Shown in pieces: positions 1 through 64,000 of a DNA stretch of 64,000 nt. Each line of letters begins with the position of its first letter. Position 1 is the first letter of the stretch. The position numbers and the translations under genes were made by a program. Below the pieces are notes generated by a model that was given only the letters and a program-made list of their open reading frames with translations, was not told the origin of the DNA and ran no database searches. This DNA is from Pelomonas sp. Root405. Its GTDB lineage: Bacteria; Pseudomonadota; Gammaproteobacteria; Burkholderiales; Burkholderiaceae_C. The stretch covers positions 15,036-79,035 of the forward strand of contig NZ_LMDU01000012.1 in the NCBI RefSeq assembly GCF_001425165.1, written 5' to 3'.

Positions 1-19
1 TTTTGGGCGACGGAATGCC

Positions 20-88
20 GCTTAACCTGTCATTGCATCCAACCCTGACCGGCTGCGCCGTCCGGTTGGCTGAACTCCGACGTTGAGC
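20..88 (+). other. attC-like integron recombination site
   Basis: Seen: GCTTAAC (20-26) fits the R'' core RYYYAAC and GTTGAGC (82-88) fits the R' core GTTRRRY, 69 bp end to end. Inside R' lies GGCTGAACTC followed by CGAC, the usual L'-spacer-R' layout of attC sites. Inner arms CCAACC (39-44) and GGTTGG (64-69) can pair. This layout is that of a folded attC site in plus orientation. No integrase gene is in the window, so recombination activity is inferred only. Confidence 0.6.
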
Positions 89-191
89 GGCAGCTTTCGG
101 GAAGCTTGGTAGGCCTGTGCCGGTGTCCGCTTTGGGCACCAAGCTGCCGACGGCCTGCCGGTTCGCGTCTCGTGAGGCAGGTCAGTGCCCG
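82..191 (+). repeat. Inverted 110-bp repeat next to attC core, copy 1
   Basis: Begins at the attC R' core GTTGAGC and matches the minus strand of 9894-9785 over about 110 bases with about 14 differences counted by eye. The two copies face each other across about 9.6 kb. They could be two copies of one cassette start or of an integron-flanking sequence. Neither copy has a convincing reading frame. Confidence 0.75.
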
Positions 192-315
192 CACCCGAAC
201 TCCGAGCTCGACGACGGAGGACGGCACGGCAGCGATAGCGGTCGTTGGGCGGATATCTCAACGTGAGTTGGAAGGCACATACTCCGGGCGTTACAAAACC
301 TCCACTTACTGACCT

Positions 316-804
316 ATGGATCGCCCCTCGACCATGTCACTTTGGAATGTAAGCCTTGCAGCACTCGCATGCGTTGCGGCGCAGGACTGCGTCGCCAACT
401 CCTGCTCCGAAGAGACGCTTTCCTCAGTCTTACTGTCGCCAGTGGTACCTGTAAGCCTGTTCTCGAATCCGAATGGAAATGCACTGACGCCAGAGGAGAC
501 GGCGGAGGTTCGAGAATCCGTCACCAAGATCCGATCAACATTGGGAACTGTCGCATCTTTGGTCAGCGTTCGAAGTCCCTACGTCCCAAGTGCCCTGGAA
601 ATCACGATCGGTGCTAACGCTAAAGCAACGGGGTACGCGTTCAGCCCCAAGTCCTATGCAGTACAGACGACTAAAGCAGGTCAAGTGCTAGTCTCATTCG
701 GCACTGCCCCGCCCACGGATGTATGCAAAATCTTCTGGTTTCGAGTTTCCATCCCGCCTGATAGCGTCAAGCGAGAAAGCTCTATCGGTCAGCAAGCACT
801 CTGA
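316..804 (+). CDS. Hypothetical protein, possibly exported
   Basis: 162 residues, not recognised. From the second ATG (334) the N-terminus reads MSLWNVSLAALACVAAQDC, a short hydrophobic stretch that could be a signal peptide, followed by a soluble domain with alternating Ser/Thr/Val residues. The last third has a Val/Thr-rich beta-like pattern. The sequence is visibly less G+C-rich than most of the window, which suggests transfer. It stands alone between the attC-flanked repeat and the transporter on the other strand. The first ATG (316) and 334 are both possible starts. No attC core follows the stop, so there is no evidence that it is itself a cassette gene. Confidence 0.5.
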   Translation: MDRPSTMSLWNVSLAALACVAAQDCVANSCSEETLSSVLLSPVVPVSLFSNPNGNALTPEETAEVRESVTKIRSTLGTVASLVSVRSPYVPSALEITIGANAKATGYAFSPKSYAVQTTKAGQVLVSFGTAPPTDVCKIFWFRVSIPPDSVKRESSIGQQAL

Positions 805-1115
805 CCGGCTCGCACGAGGCTGCCGCGGTCGCCGGCTGTGCAGCAGTTGCTGACGGCCGTGGCCGGGGCCCGTGCAACAGCAAGGTGCCCAAAGCCGAGA
901 TTGGACGGCTGGCAGCAGGAGGAGGCTGGTTGCGGCGGTTCACTGCAGTTTTATCGGGCGACCGCTTCCTGCATACCGGACCACAGCCGAGGACGATATG
1001 GCGCCTCTAAGTGAATGACGGCGCATCTGCGCACCGGCCTGCGGACCGAGTCAACAAAAGTGGGCTTGCACGTTGACGTCGCCGTTCGCCCTGTCCCCTT
1101 AGTTCCAGAGCATCT
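805..1115. other. Gene-free stretch, nothing recognised
   Basis: About 310 bases between two convergent genes. No reading frame with a ribosome-binding site, no RNA fold and no attC core motif (RYYYAAC or GTTRRRY in a plausible arrangement) was seen. No strong terminator hairpin is obvious either. Confidence 0.4.
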
Positions 1116-2561
1116 TTAAACTGGAGTGCGCTCGCCGGATATACCCCTCTTGTCCAGCGAAACATGAACTGGCGGAGGCGCCGGCTTGAAGATTTTGCTG
1201 AACATCAGATTGATAACGAGCAGGACGCCACCCGCCGTCGCCACAAGTATTGCGTGTAGCCCCCAGAAACTCGTCCCCGACATTTCGCTCAAGAAACCGG
1301 CAAGCCAGCCGACAAGAATATTTCCAACAAATATGTGGAGGAAATAGATGCCAATCATGAAACCTTGAAGCCTTCGTGGCGAAGCGTGCGCGTAGAGTGC
1401 CAGCCCGACTGGCACCAGTGTTGCAAAGGCCATCGCATTCACGAGACTGTATGCCACCGTCCACAAGATGCTAACCTTATCTCCGCCGTGTTCGATCAAA
1501 AACGCCGGAATCATCAGAAGCGCTGGCGCGCTGGCGGCAACGAGGCATGCGCAAGAGATCTTCAGCAGATCATTTATTGGTTTGTACTTGGTGTCCCACC
1601 ATCGCCAGAACCATATCGCCGCAACCATGCTTGCCAGGCGACAGACGCCGTCGACGGCCTGCAGCCATGTCAAAGGAACGGCGAACCCCGCCACCACCAT
1701 GTCCATGTTCCCTCGGGACCACAGTGGAAACGCGTTGCCGAACTGCCCATAGCCGACGATGGAAACGGTAAGCACTGGCATCATGAGGAAGAGAATCGCC
1801 AGCCTTGATTTTTCGGCCTGCGTTAGACGGGGTCCTGCTGTTCTTCCGCGACCTCTTTCCAGTCGATCGCGCGGCAGATACTTGAGCCCTTGGATATAAA
1901 CGGCCAAGCCGATAAGCATGCCAAATCCAGCTGCGCCGAAACCCCAGTGCCACGCCACCTTTTCGCCCAGGGTCCCACAGACCAAGGGGGCGATGATGGC
2001 TGCCGCCTGAACTGAAAGAATGAAGATCTGGAAGGCCGTGGCCCGCCTAGGATCTCCCTCCTTGAAGAGATCGCTAACCTGCACAGCGATGTTTCCCTTG
2101 AAGGCGGCGACTCCTAGAACCAGCAGTGTCAACGCCGGCAGCAATGACGATTCAAATGCCATGAGAAAGTGCCCCATGGCCATGGCAATAGCACCAATAA
2201 CAACACTGCGCGTGCGACCTATCCAACGGTCGGCAAGCAACCCGCCAAATATCGGCAAAAGGTAAACCAAACCGGCATATAAGCCAAAAACAATTGAGGC
2301 CAGCTGTTCGGGTGACCGCGGACCGGTAACGCTCTCGATTCCAGACCGAAGTTCTTGAAAACCCCAAACGTGCGCCGAGTTTTCGGGCAAAAATAGATAG
2401 TCGCTGAGGTAAAGAATGAGCAGCGTCTGCATGCCGTAGAACGAAAATCGCTCCCAAAGCTCGCAAAATGAAAGCCAGCCCAAACCTGCCGGGTGGCCGA
2501 AGAAAGTGTTGTCTTCAGGCGAATCGGGCTTTATCTGGACGATTTCAATCGCTCGGGTCAT
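1116..2561 (-). CDS. POT/PTR-family peptide MFS transporter
   Basis: 481 residues, the usual length of proton-dependent oligopeptide transporters (DtpA/TppB type), which import di- and tripeptides across the inner membrane with protons. Seen: the N-terminal motif ERFSFYGMQTLLILYL around residues 37-52, in which the ExxER-like segment of POT carriers couples protons. An MFS-like loop GGLLADRWIGRTR follows near residue 110. About twelve to fourteen hydrophobic segments are spread to residue 455. The substrate is inferred from family. It lies alone on the minus strand beside the large regulator gene, 133 bp from that gene's stop. Its base composition is less G+C-rich than the sugar locus, suggesting an accessory origin. 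Confidence 0.85.
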   Translation of the reverse strand: MTRAIEIVQIKPDSPEDNTFFGHPAGLGWLSFCELWERFSFYGMQTLLILYLSDYLFLPENSAHVWGFQELRSGIESVTGPRSPEQLASIVFGLYAGLVYLLPIFGGLLADRWIGRTRSVVIGAIAMAMGHFLMAFESSLLPALTLLVLGVAAFKGNIAVQVSDLFKEGDPRRATAFQIFILSVQAAAIIAPLVCGTLGEKVAWHWGFGAAGFGMLIGLAVYIQGLKYLPRDRLERGRGRTAGPRLTQAEKSRLAILFLMMPVLTVSIVGYGQFGNAFPLWSRGNMDMVVAGFAVPLTWLQAVDGVCRLASMVAAIWFWRWWDTKYKPINDLLKISCACLVAASAPALLMIPAFLIEHGGDKVSILWTVAYSLVNAMAFATLVPVGLALYAHASPRRLQGFMIGIYFLHIFVGNILVGWLAGFLSEMSGTSFWGLHAILVATAGGVLLVINLMFSKIFKPAPPPVHVSLDKRGISGERTPV

Positions 2562-2694
2562 GGAGAACTGCTGGTGGAAAAATAATGCGCGCCGGCCGAA
2601 ATGATAGCGCTACCCCAAGACAGATGAGTCAGTATGCGTAGGCCATCAGAAATATTAGCCCGGCCATCAACTCCGGCGCGCCACGTGATCAGTG

Positions 2695-5343
2695 CTAGCG
2701 CTGCGCTGCGCCGACGGCGTTGGACGTGAGATAATCCGAGTTCGCAGCGTCGCCGTTCGTTGCCGCAAAGGCGGCTACCACCCGAACCGCTAACTCGAAC
2801 ATGGTTTCGTCCGTCCAACGCTGACCCAGGGCATAGGCTTCTGAGTATTCGTCGCCTTCAAGCAGTTGGCTGACGGATTGGTGCGATGCATCTCGAAAAT
2901 GGCTTTCGACCGTGCCGCGCGCGCCGCCGGTGACCTCGTAGACGGAATCGGTAAAGCCGTGCATGCCCGCAGCGGAGTCCGGCATCTGCGCGACACAGGC
3001 CATGAAGGCGAGGACGTCTCCCCAGCCGTAAAGAAGCCCGTTCGCCTTCGACGACCGCATGCACTCCAGCGCGATAGCCGCCGCCGGTCCGTGGTTGTGG
3101 AGGAGAAGGTGTGCCTGCACGAGGTTGATCGGCAGCCAGTGCAGCGCATGCTGATACAGACCGCCACGCAACTCCGCGTACAGCGGCGCTCCAAGGCCGA
3201 TGGCTTCGTCGATCCTGCCGCTTGAGATGTAGATACCCATCAGTCGTGCGGCCAGGCTCATCCGGCCGTGCAGGTCCCCGGGCGGGCAATTGGAAATGCA
3301 GCGTTCCACCCAGCGCACGTCCTGCTCCCGACCCAGCCGGTTGGCGCCCAACAGGATGCAGGCTGCACTGAGGATTCGAAGCCGTGCTGGAAGGCGGGAC
3401 AGATCCATGCCCTGAATCTCATCGAGGACGGCCGCCAAGGTCACGTCGTCACCTTGCACAACATCGATGGCGTTGGCCTTCAGCGCCAGCATTTCGACAA
3501 GCGCTAACGGCTCACCGGCCGAGCGGACGAGCGGCTCGGCGATGTTGATCCAGCGCGTCGCGCGCGCCGAGTCGCTGTAGGTCCAGTGCACGATGGCTTC
3601 CCGCGCCCAGCCACTGCGCACGGCAAACTCGGGCAGTTGATCGGCCATCCTCTCGGTCTTCGCAAAACACTGTCCGGCTTCGCTGATGCCACCTGTTCGA
3701 CGCAAGACGAAGGCCATGCCGGCGACAAGGCTCAACGCAACTTTGGCATCGTGCTCAAGCGCCCATTGCAGCGCCGTACGCGCGTTGTTGACCTCCGCCT
3801 GCAAGCGACTCAGCGCCGCATCCATGAAGAGTTCGCCCACCATGGCCGACTGGCGTGTCGTCGCAAAGAGTCGTTCGACGCCGTGCGCATGACGCGTGCG
3901 AAGGTCCGACATCTCGCCGCGTTGATTCAACTGCTCGACGGCGAATGCGCGCGCGCTTTCCAGCAGGCGATAGCGCGGCGAATGGTCGTCGTCGGCAACG
4001 ACCAGCGACCGATCGATCAGCTCCGATACGGCCTCCATCAACCGCCACGAGTCCTCCCCTTCGAGGTTGATGACCGGGTCCAGTAACGCCATGGAGCAAC
4101 TGCCCGCGAACACGCCGAAGCGCCGGAACACCTGTTGCTCGTACGGGCCGAGCAACGAGACGCTCCAAGCCAGCGCGGTCCTCAAGGTTCGATGGCGCTG
4201 TGGCGCGTCTCGGCGTCCGGACGTCAGCGCGAGGCGTCGCTCCTCAAGCGCGGCGGCAACGCCCTGGACGCCGAGCAGCGGCACTGCGGCGGCCGCGTAC
4301 TCGATCGCCAAGGGCACACCGTCGACGCGGCTGCAGATGTCACCGATGAGGTCAAGTGTCCGCTGGTCTATCGGCAGCGGTCGCCCGGCACGCTGGCAAT
4401 GGCGCAGGAACAGCGCTTGTGCTGGCCACCGCTGCGCTTCGTCGCACTCGGTTCCGAGCGCCGCAATATCCAGCGGAGGCACCGCAATGACCGTCTCCCT
4501 ATCCAGCTTCAGCCGGACTTGGCTGGTGACCAGCAGGCTCACGTGCGGACAGCCCTCCAGAAGCGCGTGGGCTATGGCCGCGACCGCGTCCACGAGATGT
4601 TCGGCGTTATCGAGGATCAACAAGCCACGGACGCTTCGCATTGCCGCGACCAGCGCGTTGGCACTGCATTGCTCCAGCAGCGGCACGCCGCATGCATGAG
4701 CGATCGTGAGGGGAAGCAGGTCGCTGTCGTTGGACGCAGTCAGGTCTACCCAATGAATCGATCGGTCAGGGGCAGCCGCGACAGCCTGTTCCATGGTGCG
4801 CAGCTCGCGGGCGAGGCTTGTCTTGCCGCTCCCGGAGTGACCGGTAAGCGTCACCAACCGGGTGATCCCCAATGTGGTGCGAAGCTGGTCCAGCAAAGCG
4901 TCTCTGCCGATCAGATGCTTGAAGGCCGGCAGCGTGGCGGAAGCGCCAACGGATGGCGCCGCCGGCGCAGGCACTTGGCCTGAAGGTGCCGTCAGATCTG
5001 TGTGGACGGGGGCGGTGAACTGGTAACCACGGCCAGGGATAGTGGCGATGAGATCGGGGCCCAGCTCCTTGCGAATGCCGCTCATCCCGACGCGCAGGTT
5101 GGCCTCTTCCACGACCGTGGTCGGCCACACCAGGGTCATGAGTTCGCGCTTGGAGACCACCCTGCCCTGGCGCTGAACCAGCGCTGCGAGGAGATCGAAT
5201 GCGCGCGCTCCGAGCGTGACCTCCTGCCCCTTCCTCAGCAGCTGCCGCGCTTCCAGGCGCAACTCATAGTCGTCGAACCGAAGGCGGCCTGGCACCGGCG
5301 TGCTGGCGGAAATCTCACCCGCGATCAATAGAGGTTCTTGCAC
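2695..5343 (-). CDS. Winged-helix DNA-binding ATPase regulator
   Basis: 882 residues. Residues about 20-112 form an OmpR/CadC-like winged helix (LGARAFDLL, then IPGRGYQFTAPV at its end). A P-loop NTPase follows with Walker A GHSGSGKT (168-175) and Walker B LLILDNAEH (241-249), the STAND/AfsR-like arrangement. The C-terminal half is helical with TPR-like pattern and probably senses a ligand or partner. Such proteins are cytoplasmic transcription factors without a phosphorylated receiver domain. The gene is divergent from the alpha/beta hydrolase cluster starting at 5587, so control of that cluster is a reasonable inference, not shown. The chosen ATG precedes the winged helix by about 20 residues. 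Confidence 0.85.
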   Translation of the reverse strand: MQEPLLIAGEISASTPVPGRLRFDDYELRLEARQLLRKGQEVTLGARAFDLLAALVQRQGRVVSKRELMTLVWPTTVVEEANLRVGMSGIRKELGPDLIATIPGRGYQFTAPVHTDLTAPSGQVPAPAAPSVGASATLPAFKHLIGRDALLDQLRTTLGITRLVTLTGHSGSGKTSLARELRTMEQAVAAAPDRSIHWVDLTASNDSDLLPLTIAHACGVPLLEQCSANALVAAMRSVRGLLILDNAEHLVDAVAAIAHALLEGCPHVSLLVTSQVRLKLDRETVIAVPPLDIAALGTECDEAQRWPAQALFLRHCQRAGRPLPIDQRTLDLIGDICSRVDGVPLAIEYAAAAVPLLGVQGVAAALEERRLALTSGRRDAPQRHRTLRTALAWSVSLLGPYEQQVFRRFGVFAGSCSMALLDPVINLEGEDSWRLMEAVSELIDRSLVVADDDHSPRYRLLESARAFAVEQLNQRGEMSDLRTRHAHGVERLFATTRQSAMVGELFMDAALSRLQAEVNNARTALQWALEHDAKVALSLVAGMAFVLRRTGGISEAGQCFAKTERMADQLPEFAVRSGWAREAIVHWTYSDSARATRWINIAEPLVRSAGEPLALVEMLALKANAIDVVQGDDVTLAAVLDEIQGMDLSRLPARLRILSAACILLGANRLGREQDVRWVERCISNCPPGDLHGRMSLAARLMGIYISSGRIDEAIGLGAPLYAELRGGLYQHALHWLPINLVQAHLLLHNHGPAAAIALECMRSSKANGLLYGWGDVLAFMACVAQMPDSAAGMHGFTDSVYEVTGGARGTVESHFRDASHQSVSQLLEGDEYSEAYALGQRWTDETMFELAVRVVAAFAATNGDAANSDYLTSNAVGAAQR

Positions 5344-5586
5344 GGACGGGTCGGGCTTCTAAGTGCGATGAGGAGGGCTAGGCGCAAGTATCTGTGAACC
5401 GTCGCCGACCACGTCCGCGCAGACGCGGCCAGCAGGTCATCCAACGCAGCCTCCCGACGCCGTGCAAGCTCATTAATAACGCCTTGCATCGCTTTACTGG
5501 CGTTAAAGCCGTGCCGCTTCGAGACTTCATCCGGGCCGCACAAAAGGCGGCTTCTAAGTCAAACCCTCAAGCCTCAGGAATACACC
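5344..5586. promoter_or_regulatory. Divergent control region of regulator and hydrolase cluster
   Basis: 243 bases between divergently transcribed genes. The 11-mer GGCTTCTAAGT occurs twice in the same orientation, near 5354 and near 5548, a possible operator or the scar of a duplication. A GGAAT stretch shortly before the ATG at 5587 is a weak ribosome-binding site. No clear sigma70 boxes could be fixed by eye. Confidence 0.35.
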
Positions 5587-6531
5587 ATGCACAGCATTTC
5601 TCGCCTTGTTCTCACCTCCGCGATCGCCGTGGGCAGCGTGGGCGTCCAGTTGCAGTCGGCATCGGCCGCAACGCCCTCACGGCCGCCACAAGCCGCGGCC
5701 TCCCAGTACGTCGCCGCTGCGGATGGAACGCCGCTGTATGTGAAGGACTGGGGCCCCCGCAACGGTGCGGTGGTTGTCTTCAGCCACGGCTGGCCGCTGA
5801 ACGCAGACAGCTGGGAATCGCAGATGCAGTTCCTGGCCGAGAAGGGCATGCGCGTCATCGCGCATGACCGCCGCGGCCATGGACGTTCCGGCCAACCCTG
5901 GGCAGGCAACAACATCGACCAATACGCCGACGACCTCGACACCGTGCTGCGCAGCCTGGACGTCAAGCGCGTGACGCTGGTGGGCTTTTCGACCGGGGGC
6001 GGCGAGGTCGCGCGCTACATCGGGCGCCACGGCACTGCCCGCGTCGCCAAGACCGTGCTGGTCGGCGCCATCACGCCCATCATGGGTCAGACGCCGACGA
6101 ATCCGAACGGTGTGCCGACCGCCGTCTTCGACAGCCTGCGCAAAGCCTCCCTGGAAAACCGCGCCCAGCTCTACAAGGACATCGCTGGCGGTCCTTTCTT
6201 CGGTTTCAACCGGCCCGGTGCCAAGGCCTCCGCCGGGCTGGCCGACAGCTTCTACGTGCAGGGCATGCAGGCCAGCAGCAAGGCGACTTACGACTGCATC
6301 GATGCCTTCTTCTACTCCGACTTCCGGGATGACCTGAAGAAGTTCGATGTGCCCACGCTGGTCATCCATGGTGCCGACGACCAGATCGTGCCCATTGAAA
6401 CCACCGGCCGGGCAACGGCCCGGCTCGTCAAGGGCGCGCGCCTCATCGAGTACGCCGACGGCCCTCACGGCATCACCGACACGCACAAGGACCGCCTCAA
6501 CCAGGACCTGCTGGCCTTCGTCCGCGGCTGA
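5587..6531 (+). CDS. Exported alpha/beta hydrolase, non-haem chloroperoxidase type
   Basis: 314 residues. The N-terminus (1-28) is a Sec-type signal peptide ending near ASA, so the enzyme should be periplasmic. The fold is the cofactor-free haloperoxidase/esterase branch: oxyanion region FSHGWPLN, nucleophile elbow GFSTGG with Ser135, acid in GADDQIVP (Asp264 or Asp265) and His294 in [11 protein letters not shown]. Family members hydrolyse esters and, with peroxide and short acids, perhydrolyse them. The physiological substrate is unknown. It is first in a plus-strand cluster with the DUF4148 protein, a cupin, a cytoplasmic paralogue (7735-8562) and a thioredoxin, and stands opposite the large regulator. 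Confidence 0.85.
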
Positions 6532-6687
6532 TCCACCTTTAAAGCCAGGCAGGGCGCTCACCAGCTCCCCGCCGGCCCCTACGCCAACGCAATCCGTGGC
6601 GATGTCGACATCAGCTTGTCGGGCATCGCCGCGCCCTGAGTCCCCTGTCCCCGGCCCCCCGCCACCCATCCCTGAAGGAGTTCCACC

Positions 6688-7038
6688 ATGCAACGATCCA
6701 TCCTGAGCCGCGCTGTCACTGCACTTGCATTCACCGTCGCTGCGTTCGGCCACTCGGCCGTCCAAGCAGACAACTATCCCGACTCGCACATCGCGATCCA
6801 GAGCACTTCCGAGTCGCAGCTGACGCGTGCCGAAGTACTGGCGGATCTGAAGATCTACCAGGAGTCCGGCCTGGCCGCCGCCGAGCGTGTTTTCACCGAA
6901 ACCGGGCTCGAGACCCCCGCGCTGCGCGGTGCACGCCAGCGCTATGCGCAGCTGCGACAAGGACACCGCTACGCCACGCTGGTCGCCGAAATCGCCCAAA
7001 GGACGGGCGAGCCGGTCCGCCAACCGCTCGGCGCCTGA
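6688..7038 (+). CDS. DUF4148 domain protein, periplasmic
   Basis: 116 residues with a signal peptide (cleavage near VQA, residue 26). The mature part starts with a short linker and then SQLTRAEVLADLKIYQESGL, the signature of the DUF4148 family that is abundant in Burkholderiales. A second helix (YAQLRQGHRYATLV) closes the small domain. The function of the family is not known. AAGGAG at about 6675-6680 gives a good ribosome-binding site and fixes the start. Its place between the hydrolase and the cupin suggests shared expression. Confidence 0.8.
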   Translation: MQRSILSRAVTALAFTVAAFGHSAVQADNYPDSHIAIQSTSESQLTRAEVLADLKIYQESGLAAAERVFTETGLETPALRGARQRYAQLRQGHRYATLVAEIAQRTGEPVRQPLGA

Positions 7039-7164
7039 TCGTCACAGCCCCTGAAAAGCACGAGCCGAATAGACGGCGTTCAGGGTCGCACGGGTCCTGC
7101 CTGTGTGCCGCCTCGCTCCCGCCCTTCGCCTCGTGCCGGCGCAACCCACACCAATCTGCACACC

Positions 7165-7590
7165 ATGAAGCTCAATTTTCTTGTTCTCGCCGGCTGCCTC
7201 CTGGCGTCGGTCACGGCCAGCCAGGCCCAGGTCCACGACACCCACGCCTCGGAGGCCCCGCGCTGGCGCGTCGGCCTGACGCGCACCGACCTCGCCCGCC
7301 ACGATGTGTCGAAGACCGGCTACGAACTCATCCAGTCGCGCGTCGATTTCGAGACCGGCGTCGCTTCCCCTCGCCACTCCCATCCGGGAGAGGAGGTTGC
7401 CTTCGTGCTGGAGGGCGAGGTGGAGTACCAGTTGGCCGGCCGGCCACCGGTCACGCTGAAGGCTGGACAAGCGCTCGTCATTCCCGCAGGTATGCCGCAC
7501 GTCGCTCGCAATGTCGGCCAGGGCAAGGCGTCGGAGTTGGCCACCTACTTCGTCAGGAAGGATGCCCCCCTCGTCAAGATCGATGACTGA
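7165..7590 (+). CDS. Exported cupin-domain protein
   Basis: 141 residues from the ATG at 7165, which opens a typical signal peptide (LNFLVLAGCLLASVTASQAQ). The rest is a single cupin: metal-binding motif 1 with HSHPGEE and the Glu of FVLEGEVEY, then motif 2 with a late His (PAGMPHVARNVG). Small cupins of this type bind a divalent metal and act as dioxygenases, isomerases or binding proteins. The reaction is not predictable here. Its export matches the neighbouring signal-bearing hydrolase and DUF4148 protein. An upstream in-frame ATG (7105) would put an unlikely Arg/Pro-rich tail before the signal peptide. Confidence 0.8.
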   Translation: MKLNFLVLAGCLLASVTASQAQVHDTHASEAPRWRVGLTRTDLARHDVSKTGYELIQSRVDFETGVASPRHSHPGEEVAFVLEGEVEYQLAGRPPVTLKAGQALVIPAGMPHVARNVGQGKASELATYFVRKDAPLVKIDD

Positions 7591-7734
7591 ACGGGGCCGC
7601 TCGTCTCGCGCGGCGCTGCCGCACGCTGGAGATCCGCGCGCGAAGCGCCCCGCTCATTGCTCGCCATCGCAATACGCCGCTCATCAAGTCGCCCCGACCA
7701 AAGCGGGCGTCCAAACGCTGACAGGACCCTAAGC

Positions 7735-8562
7735 TTGAACCACTACTTCACCGCCCGAGACGGCGCGCGCATTTTCTACAAGGACTGGGGCAGCGGACAG
7801 CCCGTGGTCTTCAGCCATGGCTGGCCGCTCAATTCGGACAGCTGGGAATCCCAGATGATGTTTCTAGCCAGGCACGACTTCCGCACCATCGCCCATGACC
7901 GACGCGGCCACGGCCGCTCCACCCAGACCTGGGACGGCAACGACATGAACGCCTACGCAGACGACCTGGCGAGCCTGCTGGAAGTGCTGGACCTGCGCAA
8001 CGTGGTGCTGGTCGGGTTCTCCACGGGCGGTGGCGAAGTGGTCAGGTACATCGGGCGCCACGGCACCCGACGCGTCGCCAAGCTGGTGCTGGTGGGCGCC
8101 GTGCCGCCGCTGATGCTGCGTACGCCGGAGAACCTGGGCGGTCAGCCGCTCACCGTGTTCGACAGCCTGAGAAAGGCTGAGCTGGACAACCGCTCGCAGC
8201 TGTATGCCGACATCGCCGCCGGCCCATTCTTCGGGTTCAACCGGCCGGGTGCGACGCCTTCGCCGGCACTGATCGACCGCTTCGTCGCTCAGGGACTGCA
8301 GGCAAGTCACCGCAGCACCTACGAATGCATCGCGGCGTTCTCGGAAACCGATTTTCATGTCGATCTTCAACAGGTCAGCGTACCGACGCTGCTGGTGCAT
8401 GGTGACGATGATCAGATCGTTCCGCTTCACGCCTCGGCCAAGATGGCTGCCGCCGTGCTGCGCTGCTCAACGCTGAAAGTCTACGAAGGTGCTCCGCATG
8501 GGCTGCCTGACACGCACAAGGACCGCTTGAACGCCGACTTGCTTGAATTCGTCTCGTCGTGA
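7735..8562 (+). CDS. Cytoplasmic alpha/beta hydrolase paralogue
   Basis: 275 residues from TTG 7735, preceded by AGGA at 7723-7726. An in-frame ATG at 7657 would add a non-conserved Ser/Arg-rich tail. The protein closely resembles the exported hydrolase at 5587-6531 (shared [34 protein letters not shown] and [10 protein letters not shown]) but has no signal peptide. Triad: Ser96 in the elbow, Asp in GDDDQIVP and His in [11 protein letters not shown]. The pair looks like an in-cluster duplication with different cell locations. Cofactor-free chloroperoxidase/esterase chemistry is the family expectation and the substrate is unknown. Confidence 0.82.
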
Positions 8563-8571
8563 GAATCCGTC

Positions 8572-9585
8572 ATGAAACGTCGCAACGCCATTCTGACCCT
8601 GTGCTTGATGCCTGCTATGAGCAGTGCCACCCCTTTGCCAGTTCTGCCCCTGCAGCCTCGCCTGGACGGTGGCGGGGAGTGGATCAATTCAAGTCCGCTT
8701 ACCTTCCCGGCACTGAGGGGCAAGGTGGTGCTCGTGGACTTCTGGACCTACTCATGCATCAACTGCCAGCGAACGCTGCCGTACCTGAGGGCCTGGGCGC
8801 AGAAGTACGGTCCGCAAGGGCTGGTGGTGATCGGCGTGCATGCACCCGAGTTCGGGTTCGAGCGCGATGTCCGCAGAGTGCGTGAAGCTGCCATGGCTGG
8901 GCGGCTCAACTACCCCATCGTGCTCGACAACGACTTCTCGATCTGGCGCGCGTTCGAGAACCGCGCCTGGCCCGCCTTCTACTTCGTCGACGCCCAGGGC
9001 CGCGTGCGTCATCAGCAAATTGGCGAAGGCAACTATGAGGGCGCCGAGCGCGTTATCCGCGAACTGCTGATGGAATCAGGCAGAACGCTCGAGCCGGGCA
9101 CTGCAGAAGCAGTCCCCGCAGGAGTCGGCCTGCCGTCCGACTCCTCCAACGTGCGCTCACCAGAGACCTATCTGGGCTACGCGCGAGGGGAAGGCAGCCG
9201 CGTCCAGCCGGACCGCATCAAGCGCTATCCCGGTGGCGAGCCGCGGCTCAACCAATGGCTCCTCTCGGGAGACTGGACGGTACGTTCTGAGTACGCGGAA
9301 ATCTCGGGTGACGCCGGCAGCATCACCCTGCGCTTTCACGCGCGTGACTTGCATCTGGTCCTGGCACCCGCTGTGCAGGGAGCGCCACATCCATTTGTCG
9401 TCACCGTCGACGGTCAGCCGCCAGGACCTGACGCCGGTCTCGATGTCGACGCAAGCGGGCGAGGAATGGTCACGAGGGAGCGCCTTTACCAACTCGTCCG
9501 TCAGCGCAGCTCGATCCGCGAGCGAAGGTTCGACATCCGTTTTGCCGCTTCGGGCGTCCGTGCCTACGCCTTCACCTTCGGGTGA
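8572..9585 (+). CDS. DipZ-like thioredoxin-family protein
   Basis: 337 residues with an N-terminal export signal (about 1-20). Residues 35-165 are a redoxin domain with the active site FWTYSCINC (Cys62 and Cys65), the SCxxC pattern typical of DipZ-type thioredoxins, and the cis-Pro segment RAWPAFYFVD. The C-terminal part (about 195-337) is the beta-rich domain that follows thioredoxin in DipZ proteins (VRSPETYLGY, then DLHLVLAP). The membrane CcdA-like half of DipZ is absent. Likely a periplasmic thiol oxidoreductase. It starts 9 bp after the hydrolase stop, so the two are probably co-transcribed. Confidence 0.82.
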   Translation: MKRRNAILTLCLMPAMSSATPLPVLPLQPRLDGGGEWINSSPLTFPALRGKVVLVDFWTYSCINCQRTLPYLRAWAQKYGPQGLVVIGVHAPEFGFERDVRRVREAAMAGRLNYPIVLDNDFSIWRAFENRAWPAFYFVDAQGRVRHQQIGEGNYEGAERVIRELLMESGRTLEPGTAEAVPAGVGLPSDSSNVRSPETYLGYARGEGSRVQPDRIKRYPGGEPRLNQWLLSGDWTVRSEYAEISGDAGSITLRFHARDLHLVLAPAVQGAPHPFVVTVDGQPPGPDAGLDVDASGRGMVTRERLYQLVRQRSSIRERRFDIRFAASGVRAYAFTFG

Positions 9586-9784
9586 TTCCTTTTTGTAGGT
9601 GCTGCTGGCGCGTCCGCAAATCGGTCGTCATCAACGTCGCGCGTCTGTGCTGTCATGGCTCCGATGTCGTTGCTCAGCATGAGCTTCAACGAGCTATTGA
9701 TGACTGCGACGGCCGGCGTGCAGCGACCCTGGACGACTGCAGCACCCCATGCCGTCGGTCGCTGCCGATCCCGAGCTTCGGCAT
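9586..9784. other. Gene-free stretch before the second inverted repeat
   Basis: About 200 bases after the thioredoxin gene. No gene, RNA fold or terminator was recognised. It ends where the second copy of the 110-bp repeat begins, so it is the inner flank of the inverted-repeat-bounded segment. Confidence 0.4.
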
Positions 9785-9894
9785 CGGGCACTGACCTGCC
9801 CTCCGAGGCGCGGACCGGCAGGCCGTCGGCAGCGTGGTGCCGGAAGCAGATGCCGGCACAGACCTACCAAACTTCCAGAAAGCTGCCGCTCAAC
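9785..9894 (-). repeat. Inverted 110-bp repeat next to attC core, copy 2
   Basis: On the minus strand it starts with GTTGAGC (9894-9888) and GGCAGCTTTC and parallels the plus strand of 82-191. The match stops at about GTCAGTGCCCG in both copies. In both copies the sequence just before GTTGAGC has the attC L'-spacer pattern. Confidence 0.75.
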
Positions 9895-10091
9895 GTTGGA
9901 GTTGACCGGCGCGGAACGGCATTGCGCCGGGAGACGTACGCCCACCAGCACGCTTCGCAACGCAATGCCGTTGCGTGTCCGTGTCGAACGAATACGAAGG
10001 GACTTCCCACCTTCGGGCAAACGGCGTCAAAGCGCCTAGATTGGTGGTGTTCAAGATCATCAATCTGCAGCCATGTGAAAGGGGAAGCCCC

Positions 10092-11174
10092 ATGAACGAG
10101 ATTACCCGAGTCGGGGTCGATCTGGCCAAGCGCCTGATCCAGGTCCACGCCATCAATGTCGCCGGCCGCGTGGTCGTCGCCAAGGCCCTGCCTGCCGACA
10201 GGTTCGCCGCCTGGTGCGTGCAGCTGCCCGCCGGCTGCCTGGTCGCCATGGAGGCCTGCGCCGGCGCCCACCACTGGGCACGCAAGCTCTGCGGCTTCGG
10301 CCTGGATGCGCGCCTCATCGCAGGCCACTTCGTCACGCCCTACCGCATGTCCGGCAAGGGCGGCAAGAACGACGCCAATGACGCCGCCGCGATCTGCGAA
10401 GCCGCCGGTCGCCCGCACATGCGCTTCGTTCCCGTGAAGACGCCTGCGCAGCAAGCTCTGCTGGCCATCCACCGGCTGCGCGAGGGCTACAAGGAAGACC
10501 GCACCGCCTGCATCAACCGCATCCGCGGCCTGCTCACCGAGTTCGGCGTCGTCTTCGCGCAAAGCCCCGACGCGCTGCGCCTGGGGCTGGCCGACGTACT
10601 GGAAGACGCCAGCAACGAGTTGCCCGGTATCGCGCGGCTTGCGCTGCAGGAGGCGCGGCTGCAATGGATCGAACTGGAATGCCACATCGCCAGCTGCGAT
10701 GAGCGCACTACAGCCCACGTGCGCACCGACGAGCAAGCCAAGGCGGCGGCACAACTCAGCGGCATCGGCCCTGTGACCGCCTCGGCTTTGGTCGCCACGG
10801 TGGGCGACTTCACGCAGTTCAAGAACGGCGCGCAGTTCGGCGCCTGGCTTGGCTTGGTGCCTCGGCAGAACTCTAGCGGCGGCAAGACGCAGCTTGGGCG
10901 CATCACCAAACGCGGCGACGACTATCTGCGCACGCTGCTCATCCAAGGCGCGAAGTCGGCCGTGATGACAGCGCACAAACGCAAGGACGCCATCTCGCAG
11001 TGGCTGGTGCAGCTGCTGGCCCGCGTGGGCTGGCAGAAGGCGGTCGTGGCGTTGGCCAACAAAAACGCGCGCATCGTGTGGGCGCTGCTGGCCAAGGGGC
11101 GACAGTTTGATCCGAACTACGTGTCGGTCAAACCAGGCGTTGTGCCACCAATAGCGGCCTCGACTGCGGGCTGA
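10092..11174 (+). CDS. IS1111-group DEDD transposase
   Basis: 360 residues from ATG 10092, preceded by GAAAGGGG. The N-terminal RuvC-like DEDD domain shows GVDLAK (Asp10), AMEACAG (Glu54) and KNDANDAAAI (Asp94 and Asp97). The C-terminal transposase-20 domain has LSGIGPVTASAL, then LGLVPRQNSSGG with Ser261/Ser262 as the likely nucleophile, and GRITKRGDDYLRTLLI. IS110-family enzymes cut and rejoin with this serine, guided by a structured RNA from the element's non-coding end. The frame is intact from start to stop, so the copy is probably active. Longer in-frame starts run back through the inverted repeat and are unlikely. Confidence 0.92.
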   Translation: MNEITRVGVDLAKRLIQVHAINVAGRVVVAKALPADRFAAWCVQLPAGCLVAMEACAGAHHWARKLCGFGLDARLIAGHFVTPYRMSGKGGKNDANDAAAICEAAGRPHMRFVPVKTPAQQALLAIHRLREGYKEDRTACINRIRGLLTEFGVVFAQSPDALRLGLADVLEDASNELPGIARLALQEARLQWIELECHIASCDERTTAHVRTDEQAKAAAQLSGIGPVTASALVATVGDFTQFKNGAQFGAWLGLVPRQNSSGGKTQLGRITKRGDDYLRTLLIQGAKSAVMTAHKRKDAISQWLVQLLARVGWQKAVVALANKNARIVWALLAKGRQFDPNYVSVKPGVVPPIAASTAG

Positions 11175-11481
11175 GACCGAATCAACAACCAACAAGTTGT
11201 ACTTCAAGAAGACGTGCGTTCGAAGATGCATCACACAGGTCAGACCGGCAGCAGGCAAGCTCGACTAACTGGTTGCTGCGCCATGCATGGCGACAGCGGC
11301 GAACGAATGGAGCCCTGCTGAGCGGTTGGTATCTGGGCCCGCACCCATCACGAGTGCAACAAGACCGCCTGTAGATGTGCAGTCTGTTCTCTGTGGTGCT
11401 GCATCAAACCCGAACCAGGTCTGGAGGAAACAGCAAAGGCGACTATCGAATACCGCCCACTTCAATCCGGTTGATTAACTC
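11175..11481 (+). ncRNA. Predicted bridge RNA/seekRNA region of the IS
   Basis: 307 non-coding bases between transposase stop and right inverted repeat, where IS1111-group elements encode their guide RNA. Seen: palindrome CCATGCATGG (11281-11290), and CGAACGAATGG at 11300-11310, whose first nine bases also occur in the left insertion flank (9985-9993). The flank of the second IS remnant (11985-11992) shares AACGAATG. This is a candidate target guide. The RNA ends and fold are not determined. Confidence 0.55.
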
Positions 11482-11500
11482 GGAAGTCCCTGTACACCTG

Positions 11501-11962
11501 TTAGGCGCGGGAGTCAAAGGCGTCAATGAGGCCATACAGCTCATTTAACTCACCGTGTCTACTTGGATCACCTTCGACCACGTCGACCTCGTGGCGCACG
11601 CGGTGGTACTCAGCCTCGGAGCGAATCTTCGCTCGTGCGAGAACCCTCTTCAACCTCTCAGATTCCAGAGCAAGAAACTCTGGGTAGTTATGTGCGAGCG
11701 CGTCATAGAAGGCTCTCGCAACGGCAGATCGCCATTCGGGTGCAATCGCCTGAATCAGCTCGGGCGTCTCCCTGAGTCCTTGCTCCAACCCGGCGCTCGC
11801 CTGCGATGTTGTGCTCTTAGGGTCGAGAGAGCGGGCTCCCGCCACAAACTCGCGCGCACCCGACGAAACTCGATGAAGGGTCTGAGCGTGCCTGTCTGGA
11901 ATTTCGGCAATCGCGACGCCGAAGCGCTCATAGGCGGCGAGGATCCTCTCGGTCTTTGTCAT
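11501..11962 (-). CDS. Integron-cassette-like hypothetical protein
   Basis: 153 residues from the ATG at 11962, not recognised. The predicted protein is soluble, highly charged and helical, with no signal peptide (opening MTKTERILAAYERF, C-terminal part rich in Arg/Glu). The context is informative. On the minus strand the core GTTGGGC (11987-11981) lies 18 bases before the ATG, and the stop TAA is embedded in GCCTAAC (11506-11500). This is the compact layout of an integron gene cassette: R' core, short leader, gene, stop inside R''. Its attC is interrupted by the IS1111 element. Alternative starts upstream would read through the attC core and are rejected. Confidence 0.7.
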   Translation of the reverse strand: MTKTERILAAYERFGVAIAEIPDRHAQTLHRVSSGAREFVAGARSLDPKSTTSQASAGLEQGLRETPELIQAIAPEWRSAVARAFYDALAHNYPEFLALESERLKRVLARAKIRSEAEYHRVRHEVDVVEGDPSRHGELNELYGLIDAFDSRA

Positions 11963-11994
11963 GGCGCGATGGTTTGCACGGCCCAACGAATGAA

Positions 11995-12260
11995 AGGGAC
12001 TTCCACGTCCCGAACCAGCCGCGTTGCGGCAGACGGCAACCAAGCGCCACGATGGGAAGCGCGTTCTCTCATCAACTCTTTCGGAAGGGGATGTCCATGA
12101 CGATTTTGACTGTAGGTATTGACCTCGCCAAGAACGTTCTTGCGGTCCGTGGCGTGAACAAGGCCGGCAAGGCGGAGCTGTTCGGACCCGACGTGCCCGC
12201 GACAAGCTTCACGAGTTCATCGCCGCGCTGCCACCCTGTGTGATCGGCATGTAAGCCTGC
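11995..12260 (+). pseudogene. Truncated second IS1111 element
   Basis: AGGGACTTCC (11995-12004) repeats the IS left end. About 90 bases on, ATG 12097 (behind GGAAGGGG) opens a transposase start, MTILTVGIDLAKNVLAVRGV, with the first catalytic Asp. The frame then slips: a second frame continues as KLHEFIAALPPCVIGM and hits TAA at the point where the family has MEAC. Nothing recognisable follows. Its left flank GCCCAAC (11981-11987) shows that it too was inserted in the AAC-GTT spacer of an attC. Confidence 0.75.
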
Positions 12261-12377
12261 TCGGCTGATCTCTCAGTCCTAGGCCGCCAAGCGTAGAAGC
12301 CGACGAAACGTCGTTTCGGTGGGATGACCTGCAGAACGCTTGTGATTCGATTCACTAGGCTGTAGTCCCCTTTTTGC

Positions 12378-13118
12378 ATGGAGATCGTTTTGAGCCGAAC
12401 ACGAAGCTTTTTTGCTGGCATGACTGCCTGCGCCACGCTCATCGCCGCCGTCACGCTTTTGACGGGTGCCAAGGCGCCGCCGAGCAAGTTCGAAGAGATC
12501 GATGTTGGTCGCATCAACATCCGCGAGCCCGATGGACAGTTGCGCATGGTCATTTCCAACCGCGAGCGGTTCCCTGGCACACCGTGGAAGGGGGCAGAGC
12601 AGCCAAGACCAGACCGACGCACCATGGCGGGCATGCTTTTCGTCAACGATGAAGGCACCGAGAACGGCGGGCTGATCCAGAAGGGTTCCATTGGTGCGGA
12701 CGGCAAGGTGAATGCCGGGCTCAGCCTGACATTCGACCGCTTCCGGACGGACCAGGTGCTCCAACTGCTTCATGCTGAACAGGATGGACGTGTCCGCACC
12801 GAGTTCGCAATCAACGACGAAGCGGACCCGCTCAAGCTGGACCTGACACAACGCAAGGAGTTGATGCGCGAGTTCTCGACATTGCCGACCGAGGAGCGCC
12901 GTGCCGAGATGACAAAGCTTCGGGCAGAGGGCTTGCTGCCGCAGAACCGAGTGCGTATAGGGACCACCGCCGACCGCGCATCAGCTTTGCAGTTGAGCGA
13001 TGCACTGGGGCGGCCGCGGCTTTTGCTGCTAGTCACTGCGGATGGCAAGCCGAGCATTCAGATGCTCAATGACAAGGGCCAGGTCGCGCGAACCATCTCG
13101 CTTGATACGGCGCTCTAA
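12378..13118 (+). CDS. Hypothetical membrane-anchored or exported protein
   Basis: 246 residues. A single hydrophobic segment (about 12-30, FFAGMTACATLIAAVTLLTG) is followed by a soluble domain that I do not assign to a family. It contains repeated short beta-like units of the form GRINIREPDGQLRMVISN and DALGRPRLLLLVTADGKPSI, suggesting a repeated beta fold facing the periplasm. It follows directly on the broken IS1111 copy and may belong to the cassette region, but no attC core was found on either side. Its G+C content is slightly lower than that of the DedA gene after it. Confidence 0.6.
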   Translation: MEIVLSRTRSFFAGMTACATLIAAVTLLTGAKAPPSKFEEIDVGRINIREPDGQLRMVISNRERFPGTPWKGAEQPRPDRRTMAGMLFVNDEGTENGGLIQKGSIGADGKVNAGLSLTFDRFRTDQVLQLLHAEQDGRVRTEFAINDEADPLKLDLTQRKELMREFSTLPTEERRAEMTKLRAEGLLPQNRVRIGTTADRASALQLSDALGRPRLLLLVTADGKPSIQMLNDKGQVARTISLDTAL

Positions 13119-13485
13119 GCTGCCAACGGGCAGGCCAACGGGCAGGCCGGCGGGTAGCGGCATCTAGCCAATTTCTTTAGCGGGTTCAATTCGGGTTTGG
13201 GCACTTTGCTGACTCTCAGGCGCCGATTGCCTGCGACAGCACCCAGCCTGAAGCGGGACGACGTCGGTCGACCAGCTGGCCGCGACCCTCGCTAGGTGGA
13301 TGCCGTGCCGGCCGGCGATCTGCCGCTGGTGCCGTAGATCGGCACTACGCAGCGCGACCTGGGCCACCTCTGAGCGGGGCCTGGCGATGCTAAACGACCG
13401 GTCGAGCGCATGCTATCGTGGCCGTCATGATCCGCAGCGCAGACACCGTTTCCATCAGCGGATGCATGCCTGAAGGCAGCGGTGC
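13119..13485. other. Gene-free stretch with short tandem repeat
   Basis: 367 bases. AACGGGCAGGCC occurs twice in tandem just after the preceding stop (13123-13148), with CTGCC and GGCAG able to pair as a small hairpin, possibly a weak terminator. The rest shows no gene, RNA or attC site. Confidence 0.4.
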
Positions 13486-14079
13486 ATGGCCGATTGGGTG
13501 ATCCGCTTCATCGAGGAGTACGGCTACCTGGGCGTCTCCCTGTTGATGGTGGCGGAGAACATCTTCCCGCCACTGCCGTCGGAGCTCATCATGCCTTTCG
13601 CCGCTTTCCAGGCGGCGCGGGGCGAGCTGCACTGGGTGCTCGTCGTCTTCGCCGGCGCCGCCGGTTCCCTGGTGGGCGCGCTGCCCTGGTACTACGTGGG
13701 GCGACGCGTCGGACTGGAGCGGGTGCTGAGGTTCTCTGACCGGTATGGCCGGTGGCTCACGCTAAAGCGCGAGGACATCGAGCGTGCAGAGGAATGGTTC
13801 GTCAACAAGGGTACGGCCGCACTCGTCTTCGGCCGGCTGGTGCCCGCGCTGCGAACCGTGATCTCGTTGCCGGCAGGCATCTCGCGCCTGCCGTTCTGGC
13901 GCTTCTGCCTGTGGACGGCGGTCGGCTCCGTGCTCTGGTGCTCCGCGCTGACCGCGGCCGGCTTCGTGCTGGAAAGCCAGTACGAGCGCATCGGGAAGGT
14001 CATGGGCCCCGTGAGCACCGGCATCGTGGTGGTGTTGGTGGTCTGGTACGCGTGGCGGGTGATCCGGTTCCGCCACTAG
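13486..14079 (+). CDS. DedA-family membrane protein
   Basis: 197 residues, full length for the family. DedA proteins are inner-membrane flippases/transporters of polyprenyl or phospholipid type that support membrane potential and drug resistance. Seen: the N-terminal reentrant motif around ENIFPPLPSELIMPFAAF (residues 24-41), GSLVGALPWYYVGRRVG, and the hallmark FGRLVPALRTVISLPAG (about 114-130), followed by two C-terminal transmembrane segments. The substrate is not predictable. It is monocistronic as far as can be seen, followed by a 90-bp hairpin element. Confidence 0.85.
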   Translation: MADWVIRFIEEYGYLGVSLLMVAENIFPPLPSELIMPFAAFQAARGELHWVLVVFAGAAGSLVGALPWYYVGRRVGLERVLRFSDRYGRWLTLKREDIERAEEWFVNKGTAALVFGRLVPALRTVISLPAGISRLPFWRFCLWTAVGSVLWCSALTAAGFVLESQYERIGKVMGPVSTGIVVVLVVWYAWRVIRFRH

Positions 14080-14133
14080 ACGCCCAACGGCGCAAGGTGG
14101 GGCTGTCTAAGTTTGTGCCGATGCGCCTGACAT

Positions 14134-14223
14134 TGTTTAGGTTTATCCGACACCTGCCCTCAGGGCGGTGTGCCGCCCCAGACCCGTCCAGCGCGACGGG
14201 CAGGTGTCTGACAAAACTAAACA
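14134..14223. repeat. 90-bp palindromic element (MITE-like)
   Basis: Arms 14134-14159 and 14198-14223 are imperfect inverted repeats (21 of 26 positions by eye), beginning TGTTTAG and ending ACACCTGCCC. The centre holds GGGCGG-TGTG-CCGCCC. It could be a tiny miniature transposon or a bidirectional terminator for dedA and rtcR, which converge here. A weaker third copy of the arm (GTCTAAGTTTGTGCCGAT) precedes it at about 14105. Confidence 0.6.
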
Positions 14224-14285
14224 GAAGCGGCCATAGTCAAGCGAGAGTCCTTGCTTGGCTCGGCCGCGTCGCTGCGGCGCCGCCT

Positions 14286-15890
14286 TCACTCGCGACTCCT
14301 GACCTCTTCCCAGCTCAACCCGAATTTCAGAAGGTACTTGCGGAGCCGGTCCGCATCATTGATGACGGTGCGCTGTAGGCGAGATCGATCGAACAGCCGT
14401 CGGCCGGCATCTGAAAGCGTTGCTTCGCCGCGGCACATGCGAACTACCGCCTCCAGTTGAAGCCGGTCGAACAGGTCGAGATCCTTGGCAACTTGGTCCG
14501 ATAGCAGATCGTCGAGTCTGTCTTCGGAAGGCTCAGCATCCCCTGCCGGTTGCCAGAGCCATTGAAGCCGCTGTATTTCTGCTCCGACCAAGTCGACTGA
14601 TATCCGCCCGCCATCCGCGAGCGTCGCCATCCGTGTCACGCTGGCCATCAGGTCACGGAAATTGCCGCTCCAGAGCGCCTCCTTCGACCGAGCGAACTCC
14701 AGGTATTTCGCCTTGGCCTCGGCGTTGAAGCGAACGGCCCGTCCCGACTCCGCGGCCACGCGCACCAGCAGGTGCTCCACATTCGGCTCGATGTCTTCTG
14801 GCCGCTGCGCCAGGCCGGGAAGGGTGTACGACCAGAGGTTGATACGCGCGAACAAGTCTTCCCGAAACCGTCCCCGCGCCACGTCGATGCGCAAGTCCCG
14901 GTTGGTGCCGGCGATCAACTGGAAGTCGCTGCTGACCTCTCGGTCGCTACCCATCGGCAGGAAGCGCTTCTCCTCGACCGCCTTGAGCAGCATGGCCTGC
15001 TCATCAAGCCCGAGCTCGCCGATCTCGTCGAGGAACAGCACCCCCTGATGTGCCGTCCGCAGCAGGCCAGCCCGGTCCACCGCAGCGCCCGTGAACGCTC
15101 CCTTCTTGTGGCCGAACAGCGTCGACGCGGCACCGTCGCCGCGCAGCGTGGCGCAGTTCACCTCGACGAAGTCGCCCTGCACCTGGTGCCGCGACTTCTT
15201 GAGTTCGAACATCCGCCGTGCGAGATGGGACTTGCCGGCGCCCGTGGGCCCCGTCAGCAGGACCGGCGCCCGTGAGCGAACTGCGACGCGCTCGATCTCC
15301 TCGATGAGGGCGTTGAAACGCTTGTTGCGGGTCGCGATGCCGCTCTTCAGGAACTCCAGCGCCTCGGCATGAGCTTGGTCGAAGCGCCGCGCCAGTACGT
15401 CATAGCGTGAAAGGTCCAGGTCGATCAGGGTGTAGCTGCCCGGGTCACCTCGCTGCTGCTTCTTGGGCGGCGCTGTCTGCAGCAGCACCCCGGGGATGAA
15501 GCGCGACTCCACCATCAGGAACATGCAGATCTGAGCCACGTGCGTGCCCGTGGTGATATGCGCCCAGTACTGCTCATGGATTGGATCGAAGCGATAGCTG
15601 CGCGCCCAGTCGTACAGGGCGGCATACATCTCACCGAAGTCCCAAGGATCTGCGACGTCCATGGGGACGAGGTTGACGACGGTGTCCGGCGATACGTTGA
15701 CGATGTCGCTCGCAAGGATCTGGGCAAGCGCCTGGTGCCGCGTCGGATAAAGGAGTTCCAGGCGGTCGATCAGCGTGTCTTCGTGCTGTACCAACGAGAC
15801 CGTCGGACGCCATTTCTCCCAGCGGCCAGCGCCTTGGCCGGAGTCCAGTTGGGTACCCATGAACCCGACGACTACTTTCTTCTTGGTCAT
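14286..15890 (-). CDS. rtcR: RtcR, sigma54 activator of RNA-repair operon
   Basis: 534 residues. The N-terminal about 180 residues form the RtcR/CARF-like sensor domain (KKVVVGFMGTQLDSG, then HITTGTHVAQICMF). The AAA+ sigma54-interaction domain follows with Walker A GPTGAGKS, the GAFTGA loop that contacts sigma54, and Walker B LFLDEIGEL. The C-terminus is a short DNA-binding region (LFDRSRLQRTVINDADRLRKYL). In enterobacteria RtcR is activated by RNA damage, probably through RNA ends or fragments bound by the CARF domain. It is divergent from rsr, whose sigma54 promoter it should activate. A CTAG-N8-CTAG pair (15909-15924) just upstream could be its operator. Confidence 0.93.
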   Translation of the reverse strand: MTKKKVVVGFMGTQLDSGQGAGRWEKWRPTVSLVQHEDTLIDRLELLYPTRHQALAQILASDIVNVSPDTVVNLVPMDVADPWDFGEMYAALYDWARSYRFDPIHEQYWAHITTGTHVAQICMFLMVESRFIPGVLLQTAPPKKQQRGDPGSYTLIDLDLSRYDVLARRFDQAHAEALEFLKSGIATRNKRFNALIEEIERVAVRSRAPVLLTGPTGAGKSHLARRMFELKKSRHQVQGDFVEVNCATLRGDGAASTLFGHKKGAFTGAAVDRAGLLRTAHQGVLFLDEIGELGLDEQAMLLKAVEEKRFLPMGSDREVSSDFQLIAGTNRDLRIDVARGRFREDLFARINLWSYTLPGLAQRPEDIEPNVEHLLVRVAAESGRAVRFNAEAKAKYLEFARSKEALWSGNFRDLMASVTRMATLADGGRISVDLVGAEIQRLQWLWQPAGDAEPSEDRLDDLLSDQVAKDLDLFDRLQLEAVVRMCRGEATLSDAGRRLFDRSRLQRTVINDADRLRKYLLKFGLSWEEVRSRE

Positions 15891-16033
15891 ATCTATGGAG
15901 CTATCAGACTAGCGGAGATTCTAGTTTTTGCAAGATGATCGGCAAGCCCTCGTTTCCAGCTTTGCTCCATATTCGAAACTTTTCTCAATCGGATCAATGG
16001 CTTGGGCAGTGAATCGGCGGCGACTCAGAAAGC

Positions 16034-16048
16034 TGGCACACCGGTTGC
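16034..16048 (+). promoter_or_regulatory. Sigma54 (-24/-12) promoter of rsr operon
   Basis: TGGCAC (16034-16039), five bases, TTGC (16045-16048) is an exact match to the sigma54 consensus, 48 bases before the rsr start codon and downstream of divergent rtcR. It also excludes the longer in-frame starts of the rsr reading frame, since those lie upstream of the promoter. Confidence 0.88.
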
Positions 16049-16095
16049 AACAAGAACAGCACGAACAACAAGTTGAATGCGACGAGGAGAACCTC

Positions 16096-17670
16096 ATGGT
16101 CAACACGCAGCTCTTCCATACGATCAAAGGCGCCCTGCTGCCCGCTGCCACGGCGCGCAATGCTCACCAAGCTCCGGCCTACGCCTTCGGTCCCCGTCAG
16201 CAGCTGGCGCAACTGGCAGCCACCGGTTGCCTGAGCCAGACCTTCTACGCCAACGCCGAGAACCAGCTCGACCGAGTGCTGGCATTGGCCCAGAAGCTCG
16301 AGCCCGCCTTCGTCGCCAAGACCGCGATCTACAGCCGCCAATCCGGCCACATGAAGGACATGCCGGCTCTGCTGGCGGCCAGTTTGGCCGTGAGCGACGT
16401 CGCGCTGCTGAGCCAGGTGTTCTCTCGCGTTGTCGACAACGGCAAGATGCTGCGCAACTTCGTGCAGATCCTGCGCAGCGGCGCTGTGGGTCGCAAGTCG
16501 CTGGGTTCCCGCCCGAAGAAGCTGGTTCAGCACTGGCTGCTGACGGCCACCGAGAAGCAACTGTTGAACGCCGCGGTGGGCAACACGCCGTCGCTGGCCG
16601 ACGTGGTCAAGATGGTTCATCCCAAGCCCGCTGAGGCGTGGCGTGCGGCGTGGTTTGCATGGCTGATCGGCAAGCCGGTTGATGAAGCGACTTTGCCGCC
16701 CATCACCCTAGCGTTCGAGCGCTTCAAGCGTGACGTCGCCCAGGACGTGGCCGCCGAAGTGCCGGACGTTCCGTTCCAGATGCTGACTGCGCTGGAATTG
16801 ACGTCGGCGCAATGGGCGCAGATCGCCCGCTCGGGCTCGTGGCAGATGGTGCGTCAGAACCTGAACACCTTCGCCCGGCATGGCGTGTTCAACATCTCCG
16901 GTATGGCCGAGGCGGTGGCCGCCAAGCTGAGCGATGCGCAAGCCGTGGCCAAGGCGCGGGTGATGCCGTACCAGCTGATGTCCGCCTTCATGGCGGCCGG
17001 CGAGGCGGTGCCGGCCCAAGTTCGCGATGCGTTGCAGGATGCGATGGAACTGGCTCTGGTCAACGTGCCCAGCCTGGCGGGTCGTGTCGTGGTGTGCCCT
17101 GACGTGTCGGGCTCGATGAGCTCGTCCGTGACCGGCTATCGCGGCTCGGCGACCTCTAGCGTGCGTTGCATCGACGTGGCTGCCCTGGTGGCTGCTGCGG
17201 TGCTGCGCAAGAACCCGCAGGCCCGTGTGCTGCCGTTCGAGCAGGATGTCGTGAAGTTGCAGCTGAACGCTCGTGATTCGGTCATGACCAACGCCCAGGC
17301 GCTGGCCAAGATCGGTGGCGGCGGTACCAACTGCAGCGCGCCGCTGGCTCTGCTGAACCGCCAAGGTGCGGAGGTGGATCTGGTGATCCTGGTCTCAGAC
17401 AACGAGTCCTGGGTCGACGCCAACCGGCGCGGCGCGACGCAGACCATGCGCGAGTGGGAAGTGCTGAAGCAGCGCAATCCGAAAGCGCGCCTGGTGTGCA
17501 TCGACATCCAGCCGACGGCGACCACGCAGGCGGCGGAGCGGCACGACATCTTGAATGTCGGCGGCTTCTCGGACGCGGTGTTCACCATGGTGGCGAACTT
17601 CGCCGCCGGAAACATGGACGCCGAGCACTGGGTCGGTGAGATCGAAAAGGTGTCGTTGGCCGCCCAGTAG
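16096..17670 (+). CDS. rsr: Rsr, Ro60/TROVE-domain RNA-binding protein
   Basis: 524 residues from ATG 16096, behind GAGGAGA. The N-terminal about 320 residues are the TROVE HEAT-repeat ring that binds Y RNAs on its outside and 3' ends of misfolded RNAs through its hole. The C-terminal part is a von Willebrand A domain with an intact MIDAS start CPDVSGSMSSS (Asp336, Ser338, Ser340) and GGGGTNCSAPL later. Bacterial Ro proteins bind Y RNA and tether it to PNPase for RNA decay. Gene order sigma54 promoter-rsr-Y RNA array-rtcB is that of the Salmonella rsr-yrl-rtcBA type. Confidence 0.93.
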   Translation: MVNTQLFHTIKGALLPAATARNAHQAPAYAFGPRQQLAQLAATGCLSQTFYANAENQLDRVLALAQKLEPAFVAKTAIYSRQSGHMKDMPALLAASLAVSDVALLSQVFSRVVDNGKMLRNFVQILRSGAVGRKSLGSRPKKLVQHWLLTATEKQLLNAAVGNTPSLADVVKMVHPKPAEAWRAAWFAWLIGKPVDEATLPPITLAFERFKRDVAQDVAAEVPDVPFQMLTALELTSAQWAQIARSGSWQMVRQNLNTFARHGVFNISGMAEAVAAKLSDAQAVAKARVMPYQLMSAFMAAGEAVPAQVRDALQDAMELALVNVPSLAGRVVVCPDVSGSMSSSVTGYRGSATSSVRCIDVAALVAAAVLRKNPQARVLPFEQDVVKLQLNARDSVMTNAQALAKIGGGGTNCSAPLALLNRQGAEVDLVILVSDNESWVDANRRGATQTMREWEVLKQRNPKARLVCIDIQPTATTQAAERHDILNVGGFSDAVFTMVANFAAGNMDAEHWVGEIEKVSLAAQ

Positions 17671-17676
17671 GGCCAC

Positions 17677-17699
17677 GACACCGCCAATTGGAAGGTGTC
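17677..17699 (+). other. Stem-loop just after rsr
   Basis: GACACC (17677-17682) pairs with GGTGTC (17694-17699) around an 11-base loop, with no T-run, so it is not a standard terminator. It may be a processing or stability element between rsr and the Y-RNA array, or part of the first module. Confidence 0.5.
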
Positions 17700-17700
17700 T

Positions 17701-17758
17701 CAGGCGAATGCCTGCAGGAGTACAGCGCAACTTGGCCGCGCGGGCCCGCAAGCCCGCA
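17701..17758 (+). ncRNA. Y-RNA-like module 1 (degenerate)
   Basis: GGCGAATGCCTGCAGGAGTA at 17703 matches the 3' strand of the recurring module (GCGAATGCnGGnGGAnTACA) with GGAGTACA for GGACTACA. The 5' strand TTGTCGC is not clear. Downstream, GCGGG and CCCGC around CCCGCAAG form a T-arm-like hairpin with a non-standard loop. Confidence 0.4.
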
Positions 17759-17789
17759 ACGGAGAACTCGTAGGCCGCTCTTGCAACTC

Positions 17790-17859
17790 TTGTCGCCTGG
17801 GGCACCAATCTCACAACAGAACACGCGTCGTCGCGTGGCGAATGCAGGTGGGACTACAT
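17790..17859 (+). ncRNA. Y-RNA-like module 2
   Basis: TTGTCGCC (17790-17797) and GGCGAATGCAGGTGGGACTA (from 17837, ending TACAT at 17859) frame a loop that contains the small hairpin ACGCG-TCGT-CGCGT. CGCC and GGCG can pair to close the module. No T-arm was found after it. Confidence 0.6.
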
Positions 17860-17882
17860 CCAAAACGTGTCTCACCGACTGT

Positions 17883-17965
17883 TTGTCGCCACGCGGGGGC
17901 CACCAGGTTTTGCGCGAATGCTGGCAGGACTACATCTGGAGCGCCGGGGGTTCGAATCCTCAACC
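17883..17965 (+). ncRNA. Y-RNA-like module 3 with T-arm
   Basis: TTGTCGCC (17883-17890) and GCGAATGCTGGCAGGACTAC (from 17914) form the conserved pair. A tRNA-type T-loop GGTTCGAATCC (T-loop 17951-17957) follows about 20 bases later, as in bacterial YrlA RNAs, which carry a tRNA-like domain. The T-stem is imperfect (GGGG against CCTC). Confidence 0.6.
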
Positions 17966-18089
17966 GGGAAACCGGCATGGCAGTGTCTTGCCCCTCTTGT
18001 CGCGCCTTTTTGAGATGCCCTGCTGCGAATGCAGGTGGAACTACAGACTCTTAATCTCGTGGTCGCGGGTTCGAATCCCGCCGGTCCCA
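17966..18089 (+). ncRNA. Y-RNA-like module 4 with tRNA-Lys-like 3' half
   Basis: TTGTCGC (17997-18003) and GCGAATGCAGGTGGAACTAC (from 18025) enclose a 21-base loop. The 3' part has an anticodon-like loop CTCTTAA (CUU, Lys) closed by AGA/TCT, a perfect T-arm GCGGG-TTCGAAT-CCCGC and the acceptor strand CGGTCCC-A (18082-18089). GGGAaaCCG at 17966-17974 could pair with that strand if two A bulge. A Y RNA with a tRNA-mimic domain is the best reading. Confidence 0.65.
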
Positions 18090-18096
18090 AATCAGG

Positions 18097-18266
18097 GGGA
18101 CCGTAGCTCAGTTGGTAGAGCACGACGTTTCACCAATCCTTGTCGCGGCAAGGCATCACCCGTTCGGTGGTGAATGCGGATGGAATTACAGGTAGACGCA
18201 CGCGGCGCAAGCTGCGTGCCTTGGGAGCGATCCTGAGGCGCCCGGGTTCAAGTCCCGGTCCAGCAA
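18097..18266 (+). ncRNA. Y-RNA-like module 5 inside split tRNA-like RNA
   Basis: Opens with a canonical tRNA 5' part: GGGACCG, TA, then a D-arm of GCTC, AGTTGGTA and GAGC (18097-18121). TTGTCGC (18140-18146) and GTGAATGCGGATGGAATTAC (from 18170) follow, with hairpin CACC-CGTTC-GGTG between. Then come GGTAGACGCA, as in a tRNA-Leu D-arm, a strong hairpin (GCACGC 18198-18203 with GCGTGC 18214-18219), and a T-arm CCGGG-TTCAAGT-CCCGG (18242-18258). Acceptor pairing is incomplete. Confidence 0.6.
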
Positions 18267-18329
18267 TGGATGGCGGAGTGAAGATTTCATCGCCTCTGGT
18301 CACCGCACCTTTTTGATGGGAAGAACAAC

Positions 18330-19556
18330 ATGAACGATCAGAACTACAACGTCGAACAAGTCGCCGGCGGCGTGCCGGTGAAGATGTGGACCAAGGGCGT
18401 CCCCGTCGAGGACGCGGCTCGCGAGCAGCTCGCCAACGCCGCTCGTCTGCCGATCGTCTTCAAGCACATCGCGGCCATGCCGGACGTGCACCTGGGCATC
18501 GGCGCGACCGTCGGCTCGGTGATCCCGACGCTGAAAGCCATCATCCCGGCAGCCGTCGGCGTGGACATCGGCTGCGGCATGATGGCCGCGAAGACCACGC
18601 TGCGCGCCGAAGACTTGCCGGACAATCTGGGCCCGCTGCGCTCGGCCATCGAGAAGGCCGTGCCGCACGGTTCGGCGCCGAAGCACCGTGGCCGTGACCC
18701 CGGCAGCTGGGAGAACCCGCCCGAGACGGTGGACCAGATCTGGGCCACGCTGGTCGACGAGTTCAACGCGCTGTGCGAGCTGCACCCGCGCCTGAAGAAC
18801 ACGAACAACCGCAAGCACCTGGGTACGCTGGGCACGGGCAACCACTTCATCGAGGTCTGCCTCGACGAGGCTGGCTTCGTCTGGTTCATGCTGCACTCGG
18901 GCTCGCGCGGCGTGGGCAACGCCATCGGCACGCACTTCATCGAGCTGGCCAAGAAGGACGCGGAGCGCAACATGCGCAACCTGCCGGACAAGGACCTGGC
19001 CTACTTCGAGGAGGGCGCTCAGTACTTCGGCGACTACGTGCGCGGCGTGTCCTGGGCCCAGAAGTTCGCGATGAAGAACCGCGAAGTGATGATGACCAAC
19101 CTGATCGCCACCGTGCGCTCGGTCATCGCCAAGCCCTTCGAGGCTCATGTCGAGGCGGTGAACTGCCATCACAACTATGTGCAGCAGGAGCGCCACTTCG
19201 GCCAGGACGTGTTCGTGACCCGCAAGGGCGCGGTGAGCGCCAAGCGCGGCGAGATGGGCATCATCCCGGGCAGCATGGGTGCGCGCAGCTACATCGTTCG
19301 TGGCCTGGGCAACCCCGAAAGCTTCGAGAGCTGCAGCCACGGTGCGGGTCGCGTGATGAGCCGTACCAAGGCCAAGAAGATGTTCACGGTTGAGGACCAG
19401 GTCAAGGCGACGGAAGGCGTCGAGTGCCGCAAGGACGCGGACGTCATCGACGAGATCCCGATGGCCTACAAGGACATCGACGCCGTCATGGCCGCGCAGA
19501 GCGACCTCGTGGAAGTGGTGCACACCTTGAAGCAGGTGGTGTGCGTGAAGGGATGA
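18330..19556 (+). CDS. rtcB: RtcB, GTP-dependent RNA ligase
   Basis: 408 residues, the standard bacterial length. RtcB joins 2',3'-cyclic-phosphate or 3'-phosphate RNA ends to 5'-OH ends with GTP and Mn2+, through a guanylylated histidine. Seen: metal ligands Asp79 and Cys82 in VGVDIGCGM, the RNA/metal segment TGNHFIEV (169-176), HSGSRGVGN (189-197), and SCSHGAGR with the nucleophile His337. The last of these is the same position as in the E. coli enzyme. The start is supported by GGGAAGAAC before ATG. It is followed by a hairpin and the RlaP gene and belongs to the sigma54 operon. Confidence 0.96.
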   Translation: MNDQNYNVEQVAGGVPVKMWTKGVPVEDAAREQLANAARLPIVFKHIAAMPDVHLGIGATVGSVIPTLKAIIPAAVGVDIGCGMMAAKTTLRAEDLPDNLGPLRSAIEKAVPHGSAPKHRGRDPGSWENPPETVDQIWATLVDEFNALCELHPRLKNTNNRKHLGTLGTGNHFIEVCLDEAGFVWFMLHSGSRGVGNAIGTHFIELAKKDAERNMRNLPDKDLAYFEEGAQYFGDYVRGVSWAQKFAMKNREVMMTNLIATVRSVIAKPFEAHVEAVNCHHNYVQQERHFGQDVFVTRKGAVSAKRGEMGIIPGSMGARSYIVRGLGNPESFESCSHGAGRVMSRTKAKKMFTVEDQVKATEGVECRKDADVIDEIPMAYKDIDAVMAAQSDLVEVVHTLKQVVCVKG

Positions 19557-19560
19557 ACGG

Positions 19561-19581
19561 GTGAGAGCTTCATGCTCTCAC
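19561..19581 (+). other. Stem-loop between rtcB and rlaP
   Basis: GTGAGAGC-TTCAT-GCTCTCAC is a perfect 8-bp stem with a 5-base loop, starting 4 bases after the rtcB stop and without a T-run. It may protect or divide the operon message rather than end it, since the next genes follow at once on the same strand. Confidence 0.65.
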
Positions 19582-19611
19582 CCTCATCAAAGTGAGATGG
19601 TGAGGAAGAGC

Positions 19612-20427
19612 ATGAACAACGAAACCGTACTGAGCGCGCATCCCGTCTCCGACGAGATGCGCGCCACCGTCATCGAAAACCTCGCCGCGCTGGAGCGGCA
19701 GCATCAGGTGAAGGTGTTGTTCGCGTGCGAGTCAGGCAGCCGTGGCTGGGGTTTCGCGTCGCCGGATAGCGACTACGACGTCAGGTTCGTCTACATCAAC
19801 CGGCTGCCCTGGTACCTGACCGTGGAGCCGGGCCGCGACGTCATCGAGCAGCCCATCAGCGGCGAGCTGGACATCAATGGCTGGGACCTTCGCAAGACGC
19901 TGCAGCTGCTGCGGGAATCCAACCCGACGCTGCTGGAGTGGCTGCGCTCGCCCATCGTCTATCAGCAGGAAGCGGACTGGGTCGCTCGGCTGCGCACGCT
20001 GGCCGAGGAAGGCTTCTCGCCGGTGCGGGGCTATCACCACTACGTGTCGATGGCCAGGAAGAACCTGCGCGAGCACCTCTATGGCGAGGCCGTCCGCTAC
20101 AAGAAGTACCTCTATGTGCTGAGGCCCTTGCTAGCGGCCCGCTGGATACGCGAGGGGCGCGGTGTGCCGCCCATGCGCTTTGCAGAGCTGGCGAGCCAAA
20201 TCCTGACCGACAGCGCGGTGCTGACTGAAGTCAACGCGCTGCTGGAAGTGAAGATGCGCGCGGGTGAGTCTGCGACGAGCCCCCGCTGGGTGGGCATCCA
20301 CGACTTCATCGAAGCGGAGCTGGCCGAAGCCATGGACCACACACCCGACAAGGGCCCGAAGGCGGACGAGCGGCAGTTGGACCAGTACCTGCACGACGCC
20401 GCGCTGCGCTTCGACAGCCGAACCTAG
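19612..20427 (+). CDS. RlaP/YcgL-type nucleotidyltransferase
   Basis: 271 residues from ATG 19612, behind GAGGAAG. An in-frame ATG at 19597 and GTG at 19561 are less well placed, the latter inside the hairpin. The protein is a Pol-beta-fold nucleotidyltransferase of the PF10127 (RlaP, RNA-repair-locus-associated) family. Seen: GSRGWGFASPDSDYDVRFVY (residues 43-62), where the GS and the DSDYD acids form the NMP-transfer site. A helical C-terminal part holds YHHYVSMARKNLREHLYGE. Members are encoded in rtcB loci and probably add nucleotides to repaired RNA ends or act on tRNA. The exact reaction is unproven. Confidence 0.85.
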   Translation: MNNETVLSAHPVSDEMRATVIENLAALERQHQVKVLFACESGSRGWGFASPDSDYDVRFVYINRLPWYLTVEPGRDVIEQPISGELDINGWDLRKTLQLLRESNPTLLEWLRSPIVYQQEADWVARLRTLAEEGFSPVRGYHHYVSMARKNLREHLYGEAVRYKKYLYVLRPLLAARWIREGRGVPPMRFAELASQILTDSAVLTEVNALLEVKMRAGESATSPRWVGIHDFIEAELAEAMDHTPDKGPKADERQLDQYLHDAALRFDSRT

Positions 20428-20444
20428 AACAAGAAGAGAACGAC

Positions 20445-21482
20445 ATGATTGAAATTGATGGCTCTGTCGGTGAGGGCGGAGGACAAATCCTGCGGACTTC
20501 GCTGGCCCTGTCCATGTGCACAGGCCAGCCCTTCGCGCTGAGCAAGATTCGCGCGGGCCGCGCCAAGCCCGGCTTGATGCGGCAGCACCTGACGTGCGTC
20601 AACGCGGCGGCGGAGATCTCTGGCGCCGAGGTAGAGGGCGCCGAGCTGAATTCGCAGTCCCTGACGTTCACGCCAGGCCGGGTCCTCGCGGGCGACTACA
20701 CCTTCAATGTCGGTACTGCGGGCAGCTGCACGCTCGTGCTGCAGACCGTCTGGCCGGCACTGATGCTCGCCGATGCAAACAGCCAGCTGAAGCTCAGCGG
20801 GGGGACACACAACCCCATGGCGCCGCCGTTCCACTTCCTGGAGCGCAGCTATGCGCCGCTGCTGCGCAAGCTCGGCGCGGAGGTCGAACTCGAACTGCGT
20901 CGCTTGGGCTTCTACCCGGCCGGCGGAGGCGAGATCGAAGTCAAGGTCTGGCCCGCGGGCGACCGACTGCAGCCTTTCGATCTGATCGAGAGGGGTGCCA
21001 AGCTTGAGGGGTACGCCGAATGCTTTGCGCCGGCGCTGCCGCGCTCGGTGGCCCGGCGCGAGCTGCAGCAACTGGGTGCGGACCTCGGCTGGAGTGACGA
21101 GCAGCTGCGCGAGGCAGCCAGCCGCCAGAACGAAGGCCCTGGCAATGCGCTTCTGGCGACGCTGGTGTACGAAAACGTCTGCGAGGTCGTCACCGGGTTT
21201 GGCGAGAAGGGTGTCAGCGCCGAGCAGGTCGCGCGCGACGTCGTGCGCGAGGTGCGGTCGTACCAAGTCAGTGACGGTGCGCTCGGGCCTCACCTGGCCG
21301 ACCAGTGGACACTGCCGCTGGCGCTTGCCGTGTGGCGGCGCGGGGGAGCGGCGTCATATACCTGCACGGAGCTGACGCCTCACGCGCTGACCAACTTCGA
21401 GACCATCGAGCTGTTCCTGCCGGTGAGGTTCTCGACGTCTGGATCAGGAAGCCACTGGTGCGTCAGCGTCGAGGCTCGCTGA
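20445..21482 (+). CDS. rtcA: RtcA, RNA 3'-terminal phosphate cyclase
   Basis: 345 residues, full length. RtcA uses ATP to convert RNA 3'-phosphates to 2',3'-cyclic phosphates, making ends usable by RtcB. Seen: IDGSVGEGGGQILRTSLALS at the N-terminus (residues 4-23), GGTHNPMAPP in the central part, GFYPAGGGEI, and the adenylylation motif GPHLADQW with His at about residue 283. Start ATG 20445 lies behind AAGAAGAGAACGAC. It is the last enzyme of the repair operon, 17 bp after the nucleotidyltransferase. Confidence 0.95.
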   Translation: MIEIDGSVGEGGGQILRTSLALSMCTGQPFALSKIRAGRAKPGLMRQHLTCVNAAAEISGAEVEGAELNSQSLTFTPGRVLAGDYTFNVGTAGSCTLVLQTVWPALMLADANSQLKLSGGTHNPMAPPFHFLERSYAPLLRKLGAEVELELRRLGFYPAGGGEIEVKVWPAGDRLQPFDLIERGAKLEGYAECFAPALPRSVARRELQQLGADLGWSDEQLREAASRQNEGPGNALLATLVYENVCEVVTGFGEKGVSAEQVARDVVREVRSYQVSDGALGPHLADQWTLPLALAVWRRGGAASYTCTELTPHALTNFETIELFLPVRFSTSGSGSHWCVSVEAR

Positions 21483-21523
21483 GAGCAGGAGGCGGGCCGG
21501 TTGCGAACCACCCGCCGCACTGT

Positions 21524-21886
21524 TCAGCCAAAACTCTTGAGCAGCTGCTTCAGTCGCTTGCGGCCATCGCTGTTCGTCTGTCGGAAGGTGCTCAAAGCGA
21601 GTGACAGGAACTGCTGCTCGCCCGGCGTCAGCCCCGCCGGCTCCCGCTCGTCGTCGAGCCAGCCAGCCTCCTTGCCGCAATGCCGCTCAATCTGCCTGGC
21701 CAGCTTGTCGCCGATTGGCCTGGCGCCGCTCTTGGCCATCGACCAGGTCGCGCCGCTGACCTCGATCTTCAGGGCCCAGGCGGACTCCAGCCCCTTGGGC
21801 GGATCGCCCGCGGCGATGCGCTCTTCCGCAAACATTTGGAAGAGTGCAATCGCATTGAGTCGTCGAAAGGTCGAGAGGCTGGCCAC
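21524..21886 (-). CDS. Small HTH (XRE-like) DNA-binding protein
   Basis: 120 residues, convergent with rtcA. The middle (about 45-80) reads ATWSMAKSGARPIGDKLARQ followed by IERH and GWLD. This resembles the second half of a Cro/C1-type helix-turn-helix domain, whose usual end is an IE-glyceryl/GWLD pattern as in phage repressors. The first half of the domain is weak. The C-terminus is helical and basic (LSTFRQTNSDGRKRLKQLL). It may regulate itself or the RNA genes downstream of its promoter. The family assignment is tentative. Confidence 0.55.
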   Translation of the reverse strand: MASLSTFRRLNAIALFQMFAEERIAAGDPPKGLESAWALKIEVSGATWSMAKSGARPIGDKLARQIERHCGKEAGWLDDEREPAGLTPGEQQFLSLALSTFRQTNSDGRKRLKQLLKSFG

Positions 21887-22434
21887 GGCGGGTGTTGTTA
21901 AAAACCTTCACATTCATTCTAGGTGTCGAATCGCGTTGACGCGCCCGTGAACACTCTTCACAATCCATGCATTCGTTGATTCACCCACACCAGACGGTTC
22001 AATCATGCTTCGCACAGCCCGCACCTCCATCGCCAAGCGCCCCCACCCGGGCGAGATGGCCTTGTACGGCGCTGCGCATCGCGATGAGGGCGCACGCCAC
22101 GACCGATTCGGTGATTCAACGCAACCGGGGAAAGCTCCAGCCCACTGAAGCTTTCAGACTCAAGGGATCTCGTGATCCCATGAAGCCCGGTCTCCTGCAG
22201 GAACCGGGCTTTTTGCTTTGCTCCTGCTGTTCAGTCCGATTCATCAGCCGCGCAGGCCTTACCTGCAGGACGACGTGAATCCCGATGGACCCATCTCGGG
22301 TGTGCCCGTGCACAAGCACCGGCTGGCCCGGTGTGCATGTGTGCCGAGCACGTTCTGCAGACGGAGCCGGCATGCAGCGGTGAAGGCAAGCCACCCTTGC
22401 CCTGGTCGCGTGCGGACACAGCCGAGATGGCATC
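21887..22434. other. Leader region of the tRNA array, no protein gene
   Basis: 548 bases with no convincing gene. TTGTTA near 21895 and CATTCT about 17 bases later could be sigma70 boxes directed rightward. A hairpin GGGATC-TCGT-GATCCC (22164-22179) is followed by the terminator at 22183-22215. A small RNA ending at that terminator is possible. After it, no further signal was recognised up to the first tRNA. Confidence 0.4.
22183..22215 (+). terminator. Rho-independent terminator
   Basis: AAGCCCGGT (22183-22191) pairs perfectly with ACCGGGCTT (22203-22211) around an 11-base loop, and the stem runs into TTTTT. It ends transcription arriving from the left, about 220 bases before the first tRNA, so the tRNAs need their own promoter or read-through. 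Confidence 0.85.
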
Positions 22435-22511
22435 GCCTCGTTAGCTCAGTGGAGAAGAGCGCCGGCCTACGAAGCCGGAGGCCGGAGGTTCGACTCCTTC
22501 ACGAGGCGCCA
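22435..22511 (+). tRNA. tRNA-Arg(ACG)
   Basis: Cloverleaf read by hand: acceptor GCCTCGT/ACGAGGC (7 of 7), D-arm GCTC/GAGC, anticodon stem CCGGC/GCCGG with loop CTACGAA (anticodon ACG), T-arm GGAGG-TTCGACT-CCTTC, G73 and encoded CCA. It is the most canonical member of the array. Confidence 0.92.
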
Positions 22512-22518
22512 GTTTTAT

Positions 22519-22593
22519 GTCCCGTTGGACTTCGGGTGAGGTCCTCGGCCCTTCAAGCCGAAGAGGCGGGTTCGACTCCCGCACGGGATGCCA
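22519..22593 (+). tRNA. tRNA-like, putative Glu(TTC), unusual C33
   Basis: Acceptor GTCCCGT/ACGGGAT, a 3-bp D-stem GAC/GTC, anticodon stem TCGGC/GCCGA with loop CCTTCAA, T-arm GCGGG-TTCGACT-CCCGC, G73, CCA. The anticodon position holds TTC, but position 33 is C instead of the almost universal U. Identity is therefore provisional. It could be a decoy or a non-translating tRNA-like RNA. Confidence 0.75.
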
Positions 22594-22702
22594 GACCAGA
22601 AGCCTGTCGTCGAGCTCACGCTTCGACAGGCGCAAACCGGCCGCAACGATTGGGCGGCGTCGGAACCCGTCACCGACAACCTTTCGGAGCATCGAGAAGA
22701 AG

Positions 22703-22779
22703 CCGTGCGTGGTGCAACCAGCGAGCGCAACTGCTTTGGGAGCAGAGAGTTGCAGGTTCAAGTCCTGCCGCACGGACCA
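22703..22779 (+). tRNA. tRNA-Pro(TGG)-like, unusual D-loop
   Basis: Acceptor CCGTGCG/CGCACGG (7 of 7), D-stem GTGC/GCGC, anticodon stem CTGC/GCAG with loop TTTGGGA (anticodon TGG), T-arm GCAGG-TTCAAGT-CCTGC, A73 and CCA. The D-loop AACCAGCGA lacks the conserved GG that docks with the T-loop, and the outer anticodon pair is A-A. Confidence 0.75.
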
Positions 22780-22790
22780 GTTGAGAGTAC

Positions 22791-22866
22791 GTCGCCATAG
22801 CTCAGTTGGAAGAGCGCCGGTCTGTCGAACCGGAGGTCGCGGGATCGAGACCCGCTGGCGACGCCA
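22791..22866 (+). tRNA. tRNA-Asp(GTC), T-loop variant
   Basis: Acceptor GTCGCCA/TGGCGAC, D-arm GCTC/GAGC, anticodon stem CCGGT/ACCGG with loop CTGTCGA (GTC), T-stem GCGGG/CCCGC, G73, CCA. The T-loop is ATCGAGA, so position 54 is A rather than T. It lies 11 bases after the Pro tRNA. Confidence 0.85.
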
Positions 22867-22897
22867 TAGGCAAGAAAAGCGCAGCGTGCGTTTGGGT

Positions 22898-22970
22898 GTG
22901 GCCGTCGCCTAGCGGTCGAAGGCTCAAGGTTGTGATCCTTGCATCGCCGGTTCGAATCCGGCCGGCCACC
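22898..22970 (+). tRNA. tRNA-His(GTG)
   Basis: Acceptor GTGGCCG/CGGCCAC, D-stem GCCT/AGGC, anticodon stem CAAGG/CCTTG with loop TTGTGAT (GTG), T-arm GCCGG-TTCGAAT-CCGGC and C73. Base -1 is T, not G, and the sequence after C73 is CCCA rather than CCA, so the encoded 3' end is slightly irregular. Confidence 0.82.
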
Positions 22971-23094
22971 CCCAAGCGCATGCCACCCCACTGGGTGCGT
23001 CGCATAAACAGTGGATTGAAAAGCGCGTGCCTCGCGGCATGCCGGATCAAGCCAGGGAACTCCATCGTGCCCAGTCGAAGAAAGGGAGGACGCC

Positions 23095-23655
23095 ATGCAC
23101 GACGTATTGCAGTTGGACATCACCGGCCTGCCCCAGGCCTGGATCTCGATCGAGCAGGCGGCCGGCCATGTGGCCACCCGCTCTATCGCCTGGTCTCTGG
23201 GCGACACGCCGGTGGCCGTACTGCGCGGCGGCATGAACGTGCGCACCGGCCAGCAGTCGATGCTGGAGGTGCCGGCCATCATGGCCCTGCGGGGCAGCTC
23301 GCGCCTGAACCTTTTCGACGTGACGCCATGCTTCAGCAAAGCCAAGGTGATCCGGCGTGACCGACTGACCTGCGCCTACTGCGGCTGCCAGCAGGAGCTG
23401 CGTGACCTCACGGTCGACCACATCCTGCCGGCCTCTCGAGGCGGAGCGCTGAGCTGGATGAACACGGTCGCGGCCTGCCGCGCCTGCAACGCATTGAAAG
23501 CCGACCGCACGCCGGAAGAGTCGCGCACGCCGCTGCTGTTCGCGCCCTACGTGCCCAGCCGCTTCGAGGACTTCCTGCTCAAGGGCAGGCGCATCCGGGC
23601 GGACGTGCATGAATGGCTGGCCGCACGGCTACCGAAGGAGTCGCGTCTGAGCTGA
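23095..23655 (+). CDS. HNH endonuclease
   Basis: 186 residues, start fixed by AAAGGGAGGA before ATG. The C-terminal half is a zinc-supported HNH nuclease of the McrA-like type: CAYC (Cys93 and Cys96), the catalytic DHI of LTVDHILPASRGG (Asp108-His109), Asn123 in WMNTVAACRACN and Cys128/Cys131. The N-terminal 80 residues (opening MHDVLQLDITGLPQAWISIE) are a separate domain seen in many small bacterial HNH proteins of unknown role. It directly follows the tRNA array. Whether it cuts DNA or RNA is not known, and a role in RNA repair is only suggested by position. Confidence 0.85.
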   Translation: MHDVLQLDITGLPQAWISIEQAAGHVATRSIAWSLGDTPVAVLRGGMNVRTGQQSMLEVPAIMALRGSSRLNLFDVTPCFSKAKVIRRDRLTCAYCGCQQELRDLTVDHILPASRGGALSWMNTVAACRACNALKADRTPEESRTPLLFAPYVPSRFEDFLLKGRRIRADVHEWLAARLPKESRLS

Positions 23656-23814
23656 CCGAAACGTCGGCTCAGGCCGAGACCTGTTTCTCAGACAGCGACG
23701 CGCGGTTGCGTGCGTCGCTCCACATCATCGACACCTGCGGAAGGCGCCCACGACAGCGCACGCGAGACGGAGATCACGCATATGTCCTACCAGTCCATCT
23801 CGACGATCGACTGA

Positions 23815-23844
23815 ACACGGTTCCGAGCCCCGGCCGAACCGTGT
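23815..23844 (+). other. Perfect hairpin before the protease operon
   Basis: ACACGGTTC and GAACCGTGT form a perfect 9-bp stem with a 12-base loop, right after a tiny reading frame (ATG 23782, ten codons, MSYQSISTID). No T-run follows. An attenuator-like or protein-binding element upstream of the 80-residue protein and the AAA-M41 gene is possible. Confidence 0.45.
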
Positions 23845-23926
23845 CCGTTCACAGATACGGCTTCGGCTCGCGCAGCGTTCATCGCCCGTGGCCATGGAGC
23901 CGGGGCATCGCTTTTCGGAAACCGCA

Positions 23927-24169
23927 ATGAGTGCACAACTCCGTTCCCGCGCCCTCCAGGAGGGGCGCGTCAAGGCCCTGCGCCGCATGAAACAGCCGAT
24001 GACGCTGGTGCTCGAAACCAGTCTTGGTGCCCGCGATCCTGTCGCTCGCGCCCTCGCTCAACGTGGCCTGCGTGGCGCAGGCCAGCACATCCAAAGCCGC
24101 GGTGCCCAGCGCCGTGCCGACCGCATCGCGCTCCAGGCGCTGGCGCGAAGAAAGGATTGGGATGATTGA
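23927..24169 (+). CDS. Small basic hypothetical protein
   Basis: 80 residues, not recognised, Arg-rich and helical (opening MSAQLRSRALQEGRVKALRR, ending ALARRKDWDD). Its last codons overlap the first 8 bases of the AAA-M41 gene, the sign of translational coupling, so it may be a partner or adaptor of that protease. An in-frame ATG at 23888 would add 13 residues. No strong ribosome-binding site was seen for either. Confidence 0.5.
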   Translation: MSAQLRSRALQEGRVKALRRMKQPMTLVLETSLGARDPVARALAQRGLRGAGQHIQSRGAQRRADRIALQALARRKDWDD

Positions 24170-26159
24170 ATCCCAGAATGAACTGCGCGCGCAGCTGGCG
24201 CAGAGGAACCAGCAGCTGCAAGAGATCGCCGCCCAGCTTAAGACCGAGTTGTTCGGCATCGATGCCATCATCGATCGCGTCATTGACTCGGTGCGCGCCT
24301 GGTACGTGCTGCCTGGGCTCGTCTCCCGGCCCGTCATCGTCTGCCTGTGGGGCCTGACCGGTACGGGCAAGACCCAACTGGTGCGCCGCCTGGCGCAACT
24401 GCTGGGGTTCTATGACCGCTTCGTCGAGGTGCAGATGGACGGCTTCTCCAATGGGGCCGGCTGGCGCGGTGCGCAGAGCATCTCGGGCATGCTGGCGCAA
24501 TCCGGCGTGCGCGAGGGCGAGCCGGGCATCCTGGCGCTCGACGAGTTCCAGCGCTTTCGGACCATCGACGGCAAGCGCAACGAGATGCGCGTCGAGCGTT
24601 ACCAGGACGTCTGGGCACTCCTGTCCGACGGCCGCCTGCCGCCCGCGCTCTCACTGCTGGGCGACATCGAGTCGTCCATCGCCGAGGCGGCGTTCGACGC
24701 CGAGCGCGTCGATGCGGATGAAGCCAAGCACCGCTTCAAGCTGCGCAGCTGGGAGGCGCAGGAACTGCAGCGCAACCTCAAGCTCGACGAGCCGCTGCTG
24801 GAAATCATGGCCTGGACGCCCGAGCAGATCCAGCAGCGCCTGCATGCCTTCCGCGAAAGCGGCCAGCAGCAGTGGGATACCGACTACAGCCGCCTGCTCG
24901 TCTTCGTGTGCGGCAACCTCGACGAGATGTATGAAGACCTCGCCACCAGCGTGGACGACTGCGACAGCGATGCCGACACTTTCCACACCGTCACCGGCAA
25001 GCTGAGTGTCATTGACGTCAAGCAGGCGCTCAACAAGCGCTTCAAGCCCGAGCAGGTGGCGCGGCTGGGCAACGAACACGTGGTGTATCCATCGCTGTCG
25101 CGGCATGCCTACGAGCAATTGATCGAGCAGGGTTGCACCCGCTACGCCCGCGAGACGGGGGAGCGTTGCGGCCTGCATTTCGAGTTGGCCACCAGCGTGG
25201 GCGAGCAGATCTACGCCAACGCCGTTTTCCCGGCCCAAGGCACGCGGCCGCTCTTTTCGTCACTGCACGCCGTCCTTGGGTCCGGCCTGGCCAAGGCGGC
25301 GCTATGGGCCTTCGAACAGGGCGCCACGACAGGCGACAGGGTTGGCCTGACGGCCGACGGCCGCAGTCTCATCGCGCACTGGCACGGTCAAACGCATGCT
25401 ATCGCTGCGCCGTTCGAGATCAACCGTCTGCGCCAGCGCAGCAACGCCGACTTCCGTGCCCTGCTCGCCGTGCACGAGGCCGGTCACGGCCTGGTCCACG
25501 CCCTGCTGTTCGGCCGTGCCCCGAGCGAGATCAAGATCCACGTCGCGAGTTTCGAGGGCGGCTACAACGCCTACACCTCGAGAAAGGTCTGGTCGCGTCG
25601 CAACCTGCTGGATTCCATCTGCACCAGCCTCGCCGGGCGCGCCGCCGAGTTGTTCGTTTTCGGGCCGGAACTCAGTTCCAGCGGCGCCGAGAGCGACCTT
25701 CGCAAAGCGACCGAAACCGCCGCGCGCATGCTGCGCCATTTGGGTCACGGCACGCGCGTCGGTCGCAGCGACGTGTCCCGAGACAGTGACGACAACCTGT
25801 GCACCGACGTTGAAGCCACCAACGCGCCGATCGAGACATTGCTGCAGGCTGAGCATGAGCGAGCGACGAGGCTGATGGAGGAGCACCGCGACGCGCTGCT
25901 GGCGCTGGTGGACGAGCTGATCGATCACGGCCAGGTCACGCCGGCACGGTTTGCAACCGTGGTCGAGCTGCCGTTGGAGATGCCCGAGGATGCACTGGAT
26001 CCCTATGCCAACCGGCTGGCATCGTTCCGACAGGCGGGTGTCAAAGCGAGAGAGCGGACGCGGGCGCAGAGCGGTGACGCGCTGGGGGGATCGATGCCGG
26101 CCGACAACGCTGGCTTTTGCGTGGCGGACATCGCGATGGCCGACATGACGTTGAGCTGA
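24162..26159 (+). CDS. Soluble AAA+ ATPase fused to M41 metalloprotease
   Basis: 665 residues from ATG 24162, behind AAGGA. Residues 1-35 are a coiled-coil-like helix. The AAA+ module has Walker A GLTGTGKT (64-71) and Walker B ILALDEFQ (123-130). The C-terminal half carries the zinc motif HEAGH (438-442) and the distal SSGAESDLRKATETAARML, which corresponds to the FtsH segment holding the third metal ligand. Unlike FtsH there is no transmembrane segment, and a long insertion (about 150-330) separates the modules. It therefore looks like a cytosolic ATP-dependent protease. It sits after the tRNA array and HNH gene. Its substrates are unknown. Confidence 0.8.
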   Translation: MIESQNELRAQLAQRNQQLQEIAAQLKTELFGIDAIIDRVIDSVRAWYVLPGLVSRPVIVCLWGLTGTGKTQLVRRLAQLLGFYDRFVEVQMDGFSNGAGWRGAQSISGMLAQSGVREGEPGILALDEFQRFRTIDGKRNEMRVERYQDVWALLSDGRLPPALSLLGDIESSIAEAAFDAERVDADEAKHRFKLRSWEAQELQRNLKLDEPLLEIMAWTPEQIQQRLHAFRESGQQQWDTDYSRLLVFVCGNLDEMYEDLATSVDDCDSDADTFHTVTGKLSVIDVKQALNKRFKPEQVARLGNEHVVYPSLSRHAYEQLIEQGCTRYARETGERCGLHFELATSVGEQIYANAVFPAQGTRPLFSSLHAVLGSGLAKAALWAFEQGATTGDRVGLTADGRSLIAHWHGQTHAIAAPFEINRLRQRSNADFRALLAVHEAGHGLVHALLFGRAPSEIKIHVASFEGGYNAYTSRKVWSRRNLLDSICTSLAGRAAELFVFGPELSSSGAESDLRKATETAARMLRHLGHGTRVGRSDVSRDSDDNLCTDVEATNAPIETLLQAEHERATRLMEEHRDALLALVDELIDHGQVTPARFATVVELPLEMPEDALDPYANRLASFRQAGVKARERTRAQSGDALGGSMPADNAGFCVADIAMADMTLS

Positions 26160-26250
26160 CCCAGGCTGCCCGCGCTGGGCGACACGCAAAGCGTGGCCGT
26201 GGCGGCGGAAGATGTCGGCGACCTCAAGGGAGTGCGCCGCGGCGTGGGCC

Positions 26251-26466
26251 TCACGACGGCAGCAAGTTCTCCAGGCGGCTCATCACTTCGCGCAGCGCGT
26301 CGGTGGCGACGTGGTCACAGGAGCAAGGCAAGGGCCGCAAGGCATGCACCGCCGGCATCGGCCGGCTCCCGCCGTCGGTGCGGAAGCGGTCCGAAGTTCT
26401 CCTCGACGTCGCCCGCGCCAGTCGCGCTTCTTCGGCGCCTGCCGTGAATTCAACGGCGTATCTCAT
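26251..26466 (-). pseudogene. ParE/RelE-like toxin remnant
   Basis: The reading frame opens MRYAVEFTAGAEE, the typical first strand of ParE/RelE toxins, then loses family similarity, apparently through a frameshift. A later piece LRPLPCSCDHVATDALREVM recalls the usual PFSCR segment. Its ATG overlaps the stop of the preceding small gene (ATGA), as in toxin-antitoxin pairs. Probably inactive. Confidence 0.4.
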
Positions 26467-26654
26467 CCGCCCAGCTGCTTACGGCGCTCGGCCGACTTGG
26501 ATTCGAGCTTGGCGATGACCTGAGCGGCTGGGATGAACACTCCTGTGCGCTCATACTCGGCCAGGGACGCGTCGCAACGCCAAGCGAAGTTGGCCTGGAC
26601 GCGCCGGTACTCAACGGCGTTGCGCACAGCGCCGGCGGGCGCGGCGCAGTTCAA
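26463..26654 (-). CDS. Possible antitoxin remnant upstream of toxin
   Basis: About 63 residues with only a TTG start available, and an in-frame stop shortly upstream, so the N-terminus is doubtful. The C-terminal helix (EYERTGVFIPAAQVIAKLES followed by KSAERRKQLGG) and the ATGA coupling to the ParE-like remnant suggest the antitoxin of a type II pair. The family is not recognised. Confidence 0.35.
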   Translation of the reverse strand: MNCAAPAGAVRNAVEYRRVQANFAWRCDASLAEYERTGVFIPAAQVIAKLESKSAERRKQLGG

Positions 26655-26675
26655 GGCGAATTGGCCGACCCAGCG

Positions 26676-27248
26676 TCAAGCTTCTGAGGACGGTGCAAGA
26701 TCGGCTTTCGCCTTCGTGGACTTCTTCCCTGCGGCCTTCTTCACGGGAGCAGCTTTGACGGCCTTCTTGACGGGTGTCTTCGCGGCAACCGCGGCTTTGG
26801 TCGCCTTCTTGGCAGGTGCCGCCTTCTTCCTGGCGACGCTCTTCTTTGCCGTCTTGGAAGTCGGCGTCACCGTGGCAGTCGGCTTCTTCGCCGCTGCCTT
26901 CGTTGACGACACGAGAAAGCTCTCGAGTGCATGCCCAGCATTCAGCGCCGCGTGAATCCACTGTGGGCGCTTGCCGATTCCATGCCAGCTGTTGCCCTGG
27001 TCGTCAGCGTACTTCGCTGGCTTGGCAGCACCAGGCTTCTTGGCTGCGCTGGTCTTTGCTGTCTTCGCAGCAGCCTTTCGGCCATTGCCGATGAACGTGC
27101 TGTCAGTCGAGCTGAAAAGATGCTCGGCGGTGAGTCCGTGCTGTGCAATCTCGCGCTTGATGCGCGCGATGACAGTCGACTGAATCGAGTCGACCTCTTT
27201 TTGAAGCTTTGCGATCTGCTCGTTCAGTTTCGCGAGGGACTTTGCCAT
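26676..27248 (-). CDS. H-NS-like protein with histone-type Lys/Ala tail
   Basis: 190 residues. The N-terminal about 45 residues are a coiled coil (LAKLNEQIAKLQKEVDSI), as in H-NS oligomerisation domains. Residues about 80-112 hold the H-NS DNA-binding motif with YADDQGNSWHGIGKRPQWIH, close to the family pattern of aromatic, WxGxG, basic, P and W. The rest is a long Lys/Ala/Pro/Thr tail resembling eukaryotic histone H1, known from Burkholderiales nucleoid proteins. It likely binds and silences A+T-richer accessory DNA such as the island around it. A separate Lys/Ala-rich block (59-76) precedes the DNA-binding motif. Confidence 0.82.
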   Translation of the reverse strand: MAKSLAKLNEQIAKLQKEVDSIQSTVIARIKREIAQHGLTAEHLFSSTDSTFIGNGRKAAAKTAKTSAAKKPGAAKPAKYADDQGNSWHGIGKRPQWIHAALNAGHALESFLVSSTKAAAKKPTATVTPTSKTAKKSVARKKAAPAKKATKAAVAAKTPVKKAVKAAPVKKAAGKKSTKAKADLAPSSEA

Positions 27249-27365
27249 TCACAACTCCAAAATAGTTATGGCTGGAGTCTATCTACTGGAATCGCTTTTC
27301 AGTGAGCACCTCGCACACGAGCGGCCCCGCGATGCGATGGGCGCGCGGATTGCGAACGGTCTCCT

Positions 27366-27557
27366 TCAGCCAGGCAACTGGCGCACGTCGAAGTTCGTCT
27401 CCTGCCAATCCGCCGAGCAGGAATCGGTGACGACGACGCCCGCAAGGAACTCGTCTTCGTCGAGCTGGTCAGCCGCGGGAACGTTTGCCAATGTCACGCG
27501 CCGGATGGTCTCGCGCAGCTGCTGGACGGAGGCCTGGGCCAAGTCGGTGAACTTCAC
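27366..27557 (-). CDS. Small hypothetical protein
   Basis: 63 residues, acidic, opening VKFTDLAQASVQQLRETIRR from a GTG that overlaps the stop of a 32-codon frame upstream (GTGA). The family is not recognised. It lies between the H-NS-like gene and the hipB-like remnant and may be another piece of a broken toxin-antitoxin locus. Coding status is uncertain. Confidence 0.35.
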   Translation of the reverse strand: MKFTDLAQASVQQLRETIRRVTLANVPAADQLDEDEFLAGVVVTDSCSADWQETNFDVRQLPG

Positions 27558-27605
27558 AGCACCGTCCGGCGGAAATCGATCTCTGTGCCTTCCCAGGCCT
27601 CCTCG

Positions 27606-27824
27606 TCAGCCTTGGGAACTGCGACTAAGTGCCGCACGCTTCCGGCTGGCATTCACGTAGTTGGCGCCGCTCACCTTGTCGGCGTTGCGCTCCATCGCGG
27701 AGTAGGTTTGCTGCGAAACGTCCAAGCGAAGTGCGACCTCCCCTTGCGTGAAGCCGGCCCGCTTTCGGAAGCCTTGAAGTAGCGAGGGGAACCGCTCGGC
27801 GGTTCGGACGGAGAATTGAGAGAT
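27606..27824 (-). pseudogene. HipB/XRE-type antitoxin remnant
   Basis: Translating the minus strand gives SQFSVRTAERFPSLLQGF, then RKRAGFTQGEVALRLDVSQQ and TYSAMERNADKVS, a clear XRE helix-turn-helix of the HipB antitoxin type. The codon expected to be the start is ATC, not ATG. After NADKVSGAN the sequence departs from the family and ends early at 27606. No hipA-like partner is present. A gene decayed at both ends. Confidence 0.55.
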
Positions 27825-28156
27825 ACAGACTGGAAGCAGTCAGAGCAAATTACAGCTCCTGATGTGTTCTCGTCAGCTGACGCCCCAAGAGCTGTTTTGC
27901 AATCTACGGGTCCTGAGCTGTTTCCTTGCAACAGCGCTGGGCGGGCCGCGCTAGTGATCCGGCAAGCTCAGGAAGTCGACGTGCGCTTCACAACGGGTGC
28001 TGACGGCCGCGGTCGGCATCCGTCCAGCAGCAATGTGCCTGCAGAGATCACCAGTCCGCCGGCGCTTCAGAGCACCAGGACCAGGGGGGTACCAAGCGGC
28101 CTGTTTGGACGACGTCCTGCTAACGTCAAATGGTTCATCCAACACTGAAACAGGTC
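27825..28156. other. Gene-free stretch before the amine oxidase
   Basis: 332 bases of mixed composition, slightly poorer in G+C than the surroundings. No gene, RNA fold or strong promoter could be fixed. AACAGG just before 28157 is a modest ribosome-binding site for the next gene. Confidence 0.35.
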
Positions 28157-29764
28157 ATGGCTCGATCCCGCTATTTTCACAAGATCCAACAGCTCATTCG
28201 TGTTGCCGCGCACTGCGCCGCCTCAGGAGAGCAAGGTGAAGAAGCGTTGCAGCGACTGCGTTCGCAGGCGGCGATGACGCCGCGTCGGCGTGTATTGCAG
28301 GCTGCCGCTGGACTGGGGCTGGCGTCCGCGCTGCCTGCAAGAGCGGCCCCAGGCGCCCGAGGTACAGATGTTGCGGTGGTCGGCGCCGGCTTCGCAGGTC
28401 TGTACGCCGCCACCTTGCTGGCGAGCAAGGGCGCTCGGCCACAGGTGTTTGAAGCAGGCGACCGTGTCGGTGGCCGCGTCTGGTCGCTTCGCGGCGTCTT
28501 TCCGGGCCAGGTTGCCGAGCGTGGTGCCGAATTGATCGACACCACGCACTCAACGTTGCGAGGCCTGGCGGGCGCGTACGGCCTCACGCTGGAAAGCTAC
28601 GCGCCCAGCAAGCTGCCCGGAGAAGAGGCTTTCTACTTCTTCGGCCGCCACTGGACCGAAGCGCAAGTCGTCGACGAGTTCCGTGCCTTCATTCCCGCCC
28701 TGAGGGATGACCTGAGCAAGCTCAGCAACGGGCCGACGGCACTGTCGTACAACGCGACCGACCGGCGGCTCGACTTCACTTCGCTGGAAGACTATTTGGC
28801 GCAACGAGGCGCCGGCCCGCTGATTCGCGCCGTGCTCGACGTGGCCTACACGATCGAGTTCGGCCGCGAGATCAACCGCCAGAGCGCACTGTCAATGCTG
28901 TTCTTCATCGCGACCAACAAGCGCCAGGCTTTCACACCGTTCGGCGTGTTCAGCGACGAGCGATTTCATATCGTCGAGGGCAACGACGCTGTGGCACATG
29001 CCATGGCTGCCGCACTGCCGCAGCCAGTCACGCTGGGCCACCGACTGCTTCGCGTCGCCCGCCAGTCCGACGGCCGCGTGCGCCTGAGCTTCGCAACCGC
29101 AGGTGGCACGGTGGAAACGGTCCATGATGCCGTGGTGCTCACGCTGCCAGCACCGATGATGCGGCACATCGAATTCGCGGCCAGCGTTGCCCTGCCTGCG
29201 AGCAACCGCTTTGCCATTGACCAGTTCGACTACGGCACCAGTTCCAAGCTCATGATCGGCTTCAACGGTCGCCCTTGGTACGAACGTGGCAACAGCAATG
29301 GCGCCAGCTACAGCGACCTGAGCAACCATCAATCGACCTGGGAAACCAACCCCTCACAGGCCAGGGCGTTCAGCCGAGGTGTTCTCACCGACTTTTCCGG
29401 CGGTGAGCGGGGCGCGCGGCTCGACCCATCGAAGGTGCAATCGGAAGCCGCAGCGTTCCTTGGCGACCTCGACCGGGTCTATCCCGGCAGCAGCGTGCTT
29501 GCACGCCGGGACAACAGCGGTCGTGTGCAGGCGCATCTGGAAAACTGGGCTCGACTGCCGCTCTTCCAGGGCGCCTACAGCAACAACCAACCGGGCTACT
29601 TCACGACCATCGAAGGTCTGTATGCCCAACCGGCAGGCAACGTCCACTTCGCGGGCGAGCACACCGATTCGTTCTACACCTATCAAGGCTTCATGGAAGG
29701 CGCGTTGTTGTCAGGCGCTCGGGCCGCGGATCAAGTGCTTCGGGCCGTTCAATCCAGAGCCTAG
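28157..29764 (+). CDS. Flavin amine oxidase family protein
   Basis: 535 residues. After a 39-residue N-terminal part (MARSRYFHKIQQLIRVAAHC onward, common in bacterial amine oxidases of this group) comes a twin-arginine-like signal segment TPRRRVLQAAAGLGLASALP. The FAD-binding Rossmann motif DVAVVGAGFAGLYAA follows, with the second flavin signature GDRVGGRVWSL. The C-terminal flavin segment is HFAGEHTDSFYTYQGFMEGA. Such enzymes oxidise primary amines or amino acids to imines with H2O2 release. The substrate is not predictable. Export by Tat is likely. It is preceded by TA remnants and followed by a convergent peptidase gene. Confidence 0.85.
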   Translation: MARSRYFHKIQQLIRVAAHCAASGEQGEEALQRLRSQAAMTPRRRVLQAAAGLGLASALPARAAPGARGTDVAVVGAGFAGLYAATLLASKGARPQVFEAGDRVGGRVWSLRGVFPGQVAERGAELIDTTHSTLRGLAGAYGLTLESYAPSKLPGEEAFYFFGRHWTEAQVVDEFRAFIPALRDDLSKLSNGPTALSYNATDRRLDFTSLEDYLAQRGAGPLIRAVLDVAYTIEFGREINRQSALSMLFFIATNKRQAFTPFGVFSDERFHIVEGNDAVAHAMAAALPQPVTLGHRLLRVARQSDGRVRLSFATAGGTVETVHDAVVLTLPAPMMRHIEFAASVALPASNRFAIDQFDYGTSSKLMIGFNGRPWYERGNSNGASYSDLSNHQSTWETNPSQARAFSRGVLTDFSGGERGARLDPSKVQSEAAAFLGDLDRVYPGSSVLARRDNSGRVQAHLENWARLPLFQGAYSNNQPGYFTTIEGLYAQPAGNVHFAGEHTDSFYTYQGFMEGALLSGARAADQVLRAVQSRA

Positions 29765-29864
29765 GGCGACGCCGTGTCTGAGCACGAGAACTGCGGCCTG
29801 ACCTGACGTTCTCCGACCGGTCAAAGGTCCGGGCGATGCAATCGCCGAACAAGCGAATGGAGAC

Positions 29865-30749
29865 TCAGGACTTGTGCGCCGCAGCGGGCGGCAACGCCCT
29901 CAACGCCCCCGGCAATGGCGTCACCGCCCCCACCATCGCCGCCCCCCTCGCGCCCGCCGCCGCCTTCAGCACCGCCAACCGCTCAACGGTATCCGGATGG
30001 CTCCTCAACCACGCCGTCCCTGACGGCGCATGGTCGGCTTGTGGCAGCACGGTGAACAGCGCAGCCAGCCCGCCGGCGTGGCCGTAAAGAGCGAGGCTTG
30101 CCGCCAGCGCCTCGGCGTCGGCCTGCCGCTCGGCGTCGCGTGAATAGCCGAGCAGCGCCAACTGCGCAGCACCGCCCAGCAGGCCCTGTGCGGCCTGAGC
30201 AGCGCCTTCGGGCATCACCACCGAAAGCAACAGCGACACGGCCAGACCGTGCCCCATGTTGGCGGCAACGTGCCGGTGCTTGACGTGGGCGATCTCATGG
30301 GCGAGCAGCGCGGCCAGGGCCTGCTCGCTGTCGAGCTTGCGCAGCAGGCCGTGGAAGACGCGGATACGGCCGCCCACGGTTGCGTAGGCGTTCACCAGCT
30401 CCGAGGCGTCGTCGCTGACCACCACCTTCATGCCGGGCGGCAGCGCCATCACCGCGGCCACCCGGTCGGCCAGCGACTGCAGGGCGACCCGACGCTCGCG
30501 CTCGGCGGCAGCGTCTGCCGAAGCAGCGGCTTTCGGTTCAGCGTCGAACACCCGTTCGGCCAGCGCGACTTCGTATTCGAAGGGCAACTTGGGCGCGAGC
30601 CAGCGCGCGGACAGGCCCGTCACGAGCACCAGCACAGCCAGGACCGCGAGGCTGGCGGCCACCAGCCAGGCCAGCTCGCGCAGCGGGTGGTCGTCGCGCT
30701 CCAGGAGGTCTTCCGGTGGCAGCCGGTTTTCCAGGGTCGGTGGGGTCAT
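29865..30749 (-). CDS. M48-family zinc metalloprotease, membrane-bound
   Basis: 294 residues from ATG 30749. An in-frame start at 30770 would overlap the upstream gene. One transmembrane segment (about 28-46) anchors the N-terminus. The catalytic motif is HEIAHVKHRH (HEIAH at 151-155), preceded by AYATVGGRIRVFHGLL, the typical M48 strand that ends before the active helix. The downstream zinc ligand lies near the SRDAERQADAEAL segment. M48 (Ste24/HtpX/LoiP type) proteases act in envelope quality control. It ends a three-gene minus-strand unit with two YbjQ-family genes, suggesting envelope stress or trafficking. Confidence 0.85.
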   Translation of the reverse strand: MTPPTLENRLPPEDLLERDDHPLRELAWLVAASLAVLAVLVLVTGLSARWLAPKLPFEYEVALAERVFDAEPKAAASADAAAERERRVALQSLADRVAAVMALPPGMKVVVSDDASELVNAYATVGGRIRVFHGLLRKLDSEQALAALLAHEIAHVKHRHVAANMGHGLAVSLLLSVVMPEGAAQAAQGLLGGAAQLALLGYSRDAERQADAEALAASLALYGHAGGLAALFTVLPQADHAPSGTAWLRSHPDTVERLAVLKAAAGARGAAMVGAVTPLPGALRALPPAAAHKS

Positions 30750-30759
30750 GCAGCAGCGC

Positions 30760-31254
30760 TCACGGCGCACGCGTGGCCGCTGCCGCCTGACCCATTGGTC
30801 CGATCAGCGCGGTGCCGAAGGCCAGGATCTCCACCGAAGGCGTGGCGGACCCCGCGATGGTGGTAGTCTGGAAGCGCACACCGATGACCAGCGTGCTGCC
30901 CGCGGCCTGGGCCTGCGCCTTCAGGCGCAGCAGCGCTTCGCGGCGCGCGCGCTCCAGCAGCGTCTCGTAGCCGCGGAAGCGCCCGCCGAAGAAGGAGCGG
31001 AAGCCGGCGACGAAGGTCTTGAAGTAGTCCGACGAGATGACCACGCCACCCGTCACCAGCTGCGCCGAGCCGGCCACCACACCCTCGGGCACATAGCGCG
31101 TGTTCAGCGCCACGACGTGGCGCAGCGCCTGCTCACGCTCGCGGATGCTCTGGTAATGGCGCCGCTCCAGCCAGCGCCCGATGCCGTAGCCGAACACCAG
31201 CGGGACCAGCACCACCCACAGGTTGAAGGTCTCGAGCCAGAATTTCCAATCCAT
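30760..31254 (-). CDS. YbjQ-family protein with N-terminal membrane anchor
   Basis: 164 residues. An N-terminal transmembrane helix (about 9-27, LWVVLVPLVFGYGIGRWLE) precedes a YbjQ/UPF0145 (heavy-metal-binding-like) domain: SAQLVTGGVVISSDYFKTFV, then ETLLERARREALLRLKAQAQ and GSTLVIGVRF. The family forms pentameric beta barrels of unknown function. The soluble paralogue (31274-31594) lies 19 bp upstream and the M48 protease gene 10 bp downstream, so the three are probably co-transcribed. Confidence 0.8.
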   Translation of the reverse strand: MDWKFWLETFNLWVVLVPLVFGYGIGRWLERRHYQSIREREQALRHVVALNTRYVPEGVVAGSAQLVTGGVVISSDYFKTFVAGFRSFFGGRFRGYETLLERARREALLRLKAQAQAAGSTLVIGVRFQTTTIAGSATPSVEILAFGTALIGPMGQAAAATRAP

Positions 31255-31273
31255 GACGATGAGCGGGCGGGGT

Positions 31274-31594
31274 TCAGGTCGGTTCGACCGTCACGGCAGA
31301 GCCATAGGCCAGGATCTCGGCTGCGCCCATCGTGATGCTGGTGGTGACGAAGCGCACGTTGAGCACCGCATTGGCGCCTACCGCACGCGCTTCGGCCGTC
31401 ATGCGCTCCACGGCCTCGGCGCGGGCCTCCTGCATCAGGTCGGTGTAGGCCTTGAGCTCGCCGCCCACGATGTTCTTCAGCCCGGCCAGGATGTCCTTGC
31501 CGGCGTGCTTGGCGCGCACCGTGCTGCCCTGCACGATGCCCAGGTGGCCGGTGATGCGGTGCCCGGGGGCGGTTTCAAGGTTGCTGACGAGCAT
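31274..31594 (-). CDS. YbjQ/UPF0145-family protein
   Basis: 106 residues, full length. Characteristic segments are HRITGHLGIVQGSTVRAKHA, IVGGELKAYTDLMQEARAEA and NAVLNVRFVTTSITMGAAEI. Function of the family is not established; the name heavy-metal-binding is historical. The ATG at 31594 is preferred over an in-frame ATG at 31687 because the extra 31 residues are Arg-rich and not part of the family. First gene of the unit with the membrane YbjQ paralogue and the M48 peptidase. Confidence 0.85.
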   Translation of the reverse strand: MLVSNLETAPGHRITGHLGIVQGSTVRAKHAGKDILAGLKNIVGGELKAYTDLMQEARAEAVERMTAEARAVGANAVLNVRFVTTSITMGAAEILAYGSAVTVEPT

Positions 31595-31734
31595 GGCGGT
31601 GAACTCCCCGGTGTTGTTTGCGGCCGTGATGATGCCCGAGGCGCGGCGGCGCAGGCCGGTGAATCCTCCCCGCCAGACGCTCGGCAAGACGCCGGATCAG
31701 CCCTGCCAGCGCCCGACCGCAGTCGGCCCACCGA

Positions 31735-32361
31735 TCAACCCATGCGCGGTCCGGCAGTGCGCAGCTCATCGAGCTGCGTCAGCGTGGCGCGCACCACATC
31801 GTCCAGGAGGGCGAGCACGCGCTCGCGCTCAGCCGCAGCCACGGCAGCCGCGTCGGTGCCATCGCAGACCCGGTAGGCCCCCAGCAGCAGATGGAACGGC
31901 AACGCCATCGGTGTGCCGGCCATCGCGTCACGCGGTCCGTCCGCCAAGCCGCACCGGGGCGCACAGGGCGTCGGGCTGAGGTCCACCATCGTCCCGACCA
32001 TGCGGGTTGCACGACCGTCGCTGGCCGACTCGATGACGCGCCCGCGGGAATGCATCAGGCGGTAGCCCGAACCGTTGCTGCGCACGCGGAACGTGGCTTG
32101 GTACATCGGTTCGGCGCCACGCATATGCGCCAGCATCGCCGCCAGCATGCCTTGCAGGTCGCCCGGATGCACGCGGCAGCGCCAGAAGTGCGTGCTGTCG
32201 GCGCTGTCAGGCTCGGGGAAGCCGAGCCGCAATTTCCACTGCGCAGAGTAGTGGACGGTCTCCAGCTCGGGGCGAAGGTCCCAAAGCCCGATATCACCCG
32301 CGTCGACAGCCGCTCGCAAGCGCAGCGTGTGGGGGTGGGCCTTCATGTCCATGGGCGGCAT
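31735..32361 (-). CDS. PAS-domain protein
   Basis: 208 residues from ATG 32361 (an in-frame ATG at 32430 is possible but opens an Arg-rich leader). The first about 110 residues are a PAS fold of the PAS_3 type: GDIGLWDLRPELETVHYSAQ, FWRCRVHPGDLQGML, then FRVRSNGSGYRLMHSRGRV. The rest is helical with no kinase, GGDEF or DNA-binding domain, so this is a stand-alone sensor or a partner for another signalling protein. The ligand is unknown. It sits between the YbjQ unit and the end of the arabinose locus. Confidence 0.7.
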   Translation of the reverse strand: MPPMDMKAHPHTLRLRAAVDAGDIGLWDLRPELETVHYSAQWKLRLGFPEPDSADSTHFWRCRVHPGDLQGMLAAMLAHMRGAEPMYQATFRVRSNGSGYRLMHSRGRVIESASDGRATRMVGTMVDLSPTPCAPRCGLADGPRDAMAGTPMALPFHLLLGAYRVCDGTDAAAVAAAERERVLALLDDVVRATLTQLDELRTAGPRMG

Positions 32362-32474
32362 TGTCACGGTCCACGCCGCGCGGCCGCCGGCGTCCACGCC
32401 CGCCCGCGCGCGCCGGGTGAACTTCGGCACGGATTACGCGTCTGGAAGACCGTGCTCCCGCCCGCCGGCCACGC

Positions 32475-33446
32475 TCAAGGTTTGCAGGTCGAAGTGGGAT
32501 TGGGCTTCGGCCCCGCTCGGGTCTGCTCGATGAACGGGATGCTGCCATCCGCGCGATACGAGAACTCCTCGATGGCCACCGAGCGACGGTACTCGCCACC
32601 GCCCGGCAGTTCGGCGTTGTGATACGCGATGTAGCTCTTGCCGTTGAAGTCGAAGATCGCCTGGTGGATGGTCGGTGTCTTGAGGTTCTTGGCCATGATG
32701 ACGCCGCGCGGCGTCCACGGGCCGGTGGGCGACGGGCCGGTCAGATAGGCCGTCTGCTCGGGGAAGAACTCCGAGTAGCTGAGGTAGTAGGTGCTCTTGC
32801 CATCGACCTTGCGCTTGTGCACGTAGGGCGCCTCGACGAAGTCCTTCACCGGCAGCACCTGGATCGGCCCGTCGAGCTCGGTCATGTTGGCCTTGAGCTT
32901 GGCGTACTTGAGCACCGTGTTGCCCCAGTACAGATACGCCTGGCCGTCATCGTCGACGAACACGCCGGGGTCGATGTCGTCCCAGGCAATGTCGGTCTGC
33001 TTGGTCATGTCGTTGGTGACAAGCGCGGAGCCGCGCGCATCGACGAAGGGACCGGTGGGTGAGTCGGACACCGCCACGCCCACGGCAAAGCCCGGCACCG
33101 TGGCGTGCTCCACCGTCGAATAGAACCAGTACTTGCCATCGCGCTTGACGATGTCCGATGCCCAGGCGCGGGCCTTGGCCCAGGCGAAGGTCTTGACGTT
33201 CAGCGGCACGCCGTGGTCCTGCCAGTTCACCATGTCGCAGCTGGAGAACACGCGCCACTCATGCATGACGAAGTCCTTGCCCGCCGGCAGCGCCTCGTCG
33301 CGCCCGGTGAAGAGGTAGACGCGACCGCCGTCGACCAGCACGGCGGGGTCGGCGGTGTAGAGCGGCGCGAACAGCGGGTTGGCGGCATGGGTGGCGGCCG
33401 TGGCGAGCAGCGACAGCGCCGCCGCAGCGGCGATCTTCTTGAACAT
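32475..33446 (-). CDS. Glycoside hydrolase family 43 enzyme, exported
   Basis: 323 residues with signal peptide (MFKKIAAAAALSLLATAATH). The five-bladed GH43 beta-propeller is indicated by TADPAVLVDGGRVYLFTGRD (general-base Asp in ADP), the middle acid in DDIDPGVFVDDDGQAYLYWG and the likely catalytic acid in KDFVEAPYVHKR. GH43 enzymes remove alpha-L-arabinofuranosyl or beta-xylosyl residues. The neighbourhood points to arabinose. Last gene of the minus-strand operon with the DUF1080 protein and the YtfQRT-YjfF importer. Confidence 0.85.
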   Translation of the reverse strand: MFKKIAAAAALSLLATAATHAANPLFAPLYTADPAVLVDGGRVYLFTGRDEALPAGKDFVMHEWRVFSSCDMVNWQDHGVPLNVKTFAWAKARAWASDIVKRDGKYWFYSTVEHATVPGFAVGVAVSDSPTGPFVDARGSALVTNDMTKQTDIAWDDIDPGVFVDDDGQAYLYWGNTVLKYAKLKANMTELDGPIQVLPVKDFVEAPYVHKRKVDGKSTYYLSYSEFFPEQTAYLTGPSPTGPWTPRGVIMAKNLKTPTIHQAIFDFNGKSYIAYHNAELPGGGEYRRSVAIEEFSYRADGSIPFIEQTRAGPKPNPTSTCKP

Positions 33447-33474
33447 CGTGTGGGGCTCTCTCGGAGGGATGCGG

Positions 33475-34254
33475 TCAGCGCGCGAGCGGGCGAATCCGGA
33501 TATTGCGAAACCACACCGGCTGCGACTCGGCCTGCAGCGCGATATGGCCGAACGACAGCTGCAGCGGCGCGCCCGCAGCGAGCAAGGCCTTGGCGCTGTC
33601 GTCCCTCGGGTCGAGCTGCGGGCGCTGGTAGCGCAGCACTTCGACGCCGTTGACGCGGTGGATGACTTCCTCGTTGCCGCGCACCTCGACTTCGACGGCC
33701 ACCCACTCGTCAAGCGGGAACAGCTTGGCCGTCGATTCCACGATGTGGTCGGTGCGCAGCTTGCCGTCGATCTGGAGGTTGGTGCCCGGTGTGACCACGT
33801 TGCCCGTCTGCCGGCCGGCTCTTGCGCCCTGGCTGAGGAACTGGAACTCCATGCTGACCGGCCAGGCCTGGTTCAGGCCCAGGGTCAGCGGCGACTGCGC
33901 ATGGACCATCACGCCGCTGTTGAGCTTGGCCCAGGGCGGCGCATCGGCCATGGCCGCGCCGGTGATGCGGTAGTCGAGCCGCAGGATGTAGTGCGAGTAG
34001 GCGAGGTTGGAGTAGAGGTGGCCGAATCGCTCGTCGAACTTGCCGTAGCCGTCGTAGCTGACCTTGAGCACGCCGTCTTCGACGCGAAAGGTGTTCGCGT
34101 GGTTGTCGCCCAGCGGATGCTTGTTGATCTTGACGGTCCAGCCGGAGAGGTCGCGCCCGTTGAACAGCGACTGCCATTCGCCTTCGTCCGCGCTCCGGGC
34201 GGGCGACGCTGCGAAGGCCAGGCCCGCCAGCAACGATGCGCAAAGCATTTTCAT
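33475..34254 (-). CDS. DUF1080 (3-keto-disaccharide hydrolase-like) protein
   Basis: 259 residues from ATG 34254, which follows GGAGTCCTTG and opens a signal peptide (KMLCASLLAGLAFAASPARS). The domain starts with the family hallmark WQSLFNGRDLSGWTV and runs as a concanavalin-like beta sandwich to PVWFRNIRIRPL. Some members hydrolyse 3-keto-glycosides, others are only binding modules. Here it is probably periplasmic and acts on an oligosaccharide of the arabinan locus. It lies between the permease YjfF and the GH43 gene. Confidence 0.8.
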   Translation of the reverse strand: MKMLCASLLAGLAFAASPARSADEGEWQSLFNGRDLSGWTVKINKHPLGDNHANTFRVEDGVLKVSYDGYGKFDERFGHLYSNLAYSHYILRLDYRITGAAMADAPPWAKLNSGVMVHAQSPLTLGLNQAWPVSMEFQFLSQGARAGRQTGNVVTPGTNLQIDGKLRTDHIVESTAKLFPLDEWVAVEVEVRGNEEVIHRVNGVEVLRYQRPQLDPRDDSAKALLAAGAPLQLSFGHIALQAESQPVWFRNIRIRPLAR

Positions 34255-34273
34255 CAAGGACTCCATGCGGCGA

Positions 34274-35245
34274 TCAGGCCACTGCCTTCTTGAGCGACAG
34301 CAGCCGTTGCACGGCGCAGAAGACGAACAGCAGCGCACCGATGACGATCTTGGTCCACCAGGAGCTGAGCGTGCCGTCGAAGGCGATCAGCGTCTGGATC
34401 AGGCCCAGCACCAGCACGCCGGACAGCGCGCCGGCCACATAGCCATAGCCGCCCGTCAGCACGGTGCCGCCGATGACCACCGCGGCAATCGCGTCCAGCT
34501 CCACGCCCTGCGCATGCTGGCCATAGCCGCTGAGCATGTAGAACGCGAACAGCAGGCCGGCCAGCGACGCGCACAAGCCGCTCAGGCCATACACAGCGAC
34601 CTTGGCGCGGCCGACGTTCAGGCCCATCATCAGCGCCGACTGCTCGCTGCCGCCCAACGCGTAGACAGTGCGGCCGAAGGCGGTGCAATGCGCCACCCAC
34701 AGGCCGATGCCCAGCATGACGAGCGCGATCACCGCGCCGGGCGACAGGAAGGCGTCGCCGAAGGGCAGCGGGATCTGCGTCTGCGACAGCGTGACGAACA
34801 GCGGCGCATCGATGGTGATGCTGTCGACGCTGATCAGGAAGCACAGCCCGCGCGCCAGGAACATGCCCGCCAGCGTGACGATGAAGGGCTGCAGCTTGAA
34901 GACGTGAATCACCACGCCCTGTAGCGCGCCGAAGGCCGCGCCGCCCAACAACACGACCACGATGACCAGCTCGGCCGGCCACTGCGCCACCTGCAACAGC
35001 CAGGCGGCCACCATGGTGGTCAGCGCCAGCACGGAGCCCACCGACAGGTCGATGCCGCCGGACAGGATGACGAAGCTCATGCCCACCGCGATGACCAGCA
35101 GGAAGGCGTTGTCGATCAGCAGGTTGAGCACGACCTGGGTGGAGCCGAAGCCGGTGTAGCTGGTCGCACCCGCGACGAAGAGCAGCACCATCAGCACGAC
35201 GCTGACCCAGGTGGTGAAGGACGGCGCTGAGAGGAGGCGCTTCAT
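34274..35245 (-). CDS. yjfF: YjfF-type furanose ABC permease
   Basis: 323 residues from ATG 35245, which overlaps the stop of ytfT (ATGA). It is a membrane permease of the ribose/galactofuranose class with eight to ten transmembrane segments and the family stretch VIAVGMSFVILSGGIDLSVG, plus the ATPase-contact region LNVGRAKVAVYGLSGL. In E. coli, YtfQ-YtfR-YtfT-YjfF imports galactofuranose. L-arabinofuranose is the likely load here because of the surrounding arabinofuranosidases (inference). An in-frame extension up to 36454 would overlap ytfT and ytfR in another frame and is rejected. Confidence 0.9.
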   Translation of the reverse strand: MKRLLSAPSFTTWVSVVLMVLLFVAGATSYTGFGSTQVVLNLLIDNAFLLVIAVGMSFVILSGGIDLSVGSVLALTTMVAAWLLQVAQWPAELVIVVVLLGGAAFGALQGVVIHVFKLQPFIVTLAGMFLARGLCFLISVDSITIDAPLFVTLSQTQIPLPFGDAFLSPGAVIALVMLGIGLWVAHCTAFGRTVYALGGSEQSALMMGLNVGRAKVAVYGLSGLCASLAGLLFAFYMLSGYGQHAQGVELDAIAAVVIGGTVLTGGYGYVAGALSGVLVLGLIQTLIAFDGTLSSWWTKIVIGALLFVFCAVQRLLSLKKAVA

Positions 35246-36255
35246 GCGGACCTCCGCGACCAGAACGACGACTGCGAGATGCAGACCGCGAACACGACGA
35301 CGGCTTTGACGACCATGGTCACCTGCGGCGGCACGCCCAAAGCGTAGATCGCGGACGTCAGCGTCTGGATGATCAGCGCGCCGATGAGGCTGCCGAGCAA
35401 GCTGAACTTGCCGCCATTGAGCTGGCCGCCGCCGAGGGTGACGGCGAGGATGGCGTCCAGCTCCAACAGCATGCCGGCGTTGTTGGCGTCGGCGCTCTTG
35501 ATGTTGGACGAGATCATCAGCCCGGCCAGCCCCGCGCCGAGGCTGCAGTAGACGTAGACGAAGAACACGATGGCCGCCGTGCGGACGCCGGCCAGGCGCG
35601 CGGCGACAGGGTTGATGCCGACGGTCTGGATGAACAGGCCCAGCGCCGTGCGCTTCATCAGCAGCGCCGTGAGGCCGGCCACGGCGGCCACGACGAACAG
35701 CGACACCGGCAGGCCCAGCAGATAGCCGCCGCCCAGCCAGAAGAAGGACTCCGGCTCGTAGACGGTGATGATCTGGCCGTCGGTCAGCAGTTGAGCCAGG
35801 CCCCGGCCGGCGACCATCAGGATCAGTGTGGCGATGATGGGCTGCAGGCCGAGTGCGGACACGAGCAGGCCGTTCCAGAGCCCGCACAGCAGCGCGGCGG
35901 CCAGCGCGGCGGCGAAGGCGATGAGCAAGCCGTGCGAGCCCACCAGCACGCAGGCGACGGTACCGGAGATGGCCACGACGGCCCCCACCGAGACGTCGAT
36001 GCCGCGCGTGGCGATGACCAGCGTCATGCCGAGGGCCGCGAGCATCAAGGGTGCTGCGCGATGCAGGATGTCGATGAGGCTGCCGTAGAGGTGGCCGTCC
36101 TTGATCTCCAGGTGCAGGAAGCCCGGCACGAAGATGGCCGCGACGGCGAGCAGCAGCGCGAGCGCGGCGACGGGCCGCGCGAGCGGGTGATTCCAGGCCC
36201 TGGAAACTGCGGAAGGGGCGCTTGGCGTGGACATGGGAAGACTCTGGGAATTCAT
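35242..36255 (-). CDS. ytfT: YtfT-type furanose ABC permease
   Basis: 337 residues, start ATG overlapping the ytfR stop (ATGA). It shows the permease signature LGMTLVIATRGIDVSVGAVV and the ATPase-facing segment INPVAARLAGVRTAAIVFFV, and forms the membrane heterodimer with YjfF. An alternative start MSTPSAPS lies seven codons in. Coupled starts for ytfR, ytfT and yjfF ensure matched amounts of the three importer parts. Confidence 0.9.
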   Translation of the reverse strand: MNSQSLPMSTPSAPSAVSRAWNHPLARPVAALALLLAVAAIFVPGFLHLEIKDGHLYGSLIDILHRAAPLMLAALGMTLVIATRGIDVSVGAVVAISGTVACVLVGSHGLLIAFAAALAAALLCGLWNGLLVSALGLQPIIATLILMVAGRGLAQLLTDGQIITVYEPESFFWLGGGYLLGLPVSLFVVAAVAGLTALLMKRTALGLFIQTVGINPVAARLAGVRTAAIVFFVYVYCSLGAGLAGLMISSNIKSADANNAGMLLELDAILAVTLGGGQLNGGKFSLLGSLIGALIIQTLTSAIYALGVPPQVTMVVKAVVVFAVCISQSSFWSRRSA

Positions 36256-37784
36256 GCGGCTTCGGTCGCGGCGGGCTCGGCGGCGATGACTTCGAGCACG
36301 CTGCGTTCGTCCAGCTCGCCGCGGCGGTATTCGCCGGCAGCGCGGCGGTCGCGCAGCACGAGGACGCGGTCGCTGCAGTGCAGGACCTCGGGCAGTTCGG
36401 AAGAAATGAAGAGGATCGACATGCCCTGCCCGTCTTCACGGTGGGCGAGTGCACGCACGGCGTCCATCAGGTCTTCCTTGGCGCGCACGTCGATGCCGCG
36501 GGTGGGCTCGTCGAGGATGAGGACGGCAGGATCGGTTGCGAGCCAACGAGCCATCAGGGCCTTCTGCTGGTTGCCGCCCGACAACTGTCCGATCGGCGTG
36601 TCGGCGTTCGGCGTCTTGATGCCCAGGCGCTGGATGTAGTCGTCGGCCAGCGCCTGCTGCTGCTCATGGTTCATGACGAGACGCAGGCCGGCCCTGGCCT
36701 GCAGCGCGAGCAGGATGTTGTCGCGCACCGAGAGATCGAGGATGGCGCCTTCGTGCTTGCGGTCCTCGGAGCAGAAGGCAATGCCGGCGGCGATGGCCTG
36801 ACGCGGCGAGTGCCAGCGGCCGCTGTGCTCGCCGGTCTCGACATGGCCCGCGTCGGCGGTGTCCGCACCAAACAGCAGCCGCGCGGCCTCGGTGCGGCCG
36901 GAGCCGAGCAGGCCGGCCAGGCCGAGCACCTCGCCGCGGCGCAGTTCAAGGTCAAGCGGGTGAAGCGCGCCACGCCGGGACAACCCTTGTGCCTTCAGGA
37001 CAGGGGCACCGGTTTTCGGGGCGCGGCTGTCCAACCGGGTGGGTTGCTGATCGGGCGGCGCGCCCACCATCTTGTTGACGAGTGCCAGACGGCTGAGGTC
37101 GCTCGCCAGGTACTCGCCCTCGGTCTCGCCATTGCGCATCACCGTGATGCGGTCGGCGAGCGCATAGGTCTGGTCGAGGAAGTGGGTGACGAAGAGGATC
37201 GCCAGGCCCTGGCTGCGCAGGCGCTTCAGCACGGTGAACAGGCGCTGCACCGCGGCATCGTCCAGGCTGGACGTAGGCTCGTCGAGGATGAGCACCTTGG
37301 CCTGCACACGCAGCGCGCGGGCGATGGCGACCATCTGCTGGACGGAAAGCGAATAGCGCGACAACGGCGCCGTCACGTCGATGTCCAGGTCCATCTGCGC
37401 GAGCACGCGCTTGGCTTCGGCGTTGACGGCTTGCCAATCAATGCGGCCCCATTTGCGTGGGAAGCGGCCGGCGCAGATGTTCTCTGCGACGCTGAGGTTG
37501 GTGCAGAGGTTGACTTCCTGGTAGACGGTCTGGATACCGAGGGCCTGGGCCTCCTCGGTGCGCCTTGGGGCGATGGTTTCGCCGTCGAGCGTGATGCGAC
37601 CGGCCTCGGGCGTGTAGAGGCCCGTCAGCACCTTGATCAGCGTGGACTTGCCGGCGCCGTTCTGGCCCATCAGCGCGTGGACTTCGCCGGGGTACAGGCG
37701 CAGGCTGACATCGGTCAGGGCTTTGACGCCGGGGAAGGATTTGTGGATGCCGGTCAGTGCCAGCACGGGCTGAGGCGTTGTCAT
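36252..37784 (-). CDS. ytfR: YtfR-type sugar ABC ATPase (two NBDs)
   Basis: 510 residues, the length of ribose-class double ATPases. The first NBD has Walker A GQNGAGKST (about 39-47), signature LSVQQMVAIARAL and Walker B VLILDEPTSSLD. The second has a degenerate P-loop GLLGSGRTEAARLLFG, signature LSGGNQQKALMARWL and LILDEPTRGIDVRAK. It energises import through YtfT/YjfF. A 196-bp gap with palindrome TCGCCC-CGGC-GGGCGA separates it from ytfQ, often a site of mRNA processing that lets the binding protein be made in excess. Confidence 0.92.
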   Translation of the reverse strand: MTTPQPVLALTGIHKSFPGVKALTDVSLRLYPGEVHALMGQNGAGKSTLIKVLTGLYTPEAGRITLDGETIAPRRTEEAQALGIQTVYQEVNLCTNLSVAENICAGRFPRKWGRIDWQAVNAEAKRVLAQMDLDIDVTAPLSRYSLSVQQMVAIARALRVQAKVLILDEPTSSLDDAAVQRLFTVLKRLRSQGLAILFVTHFLDQTYALADRITVMRNGETEGEYLASDLSRLALVNKMVGAPPDQQPTRLDSRAPKTGAPVLKAQGLSRRGALHPLDLELRRGEVLGLAGLLGSGRTEAARLLFGADTADAGHVETGEHSGRWHSPRQAIAAGIAFCSEDRKHEGAILDLSVRDNILLALQARAGLRLVMNHEQQQALADDYIQRLGIKTPNADTPIGQLSGGNQQKALMARWLATDPAVLILDEPTRGIDVRAKEDLMDAVRALAHREDGQGMSILFISSELPEVLHCSDRVLVLRDRRAAGEYRRGELDERSVLEVIAAEPAATEAA

Positions 37785-37980
37785 GTCTGTTCACCTCTGG
37801 CTTGGTGCCACGAGTGATGCCGAGAGTTCGCCCCGGCGGGCGACCCTCGGGTTTGGCTAGGGCGTGTTGGCTGTTCGGCTGTTCTTGGAACTTTCCCTTC
37901 AGAACCGGCGCGAAGGGCATTGCGCAGGGGCGGTTTTGCCTGCTCCCACGACGAGCGAGCCGAATCAACCGCGACGGAAA

Positions 37981-38931
37981 TCAATACTTCCGATTCGGCA
38001 ATTCCTTCGCCGCCATATCCGCCGTGAACACGCCCTCTTCCACCGTGATCCGCTTCTCCACCGGCTTCTTGGCCACCACATCCTTGGCCAGCTGCATCAG
38101 CTGCGGCCCGAGCAGCGGGTTGCACTCGACGGTCACGTTGAGCTTGCCCGCCTTCATGGCTTCAAAGGCACCGCGCACGCCGTCGATCGAGATGATGACG
38201 ATGTCCTTGCCCGGCTTCAGGCCGGCTTCCTCGATGGCCTGAATGGCGCCGATCGCCATGTCGTCGTTGTGCGCGTACAGCACGTCGATCTTCTTGTCGC
38301 GCTGCTTCAGGAAGGACTCCATGACTTCCTTGCCCTTGGCGCGCGTGAACTCGCCGGACTGCGAACGGATGATCTGCAGCTTGGGGTTGGTCTTGATGAC
38401 CTCCTCGAAGCCCTTCTTGCGGTCGATGGCCGGCGCCGAACCCACGGTGCCCTGCAGCTCGACGATATTCAGCGCAGCTCCCGGCGTCTTGGCGGCACGC
38501 TCCAGCAGCCAACGCGCGGCCTTGCGGCCTTCCTCGACGAAGTCGGAGCCGATGAAGGTCACGTACAGCGACGGGTCGGCGACCTTGACGGCGCGGTCGG
38601 TCAGGATGACGGGAATGCCGGCCTTCTGGGCTTCCTTCAGCACCGTGTCCCACCCGGACTCGACCACCGGCGAGAAGGCGATCACGTCCACCTTCTGCGC
38701 GATGAAGCTGCGGATGGCCTTGACCTGGTTTTCCTGCTTCTGCTGCGCGTCGGCGAACTTCAGCGTCACACCGGCGGCCTTGGCCGCGGACTTGATGGAG
38801 GCGGTGTTGGCGGTGCGCCATTCGCTCTCGGCGCCGACCTGGGAGAAGCCCATGACGAGCGGGGCGGCAAAGGCGCTGACCGCGGGGGTCAGCAAGGCGG
38901 CAGCGAGCAGGCTGCGACGCAGGAAGTTCAT
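37981..38931 (-). CDS. ytfQ: YtfQ-type sugar-binding protein
   Basis: 316 residues from ATG 38931 with a clear signal peptide (NFLRRSLLAAALLTPAVSAF). It is a periplasmic-binding protein of the ribose class (peripla_BP_4): PLVMGFSQVGAESEWRTANT, DVIAFSPVVESGWDTVLKEA, then DVLYAHNDDMAIGAIQAIEE. It is close to the galactofuranose-binding YtfQ pattern. In this locus L-arabinofuranose is a plausible ligand. The in-frame ATG at 39000 would place 23 residues before the signal peptide. Confidence 0.92.
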   Translation of the reverse strand: MNFLRRSLLAAALLTPAVSAFAAPLVMGFSQVGAESEWRTANTASIKSAAKAAGVTLKFADAQQKQENQVKAIRSFIAQKVDVIAFSPVVESGWDTVLKEAQKAGIPVILTDRAVKVADPSLYVTFIGSDFVEEGRKAARWLLERAAKTPGAALNIVELQGTVGSAPAIDRKKGFEEVIKTNPKLQIIRSQSGEFTRAKGKEVMESFLKQRDKKIDVLYAHNDDMAIGAIQAIEEAGLKPGKDIVIISIDGVRGAFEAMKAGKLNVTVECNPLLGPQLMQLAKDVVAKKPVEKRITVEEGVFTADMAAKELPNRKY

Positions 38932-39040
38932 GGTTGTCTCCATATCGTGATCTTGTGACGGCCGATGGTAGGAAGCCCGGTGATGCGCGACCAATGACAT
39001 TTGTCGCCGAAGGCATGTCGTTTCCGATATCCCTCGTCCC

Positions 39041-39781
39041 TCAGTCTCTCAGGCCCAGGCTGACCAGGCGCGCATGCTCGCCGTTGCGGCGCAGTTTCTC
39101 CAACTGCTCGTCCACGCGGCCCAGCAGCGGGCGCTGCTGGGCCGACTTGTTGAAGGCGATGAAGGTCGGGTTTTCGGTCAGCGGGTTGGGCAGCGAGCGC
39201 ACTGACGGGAACTCGCCGCCGGCCAGCAGCGCGTCGCCCGACTGTTCGATGACGACGGCCACATCCAGGAAACCGCGCTCCAGCTTGCCGAAGTTCTGCA
39301 CGTCGGACGCCACTGGCTCGGCCAGGAAGAGGCTGGCGCGGGCGGCCGCGTCGAAGGCGTCGCCATAGCTCCAGCCCCGCAGCACGCCCACGCGAAGGCC
39401 GCGCAGATCCTCGATGCGGTCGAACACGCGCAGGCTGCCGCGCCGCGCGTAGATCTTCAGCGTCTCGACATGCAGCGGCTGGCTGAAGTCGCAGCGCGCC
39501 AGACGCTCAGCCGTCGAGTACAGCCCGCCCACGCCATGTTCGGCGCGCTCCAGCCCGGCCAGCGCGCGTGTCCACGGCAGACAGATGACTCGCATGGGCA
39601 CACCCAGCTGGGCGAACACCGTGCGCAACAACAGCGGGTAGACGCCGCGCGGCTGGCCGTCGCGGCCGGCGTACATGAAGGGCGGGTTCTGCACGTCGAT
39701 GGCGATGACGAGCTCCGCCGTAGCGCGTGCGGCCAGCGGCGCGGCAGCGAGGGCCAGACAGGTGCGGCGGGTCAGCGGCAT
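39041..39781 (-). CDS. Polar amino-acid-type extracellular solute-binding protein
   Basis: 246 residues from ATG 39781, with a signal (PLTRRTCLALAAAPLAARAT). The SBP_bac_3 fold is seen in ELVIAIDVQNPPFMYAGRDG, LRGLRVGVLRGWSYGD and the closing helix EQLEKLRRNGEHARLVSLGL. No permease or ATPase for it is nearby, so it may be an orphan sensor or binding protein, or an import system is elsewhere. It is unrelated to YtfQ and its link to the sugar locus is uncertain. A palindromic repeat element separates it from the GH127 gene. Confidence 0.75.
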   Translation of the reverse strand: MPLTRRTCLALAAAPLAARATAELVIAIDVQNPPFMYAGRDGQPRGVYPLLLRTVFAQLGVPMRVICLPWTRALAGLERAEHGVGGLYSTAERLARCDFSQPLHVETLKIYARRGSLRVFDRIEDLRGLRVGVLRGWSYGDAFDAAARASLFLAEPVASDVQNFGKLERGFLDVAVVIEQSGDALLAGGEFPSVRSLPNPLTENPTFIAFNKSAQQRPLLGRVDEQLEKLRRNGEHARLVSLGLRD

Positions 39782-39820
39782 GGGGGAAGTTGAAGTCCGC
39801 CGCACCGCTTCGTCAAGCCT

Positions 39821-40085
39821 GGGCCTGTTAACGCCACGGCAATGGGTCGCGAAGGCCTGCCGCCAGGGGCCAATCAAGGCGCGACACGCCGCCCGCACTC
39901 ATGTGCGGGCAAGTGGCGCAACGCCGAGTGGCCCCTGGCGGCAGGCCTTCCCTTCGGGTTGCGGCCAGAAAGGCCGCGCGCGGCGTTGCAAATGCTCGCC
40001 GGGTGCCCAACCCGGCTCCGCTTTGCGCCTTGCTCGCGGCCTTTCTGGCCGCAACGCGACCCGTTGCCGTGGCGTTAACAGGCCC
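39821..40085. repeat. 265-bp palindromic MITE-like element
   Basis: Terminal inverted repeats of 30 bp (39821-39850 and 40056-40085) differ at one position; they begin GGGCCTGTTAACGCCACGGC. Inside are two perfect 21-bp inverted pairs: 39852-39872 with 39929-39949, and 39958-39978 with 40035-40055. There is no gene inside. The right end touches the stop codon of the GH127 gene, so it may also shape that mRNA's 3' end. Confidence 0.88.
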
Positions 40086-42433
40086 TACCGCAACAAGCGC
40101 AGGCCGTAGAGCCCGCCCGCGAGGGAACCCGGCTTGGCGACGAAGCGCACCTCCAGCTTGCCGCCCGCAGCACGCACCAGTTCGTCCGGCAACGCAATGT
40201 CGCGGCTGTACAGCGGCGCGGTCTCGGCGGCCAGCACCAGCTCGGCCAGCAGCTGGCCATTCACGATCACGTCGAAGCGCCGGCCGGCGTCGCTGCTGGC
40301 CAGTGTCAGGCGCAGCGTGCGGGCCTGCGCCTCGCGGTCGTTCAGCACATAGCTGAACCACTGCTTGGCATGCCGCCAGCGGCCGGCCGGGGCGATGCCG
40401 CTTTCGGCACCTTCGCCCTTGAAGCCATGGTCGGACTCGGGCTGCTGCTCGCCAGGGGCGACCTGGTCGATGGTTTGTGCGTCCAGCGCCAGACGCGCCT
40501 CCTCGGCCTTGGCCAGCTCCAGGCGCAGCAGGCTCTGCTGGGCGGGTGTGCTGCGCGCCCAATAGAGCATGTAGCGCGAGTCGTGAAGGCGAAAGAAGGG
40601 GATGAGCTGCAGATCCTCGGCTCCCCTGCCGCCCTGGATCAGGCCGGGTGCGACGAAGGTCAGCGGCTGGCCGGGCACGGGCTTGAAGCGGCGCATGAAG
40701 TCCGCCTTGTCACTGACGAAGACGGGCGCGCTGTCCTGCGGGCAGACAGCGCCGTGCGCGATGTGGCCCATGCGGGAGCCATCGGCGCGGAAGTCGAGCT
40801 TCTCTCCGGGCTGCGGCGTCTTGGCGGCCAGCACGATAGGGCCGTGCAGCACGGCCACGTAGTTCTTCAGCGCCGGCATGGGCTCCAGCGTCGTGCGCAT
40901 CGGCAGCTCGACGTCGACCTGGTCGCCCGCCTTCCAGTCGCGGCGCAGCTCGACATGCCCGCCGGGCCTGGCCTTGACGGCGACCGGCTTGCCGTTGAGC
41001 CTGACCTTCAGCGCGCCGGGCGCAACCCAGCCGGGATAGCGGATCTTCAGCGCGAAGCTGCCGGCACCGTCCACCGTCAGCCGCGTGCGCGACTCGTCGG
41101 GAAAGCGCGTGGACTGCGTCAGCTTCACGCCGCGCTCGCGCCAGTCCAGCGTCGACGCGACGAAGAGGTTGACGTGCAGCGCATCGCCGTCATGCGCGTA
41201 GATGAACTCGCCATGGCGCGCGTGGCTTTCAATGCCCGACCCCACGCAGCACCACATGCCTTCGTGCACCTGCGAGTAGACGCGGTAGTGCTGTGGCCGC
41301 ACCGGCGTGAAGTAGACGAAGCCGCCCTGCGGATGCTGGGACGCGAGGATGTGGTTGTAGAGAGTGCGCTCGTAGTAGTCGGCATACCGGCCCTGACCCG
41401 GCGCGGCCTGCTGCAGCAGCGCGGTCAGCTTCAGCATGTTGTAGCTGTTGCAGGTCTCGGGCCCCTCCACCTCGTTGAGCATGGGCTTGAAGTCGTCGGC
41501 CGGGTGGAAGTGCTCCTTGACGCTGTTGCCGCCGATGGCGACCGAACGCTTCTCGACCACCGTGCGCCAGAAGAACTCGGCCGCCTGCCGGCCCTCGTCC
41601 TCACCCGAGATCTGCGCGATGCGCGCGAAGCCGATGACCTTTGGGATCTGCGTGTTGGCATGCAGGCCGGTCAGCTTGTCCTGCTGGCTGGCAAGCGGCT
41701 GCAGGATGGCCTGGTGCGAGAAGCGCCGGGCCAGCGCCAGGTAGCGCAGGTCACCGGTCATGTCGGCCACGTCGGCCAGCACCTCGTTCATGCCGCCATG
41801 CTCGGCGCGCAGCATGTCCTGCATCTGCGCGTCGGTCAGCGGCGTGGTCAGACGCAGCGCCCAGTCGGACAGCCTGACGAGCATGACCTTGGCGTCTGCG
41901 CTGCCCGCATGCACCCAGGCATCGCGCAGGCCCGCAAACACCTTGTGGATGTTGTACCAGGGCACCCAGCGGCCGTTGACCGCGAAGCTGTCGACCTTGA
42001 GGTCGCCTTTGGCCACCTCGCTCCAGGCCTTGGCGCCGTCGGGGATGCCGCCGATGTAGCCATTGCCCAGCGCGTCCTGGCAGCGCTTGAGCTCGGCGAT
42101 GACGTAGTCCAGACGCTTCTTCACCTCGGCGTCGCCCGTGGACGCCCACATCAGCGCCAGCGCCGACACGTAGTGGCCGCCCATGTGGCCGTCCAGGCCG
42201 CTGGACTCCCAGTTGGCATAGCTGGGCGACTTGGGCACCAGCCCGGCCTCGCGCAGGAAAGGCGCCAGCAGCCGGTCGGCGTCCAGCGCCATCAGGTACT
42301 GCAGGTTGGTGGCCTGCGCGGCAAAGAAGGGGCCATCCTGCAGCCGCACGCGGTCAAGCGGGAAGAGCTGCGTCGCCGCATGGGCGCCATGGGCGCACAG
42401 CGCGAGAGTCAGAGCGACGAGCAGCTTCTTCAC
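40085..42433 (-). CDS. GH127 beta-L-arabinofuranosidase
   Basis: 782 residues from a GTG start at 42433 (GGGAGCTGAT before it), opening signal peptide VKKLLVALTLALCAHGAHAA. It has the (alpha/alpha)6 GH127 catalytic domain. The zinc-thiolate site typical of the family is visible as ETCNSYNML (Glu-x-Cys) and WCCVGSG (paired Cys, of which one is the nucleophile). GH127 enzymes release beta-L-arabinofuranose from arabino-oligosaccharides or hydroxyproline-linked chains. The start lies 1 bp after the upstream GH43 stop, so the two are translated together. A C-terminal beta domain (from about 650) follows. Confidence 0.88.
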   Translation of the reverse strand: MKKLLVALTLALCAHGAHAATQLFPLDRVRLQDGPFFAAQATNLQYLMALDADRLLAPFLREAGLVPKSPSYANWESSGLDGHMGGHYVSALALMWASTGDAEVKKRLDYVIAELKRCQDALGNGYIGGIPDGAKAWSEVAKGDLKVDSFAVNGRWVPWYNIHKVFAGLRDAWVHAGSADAKVMLVRLSDWALRLTTPLTDAQMQDMLRAEHGGMNEVLADVADMTGDLRYLALARRFSHQAILQPLASQQDKLTGLHANTQIPKVIGFARIAQISGEDEGRQAAEFFWRTVVEKRSVAIGGNSVKEHFHPADDFKPMLNEVEGPETCNSYNMLKLTALLQQAAPGQGRYADYYERTLYNHILASQHPQGGFVYFTPVRPQHYRVYSQVHEGMWCCVGSGIESHARHGEFIYAHDGDALHVNLFVASTLDWRERGVKLTQSTRFPDESRTRLTVDGAGSFALKIRYPGWVAPGALKVRLNGKPVAVKARPGGHVELRRDWKAGDQVDVELPMRTTLEPMPALKNYVAVLHGPIVLAAKTPQPGEKLDFRADGSRMGHIAHGAVCPQDSAPVFVSDKADFMRRFKPVPGQPLTFVAPGLIQGGRGAEDLQLIPFFRLHDSRYMLYWARSTPAQQSLLRLELAKAEEARLALDAQTIDQVAPGEQQPESDHGFKGEGAESGIAPAGRWRHAKQWFSYVLNDREAQARTLRLTLASSDAGRRFDVIVNGQLLAELVLAAETAPLYSRDIALPDELVRAAGGKLEVRFVAKPGSLAGGLYGLRLLR

Positions 42434-42434
42434 A

Positions 42435-44012
42435 TCAGCTCCCTGTGCGGATGGCCCAGAGCGAGACTCCACCGACTGAGAGTGCGCTGAAGCCGACGAC
42501 GAACGCACTGGCGTTGGTATTCCATTGACGGGACAGTACGCCCGCATAGGTCACGCCGCCGCTCACGATGCTGAGCTTGTTGCTGCCCTTGTGCGTCCAG
42601 GTGCCCGTCATGCCGCCGGTGACCGTGCCGTCGGCGTTCAGCGTCACGTTGATGGACGCCTTGGTCGTGGCGGTGATGTCCTTGCCGTGATTGACAAGCT
42701 TGTAGCCGCCGGCCGCCTGCGCTGCGCTGACGTCGGCCGTCTGCGCCGGCGTGGCCAGGCTCAGCGGCGCGTAGCGCAGCGGTGCGATGACCAGCCAGCC
42801 GTCTTCGCTCAGGTGCATCTCGTGCACGCGGATCTCGTGCGCCTCTCCGGTGCCGGGGAAGCGCGTGTGGAAGACGATGAAGTACTGGCCCGTCGCCGCG
42901 TCACGGTAGGCCGAGTTGTGGCCGGGCGAGACGTAGCCCAGGGCCGTGCCGGTCTCACCACTGGCGAGCACGAACTGGTGGCCGCCCATCAGCTTCATGC
43001 CGTGGGGCGTGATGCTGGCGTCGTCGAAGATGGTGCCCGCGGCGCCCTTGACGGTCGCCATGTCGGTGCCGGTGCCGTCGACGAAGGGGCCGTCCGGGTT
43101 GCGCGAGCGGGCGATGCGCACGTTGTAGCCGCCCACCGCGTCCAGGCCGCCGAAGGAGACGAACAAGTAGTAGTACTGGCTCTCGGGGCTGTAGAGGATG
43201 TAGGGGCCCTCGATGCGCGCATGGTTGCCGCCCATCAGGTGCTTGCCATAGCCCTGGCCAGGCAGCGGCACACCGGTGGCCGCATCCAGCTGCATGATGA
43301 AGATGCCGCCGGAGTAGGAGCCGTAGACCATCCACAGCTTGCCCGTCGCGTCGGCAAACACCGACGGGTCGACGACGGTGGGATGCTTGGTCGCGTCGTA
43401 GACCGTGCCGTCCTCACTGGGCAGGCCCCATTGGCCGGACTTCAGCAGCAGCTGCTTGTTGACATAGGGGCCGTCGACCTTGTCGGCCACGGCAATGCCC
43501 AGCGCCGAGCGCGGCGAATCGCCCTTGCAGGCGTTGTAGTACATGGCGTACTGGCCACCAGGCAGGCGCGTGACGTCGGGCGCCCACAACGTGGTCGTCT
43601 GCGCCCAGGCCAGGGTCTCGGCCAGCTCGGTGGTCACCTTGTTGCCGAACAGCGGATTGGCGTTGTTGACGCCATCGGCCAGCTTGCTCCAGTTCATCAG
43701 GTCGGTCGACTTGGCGGCGGCCAGGTGTGAGCCGAAGACGTAGAAGGCACCGTCGGCACGGATCACCGAGGGGTCATGCACGCCGGCGTTGGCGAAGGCG
43801 ATGGGCGACTGCGAAGGCGCGGGCGCCGGGGCGGGCGTGGGTGCCGGTGCCGGTGCCGGCGTGGGCGCTGGCGCTGGTGTCGGGGCGGGCGCGGGCGCCG
43901 GGCTGGGCGAGGGTGCGGGGCTGTCGCCGCCACCGCCGCCACCGCCGCAGGCGGTCAGTACGAATGCGGCGGCAGAACCCGCGAGAAGGTCGCGGCGCTT
44001 GTGCAGGGCCAT
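42435..44012 (-). CDS. Lipoprotein GH43, endo-arabinanase-like
   Basis: 525 residues. The signal ends in a lipobox with Cys (AFVLTACGGGGGGG), so the enzyme is lipid-anchored. A Pro/Ala-rich linker (residues about 30-67) of PAPAPAPTPAP type separates the anchor from the propeller. The GH43 propeller follows with AGVHDPSVIRADGAFYVFGS (general base), HPTVVDPSVF and HARIEGPYIL (acid Glu). The C-terminal extra domain (about 400-525) is the beta domain common in GH43 endo-1,5-alpha-L-arabinanases. It likely cuts arabinan at the cell surface or periplasmic face. Confidence 0.85.
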   Translation of the reverse strand: MALHKRRDLLAGSAAAFVLTACGGGGGGGDSPAPSPSPAPAPAPTPAPAPTPAPAPAPTPAPAPAPSQSPIAFANAGVHDPSVIRADGAFYVFGSHLAAAKSTDLMNWSKLADGVNNANPLFGNKVTTELAETLAWAQTTTLWAPDVTRLPGGQYAMYYNACKGDSPRSALGIAVADKVDGPYVNKQLLLKSGQWGLPSEDGTVYDATKHPTVVDPSVFADATGKLWMVYGSYSGGIFIMQLDAATGVPLPGQGYGKHLMGGNHARIEGPYILYSPESQYYYLFVSFGGLDAVGGYNVRIARSRNPDGPFVDGTGTDMATVKGAAGTIFDDASITPHGMKLMGGHQFVLASGETGTALGYVSPGHNSAYRDAATGQYFIVFHTRFPGTGEAHEIRVHEMHLSEDGWLVIAPLRYAPLSLATPAQTADVSAAQAAGGYKLVNHGKDITATTKASINVTLNADGTVTGGMTGTWTHKGSNKLSIVSGGVTYAGVLSRQWNTNASAFVVGFSALSVGGVSLWAIRTGS

Positions 44013-44191
44013 GGTGTCTTGTCTCCTGTTGGCTTGGTTTTGCGGCACAGCCTATGGCGCTGTGCACCGCCGCGCCAATCACATTGCGGACGCTGCCGAT
44101 GCAGGTTTCGGTATGCCGCCCCCCGCGGCAGACGGGCACGGCAAAGCCCGGGTCGTCCGCGAGGACGGCCCGGGCAAAGGGGAGGGAGGCG

Positions 44192-45733
44192 TCAGCCTTC
44201 GACGGCGACGACGATGAAGGACTTGGCCGGCAGCTTGATCAGCAGCTTGCCGTCAGCGGCCCGGGCCTCGAAGGCCTGGGGCACGACCTGCGCCGGCTTG
44301 CCCAGCTCGTTCTGCGCATCCATCGCGGCCCCGGTCAGCAGCTTGCCCTTGACGGCCTTGGGCGCGCCCGAGCCGACCTGCAGTGTCAGCTCGGCGGGCT
44401 GGTTCGCGTTCGAGTTGACCAGGCCGATGTAGAGCTTGCCGTCCTTGCCGCGCGCGGCGGTGGCGGAGAGCGTCGGCATGGAGAACTTGTCGACCTTGTA
44501 GACCGGGTTGTTCTCGATCTTCGCGGGCACCGAGGTGGCGTCCTGGAATGGCGTGTACATCGCGAACGCATGGTAGGTCGGGGTCAGCACCAGCTTGTCC
44601 TTGCTGGTGAGGATCATGGCCTGCAGCACGTTGACCATCTGGGCGATGTTGGTCATGTGCACGCGGTCGGCGTGGTCGTGGAAGACGTTGAAGTGCAGGG
44701 CCGCGAGCAGCGCGTCGCGCAGGGTGTTGCGCTGGACCAGGAAGCCGGGGTTGCTGCCGGCATCGGGGTCGTACCAGCTGCCCCACTCGTCGAAGTAGAA
44801 ACCGATCTTCTTGCTCGGGTCGTTCTTTTCAAGGACGGCCTTGTTGACCTTGATCATGTTCTCGATCTGCTGGACGTTGCCCAGTGTCGAGACCCATTCG
44901 CTTTCGGGGAAGCCGACGGCCGAGCCCTTCTTCTCCCAGTTGCCGGTGGGCAGCGTGTAGGCGTGGTGGGAAATGGCGGTGACGTTGGGCACGCCCTTGC
45001 TCAGCGCTTCCGTCCACTCCGTCTGCATGCCGTTGCCGCCGCTGGCGATCAACTTCGGGCGGTTGTGCTCGGGCGTCTTCAGAAAGGTGGCCCAGTGCCG
45101 GTAGATGTCGGCGTAGTACTCGGGGCGCATGTTGCCGCCGCAGCCCCAGGCCTCGTTGCCCAGCGCGTAGTAGTGCACGCGGAAGGGCTTGTCGCGGCCG
45201 TTCTTGCGGCGTTGCTCGACGATGGTGGCGTTGCCCTCGCCGGTCATGTACTCCAGCCACTCGGCCGCTTCCTGCGGGGTGCCGGTGCCGACGTTGGCGT
45301 TGACGTAGGCCTCGGCGCCGAGCTGTTCGACGAGGTCGAAGAACTCGTGCGTGCCGACGGCATTGTTCTCGGGCACGCCGCCCCAGTGGGTGTTGACCTT
45401 GACCGGGCGCTTGTTGCGCGGGCCGATGCCGTCGCGCCAGTGGTATTCGTCGGCGAAGCAGCCGCCGGGCCAGCGCACCAGCGGCACCTTCAGCTCCTTG
45501 AGCGCCGCGACCACGTCCTTGCGCCAGCCGCGCACATTCGGGATCTTGGACTCGGGTCCGACCCACATGCCTTCGTAGATGCCGGTGCCGAGGTGCTCGG
45601 CGAACTGGCCGTAGATGTTGCGGTGGATGACCGGGCCGGGCTGGTCGGGGTTGACGACCAGCTTGATGTCGGCGGCCACGGCGCTTGCGCCTACGGCCAG
45701 GGTCGCCACAAGGGCGAACAGTTGCTTCTTCAT
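44192..45733 (-). CDS. GH51 alpha-L-arabinofuranosidase, exported
   Basis: 513 residues. The signal peptide (MKKQLFALVATLAVGASAVA) is notable because many GH51 enzymes are cytoplasmic. The (beta/alpha)8 domain shows WPGGCFADEYHWRDGIG, the acid/base Glu in YALGNEAWGCGG and the nucleophile Glu in GFYFDEWGSWY. The C-terminal beta sandwich ends KLPAKSFIVVAVEG. It removes alpha-L-arabinofuranosyl side groups and shortens arabino-oligosaccharides. It lies between the GH43 lipoprotein and the aldehyde dehydrogenase in the same direction. Confidence 0.92.
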   Translation of the reverse strand: MKKQLFALVATLAVGASAVAADIKLVVNPDQPGPVIHRNIYGQFAEHLGTGIYEGMWVGPESKIPNVRGWRKDVVAALKELKVPLVRWPGGCFADEYHWRDGIGPRNKRPVKVNTHWGGVPENNAVGTHEFFDLVEQLGAEAYVNANVGTGTPQEAAEWLEYMTGEGNATIVEQRRKNGRDKPFRVHYYALGNEAWGCGGNMRPEYYADIYRHWATFLKTPEHNRPKLIASGGNGMQTEWTEALSKGVPNVTAISHHAYTLPTGNWEKKGSAVGFPESEWVSTLGNVQQIENMIKVNKAVLEKNDPSKKIGFYFDEWGSWYDPDAGSNPGFLVQRNTLRDALLAALHFNVFHDHADRVHMTNIAQMVNVLQAMILTSKDKLVLTPTYHAFAMYTPFQDATSVPAKIENNPVYKVDKFSMPTLSATAARGKDGKLYIGLVNSNANQPAELTLQVGSGAPKAVKGKLLTGAAMDAQNELGKPAQVVPQAFEARAADGKLLIKLPAKSFIVVAVEG

Positions 45734-45774
45734 CGTCTTTGTCTCCTTCGTTGTTCTGTCAGGGCTGACGCGTC

Positions 45775-47361
45775 TTAGTTCCGCGTAAGGGCACCATCAC
45801 GGCGCCGCCAGACGCCACGCTCGTTCGGTTCTCTGAGTACCGCCGGCAGCAGCGCACGCGGCATGTTCTGGTAGCAGACGGGGCGCAGGAAGCGCTGGAT
45901 GGCCGCGGTGCCGACGGAGCTGCTGCGGCCGTCGCTCGTCGCTGGGAAGGGGCCGCCGTGCACCATGGCCGTCGACACCTCCACGCCGGTGGGATAGCCG
46001 TTGGCCAGGATGCGGCCAACCTTGCGTTCCAGCGCCGGCAGCAGGCGACGGGCGGCGGCCAGGTCGGCCTCGTCGTCGTCCTGCAGTTGCAGCGTGGCGG
46101 TCAGCTGGCCTTCCAGACCCTCGATGACGGCGAGCAGTTCGTCCAGGTCCCAGCAGGCGACCAGCAGCGAGGCCGGGCCGAAGATCTCGGACTGCATCGC
46201 GTGGTTGGCCAGGAAGGCCGCGCCCGTGGTCTTGAACAGGCTGGGCGCGCCTTGGCAGCCGCTCGATGTGCTGCGCAGCAGCGTGTCGACGGCGGGCTGG
46301 CCGGCGAGCTGGTCCTCACCGCGCTGGTAGGCGCCGGCGATACCAGGGGTCAGCATGGTGGCGGCCGGCACGGGCTTGAGGGCCTCCGCGGCGGCGGCCG
46401 CGAAGCGGTCGAAATCCGCGCTGGCCAGACCCAGCACGAGGCCGGGGTTGGTGCAGAACTGGCCGACGCCCATCGTCAGCGAACCCGCAAAGCCGGTCGC
46501 GATCTCGGCACCGCGTGCCGCCAACGCGCCGGGCAGCACAACGACCGGGTTGATGCTGCTCATCTCGGCGTAGACGGGAATGGGCTGCGGGCGGGCTGCC
46601 GCTGCGGCCATCAGCGCCGTGCCGCCGCTGCGCGAGCCGGTGAAGCCGACGGCCTGGATGGCCGGATGGCGCACCAGCGTGTCGCCGATGCCGTGCCCGC
46701 TGCCGGTCAGCAGCGCGAAGACACCGGCGGGCAGCTTGCTCAGGCGCACGGCCTCGACGACCGCGCGGCCGACGAGTTCCGACGTGCCGGGGTGGGCCGA
46801 ATGCGCCTTCACGACGACCGGGCAGCCGGCCGCCAGCGCGGCAGCGGTATCGCCACCGGCGACCGAGAAGGCCAGCGGGAAGTTGCTGGCGCCGAACACG
46901 GCCACCGGACCCACGCCGACGAAGCGCAGGCGCAAGTCGGGCCGGGGGGGCGTGCGTGTGGGCAGGGCGGTGTCGATGCGGGCGTCCTGCCAGCTGCCTT
47001 CGCGCAGCAGCTCGGCGAACAGCTTGAGCTGGTTCATCGTGCGGCCACGCTCGCCCTCCAGGCGGGCGCGCGGCAGGCCGGTCTCGGCCATCGCGCGATT
47101 GATGAGATCGTCGCCCAGCGCCAGGATCTGCGCGGCGATCTGCTCGAGGAAGTCGGCACGCTCCTGGTCCGTCGTGGCACGGTAGGTGTCGAAGGCGGCG
47201 CCAGCGAGGGCGCAGGCTTCGGCCACCTGGGCGGCGTCAACCGCGTGGAAGTCGGGGCCGAGCGCTTCGCCCTTGCTGGGGTCGAACGCCTGGAAGGCAG
47301 CGCCGTTGCCGCGCACCGGCTCGCCGCCGATCAAGGCCAGGCCCTGGATGGTGTTGCTCAT
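45775..47361 (-). CDS. Alpha-ketoglutaric semialdehyde dehydrogenase
   Basis: 528 residues from ATG 47361, of the NADP-type aldehyde dehydrogenase branch that oxidises 2,5-dioxopentanoate to 2-oxoglutarate, the last step of the oxidative L-arabinose, D-glucarate and hydroxyproline routes. Seen: the cofactor segment VFGASNFPLAFSVAGGDTAA, the general-base Glu in YAEMSSINPVVVLP, catalytic Cys in MGVGQFCTNPGLV and FGPASLLV near the C-terminus. Next to an arabonate dehydratase the arabinose route is the obvious assignment. The in-frame ATG at 47436 gives an Arg-rich leader and is rejected. Confidence 0.88.
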   Translation of the reverse strand: MSNTIQGLALIGGEPVRGNGAAFQAFDPSKGEALGPDFHAVDAAQVAEACALAGAAFDTYRATTDQERADFLEQIAAQILALGDDLINRAMAETGLPRARLEGERGRTMNQLKLFAELLREGSWQDARIDTALPTRTPPRPDLRLRFVGVGPVAVFGASNFPLAFSVAGGDTAAALAAGCPVVVKAHSAHPGTSELVGRAVVEAVRLSKLPAGVFALLTGSGHGIGDTLVRHPAIQAVGFTGSRSGGTALMAAAAARPQPIPVYAEMSSINPVVVLPGALAARGAEIATGFAGSLTMGVGQFCTNPGLVLGLASADFDRFAAAAAEALKPVPAATMLTPGIAGAYQRGEDQLAGQPAVDTLLRSTSSGCQGAPSLFKTTGAAFLANHAMQSEIFGPASLLVACWDLDELLAVIEGLEGQLTATLQLQDDDEADLAAARRLLPALERKVGRILANGYPTGVEVSTAMVHGGPFPATSDGRSSSVGTAAIQRFLRPVCYQNMPRALLPAVLREPNERGVWRRRDGALTRN

Positions 47362-47375
47362 GGAGAACCTCGGAA

Positions 47376-49130
47376 TCAGTGAGAGTGGCGCGGCACGGCC
47401 GAGCCGCGCTTGCCGCGCAGGAAGTCGAAGTCGCAACCTTCGTCGGCCTGCAGCACATGCTGCACATAGAGCTGGCGGTAGCCGCTGGCGTCCTGCGGGT
47501 CCACGGTTTGGGCGGCGGCCCAGGCGGTCAGGCGAGCGTCCAGCTCGGCTTCGGTGATGTCCAGGTGCAGGCGGCCGGCAGCGCAGTCCAGCTCGATGTA
47601 GTCGCCTTCCTTGACGACGGCGAGCGGGCCGCCGGCGCGCGCCTCGGGCGCCACGTGAAGCACGACGGTGCCGTAGGCGGTGCCGCTCATGCGGGCGTCG
47701 GAGATGCGCACCATGTCCTTCACGCCCGCGGCCAGCAGCTTGGGCGGCAGGCCCATGTTGCCGACCTCGGCCATGCCGGGGTAGCCCTTGGGGCCGCAGT
47801 TCTTCATGACGAGGATGGAGCTGGCGTCGACCTCCAGGTCCGGGTCGACAATGCGTGCCTTGTAGTCCTCGAAGTGCTCGAAGACGACGGCGCGGCCGCG
47901 GTGCTTCATCAGCTCGGGCGTGGCCGCCGAGGGCTTGAGCACGGCGCCGCGCGGTGCCAGGTTGCCGCGCAGGATGCAGATGCCGCCATCCTTGATGAGC
48001 GGGTTGTCGATCTGGCGGATGACTTCGTCGTCATAGATGGGCGCGTCGACGACATTGGCCCACAGCGTCTTGCCGTTGACGGTCAGTGCGTCCTTGTGCG
48101 GGAGCAGGTCGGCCTCGCCCAGGCGGCGCAGCACGGCGGGCAGGCCACCGGCGTAATAGAACTCTTCCATCAGGAAGCGTCCCGAGGGCAGCAGGTCCAC
48201 GACAGTGGGCGTGCCGCGGCCAATGCGCGTCCAGTCTTCCAGCTCCAGGTCCACGCCGATGCGGCCGGCAATCGCCTTCAGGTGGATGACGGCATTCGTC
48301 GAACCACCGATGGCCGCGTTGACGCGGATGGCGTTCTCGAAGGCTTGCTTGGTCAGTACCTTGGAGAGGGTCAGCTCTTCCCACACCATCTCGACGATGC
48401 GCATGCCCGACAGGTGGGCCAGCACATAACGGCGTGCATCGACGGCAGGAATGGCGGCGTTGTGCGGCAGCGAGGTGCCGAGCGCCTCGGCCATGCAGGC
48501 CATCGTCGAGGCCGTGCCCATGGTGTTGCAGGTGCCGGCCGAGCGCGAATGGCCCGCCTCGGCGGCCATGAAGTCGTGCATGCTCAGCTCACCAGCCTTG
48601 ACCTGCTCGTGCAGCTGCCACACGGCCGTGCCTGAGCCGATGTTCTTGCCATTGAGCTTGCCGTTGAGCATCGGCCCGCCGGTGACGACGATGGCCGGCA
48701 CGTCGACGCTGGCCGCGCCCATCAGCAGGGCGGGCGTGGTCTTGTCGCAGCCCACCAGCAGCACGACGGCGTCCATCGGGTTGCCGCGGATGCTTTCCTC
48801 GACGTCCATGCTGGCCAGGTTGCGCGTCAGCATCGCCGTGGGGCGCAGGTTGGACTCGCCGCTGGAGAACACCGGGAACTCGACCGGCCAGCCGCCGGCT
48901 TCGATGATGCCGCGCTTGACGTGCTCGGCCAGCTTGCGGAAGTGAGCATTGCAGGGCGTCAGCTCGCTCCACGTATTGCAGATGCCGATGATCGGCTTGC
49001 CGTTGAACTCGTGGTCGGGGATGCCCTGGTTCTTCATCCAGGAGCGGTACATGAAACCGTTCTTGTCCTGGGTACCAAACCACTCCGCAGAGCGCAGCTT
49101 GACCTTGCTTTTCTTGTCCTCAGTCGTCAT
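47376..49130 (-). CDS. L-arabonate dehydratase (IlvD/Edd family)
   Basis: 584 residues, the length of sugar-acid dehydratases of the IlvD/Edd family. Iron-sulfur ligands are visible in GICNTWSELTPCNAHF and in LLVGCDKTTPALLMG, with the Mg2+/substrate part later (SRSAGTCNTMGTASTMACMA). The N-terminal run (RSAEWFGTQDKNGFMYRSWM) is typical of the arabonate/xylonate subgroup rather than of valine-pathway IlvD. It converts L-arabonate to 2-keto-3-deoxy-arabonate. The aldehyde dehydrogenase follows 14 bp later. The intermediate dehydratase, arabinose 1-dehydrogenase and lactonase are not in the window. Confidence 0.88.
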   Translation of the reverse strand: MTTEDKKSKVKLRSAEWFGTQDKNGFMYRSWMKNQGIPDHEFNGKPIIGICNTWSELTPCNAHFRKLAEHVKRGIIEAGGWPVEFPVFSSGESNLRPTAMLTRNLASMDVEESIRGNPMDAVVLLVGCDKTTPALLMGAASVDVPAIVVTGGPMLNGKLNGKNIGSGTAVWQLHEQVKAGELSMHDFMAAEAGHSRSAGTCNTMGTASTMACMAEALGTSLPHNAAIPAVDARRYVLAHLSGMRIVEMVWEELTLSKVLTKQAFENAIRVNAAIGGSTNAVIHLKAIAGRIGVDLELEDWTRIGRGTPTVVDLLPSGRFLMEEFYYAGGLPAVLRRLGEADLLPHKDALTVNGKTLWANVVDAPIYDDEVIRQIDNPLIKDGGICILRGNLAPRGAVLKPSAATPELMKHRGRAVVFEHFEDYKARIVDPDLEVDASSILVMKNCGPKGYPGMAEVGNMGLPPKLLAAGVKDMVRISDARMSGTAYGTVVLHVAPEARAGGPLAVVKEGDYIELDCAAGRLHLDITEAELDARLTAWAAAQTVDPQDASGYRQLYVQHVLQADEGCDFDFLRGKRGSAVPRHSH

Positions 49131-49246
49131 GTCTTGTCTCGGTGTCGTTCTGGCGGCAGGCAGATGTGCCGGTTCGGAACGATGCTAGGAGCCGAGGGAA
49201 TTGCAATCCAATCAATTTCCAAGGTGTACCGATGTTGTTTTGGATA

Positions 49247-50200
49247 TCAGTCGAGGCGGGAAGGCCGGCCAAAGACCGGCATGCCGTCGGCCGACCACCG
49301 CAATGGCTTCACGAAGGTGTGGCGGTCGGGGTTCCAAAGCGGGTCGCCGACGATCTCTGTATAGGTGCGGGCGTGATAGACCAGCAGCACCTCGTCCGGG
49401 TTGCCCGTCGCTGTGAAGCTGTTGTGGCCGGGGCCGAACACGCTGTCCTCCCCCGCGCTGCGCATGACCGGTTGGGCGGACTTGTGCCAGCTCGCCGGGT
49501 CCAGCAGGTCGGCGCCCTCGTCGGCCCACAGCAGGCCCATGGCGTAGTTCTCGTCCGTCGCGCTGGCCGAGTAGCTGATGAAGACTCGGCCGGGGCGTTG
49601 CAATACGGACGGCCCTTCATTGACGAGGAAGCCGCGGCACTCCCAGTCGTACTCGGGACGGCTGAGCAGCACCGGCTTGCCAGCCAGCTGCCAGGGCGTC
49701 TTCATGTGGGCGATGTACAGATTGGAGTTGCCCGGGATGGCCGGATCCTTCTGGGCCCACAGGTAATAGAGCTGGCCGCGATGGGTGAAGGTGGTCGCAT
49801 CGAGGCAGAAGCTGTCGATGCCCGAATCGACCTGGCCCAGGAATTCCCACGTGCCACCGAGCGGATCCGTCGCCTGGTTGCGGATCGCATACATGCGGTG
49901 CTGGAACATGCCGAGGTGGTCCAGCGCCCGCGTGTGCGCGGCAGCGAAGTAGACATACCAGGCGCCGTCGTTGAAATGCAGTTCGGGCGCCCAGATCAGC
50001 TCGGAGTACGCGCCGGTCTCGGGCTTGTGCCAGACGTCGAACACCGGCGCATCGGCCAGGCCTTCGATGCTGGTGGCGCGGCGCACCTCGATGCGGTCGT
50101 ACTCCGGCACCGACGCGGTGAAGTAATAGAAGCCGTCGCCGTGGCGGCTGATGTGGGGGTCGGCGCGCTGGCGGATCAGGGGCTGGATCAGGTCGGACAT
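49247..50200 (-). CDS. GH43 family enzyme without signal peptide
   Basis: 317 residues, no export signal, so cytoplasmic. The propeller is marked by QRADPHISRHGDGFYYFTAS (general base), the strand YSELIWAPELHFNDGAWYVY and RGFLVNEGPSVLQRPGRVFI (acid Glu in NEGP). The pattern is that of the GH43 subgroup often annotated as alpha-N-arabinofuranosidase. Its cytoplasmic place fits final cleavage of imported arabino-oligosaccharides. It lies between the TonB receptor and the dehydratase, 116 bp upstream of the latter. Confidence 0.85.
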   Translation of the reverse strand: MSDLIQPLIRQRADPHISRHGDGFYYFTASVPEYDRIEVRRATSIEGLADAPVFDVWHKPETGAYSELIWAPELHFNDGAWYVYFAAAHTRALDHLGMFQHRMYAIRNQATDPLGGTWEFLGQVDSGIDSFCLDATTFTHRGQLYYLWAQKDPAIPGNSNLYIAHMKTPWQLAGKPVLLSRPEYDWECRGFLVNEGPSVLQRPGRVFISYSASATDENYAMGLLWADEGADLLDPASWHKSAQPVMRSAGEDSVFGPGHNSFTATGNPDEVLLVYHARTYTEIVGDPLWNPDRHTFVKPLRWSADGMPVFGRPSRLD

Positions 50201-50517
50201 GGCAGTTACGGTGAGGCAGGGATCAGCGGCGGAGTGGTTCCGCTCGTGTCCCCCGGGCCGCTACGTGACCCTCCTCCTTTACCTCGCTGCACCCCTTTGC
50301 CACTGCGCTGTGCAGACACCAGTGGCTTGACTCAACGAGTAAAGCGCGTGCCGGATCGAGACGGCTGGGCGCCCTGCGTGGCGAGGTCAAGGCGGAGGCC
50401 CGCGCAGCGGGCCGAAAGACACGAGCGGAGCAGGGCGCCCAGGCGGCTCGATCAGCGATCAAGAGAATGGGCGCTGCCCAGGACCGCGGCAACGCCCTGC
50501 TTACCCCAGAGGCCGAC
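50201..50517. other. Gene-free stretch with large hairpin
   Basis: 317 bases between receptor and GH43 genes. The middle is occupied by the palindromic element at 50354-50453. No gene or further signal was recognised in the flanks. Confidence 0.5.
50354..50453. repeat. 100-bp imperfect palindrome
   Basis: Arms 50354-50377 and 50430-50453 pair at 22 of 24 positions (GATCGAG at one end, TGGGCGCCCTGC toward the loop). GCCCGC and GCGGGC in the centre form a second stem. The position after the receptor gene suggests an mRNA-stabilising or partial terminator role, or a small repetitive extragenic element. Confidence 0.75.
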
Positions 50518-53388
50518 TTACAGCTTCCAGCGGAAACCGACCGACACCGAGCGTCCGATCTGGACCGTACCGAAGTTGGTCAACTCGGGGCTGCCCGCGT
50601 CGCCGAACTTGTAGTACTGCTGCTGCATCTCGTTGGTCAGGTTGACGCCGCTGATATCGAACGCCATACGGTCGTTGAGGTTGTACGTCAGCTGGACGTC
50701 CACGCTCTTTTCCGGCTGGCGCCAGATGCCGATCGGGTTGGCGAACAGCGCGGCTTCGTTGGCGGCCAGGAAGCTGGAGCGTTTGACATAGGACAGACGC
50801 GCGCCGACGGGGCCCTTCTCGTAGGCCAGCGTGGCATTCCACGACAGCTTGGACACGCCGAAGAACGGCGACTCCAACTGCGAGACGATCTGGCCGGCGT
50901 TGTTGGCCGTCGGCACGTTCTGCGACGATGTCAAACGGGTCACGCTGCCCTGGAAGCCCAGGCCGTCGAGCAAGCCCGGCAGGCCCTTCGGGAAGTAGAT
51001 CGCACCGAGCTCGACGCCGCTGATCTCGCCGTCGGACGCATTGACCGGCGAGCTGATGACGTAGTCATAGCCGTTGCTGTGGTCGCCGCCGGAGGTCGAG
51101 TTGCGGAACGGGTCGTCGGCCGGACCGACGCGGATGCGGCGACGCAGCGGTACGACCAGGCCCTCGATCTTGCGCTGGAAGACGGTGCCGTAGAGGGCGC
51201 TGTCCTTCTGGAAATACCACTCGCCCGTGAGGTCGAGGTTCTTGGAGCGCGTCGGCTCCAGGCCGGGGTTGCCGCCGCTGCCGCCGCCGTAGCCGACCCG
51301 CGAAACGTCGTCGCTGAGTTGCAAGACCGGGTTCAGATCGCCGAAGCCCGGACGACGCAGCGTTTCACCGTAGTTCAAGCGCACCAGCACGTCCTTGACC
51401 GGCTCGTAGCGAAGCGTCAGGCTGGGCAGGAACTTCCTGGCCGTCTTCTCGGCGCTCTTAGGCGTCACGACCTTGGTGGTGGCATTGACCTCGTAAGCGG
51501 TCATGCCGGTATTGACCTGCACATAGCGCACGCCGAAATTGGCGCGCAGCGGGCGGCCGAACACACGGTGTTCGCTGTCCGCCATCAGGAAGAGATTCGT
51601 GGTGTCTTCCTTGACCTGGAAGGTCTTTTGCAGGCTCAGCTTGTCGGTCGTCTGGAAGTTGGGATCGGCCGCGCTGTACATCTGGCGCCACTGGTCGAGG
51701 TTGTCCCGGATGTAGTAGGCATTCGGCTCGATCCAGGCGCGCGGGACGTCCGAGATGTCGGTGCCGAAGTTCGAATTGACGTGGTAGTAATTCGCGCCCA
51801 GCGTGGCGAGGTTTTTACCCAGGAAGCCCGACTGCGTCCGGTTGGCTTCAGACGCCTTGCGGCTGTCGAAGCGCACGCCGAAATGCAGCGTCTTGAGCGG
51901 ACCCCACTCGGCGTCGTAGGCACCGTTCAGGCTGGCGGTCGCGGCGCTGCCCTCGTTTCGGTTGGCGTTGTCGTAGAACTGCGCCACGTTCCACTTGGCA
52001 GGGTCCACCAGCTCGGCGTTGTTGTTGAACTTGAAGGCCGTGTTGCCGCCACCTGAATTGAAGTCGACGGTGATCGAAGGCGCCACGCGATCAAGGCGGG
52101 TGGCCGTGAATTCCGAATGGAACTTGCTGGTCTGGTACGACACATCGCCGTCCAGCCGCAGACGGTCGCCGAGGTTCCACTTGCCGTTCAGCGCGTAGAC
52201 GTAGGAATCGGTGGCCGAGGTGAGGTAGTCGCCGCTGTTGAAGCCGTAGACATCATTCACGGTCCGCGTCTTGATGACGTTTGTTCCCGGGAAGGTGGTG
52301 ATGGTGCTCGCGGGGTTAGGGCCGAGGCTGCCCCACCAGTCGACGAAGCTGAACAGCAGCTTGTTGAAGGCCTTGTCGCGATAACCGTTGTACATCGCCT
52401 CGAACGTGTAGACGGCATCCTCGTTCGGTTGCCACTGCAATGCGAGGTTCGCGGCCGGGCGCTCGCGCTGGCCCTCGACGTCGCTTTGGAAAACCGCGTC
52501 ACGCGCCAGGTAATAGGGGTGTTGGGTGCCGCCGAAGTTCAGTGTCGAACCGGCCTTCTGCGGCAGGCCGGTATAAGTCCCAGGCGTCCAGACGTTGTTG
52601 TCGAAGATGCGCTGCAACGGGGTATAGCCCGCCGGCACCTCAGCAGCATTGGGGCTGGTGAAGGGCACCATTGCGCCGGGCGTCACGCTTTCGTTGCGAT
52701 AGTCCGTCTTGACCATCGACAGATTGACCAGCGCACCGAATTCACCAGCGTCGGTCTTCCAGCGGTTGCTGGCCATACCGCTCAGCTGCGGGTTCCACTT
52801 CTTCGCCGGGTCGAGATAGGTCTCACGCGCCAGCAGCGAAAACTTGGAGCCCTTAAAATCGAACGGGCGCAGCGACTTGACGTCGATCTGGCCGGCGATG
52901 CCGTTCTCCAGTTGGCCGGCGTCGCGCGTCTTGTAGACGTCGATCTGGCGCACCAGGGTCGACGGGATGTCCTGCAGTGCCACCTGCGTGCCGGACGCGG
53001 TGAAGATGTTGCGGCCATTCCAGGTGGTTGCCACGTCGGGCAGGCCGCGGATGGAAATGGCGCCGACTTCGCCGCCCGCGCGGTTGGTGACCTGGATGCC
53101 GGTCACGCGCTGCAGCGCTTCGACGACGTTGTTGTCCGGCAGCTTGCCGATGTCTTCAGCGACGACCGATTCCACAACCTGGTCATTCGTGCGCTTGTTC
53201 GCCAGGCTTTTGGTCAGGGAAGCCCTGACGCCGGTGACGACCACCGTTTCCAGCGCCTCACCCTTGGCGGCTTCCTGCGCCAGGGCGGTGGTGGACAGGG
53301 CGGCGAGCGCGGCGGCCGCGGTCAGGCTGAGAGCGAAGCGCTGCGAGTCAGCGCGCGCATGCCGCGGCGCCAGGGCTGGCTTGTTCAT
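50518..53388 (-). CDS. TonB-dependent outer-membrane receptor
   Basis: 956 residues with a signal peptide (cleavage after ALAQ, about residue 38). The plug domain starts LETVVVTGVRASLTKSLANK and contains EDIGKLPDNNVVEALQRVTG and ISIRGLPDV, the sugar-type receptor signature. The rest is a 22-strand barrel ending with aromatic FRWKL. Such receptors of the oligosaccharide group take up glycans too large for porins. By position the load is arabinan fragments. No dedicated SusD-like protein is present, as usual in Proteobacteria. First gene of the minus-strand locus, with its promoter presumably in the 319 bp upstream. Confidence 0.92.
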   Translation of the reverse strand: MNKPALAPRHARADSQRFALSLTAAAALAALSTTALAQEAAKGEALETVVVTGVRASLTKSLANKRTNDQVVESVVAEDIGKLPDNNVVEALQRVTGIQVTNRAGGEVGAISIRGLPDVATTWNGRNIFTASGTQVALQDIPSTLVRQIDVYKTRDAGQLENGIAGQIDVKSLRPFDFKGSKFSLLARETYLDPAKKWNPQLSGMASNRWKTDAGEFGALVNLSMVKTDYRNESVTPGAMVPFTSPNAAEVPAGYTPLQRIFDNNVWTPGTYTGLPQKAGSTLNFGGTQHPYYLARDAVFQSDVEGQRERPAANLALQWQPNEDAVYTFEAMYNGYRDKAFNKLLFSFVDWWGSLGPNPASTITTFPGTNVIKTRTVNDVYGFNSGDYLTSATDSYVYALNGKWNLGDRLRLDGDVSYQTSKFHSEFTATRLDRVAPSITVDFNSGGGNTAFKFNNNAELVDPAKWNVAQFYDNANRNEGSAATASLNGAYDAEWGPLKTLHFGVRFDSRKASEANRTQSGFLGKNLATLGANYYHVNSNFGTDISDVPRAWIEPNAYYIRDNLDQWRQMYSAADPNFQTTDKLSLQKTFQVKEDTTNLFLMADSEHRVFGRPLRANFGVRYVQVNTGMTAYEVNATTKVVTPKSAEKTARKFLPSLTLRYEPVKDVLVRLNYGETLRRPGFGDLNPVLQLSDDVSRVGYGGGSGGNPGLEPTRSKNLDLTGEWYFQKDSALYGTVFQRKIEGLVVPLRRRIRVGPADDPFRNSTSGGDHSNGYDYVISSPVNASDGEISGVELGAIYFPKGLPGLLDGLGFQGSVTRLTSSQNVPTANNAGQIVSQLESPFFGVSKLSWNATLAYEKGPVGARLSYVKRSSFLAANEAALFANPIGIWRQPEKSVDVQLTYNLNDRMAFDISGVNLTNEMQQQYYKFGDAGSPELTNFGTVQIGRSVSVGFRWKL

Positions 53389-53707
53389 CTTGTGTCTCCG
53401 GAATCGTTATTGGGAATCGACCAACCCTTCAGCCGTCCTGAGTCGCTCTGAAGGCGCCTGTGGCTGGGGTCTGAATTCATGCTAGGGGGCCGACCGATTC
53501 GCGACTAATCACATTTTTGGACTTCTCGATGCTGGCTTTGGCATCGCGAATCCGGGTAAGCCACTAGCGTTCCCAGGAGACGGGCCGGCGCCTTCCGTGG
53601 CCCGGCCGAGCGAAGAACAACATCAGCGCACGGCCGATGTAGAGCTTGAACAACACCGCGCCGCGGCCGGGTTCACAGCGCCAACCGTGCTGCGCGCCGA
53701 ACCCGCC
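53389..53707. promoter_or_regulatory. Upstream region of the TonB receptor
   Basis: 319 bases between the AGE epimerase stop and the receptor start, both on the minus strand. The part at 53470-53540 is locally A+T-richer (CTAATCACATTTTTGG) and probably holds the receptor promoter. No operator palindrome or regulator gene was recognised, and the locus has no regulator of its own in the window. Confidence 0.35.
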
Positions 53708-54952
53708 TCAGCTCGCGACCTTGAGCGCCGCCTGGTGCAGGCGAACCATGTGGTACGGGTCGGGCTGCTCGTCCTTGCAGCCGCCGCTCTTGCAAGGCAG
53801 GGCGTCGGCCATGCGCCAGCCGCCATGCTCGGCGTCGACGAGCTGGTCCTTGACCAGCGCTTGCGTCTGCTCGTAGCGCCGCCAAAGGTCGGTGCGGCCC
53901 GTCGCCTGGGCGGCCACGAGCAGCGCATGCATGCACTCGGCCTGCTGCCACCAGCCCTTGCGCATGTCGGCCTTGCCGCCGTCCGGGAAGGCGCGAACGC
54001 CGCAGCCACCGTCGATGTCGTCATAGCCCGCCGACACGGCATAGGCCAGCAGGCGTTCGGCGACCTGCGGGTAGACCGGCGAGACGGGCGCGCCGGTCGT
54101 CAGCAGATGGCTCCATTCGAACTGATGGCCGATGTCGATGTAGCCACCGGCCGCTTTGGTGGGAAGGGGCTTCCAGGCCTCGTCGTACCACTCGGCAACG
54201 AAGGCGCCGCCGCCCTCGGATTCGCCCTGGCCCTGCAGCAGCTTGTAGGCCACGAAGTCGCCCAGCCGCCGCGCACCGGCCTCGGCCAGCTTGTCGCCGC
54301 TGGCCCCACGCAGGCAGAGCAGGGCCTCGAACATGTGCATGACAGGGTTCTGCGTGCGGCTGCCGGGGATGGGCTTGAACTCGCGGTCGCATTCATTGAA
54401 CAGGCCGCCGGCCGGGTCGCCGAAACCGAGCTCGATCTCGCGCCACGCCTGCTGGGCCGCGTCGCGGTAGCGTTCGTTGCTGCTGACACGATAGACCTCG
54501 GCCAGCGCCAGCAGCGCGAAGGCATGACCGTAGGCGCGCTTGACCGCTGCGCGCGGGCTGCCGTCGACCGCCACGGTGTGGAAGAAGCCGCCATGCACCG
54601 GGTCGCGGAAGCGCTCCAGCAAATAGTCGGCGCCGCGCCGTGCCACCGCCAGATAACCCGCGTCCTGGATGAACTCGTGCGCGGCCGCAAAGGTGTAGAC
54701 GAGGCGGGCCTGGGCGGTCAGCTCCAGCTCCGGCTGCGGCAAGGCCTTCCAGGCCCGGTCGAAACGCGTCTGGAAACTGCCGTCAGGCCGCGGCGCATGC
54801 TTGTGCCAATGCAGCAGCAGCGCTTCAAGATCGTCGCGGTGCCAGCCCTTGTCGATTCGGTTGCGAAATCGGTCGTCCGGGTCGGTGCACGCGGCCAGCG
54901 CGGCCAGCAAGGCCAGCACCGGGCGGCGCCCGAGCGCCAGATCAGCGGCCAT
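53708..54952 (-). CDS. AGE-family epimerase/isomerase
   Basis: 414 residues. The (alpha/alpha)6 barrel of N-acylglucosamine 2-epimerase type is seen in RLVYTFAAAHEFIQDAGYLA, HGGFFHTVAVDGSPRAAVKR, the active-site helix AYGHAFALLALAEVYRVSS and HQFEWSHLL with conserved His residues. Members interconvert mannose/fructose, N-acyl sugars or cellobiose/glucosyl-mannose. The N-terminus ends in LALLAALAACTDPDD, which looks like a lipobox, so the protein may be a lipoprotein in the periplasm. This is unusual for the family and depends on the start chosen. It is upstream of the receptor and may belong to the sugar locus. Confidence 0.78.
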   Translation of the reverse strand: MAADLALGRRPVLALLAALAACTDPDDRFRNRIDKGWHRDDLEALLLHWHKHAPRPDGSFQTRFDRAWKALPQPELELTAQARLVYTFAAAHEFIQDAGYLAVARRGADYLLERFRDPVHGGFFHTVAVDGSPRAAVKRAYGHAFALLALAEVYRVSSNERYRDAAQQAWREIELGFGDPAGGLFNECDREFKPIPGSRTQNPVMHMFEALLCLRGASGDKLAEAGARRLGDFVAYKLLQGQGESEGGGAFVAEWYDEAWKPLPTKAAGGYIDIGHQFEWSHLLTTGAPVSPVYPQVAERLLAYAVSAGYDDIDGGCGVRAFPDGGKADMRKGWWQQAECMHALLVAAQATGRTDLWRRYEQTQALVKDQLVDAEHGGWRMADALPCKSGGCKDEQPDPYHMVRLHQAALKVAS

Positions 54953-55175
54953 GGGGCCAGGTCGCCTTTTTCGTCGGCCCCTTGCTCGCCCGGCCGCGCG
55001 CGGCCCAGAGCTTGTAGGCCGCCGGGGTCAGCTCGCGCTTGAGCAGGGCGACCAGCTCACCATGGCCGATGCCATGCGTGAGCAGCACCTTGGTGTAGGG
55101 CGGCGCGTCTTCGAAAGCGGTGGCGATGACGCGCTTGACGTCGTCGGGACTGAGTTTGGGTGCGGGCTTGGCCAT
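54942..55175 (-). CDS. DUF2805 (TIGR03643-like) small protein
   Basis: 77 residues, overlapping the start of the epimerase gene by 11 bases. The core (LSPDDVKRVIATAFEDAPPY, then IGHGELVALLKRELTPAAYK and LWAARGR) follows the DUF2805/TIGR03643 pattern, a helix-turn-helix-like small basic protein of unknown function. The C-terminal tail is Lys/Arg-rich, compatible with nucleic-acid binding. The assignment rests on pattern only. Confidence 0.65.
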   Translation of the reverse strand: MAKPAPKLSPDDVKRVIATAFEDAPPYTKVLLTHGIGHGELVALLKRELTPAAYKLWAARGRASKGPTKKATWPHGR

Positions 55176-55187
55176 CCCGCGATTCTG

Positions 55188-55583
55188 TCAGTCCCAGCGA
55201 TGTGCCGCCCATGCCGCAGCCGCACCGGCGAGCGTGCTGGCAAAAGTGCCCCATGCCGTGTCCACCAGCGCGAGCTTCAACGGCCAATGCCGCAGCGTGG
55301 CCATGTTGGTCAGGTCGTAGACACCATAGGCGACCAGGCCGACCAGGGCGGCGCGCGCGATCTGCATGCCCATAGGTTGGCCGGCCGGGAAGATGGCCAG
55401 CGCCACCAGCGCGGCGGGATAGGCGAAATAGAAGATCAGCGCTGGTGCCCAGCGAATCTGCTCGGCCATCTGCGCGCCCATCTCCTGGCGGTAGAAGTCC
55501 TTCGCAAGCCAGCCCAGCCACAGCGCGTCCAGCACGCCCATGACGAGCAGGGCGGCGAGATAGGGTTTGAGGAAGCTGCTCAT
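55188..55583 (-). CDS. DUF2177-family membrane protein
   Basis: 131 residues from ATG 55583, with four predicted transmembrane helices. The family pattern is seen in YLAALLVMGVLDALWLGWLA, FYRQEMG, and YGVYDLTNMATLRHWPLKLA near the C-terminus. The function of DUF2177 proteins is unknown; some lie near photolyase or lipid genes. It is probably transcribed with the DUF2805 gene 12 bp downstream. An in-frame ATG at 55838 overlaps the divergent hydrolase and is rejected. Confidence 0.82.
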   Translation of the reverse strand: MSSFLKPYLAALLVMGVLDALWLGWLAKDFYRQEMGAQMAEQIRWAPALIFYFAYPAALVALAIFPAGQPMGMQIARAALVGLVAYGVYDLTNMATLRHWPLKLALVDTAWGTFASTLAGAAAAWAAHRWD

Positions 55584-55735
55584 GGTGGGCGGGAGTGTGC
55601 CGGGCGGCGCACCGCGCCCTGCGTAGGAAGGCGCCGCGTCGCCGCCTGTCCTACAGCGGCTGTGGCGGCGGGCTGGCACCGCGGCGCTCTGCCGCACCGC
55701 AGCATGTGTCCAACTCATTTCGAGGCCCCACCGCC

Positions 55736-56506
55736 ATGACCTCCCCCGCTTTCCCCCTGTCTCGCAAGCCCGGCGGCGCCGAAGCCAGCGCCCCGAGCCG
55801 GCGCCCCGCCCTGTCGCTGCTGGCGTCGGAGCCTGCACGGGCCACGCTGGAAGCGCTGCAGGCCCTCGGTCATTGGCGCAACGCGCCCGAGCAGGTCGGC
55901 GACGGCCACACCGTCGTGCTCTTTCCCGGCCTGGCGACCGACGGCCGCACGCTGTGGCCGCTGCGCCGCCACCTGGAGCGCGCCGGCTTCCGCGCGATGG
56001 ACTGGGGACAGGGTTTGAACACCGGCCCCAGCGGCGATGCGGATGAATGGCTGGACCAGCTCGCCGGGTCGGTACAGCAGCGCATCCTGCCGGCCCGCGA
56101 AGTCAGCCTTGTGGGCTGGAGCCTTGGCGGCTTCTATGCCCGCGAGCTGGCCAAGCGCTGGCCCGACCGCGTCAACCATGTCATCACCATCGGCACGCCG
56201 TTCAACGGCAGCGCCGACGACACCAACGTCGGCTGGCTGTTCCGCCTGCTCAATGGCAAGCCGCCGCCGAACGAGGCCGAACTGCGCAAGCGCCTGGCCG
56301 AACCGCCGCCCGTGCCGACGACCTCGCTCTACAGCCGCCGCGACGGTGTCGTGGCATGGGAGGCGTGCACCCACGCGCGCCGCTTCAGGCATGTCAGGGA
56401 CATCGAAGTGCAGGCCAGCCACATGGGCATGGGCTGGGCGCCCGAGGTGTTGGACCAGGTGAGCGGCCTGCTGGCCCCACGACGCGACCGGAAAGCCGCA
56501 GCGTGA
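55736..56506 (+). CDS. Alpha/beta hydrolase, lipase/esterase-like
   Basis: 256 residues from ATG 55736. The PGAP1/triacylglycerol-lipase-like fold is suggested by TVVLFPGLATDGRTLWPLRR (oxyanion strand), nucleophile elbow GWSLGGFYARELAKRWPDRV and TIGTPFNG. The acid and base are likely in YSRRDGVVAW and ASHMGMGW. Cytoplasmic; the substrate is unknown. Its stop overlaps the GTG start of recQ (GTGA), so both are co-expressed. Confidence 0.8.
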   Translation: MTSPAFPLSRKPGGAEASAPSRRPALSLLASEPARATLEALQALGHWRNAPEQVGDGHTVVLFPGLATDGRTLWPLRRHLERAGFRAMDWGQGLNTGPSGDADEWLDQLAGSVQQRILPAREVSLVGWSLGGFYARELAKRWPDRVNHVITIGTPFNGSADDTNVGWLFRLLNGKPPPNEAELRKRLAEPPPVPTTSLYSRRDGVVAWEACTHARRFRHVRDIEVQASHMGMGWAPEVLDQVSGLLAPRRDRKAAA

Positions 56507-58293
56507 GCGCCGTCGCCACCCTGCAGACGCCGGGCCCGGCGCCGGCGCCGGACGACGACTCGCCGCGGCCCGGCCCGGCACCCGTGCCCGAGAAGCTGCC
56601 GCCGCGCGAGCCGGTGGTGCCGGTCAAGCTGCGCACGACGCTCAGGCGGGTGTTCGGCATGCACTCGCTGCGCCCTGGCCAGGGCGAAGTCATCGCGCGC
56701 GTGCTGGCGGGCAAGAACACCTTGGCCGTCATGCCGACGGGCGCAGGCAAGTCGCTGTGCTACCAGTTGCCCGCCGTGCTCAGCGAAGCGCTGACCATCG
56801 TCATCTCGCCGCTGATCGCCTTGATGAAGGACCAGTGCGACACGCTCGAAGCGCGCGGCGTCGTTGCGCGCCAGCTTCACTCGGCGCTGGACGCCAACAC
56901 CCGCCTGGAGGCCGAGGCGCTGCTGACGCGCGGCGCCGTTCGAGTGCTGTTCACGACACCCGAACGCCTGGCCGACGGCCGCACGCTGACGCTGCTGCAG
57001 GGCCAGCGCGTGGGCTTGCTCGTGGTGGACGAGGCGCACTGCATCTCGCAATGGGGCCACGACTTCAGGCCGGCCTTCAGCGCGCTGCGCGACGCCCGCC
57101 GCGCCCTGGGCCGCCCGCCCGTGCTGGCACTGACTGCCACGGCCTCGGCACCGGTGCAGCGCGAGATTGCCGAGGCCTTCGACATCCCCCGCGACGGCGT
57201 GCTCTGCCACGGCGTCTACCGTCCCAACCTGCGCCTGGCCGTCGAGCTGCCGCAGACCGAGCAGGAACGGCGTGAGTTCATCCTGCGCCGGGTCAAGGCG
57301 CTGGTCCCGAACGCCGGCAGCGCCATCGTCTACTGCGCCACCGTGCGCGAGGCCACGGCCTTGCACCGCCAGTTGCGCGACGCCGACGTGGCAGCCGGCC
57401 TCTATCACGGCAAGCTGCCTGCCGCCGAGCGCACGGCCGCGCAGGAAGCATTCATGAACGACACGACCCGCGTCATGGTGGCGACCAATGCCTTCGGCAT
57501 GGGCATCGACAAGCCCGACATCCGCCTTGTGCTGCATGCGCAGATGCCGGCCTCCATCGAGGCCTATGTGCAGGAGTTCGGCCGCGCCGGCCGCGACGGC
57601 GAGCCGGCCGACGGCGTGCTGCTGTTCCGCGAGGGCGACCGGGCGCTGCAGCAGTTCTTCGCCGGCGGCCAGGCGCCGTCGCGCGAGGAGCTGAGCACGG
57701 TCTGGCGCGCCCTGGCCAGCCAGACGCCGCAGGGTGGCTGGCTGCCGGCCGCGCTGGCCGAAATGGTCAGGCTGCCGCAGCGCCGCCTGGACAGGGTGCT
57801 GGCCGGCCTGCGCGCCGTGCGCGCCTTGCGCGGCAACGAAGCCACGGGGCTGAAGCCGGCCACGCGCCGCGACCCGCAGACCGTCGTGGACGCCGCGGAG
57901 GCCGCGGCGCAGCAGCGCCAGCAGAACGACCGCGACGGCCTGGCGGCTATGGTGCTGTATGCCAAGGCCGGCGGCTGCCGCTGGGCCGGCGTGCTGGCGC
58001 ACTTCGGCGAGACGCTGGACGCCAATGCCGGTTCAACGGGCCGTTGCGGCCATTGCGACAGCTGCGCACGCTTCGAGCGCCTGCTGGCGGCCGAGCGCAA
58101 CGAGCCCGCCGCCGAAGCAAAGGCGCCGCCGGTCGCAGCAGCCGCCTTTGCGCCCGGTCAGCGGGTGCGCGTGCGCCGCTTCGGCTGGGGCGAGGTGCGG
58201 GCCTGCACGGCCGAGGTGGTGCGCATCGATTTCCCGCGACATGGGCAGCGGGACATCCATCCGGACTTCGTTCTGGCCACAGCCAGGAAGTAG
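56503..58293 (+). CDS. recQ: RecQ-type ATP-dependent DNA helicase
   Basis: 596 residues from GTG 56503. After a Pro-rich leader (about 1-38) comes the SF2 helicase core: MPTGAGKSLCYQLPA (motif I), LVVDEAHCISQWGHDFRP (motif II and the aromatic-rich loop), LALTATASAPV (motif III), then VATNAFGMGIDKPDIRLVLH and QEFGRAGRDGEPADGVLLF (motifs V and VI). A zinc cluster TGRCGHCDSCARF remains at the C-terminus, but the winged helix is reduced and no HRDC domain is visible, so it is a shorter RecQ variant. It unwinds DNA 3' to 5' in recombination and repair. Confidence 0.9.
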   Translation: MSAVATLQTPGPAPAPDDDSPRPGPAPVPEKLPPREPVVPVKLRTTLRRVFGMHSLRPGQGEVIARVLAGKNTLAVMPTGAGKSLCYQLPAVLSEALTIVISPLIALMKDQCDTLEARGVVARQLHSALDANTRLEAEALLTRGAVRVLFTTPERLADGRTLTLLQGQRVGLLVVDEAHCISQWGHDFRPAFSALRDARRALGRPPVLALTATASAPVQREIAEAFDIPRDGVLCHGVYRPNLRLAVELPQTEQERREFILRRVKALVPNAGSAIVYCATVREATALHRQLRDADVAAGLYHGKLPAAERTAAQEAFMNDTTRVMVATNAFGMGIDKPDIRLVLHAQMPASIEAYVQEFGRAGRDGEPADGVLLFREGDRALQQFFAGGQAPSREELSTVWRALASQTPQGGWLPAALAEMVRLPQRRLDRVLAGLRAVRALRGNEATGLKPATRRDPQTVVDAAEAAAQQRQQNDRDGLAAMVLYAKAGGCRWAGVLAHFGETLDANAGSTGRCGHCDSCARFERLLAAERNEPAAEAKAPPVAAAAFAPGQRVRVRRFGWGEVRACTAEVVRIDFPRHGQRDIHPDFVLATARK

Positions 58294-58316
58294 AGCGGGG
58301 ATGACCCGCCAGCGGG

Positions 58317-59579
58317 TCATCCGCCGCGCGTGACCGGCATTTGGACGTCGCCAGTCGGCAGCTTCATGTGGCTGGCCAGCTCCAGCTTGGCCAGCGAGTT
58401 GCGGTGCACCTCGTCCGGACCATCGGCCAGACGCAGCGTGCGCTGGTGGGCAAACATCATGGCCAGCGGCGTGTCCTGCGAGACGCCCGCGCCGCCGAAC
58501 ACCTGGATGGCCCAGTCGATGACCTGCAGGGCCATGTTGGGCGCGACGATCTTGATCATCGCGATGTCGGCCTTGGCGACCTTGTTGCCGACCGTGTCCA
58601 TCATGTAGGCGGCCCGCAGCGTCAGCAGGCGCGCCTGCTCGATCATGCATCGTGACTCGGCGATGCGCTCCTGCGTGACGGTCTGCTGGGCGATGGTCTT
58701 GCCGAAGGCGGTGCGGGCAATGGCGCGTTCGCACATCAGCTGCAGCGCACGCTCGGCCGCGCCAATGGAGCGCATGCAGTGGTGGATGCGGCCCGGGCCG
58801 AGGCGACCCTGCGCGATCTCGAAGCCGCGGCCTTCACCGAGCAGGATGTTGGCGGCCGGCACGCGCACGTTCTTCAGCTCGACCTCCATGTGACCGTGGG
58901 GCGCGTCGTCATAGCCGAACACCGACAGCGGGCGCAGCACGGTGATGCCAGGCGCGTCGGCGGGCACGACGATCATGGACTGCTGCTCGTGGCGACCGGC
59001 CTCGGCGTTGGTCTTGCCCATGACGATGTAGACGGCGCAGCGCGGATCGCCGGCGCCGCTGCTCCACCACTTGCGGCCGTTGATGACGTAGTCGTCACCA
59101 TCGCGCTCGATGCGGCACTCGATGTTGGTCGCGTCGCTGGACGCCACGGCCGGCTCGGTCATCAGGAAGGCGGAGCGGATCTCGCCGCGCAGCAGCGGCT
59201 CCAGCCACTTGTCCTTCAGCGACTCGGAGGCGTAGCGCTCCAGCGTCTCCATGTTGCCAGTATCGGGAGCCGAGCAGTTGAAGACCTCGGGCGCCCAGAA
59301 CACGCGGCCCATGATCTCGCACATGGGCGCGTACTCGAGGTTGGACAGACCCTCGGGCGCACGCGTGGACTTGGGCAGGAAGAGGTTCCACAGCCCGGCC
59401 GCGCGCGCCTTGGGCTTGAGCTCTTCGATGACCCGGGTCGGCACCCAGGGATTGCCGGCGCGGCGGTTGGCTTCGACCTCCTCGAGATAGCGGCGCTCGT
59501 TGGGGTAGATGTGCTCGTCGAAGAAGGCGAGCAGGCGCTCGCGCATTTGCGCAACCTTGGGGCTGTAATCGAAGTTCAT
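58317..59579 (-). CDS. Acyl-CoA dehydrogenase
   Basis: 420 residues, full length, FAD-dependent enzyme introducing the alpha,beta double bond in acyl-CoA. Seen: [20 protein letters not shown] (flavin-binding middle domain), [40 protein letters not shown], and the C-terminal [20 protein letters not shown]. The long N-terminal helical domain and HCMR/GPGRI features fit the ACAD10/11-like subgroup that handles long or branched chains. Chain length is not predictable. Convergent with recQ, with only 23 bp between the stops. Confidence 0.9.
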
Positions 59580-59651
59580 GGCGCGGCTTTGGAGTGCGGG
59601 GTGGCGCCAGTGTGGCGCAGCGCCTTGCCCCGGCTTGTCACGCAGGCGGCA

Positions 59652-61643
59652 TCAAGTGAGCAGCCGGGCCTCGGCCAGCGCCAGCGCCGCCGGCATGCCG
59701 CTGATGACCAGCGTGTCGCCACCCGCCAGCGTCGCGCCGGTGTCCACCGGGACGGCCTTGCCGCTGGCGCGGCGTAGTGACACGACGGCGACACCCATGG
59801 CATGCAGGGCCAGGTCCTCCAGCAGGTGGCCGGCCAACGCACTGGCCGCGGGCAGGGTGACGGACGCGAGGCGCGCCTGGTCGAGCTCGTCGACGGTGTC
59901 GTCGTCGGCGCCATGGAAATAGCCTCGCAGCAGACCGTAGCGCTTGTCGCGCGCATCGCGCGTGATGCGGATGACGCGGCGCATCGGCACGCCCACCAGC
60001 GCCAGGGCATGCGAGGCCAGCATCAGCGAGCCCTCGATGGCCTCGGGCACGACCTCGGTGGCGCCTGCGGCCTTGAGTTTTTCGAGGTCGCTGTCGTCGA
60101 TGGTGCGCACGACGACCGGCACGCGCGGTGCATGCGTCTGCACGAGGTTGAGGATCTTCAGCGCCGACGGCGTGTCGTGATAGGTGACGACGACGGCACT
60201 GGCTCGTGCCAGCCCGGCCGCCATCAGGCTCTGCACCTTGGCCGCGTCGCCGAAGACCACGCTCTGGCCTGCGGCGGCGGCCTGGCGAACGCGGTCGGGG
60301 TCCAGGTCGAGCGCGATGTAGGGAATCGCTTCGCCGTCGAGCAGCCGCGCGAGGTTCTGGCCCGAGCGGCCATAGCCGCAGATGATGACGTGGGCCTCGG
60401 CCTTGATACTCTTCTTGGCGATGCTGGTCAGCTGCACCGACTGCATCAGCCAGTCGCTGCTGGACAGCTTCATGACGATGCGGTTGCTGTACATGATGAT
60501 GAAGGGCGTCGCCAGCATGGACAGCACCATGCTCGCCAGCACCGGGCTGACCCACTCGGGCGCCACAAGGCTGTGCTGCTCACCCAGGGTCAGCAGCACG
60601 AAGCCGAATTCGCCGGCCTGGGCGAGATAAAGGCCCGTGCGCAGTGCCACGCCGGCCGGTGACTTGAACAGCCACGCCAGGCCCGCGATGAGCGCGAACT
60701 TGGCGAGCACCGGCAGAGCGGTCAGCAAGATGACCAGCCACCAGTGATCCACCAGCGGCCGCCAGTCCAGTTTCATGCCGATGGTGATGAAGAACAGCCC
60801 CAGCAGCACGTCGTGGAAGGGCCGGATGTCGGTCTCCACCTGATGCTTGTATTCGGTCTCGGCGATCAGCATGCCGGCGACGAACGCGCCAAGCGCGAGG
60901 CTCAGGCCGGCGTGCTCCGTCAGCCAGGCCAGCCCCAGCGTGACCAGCAGCAGGTTGAGCATGAAGAGCTCGTCGCTCTTGCGCCGCGCGACCAGCGTCA
61001 GCCACCAGCGCATCAGCTTTTGGCCGCCATAGAACAGCAGACCCAGCAGCACGGCCGCCTTCAGCGCGGCCCAGGCCAGCGCCTCGGCCATCTCGCTGCC
61101 GCTGCTGTTGAGCGCGGGGATCAGCACCAGCAGCAGCACCACGGCCAAGTCCTGGAACAGCAGCACGCCCATGACGAGCTTGCCGTGTGGGCTTTCCAGT
61201 TCCAGCCGTTCCGCCATCAACTTGACGACGATGGCCGTCGAGCTCATCGCCATGGCCGCGCCCAGCACCAGCGCGCCCTCCCACCGCAGGTCCCAGGGCT
61301 GGCCCAGCAGCATCAGCCCGCCCATCAGCATCGCGTTGCCGATGATGGCGCCGGCAACGGTCAGCCCCACCTGCGCCATGCCGAGCCCGAACACCGCCGT
61401 GCGCATCGAGCGCAGCTTGGGCAGGTTGAACTCCAACCCGATGGCGAACATCAGGAAGACCACGCCGAACTCCGCCAGATAGGAAATGCTGGCCGAATCC
61501 TGGGCGAAAGCGAGCGCATTCGGGCCGATCAGCACGCCGACGGCCAGATAGCCCAGCATGGGCGGCAGCTTCAGGCTGCGGCAGACGACCACGCCGAGCA
61601 CCGCGGCAACAAGATAGAGGAGGGCGAGGTCGAGAGAGGTCAC
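59652..61643 (-). CDS. Kef-type CPA2 cation:proton antiporter
   Basis: 663 residues. The N-terminal about 390 residues have twelve to thirteen transmembrane segments of the CPA2 family (LAEFGVVFLMFAIGLEFNLP, GALVLGAAMAMSSTAIVVKL). A cytoplasmic TrkA-N/RCK domain follows with the nucleotide fold HVIICGYGRSGQNLARLLDG, then a TrkA-C domain (about 575-660). It resembles KefB/KefC/YbaL potassium efflux systems. The glutathione-gated loop cannot be judged by eye. No KefF/KefG ancillary oxidoreductase is adjacent. Confidence 0.9.
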   Translation of the reverse strand: MTSLDLALLYLVAAVLGVVVCRSLKLPPMLGYLAVGVLIGPNALAFAQDSASISYLAEFGVVFLMFAIGLEFNLPKLRSMRTAVFGLGMAQVGLTVAGAIIGNAMLMGGLMLLGQPWDLRWEGALVLGAAMAMSSTAIVVKLMAERLELESPHGKLVMGVLLFQDLAVVLLLVLIPALNSSGSEMAEALAWAALKAAVLLGLLFYGGQKLMRWWLTLVARRKSDELFMLNLLLVTLGLAWLTEHAGLSLALGAFVAGMLIAETEYKHQVETDIRPFHDVLLGLFFITIGMKLDWRPLVDHWWLVILLTALPVLAKFALIAGLAWLFKSPAGVALRTGLYLAQAGEFGFVLLTLGEQHSLVAPEWVSPVLASMVLSMLATPFIIMYSNRIVMKLSSSDWLMQSVQLTSIAKKSIKAEAHVIICGYGRSGQNLARLLDGEAIPYIALDLDPDRVRQAAAAGQSVVFGDAAKVQSLMAAGLARASAVVVTYHDTPSALKILNLVQTHAPRVPVVVRTIDDSDLEKLKAAGATEVVPEAIEGSLMLASHALALVGVPMRRVIRITRDARDKRYGLLRGYFHGADDDTVDELDQARLASVTLPAASALAGHLLEDLALHAMGVAVVSLRRASGKAVPVDTGATLAGGDTLVISGMPAALALAEARLLT

Positions 61644-61826
61644 CCGAGGATGGTATTCGCGGTGCCAGGGCCTTCCGGTCCTGGCCTACCCGATGTGAAA
61701 TCCCTCTCTCGAAACCGTCTCCATGCACGGCTTGCATGAGCGCATACGCACTTGGCTAGACAAGCCGTGGCGGCACAGCCAAGCTTCGCGCTACCGTTCG
61801 CCCCACTAAAAGTTACGGAGCATTTC

Positions 61827-63098
61827 ATGCCCAACCTGTCCTTTGTTTCGCCCACGCGCAACAGCCCGTGGGGGACGTATCTGTCGCAGATCGATGCCGT
61901 GGAACCCTATCTCGGCCACCTCAGCCGCTGGGTCGAGACGCTGCGCCGGCCCAAGCGCGCGCTGATCGTGGACATCCCCATCGAGATGGACAACGGCACC
62001 ATTGCCCACTACGAGGGCTACCGCGTGCAGCACAGTCTGACGCGCGGCCCGGGCAAGGGCGGCGTGCGCTACCACCCCGACGTGACGCTTGAAGAAGTGA
62101 TGGCGCTGGCCGGCTGGATGACGATCAAGAACGCCGCCGTCAACCTGCCCTACGGCGGCGCCAAGGGCGGCATCCGGCTCGACCCGACCGGGCTGTCGAT
62201 GAAGGAGCTGGAAAAGGTTACGCGCCGGTACACCAGCGAGATCGGCATCATCATCGGCCCCAACCAGGACATCCCCGCGCCGGACGTGAACACGAACGGC
62301 AAGATCATGGCCTGGATGATGGACACGTATTCGATGAATACCGGCGCCACGGCGACCGGCGTCGTTACCGGCAAGCCCATCGAGCTGGGCGGCTCGCTGG
62401 GCCGCGTGGCCGCCACCGGCCGCGGTGTCTTCGTCGTCGGGCGGGAGGCCATGCGCCGCCTCAACATCGACATGGACCATGCCCGCGTCGCCGTGCAGGG
62501 CTTCGGCAATGTCGGCTCCATCGCCGCCAAGCTGTTCGCGGCCAACGGCGCCAAGATCGTCTGCGTGCAGGACCACACCGGCACCATCCTCAACCAGAAC
62601 GGCTTCGACATGCAGAGCCTGCTGGACCATTTGGCGCAGACCAAGGGCGTGGCCGGCTTCAAGGGCGCCGACGCGATCGCCAACGAAGACTTCTGGGACG
62701 TCAAGACGGACATCCTGATCCCCGCGGCGCTTGAAGGGCAGATCACCGCCGAGCGTGCCCAGCGCATCCAGACCCGCCTGGTGCTCGAAGGCGCCAACGG
62801 CCCGACCACGCCCGACGGCGAGGCCGTGCTGGCCGACCGCGGCATCGTCGTCGTGCCCGACGTCATCGCCAACGCGGGCGGTGTGACGGTGTCCTATTTC
62901 GAGTGGGTGCAGGACTTCTCGTCCTTCTTCTGGACCGAGGACGAGATCAATGTCCGCCTGGACAAGATCATGATCGGCGCGTTCAAGCACATCTGGGAAA
63001 CGGGCGAGGACCACAAGATCCCGCTGCGCACGGCCGCCTTCACGGTCGCCTGCACACGGGTGTTGCAGGCGCGCGAGGAGCGCGGGCTGTATCCGTGA
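61827..63098 (+). CDS. Glutamate dehydrogenase (Glu/Leu/Phe/Val family)
   Basis: 423 residues from ATG 61827 (GGAGCATTTC before it). It interconverts glutamate with 2-oxoglutarate and ammonia. The substrate domain has [20 protein letters not shown], the catalytic Lys in [18 protein letters not shown] and [20 protein letters not shown]. The NAD(P) domain has [20 protein letters not shown], and the C-terminal [19 protein letters not shown] completes it. Its product or substrate 2-oxoglutarate is also the end point of the arabinose route, but the genes are far apart and a functional link is only conceivable. Confidence 0.92.
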
Positions 63099-63331
63099 GC
63101 CCCTCGCCCAGTCAGGCCATGCTGTACGCGGGCCTGCCTGGTCGGTCCCCCAAGGGGACGGCGATGCTTGCGGCATTGAGCCGCAAGCACATCGCCATCG
63201 CGGGCCGGCTTGGGAGCGGCCCGGCGCTCGGCCCGAATACCGCACCAATCCCGCGGTAGGTACGTAGGCACAATTCGGTCTCCACGCATGGACAGCCCGT
63301 AAGAAGCGGGCAAAGTCCGTCGACCTACGTA

Positions 63332-64000
63332 TGGCGACCGCATTGAGCGAATCCACATTTCCCAGCGTCGACCGCCGGCAGCTGTTGCGCGGCACGCTCG
63401 CGTCGGCATTGCCGGTGCTCGGCCTGCCCGCGGCGGCCGCATCAGGCCCGCTGATCGTTGGCGGCCTGCCGGTCACCTGCAACCTGACGCTGCCGGTCGC
63501 CTGCATGGCGCGCGCCAACAGCAACAAGACCGCCGGCAGCAAGACCTTCGAGTTCGAGTACAGCAAGTACAACGGCTGGCCCGAGATCAAGGAATCGCTG
63601 ATGACGGGCCGCATCCAGGCGGGCTACATGCTGGCACCCCTGGTCATGGACCTGGCGGACAAGCGCATCCCCGTCAAGATCGTCTCGCTGGGCCACCGCT
63701 CGGGCGCCGTCATCATGGTGCGCACCGATTCGCCCTACAAGAAGTTCAAGGACCTCACGGGCAAGCGCATCGCCATTCCCAGCCGCTTCGCGGTGGACTT
63801 CCTGTTCCTGCGCAAGATGCTTGCCGCAGAGGGCATGAGCCCGAAGGACATCCAGATCATCGAGATGCCGCCGCCCGACATGCCGGCGGCTCTTTATGCC
63901 AAGGCCGTCGACGGCTATTGCACCGGCGAGCCCTTCGGTGCGTCGGCCCAGCGTGCCGGCTACGCCAGGCCGCTGCGCATGACGCGCGATGAATGGCGCA
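63332..64000 (+). CDS. ABC substrate-binding protein, NrtA/SsuA-like (partial)
   Basis: About 223 residues up to the window edge; the gene continues beyond. The Tat/Sec-like leader (VDRRQLLRGTLASALPVLGL) precedes a NMT1/TauA-type periplasmic-binding fold: GPLIVGGLPVTCNLTLPVAC, the ligand strand GWPEIKESLMTGRIQAGYML, then KFKDLTGKRIAIPSRFAVDF. The RRQLLRG pair suggests Tat export. The ligand (nitrate, sulfonate, bicarbonate, pyrimidine or similar) cannot be told, and the permease and ATPase should follow outside the window. Confidence 0.8.

Follow-up and report, generated by a model that had tools for sequence, protein, structure and literature searches.

Among the described systems closest to the locus analysed here is the Salmonella rsr-yrlBA-rtcBA operon, with its two Y RNAs, YrlA (RF02553) and YrlB (RF02565). 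According to excerpts of PMC7790460, Salmonella RtcR responds to cut tRNA, the tRNA-like domain of YrlA has been suggested to act as a competitive inhibitor of the nuclease, and no YrlA fragments were seen once tRNA had been cleaved. Passages from the same report and two others (PMC7790460, PMC9879122, PMC8394870) describe binding of Salmonella Rsr and YrlA to PNPase, and what bacterial Y RNAs do and how they are linked to RtcB are described as open questions in excerpts of PMC7790460 and PMC9879122. In Deinococcus radiodurans, the Rsr-bound Y RNA of RYPER serves as tether and gate (parts of PMC8394870 and PMC4726728), a system to which we liken the present locus by description only.

The window, that is, the whole 64-kb stretch of DNA that we analysed, belongs by its relatives to the Pelomonas/Roseateles neighbourhood, and the closest named Rsr is that of Pelomonas sp. 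Root1217 (96% identity). It contains an operon with the Salmonella order of RtcR, sigma-54 motif, rsr, Y RNAs, rtcB and rtcA, but here five Y RNAs are predicted instead of two, rlaP stands between rtcB and rtcA, and divergent tRNAs lie downstream. Judging from sequence, we consider it fairly probable that five genes for Rsr-binding Y RNAs form an array in the 659-bp gap from rsr to rtcB, within an RtcR/sigma-54 RNA repair operon, and that their tRNA-like heads are decoys or adaptors. The kind is one already known, and the repertoire looks like a set of new variants. The operon consists of the following features.

14286-15890, minus strand: rtcR, sigma-54 activator of the RNA repair operon (NCBIfam NF038308 equivalog, 820.3 bits, cut-off 650; Pfam RtcR domain).
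16034-16049, plus strand: sigma-54-type promoter motif TGGCAC-N5-TTGCA (sequence match), starting 62 nt ahead of the rsr start codon.
16096-17670, plus strand: rsr, Ro60-like protein (Pfam vWA_Ro60, 74.6 bits, cut-off 27.7; TROVE, 30.2, cut-off 23; PDB 2nvo (Rsr), E 4e-21).
18330-19556, plus strand: rtcB, RNA ligase (Pfam RtcB, 425.5 bits, cut-off 27).
19612-20427, plus strand: rlaP, nucleotidyltransferase (Pfam RlaP, 326.1 bits, cut-off 23).
20445-21482, plus strand: rtcA, RNA 3'-terminal phosphate cyclase (TIGR03399, 356.5 bits, cut-off 250).

The divergent rtcR, the sigma-54 motif (the promoter being called by motif only), rtcB and rtcA mark an RtcR-controlled RNA repair operon, with rlaP and rtcA downstream of rtcB. 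TGGCAC-N5-TTGCA is a putative sigma-54-type promoter motif. Of the 80 loci compared (the window plus 79 named loci), 56 have such a motif in the 600 nt ahead of rsr, at a median distance of 63 nt. A simple scan of the plus strand of 15880-18400 gives no intrinsic terminator. About 1 kb behind rtcA lie five tRNA genes (22435-22972; Arg-acg, Glu-ttc, Pro-tgg, Asp-gtc and His-gtg), each with only 48-59 of its 76-77 nt identical to the same-anticodon copy elsewhere in the genome, and these are possibly spare tRNAs of the repair locus. On the other side of rtcR, a 399-aa ORF (9975-11174) resembles an IS110-type transposase.

Within the gap, the five predicted bacterial Y RNAs share one stem and differ in their heads.

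17701-17799, plus strand: Y1, Y stem with a three-way junction and no T loop (scan score 18; covariation; found by covariance models R1 and R2).
17835-17892, plus strand: Y2, minimal Y RNA with weak YrlB similarity below the cut-off (scan score 18; found by R1 and R2).
17911-18006, plus strand: Y3, Y stem with a T arm and a GAAA-capped stub (scan score 17; covariation, 47 distinct sequences).
18022-18149, plus strand: Y4, YrlA RNA with a permuted tRNA-Lys-like head (scan score 18; match to RF02553; covariation, 61 distinct sequences).
18167-18306, plus strand: Y5, permuted tRNA-Leu-like (type II) head whose D loop holds the Y stem (scan score 17; covariation, 22 distinct sequences).

Each unit runs in the order GCGAATGC ... 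TTGTCGC, starting with N5-GAAUGC and ending with UUG-UC-N5 or a variant of it. The ends pair over 7 bp, an 8-bp inner stem begins after AUGCN, and an AUGC/UUG internal loop lies between the two helices. All five units have this bacterial Y RNA stem, one outer pair being missing in Y3, and they lie beside a Ro60/Rsr gene as Y RNA genes do, rsr being directly upstream, though its protein is below the NCBIfam Rsr equivalog cut-off (78.6 against 900). An earlier note on this DNA had counted about five repeated modules between rsr and rtcB, and the count stands far beyond chance: the units score 17-18 of 18 on a stem descriptor whose best value elsewhere in the window is 14, and 1000 dinucleotide shuffles of the gap reach 15 at most, in two cases, the other 998 having no unit at 15 or above. 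The note had read the module as TTGTCGC, a spacer and then GCGAATGC. Both motifs are where it placed them (five of the GCGAATGC type), but the phase is wrong and describes the junction between two units; we reject it because the two motifs pair within one unit in reverse order. What it called a degenerate copy at 17701 is the full unit Y1 (7+8 bp, score 18).

Over the 80 loci, 255 descriptor matches of at least 16 fall inside rsr-rtcB gaps and five outside (858,791 bp, two strands). All of the latter are upstream of rsr and belong to three Cardiobacterium loci, where R1 and R2 also see arrays. The descriptor is imperfect, giving a false 16 within the rsr coding sequence of each of two contigs discussed below (L189 and L190).

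Y4 is the only unit above an Rfam cut-off (YrlA, 74.5 against 69 bits). With the YrlA model, Y2 reaches 28.9 bits and Y3, far below the cut-off, 24.8; with the YrlB model Y2 scores 21.9 bits against a cut-off of 97, which leaves it outside both families by Rfam score, its likeness to YrlB being that it is a short Y RNA whose stem follows the same logic. Y1 and Y5 are absent from Rfam matches at E up to 5, and the YrlA and YrlB cut-offs let through just one of these five units. Covariance models made from relatives recover the whole array. R1, built from 23 Y5-type sequences (22 Y5-type modules and that of locus L050, the Y5 of the window included), finds all five units with a weakest E of 2.4e-6, Y5 scoring 151.3 bits as a training sequence; R2, built from 48 Y3-type sequences including the Y3 of the window, does so with a weakest E of 1e-5. 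Searched over 90 sources, R1 and R2 give 317 and 299 matches at E up to 0.01, and over the whole genome R1 at E <= 0.001 finds four of the five array units and no match elsewhere. A candidate second YrlA copy in the genome (L002, C14:48625, 40 bits) was rejected as the junction of two tandem tRNA-Val genes. None of the units ranks as a tRNA gene: ARAGORN calls no tRNA in the gap, and the acceptors of Y4 and Y5 are sealed.

The five-unit array is not unusual for its lineage, as 44 of the 80 rsr loci have four or five units. By gap scan, zero, one, two, three, four and five units are found in 6, 4, 13, 13, 26 and 18 loci, respectively. The six zero-unit loci are from Neisseria and Cardiobacterium, with no rtcB found behind rsr, and the models find units upstream of rsr there. 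When modules are typed by their best match to the five units of the window, types rise strictly from Y1 to Y5 in 53 of the 70 loci with at least two units, and exactly as 1-2-3-4-5 in 12, the window among them; most of the 17 exceptions show type 4 more than once or follow a different order. Rsr is matched at E up to 0.001 in 7 of 369 genomes in a class search and 14 of 398 in a phylum search, each count taking in the present genome as well as several matches that are weak or partial, and L176, a locus of a different class in the phylum, has seven units. Phage records with an Rsr match number 344, 342 of them at less than 60% identity, and three were studied further; no Rsr relatives were found in IMG/VR contigs.

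Comparative structures were derived from 22 Y5-type sequences plus that of L050 (22 distinct), all 21 Y1-type sequences, all 48 Y3-type sequences above thresholds (47 distinct) and 62 of the 70 Y4-type modules (61 distinct), the latter being those among 263 modules that match Y4 of the window best, at an identity of at least 0.74. Covariation is 0.218 against 0.114 in shuffles for Y1, 0.185 against 0.109 for Y3, 0.239 against 0.104 for Y4 and 0.307 against 0.143 for Y5, and 0 of 500 shuffles reach the observed value in each case, counts that overstate significance because the aligned sequences are related. The Y1 structure is 99.0% paired, that of Y3 (26 pairs) 93.2%, that of Y4 (37 pairs, 19 with two-sided changes) 97.8% of cells and that of Y5 (41 pairs, 29 with two-sided changes) 93.7%. 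Two of five measures for Y1 are not above shuffles (7 pairs with two-sided changes against 5.4, and 14 further pair types against 16.1). Lowest-energy folds of the window sequences give another head for Y3, a Y4 without the 3-bp anticodon-like arm and a Y5 with a broken inner stem, and the fold energies of Y1 and Y3 are ordinary (z -1.7 and -1.3).

Y4 is like YrlA in its stem, T arm, sealed acceptor and D arm, in the same permuted order inside the Y stem, and unlike it in standing in a five-unit array and in having a 13-nt anticodon-like hairpin for which the Rfam consensus holds no positions. Its head is made up as follows.

18045-18057, plus strand: anticodon-arm-like hairpin AGA-CUCUUAA-UCU (a 3-bp/7-nt hairpin in 65 of 70 Y4-type modules, two of the 65, with stems GAT/GTC and AGT/GTT, being doubtful).
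18065-18081, plus strand: T arm (sequence and comparative alignment).
18082-18103, plus strand: sealed 7-bp acceptor stem CGGUCCC ... GGGACCG with an 8-nt loop (covarying helix).
18106-18121, plus strand: D arm (nearly invariant, with a two-sided change in one pair).

A lower helix, CGU/ACG (89% paired), comes between the hairpin and the T arm in head order. The arrangement shows the predicted head to be a circularly permuted tRNA, opened between the D and anticodon arms and with its acceptor sealed. De-permuted, Y4 is identical at 62 of 72 nt to tRNA-Lys(UUU) of its own genome and at 60 to tRNA-Lys(CUU), the top two of 49 distinct tRNAs, and its score of 103 against the former compares with at most 55 in 60 shuffles. 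The 65 hairpins have the stems AGC/GCU (30), AGA/UCU (27), GCA/UGC (3), UCG/CGA (2) and others (3), and three pairs at one register would be expected by chance in 4.7%. For this arm 65/70 is the unselected figure, whereas the 94% pairing of the anticodon helix in the Y4 alignment is biased upward because the eight omitted modules include all five without a hairpin. In the loop, U33 is kept in 61 and A37 in 56 of the 65, and positions 34-36 are variable; therefore the shape is conserved and the anticodon identity is not, and for the latter reason no single nuclease is indicated. The loop equals an anticodon loop of its own genome in 29 of 65 modules, against a mean of 17.9 and a maximum of 26 in column shuffles; counted as distinct loops the figures are 7 of 32 against 7.4, and we do not claim that the loops are exact real anticodon loops. 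Of 15 YrlA-like units in loci from the class and phylum searches, 7 pass a looser hairpin test (four offsets, U33 required), some of them doubtful.

The head of Y5 is put together differently, with the Y stem inserted in the D loop.

18197-18199, plus strand: 3' strand of the D stem, pairing with 18273-18275.
18200-18217, plus strand: arm at the anticodon position, 7 bp with a GCAA loop and no anticodon (81.8% of cells paired).
18220-18237, plus strand: long variable arm (85.9% of cells paired; two-sided changes in all 7 pairs).
18242-18258, plus strand: T arm (comparative alignment).
18259-18270, plus strand: GNRA-capped acceptor stub UCCA-GCAA-UGGA (two-sided changes in all four pairs).
18273-18275, plus strand: 5' strand of the D stem (comparative alignment and split-D-stem test).

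The D stem is closed by GGUAGACGC, with which the head begins, and GGCGGAG, towards its end. Taken together, these arms show the predicted head to be a circularly permuted tRNA-Leu-like body with a long variable arm, an opening in the D loop and a sealed acceptor, and its best tRNA of the same genome is Leu(UAA) (70.8, against at most 59 in 60 shuffles). The split-D-stem test took 46 modules with the head motif, excluded 11 without the U8-R9 register and tried three registers for the 3' strand; the stem is found at the tRNA register in 33 of the 35 remaining modules, as GCG/CGC in 22 and GCU/AGC in 11, which is a two-sided change. Stub loops are of the GNRA type in 26 of 43 tallied Y3-type and 23 of 33 Y5-type modules; the underlying head classifier assigned most YrlA heads to 'T+stub' and overlooked some of the T arms, and was used only for the stub loops and the split-D-stem input. 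Circularly permuted tRNA genes have their 3' half ahead of the 5' half. The two heads have the same half order, but they lie inside a Y stem, have a loop-sealed acceptor and are opened at two different points, after the D arm in Y4 and in the D loop in Y5.

In Y3, a T arm (17947-17961) and a GAAA-capped stub (17964-17975) form a three-way junction, with a closing helix paired in only 75%. As a recognisable tRNA of its own genome the Y3 head was rejected (37.3, against a shuffle maximum of 45.6). Y1 has the Y3 layout without the T loop, as a three-way junction of the closing helix, a 6-bp hairpin and a short stub, and Y2 is a stem with a short loop; both are without a T arm. The T arms that the earlier note saw in three modules are those of Y3, Y4 and Y5. 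It was also right that a Lys-like anticodon loop, an acceptor strand and a D arm are present, but all belong to one unit, Y4, and not to separate modules. Its proposal of an enlarged family of tandem Y RNAs whose tRNA-derived heads differ agrees with five stem units and the permuted Lys-like and Leu-like heads of Y4 and Y5, and the two supports it looked to are both found, the YrlA covariance match in the gap for Y4 and compensatory changes in related genomes for Y1, Y3, Y4 and Y5.

A related unit occurs beside yrlA. Two contigs filed under Salmonella and Escherichia phage names (L189 and L190) contain rsr, YrlB (105.5 bits) and YrlA (70.9 bits). By its YrlB match L189 appears to be enterobacterium-like, and searches of E. 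coli genomes (near mode) and plasmids (distant mode) gave no match to its rsr-rtcB stretch. Both contigs have a further, unannotated unit, in L189 at 924-1034 after YrlB and YrlA, which reaches 31.7 bits with the YrlA model, below the cut-off, and is the best match of R1 in the record (45.8 bits). The head of this unit starts with GGUAACGC and includes a T arm and a sealed, long acceptor; as a D 5' strand cannot be clearly made out, its place in the D-loop-opened class is likely and no more. A third Y RNA may have gone unnoticed in enterobacteria.

As to function, the Y RNAs would be transcribed along with rsr and rtcBA from the sigma-54 motif when cut tRNA activates RtcR, their common stem would dock on Rsr, and the heads would present a tRNA shape to tRNA-recognising enzymes; the earlier note had proposed that such mimics might be presented to RtcB, RlaP or RtcR. 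Because the sealed acceptors are unchargeable as they stand, the heads would have a role as decoys or adaptors, and the fact that two of them are rearranged, sealed tRNA copies suggests tRNA decoys or adaptors made while tRNAs are cut. Anticodon nucleases could be occupied or soaked up by Y4, which might otherwise recruit RtcB, and the other Y RNAs could bring PNPase, RlaP or tRNA-modifying enzymes. More speculatively, and with odds that we regard as rather low, RNA-repair operons of Proteobacteria might encode a repertoire of sealed, circularly permuted tRNAs with two alternative opening points and different source tRNAs, some with anticodon-shaped loops, on Rsr-binding stems; these would serve as decoys or sentinels for anticodon nucleases, being cut like tRNAs, kept in one piece by the Y stem and then rejoined by RtcB from the same transcript, with a third, D-loop-opened Y RNA beside yrlA in an enterobacterial contig.

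An equally tentative alternative is that the heads are mainly PNPase adaptors as in RYPER, the Y RNAs tethering Rsr to PNPase, the heads being nuclease-resistant docking modules and their variety tuning substrate choice. Such is the known function of the D. radiodurans Y RNA, and excerpts of PMC7790460, PMC9879122 and PMC8394870 report the binding of PNPase by Salmonella Rsr and YrlA. The GNRA-capped stubs of many Y3- and Y5-type modules look like stability features, but the conserved 7-nt loop (U33, A37) and the whole D/T/acceptor core are left unexplained, and no PNPase is among the five operon proteins checked. It is improbable that the heads are inert relics, captured tandem tRNA gene junctions acting as structural filler on an Rsr-binding gate stem, given that compensatory changes across genera maintain the helices of the heads, the split D stem and the anticodon-like arm. 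As an origin, capture of a tandem tRNA gene junction by an Rsr-binding stem would fit both the 40-bit YrlA-model match to the tandem tRNA-Val junction and the remnants of CCA after the acceptor, which are present in 9 of 16 YrlA-like heads of class and phylum loci against 0 of 68 parsed Y4-type heads (of 70) in the main set; Y1 and Y2, without tRNA features, also suit relics. That the gap holds degenerate tRNA pseudogenes or a chance repeat and no Y RNAs is, despite the tRNA pieces present, effectively refuted by five full Y stems, a YrlA match above the cut-off, recovery of all five units by R1, the lack of ARAGORN tRNAs and similar arrays in other genera.

If the array is, as we favour, a set of Rsr-bound Y RNAs with decoy or adaptor heads, then one stem with several tRNA shapes, one of them anticodon-like, makes binding of the heads to RtcB, PNPase and anticodon nucleases directly testable, and head swaps on the array could likewise show an effect on survival after tRNA damage.

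Several further elements accompany these operons in relatives. Arrays of 5-23 tRNA genes lie upstream of rsr or beyond rtcR in six of them (L048 2225-4325, L072 445-4338, L060 120-2560, L050 1293-2501, L053 1509-2499 and L052 130-561), L048 and L072 being loci in which no rtcR was found; we compare these arrays to the Anabaena trn array, which is co-regulated with rtcB by TrcR according to parts of PMC10272220. ARAGORN calls tRNAs among the Y units of L101 (6831-6907), L103 (4326-4576) and L112 (1341-1414), which may be true tRNAs or Y-head junctions. In 14 of 80 loci (for example, L039 7075-7305) a conserved element of about 237 nt follows the Y array or lies inside it and, by eye in 12 aligned copies, has tRNA-Ala-like ends with a G3-U70 acceptor, a T arm and CCA; an ARAGORN call of tmRNA on this element in the L092 gap was rejected (Rfam, 15.1 bits against a cut-off of 47). 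In L036, a 256-aa ORF (7234-8004) lies between Y5 and rtcB. Among 12 loci scanned, two have an RNase P RNA gene immediately behind rtcR on the same strand (L075 2846-3165 and L088 581-920).
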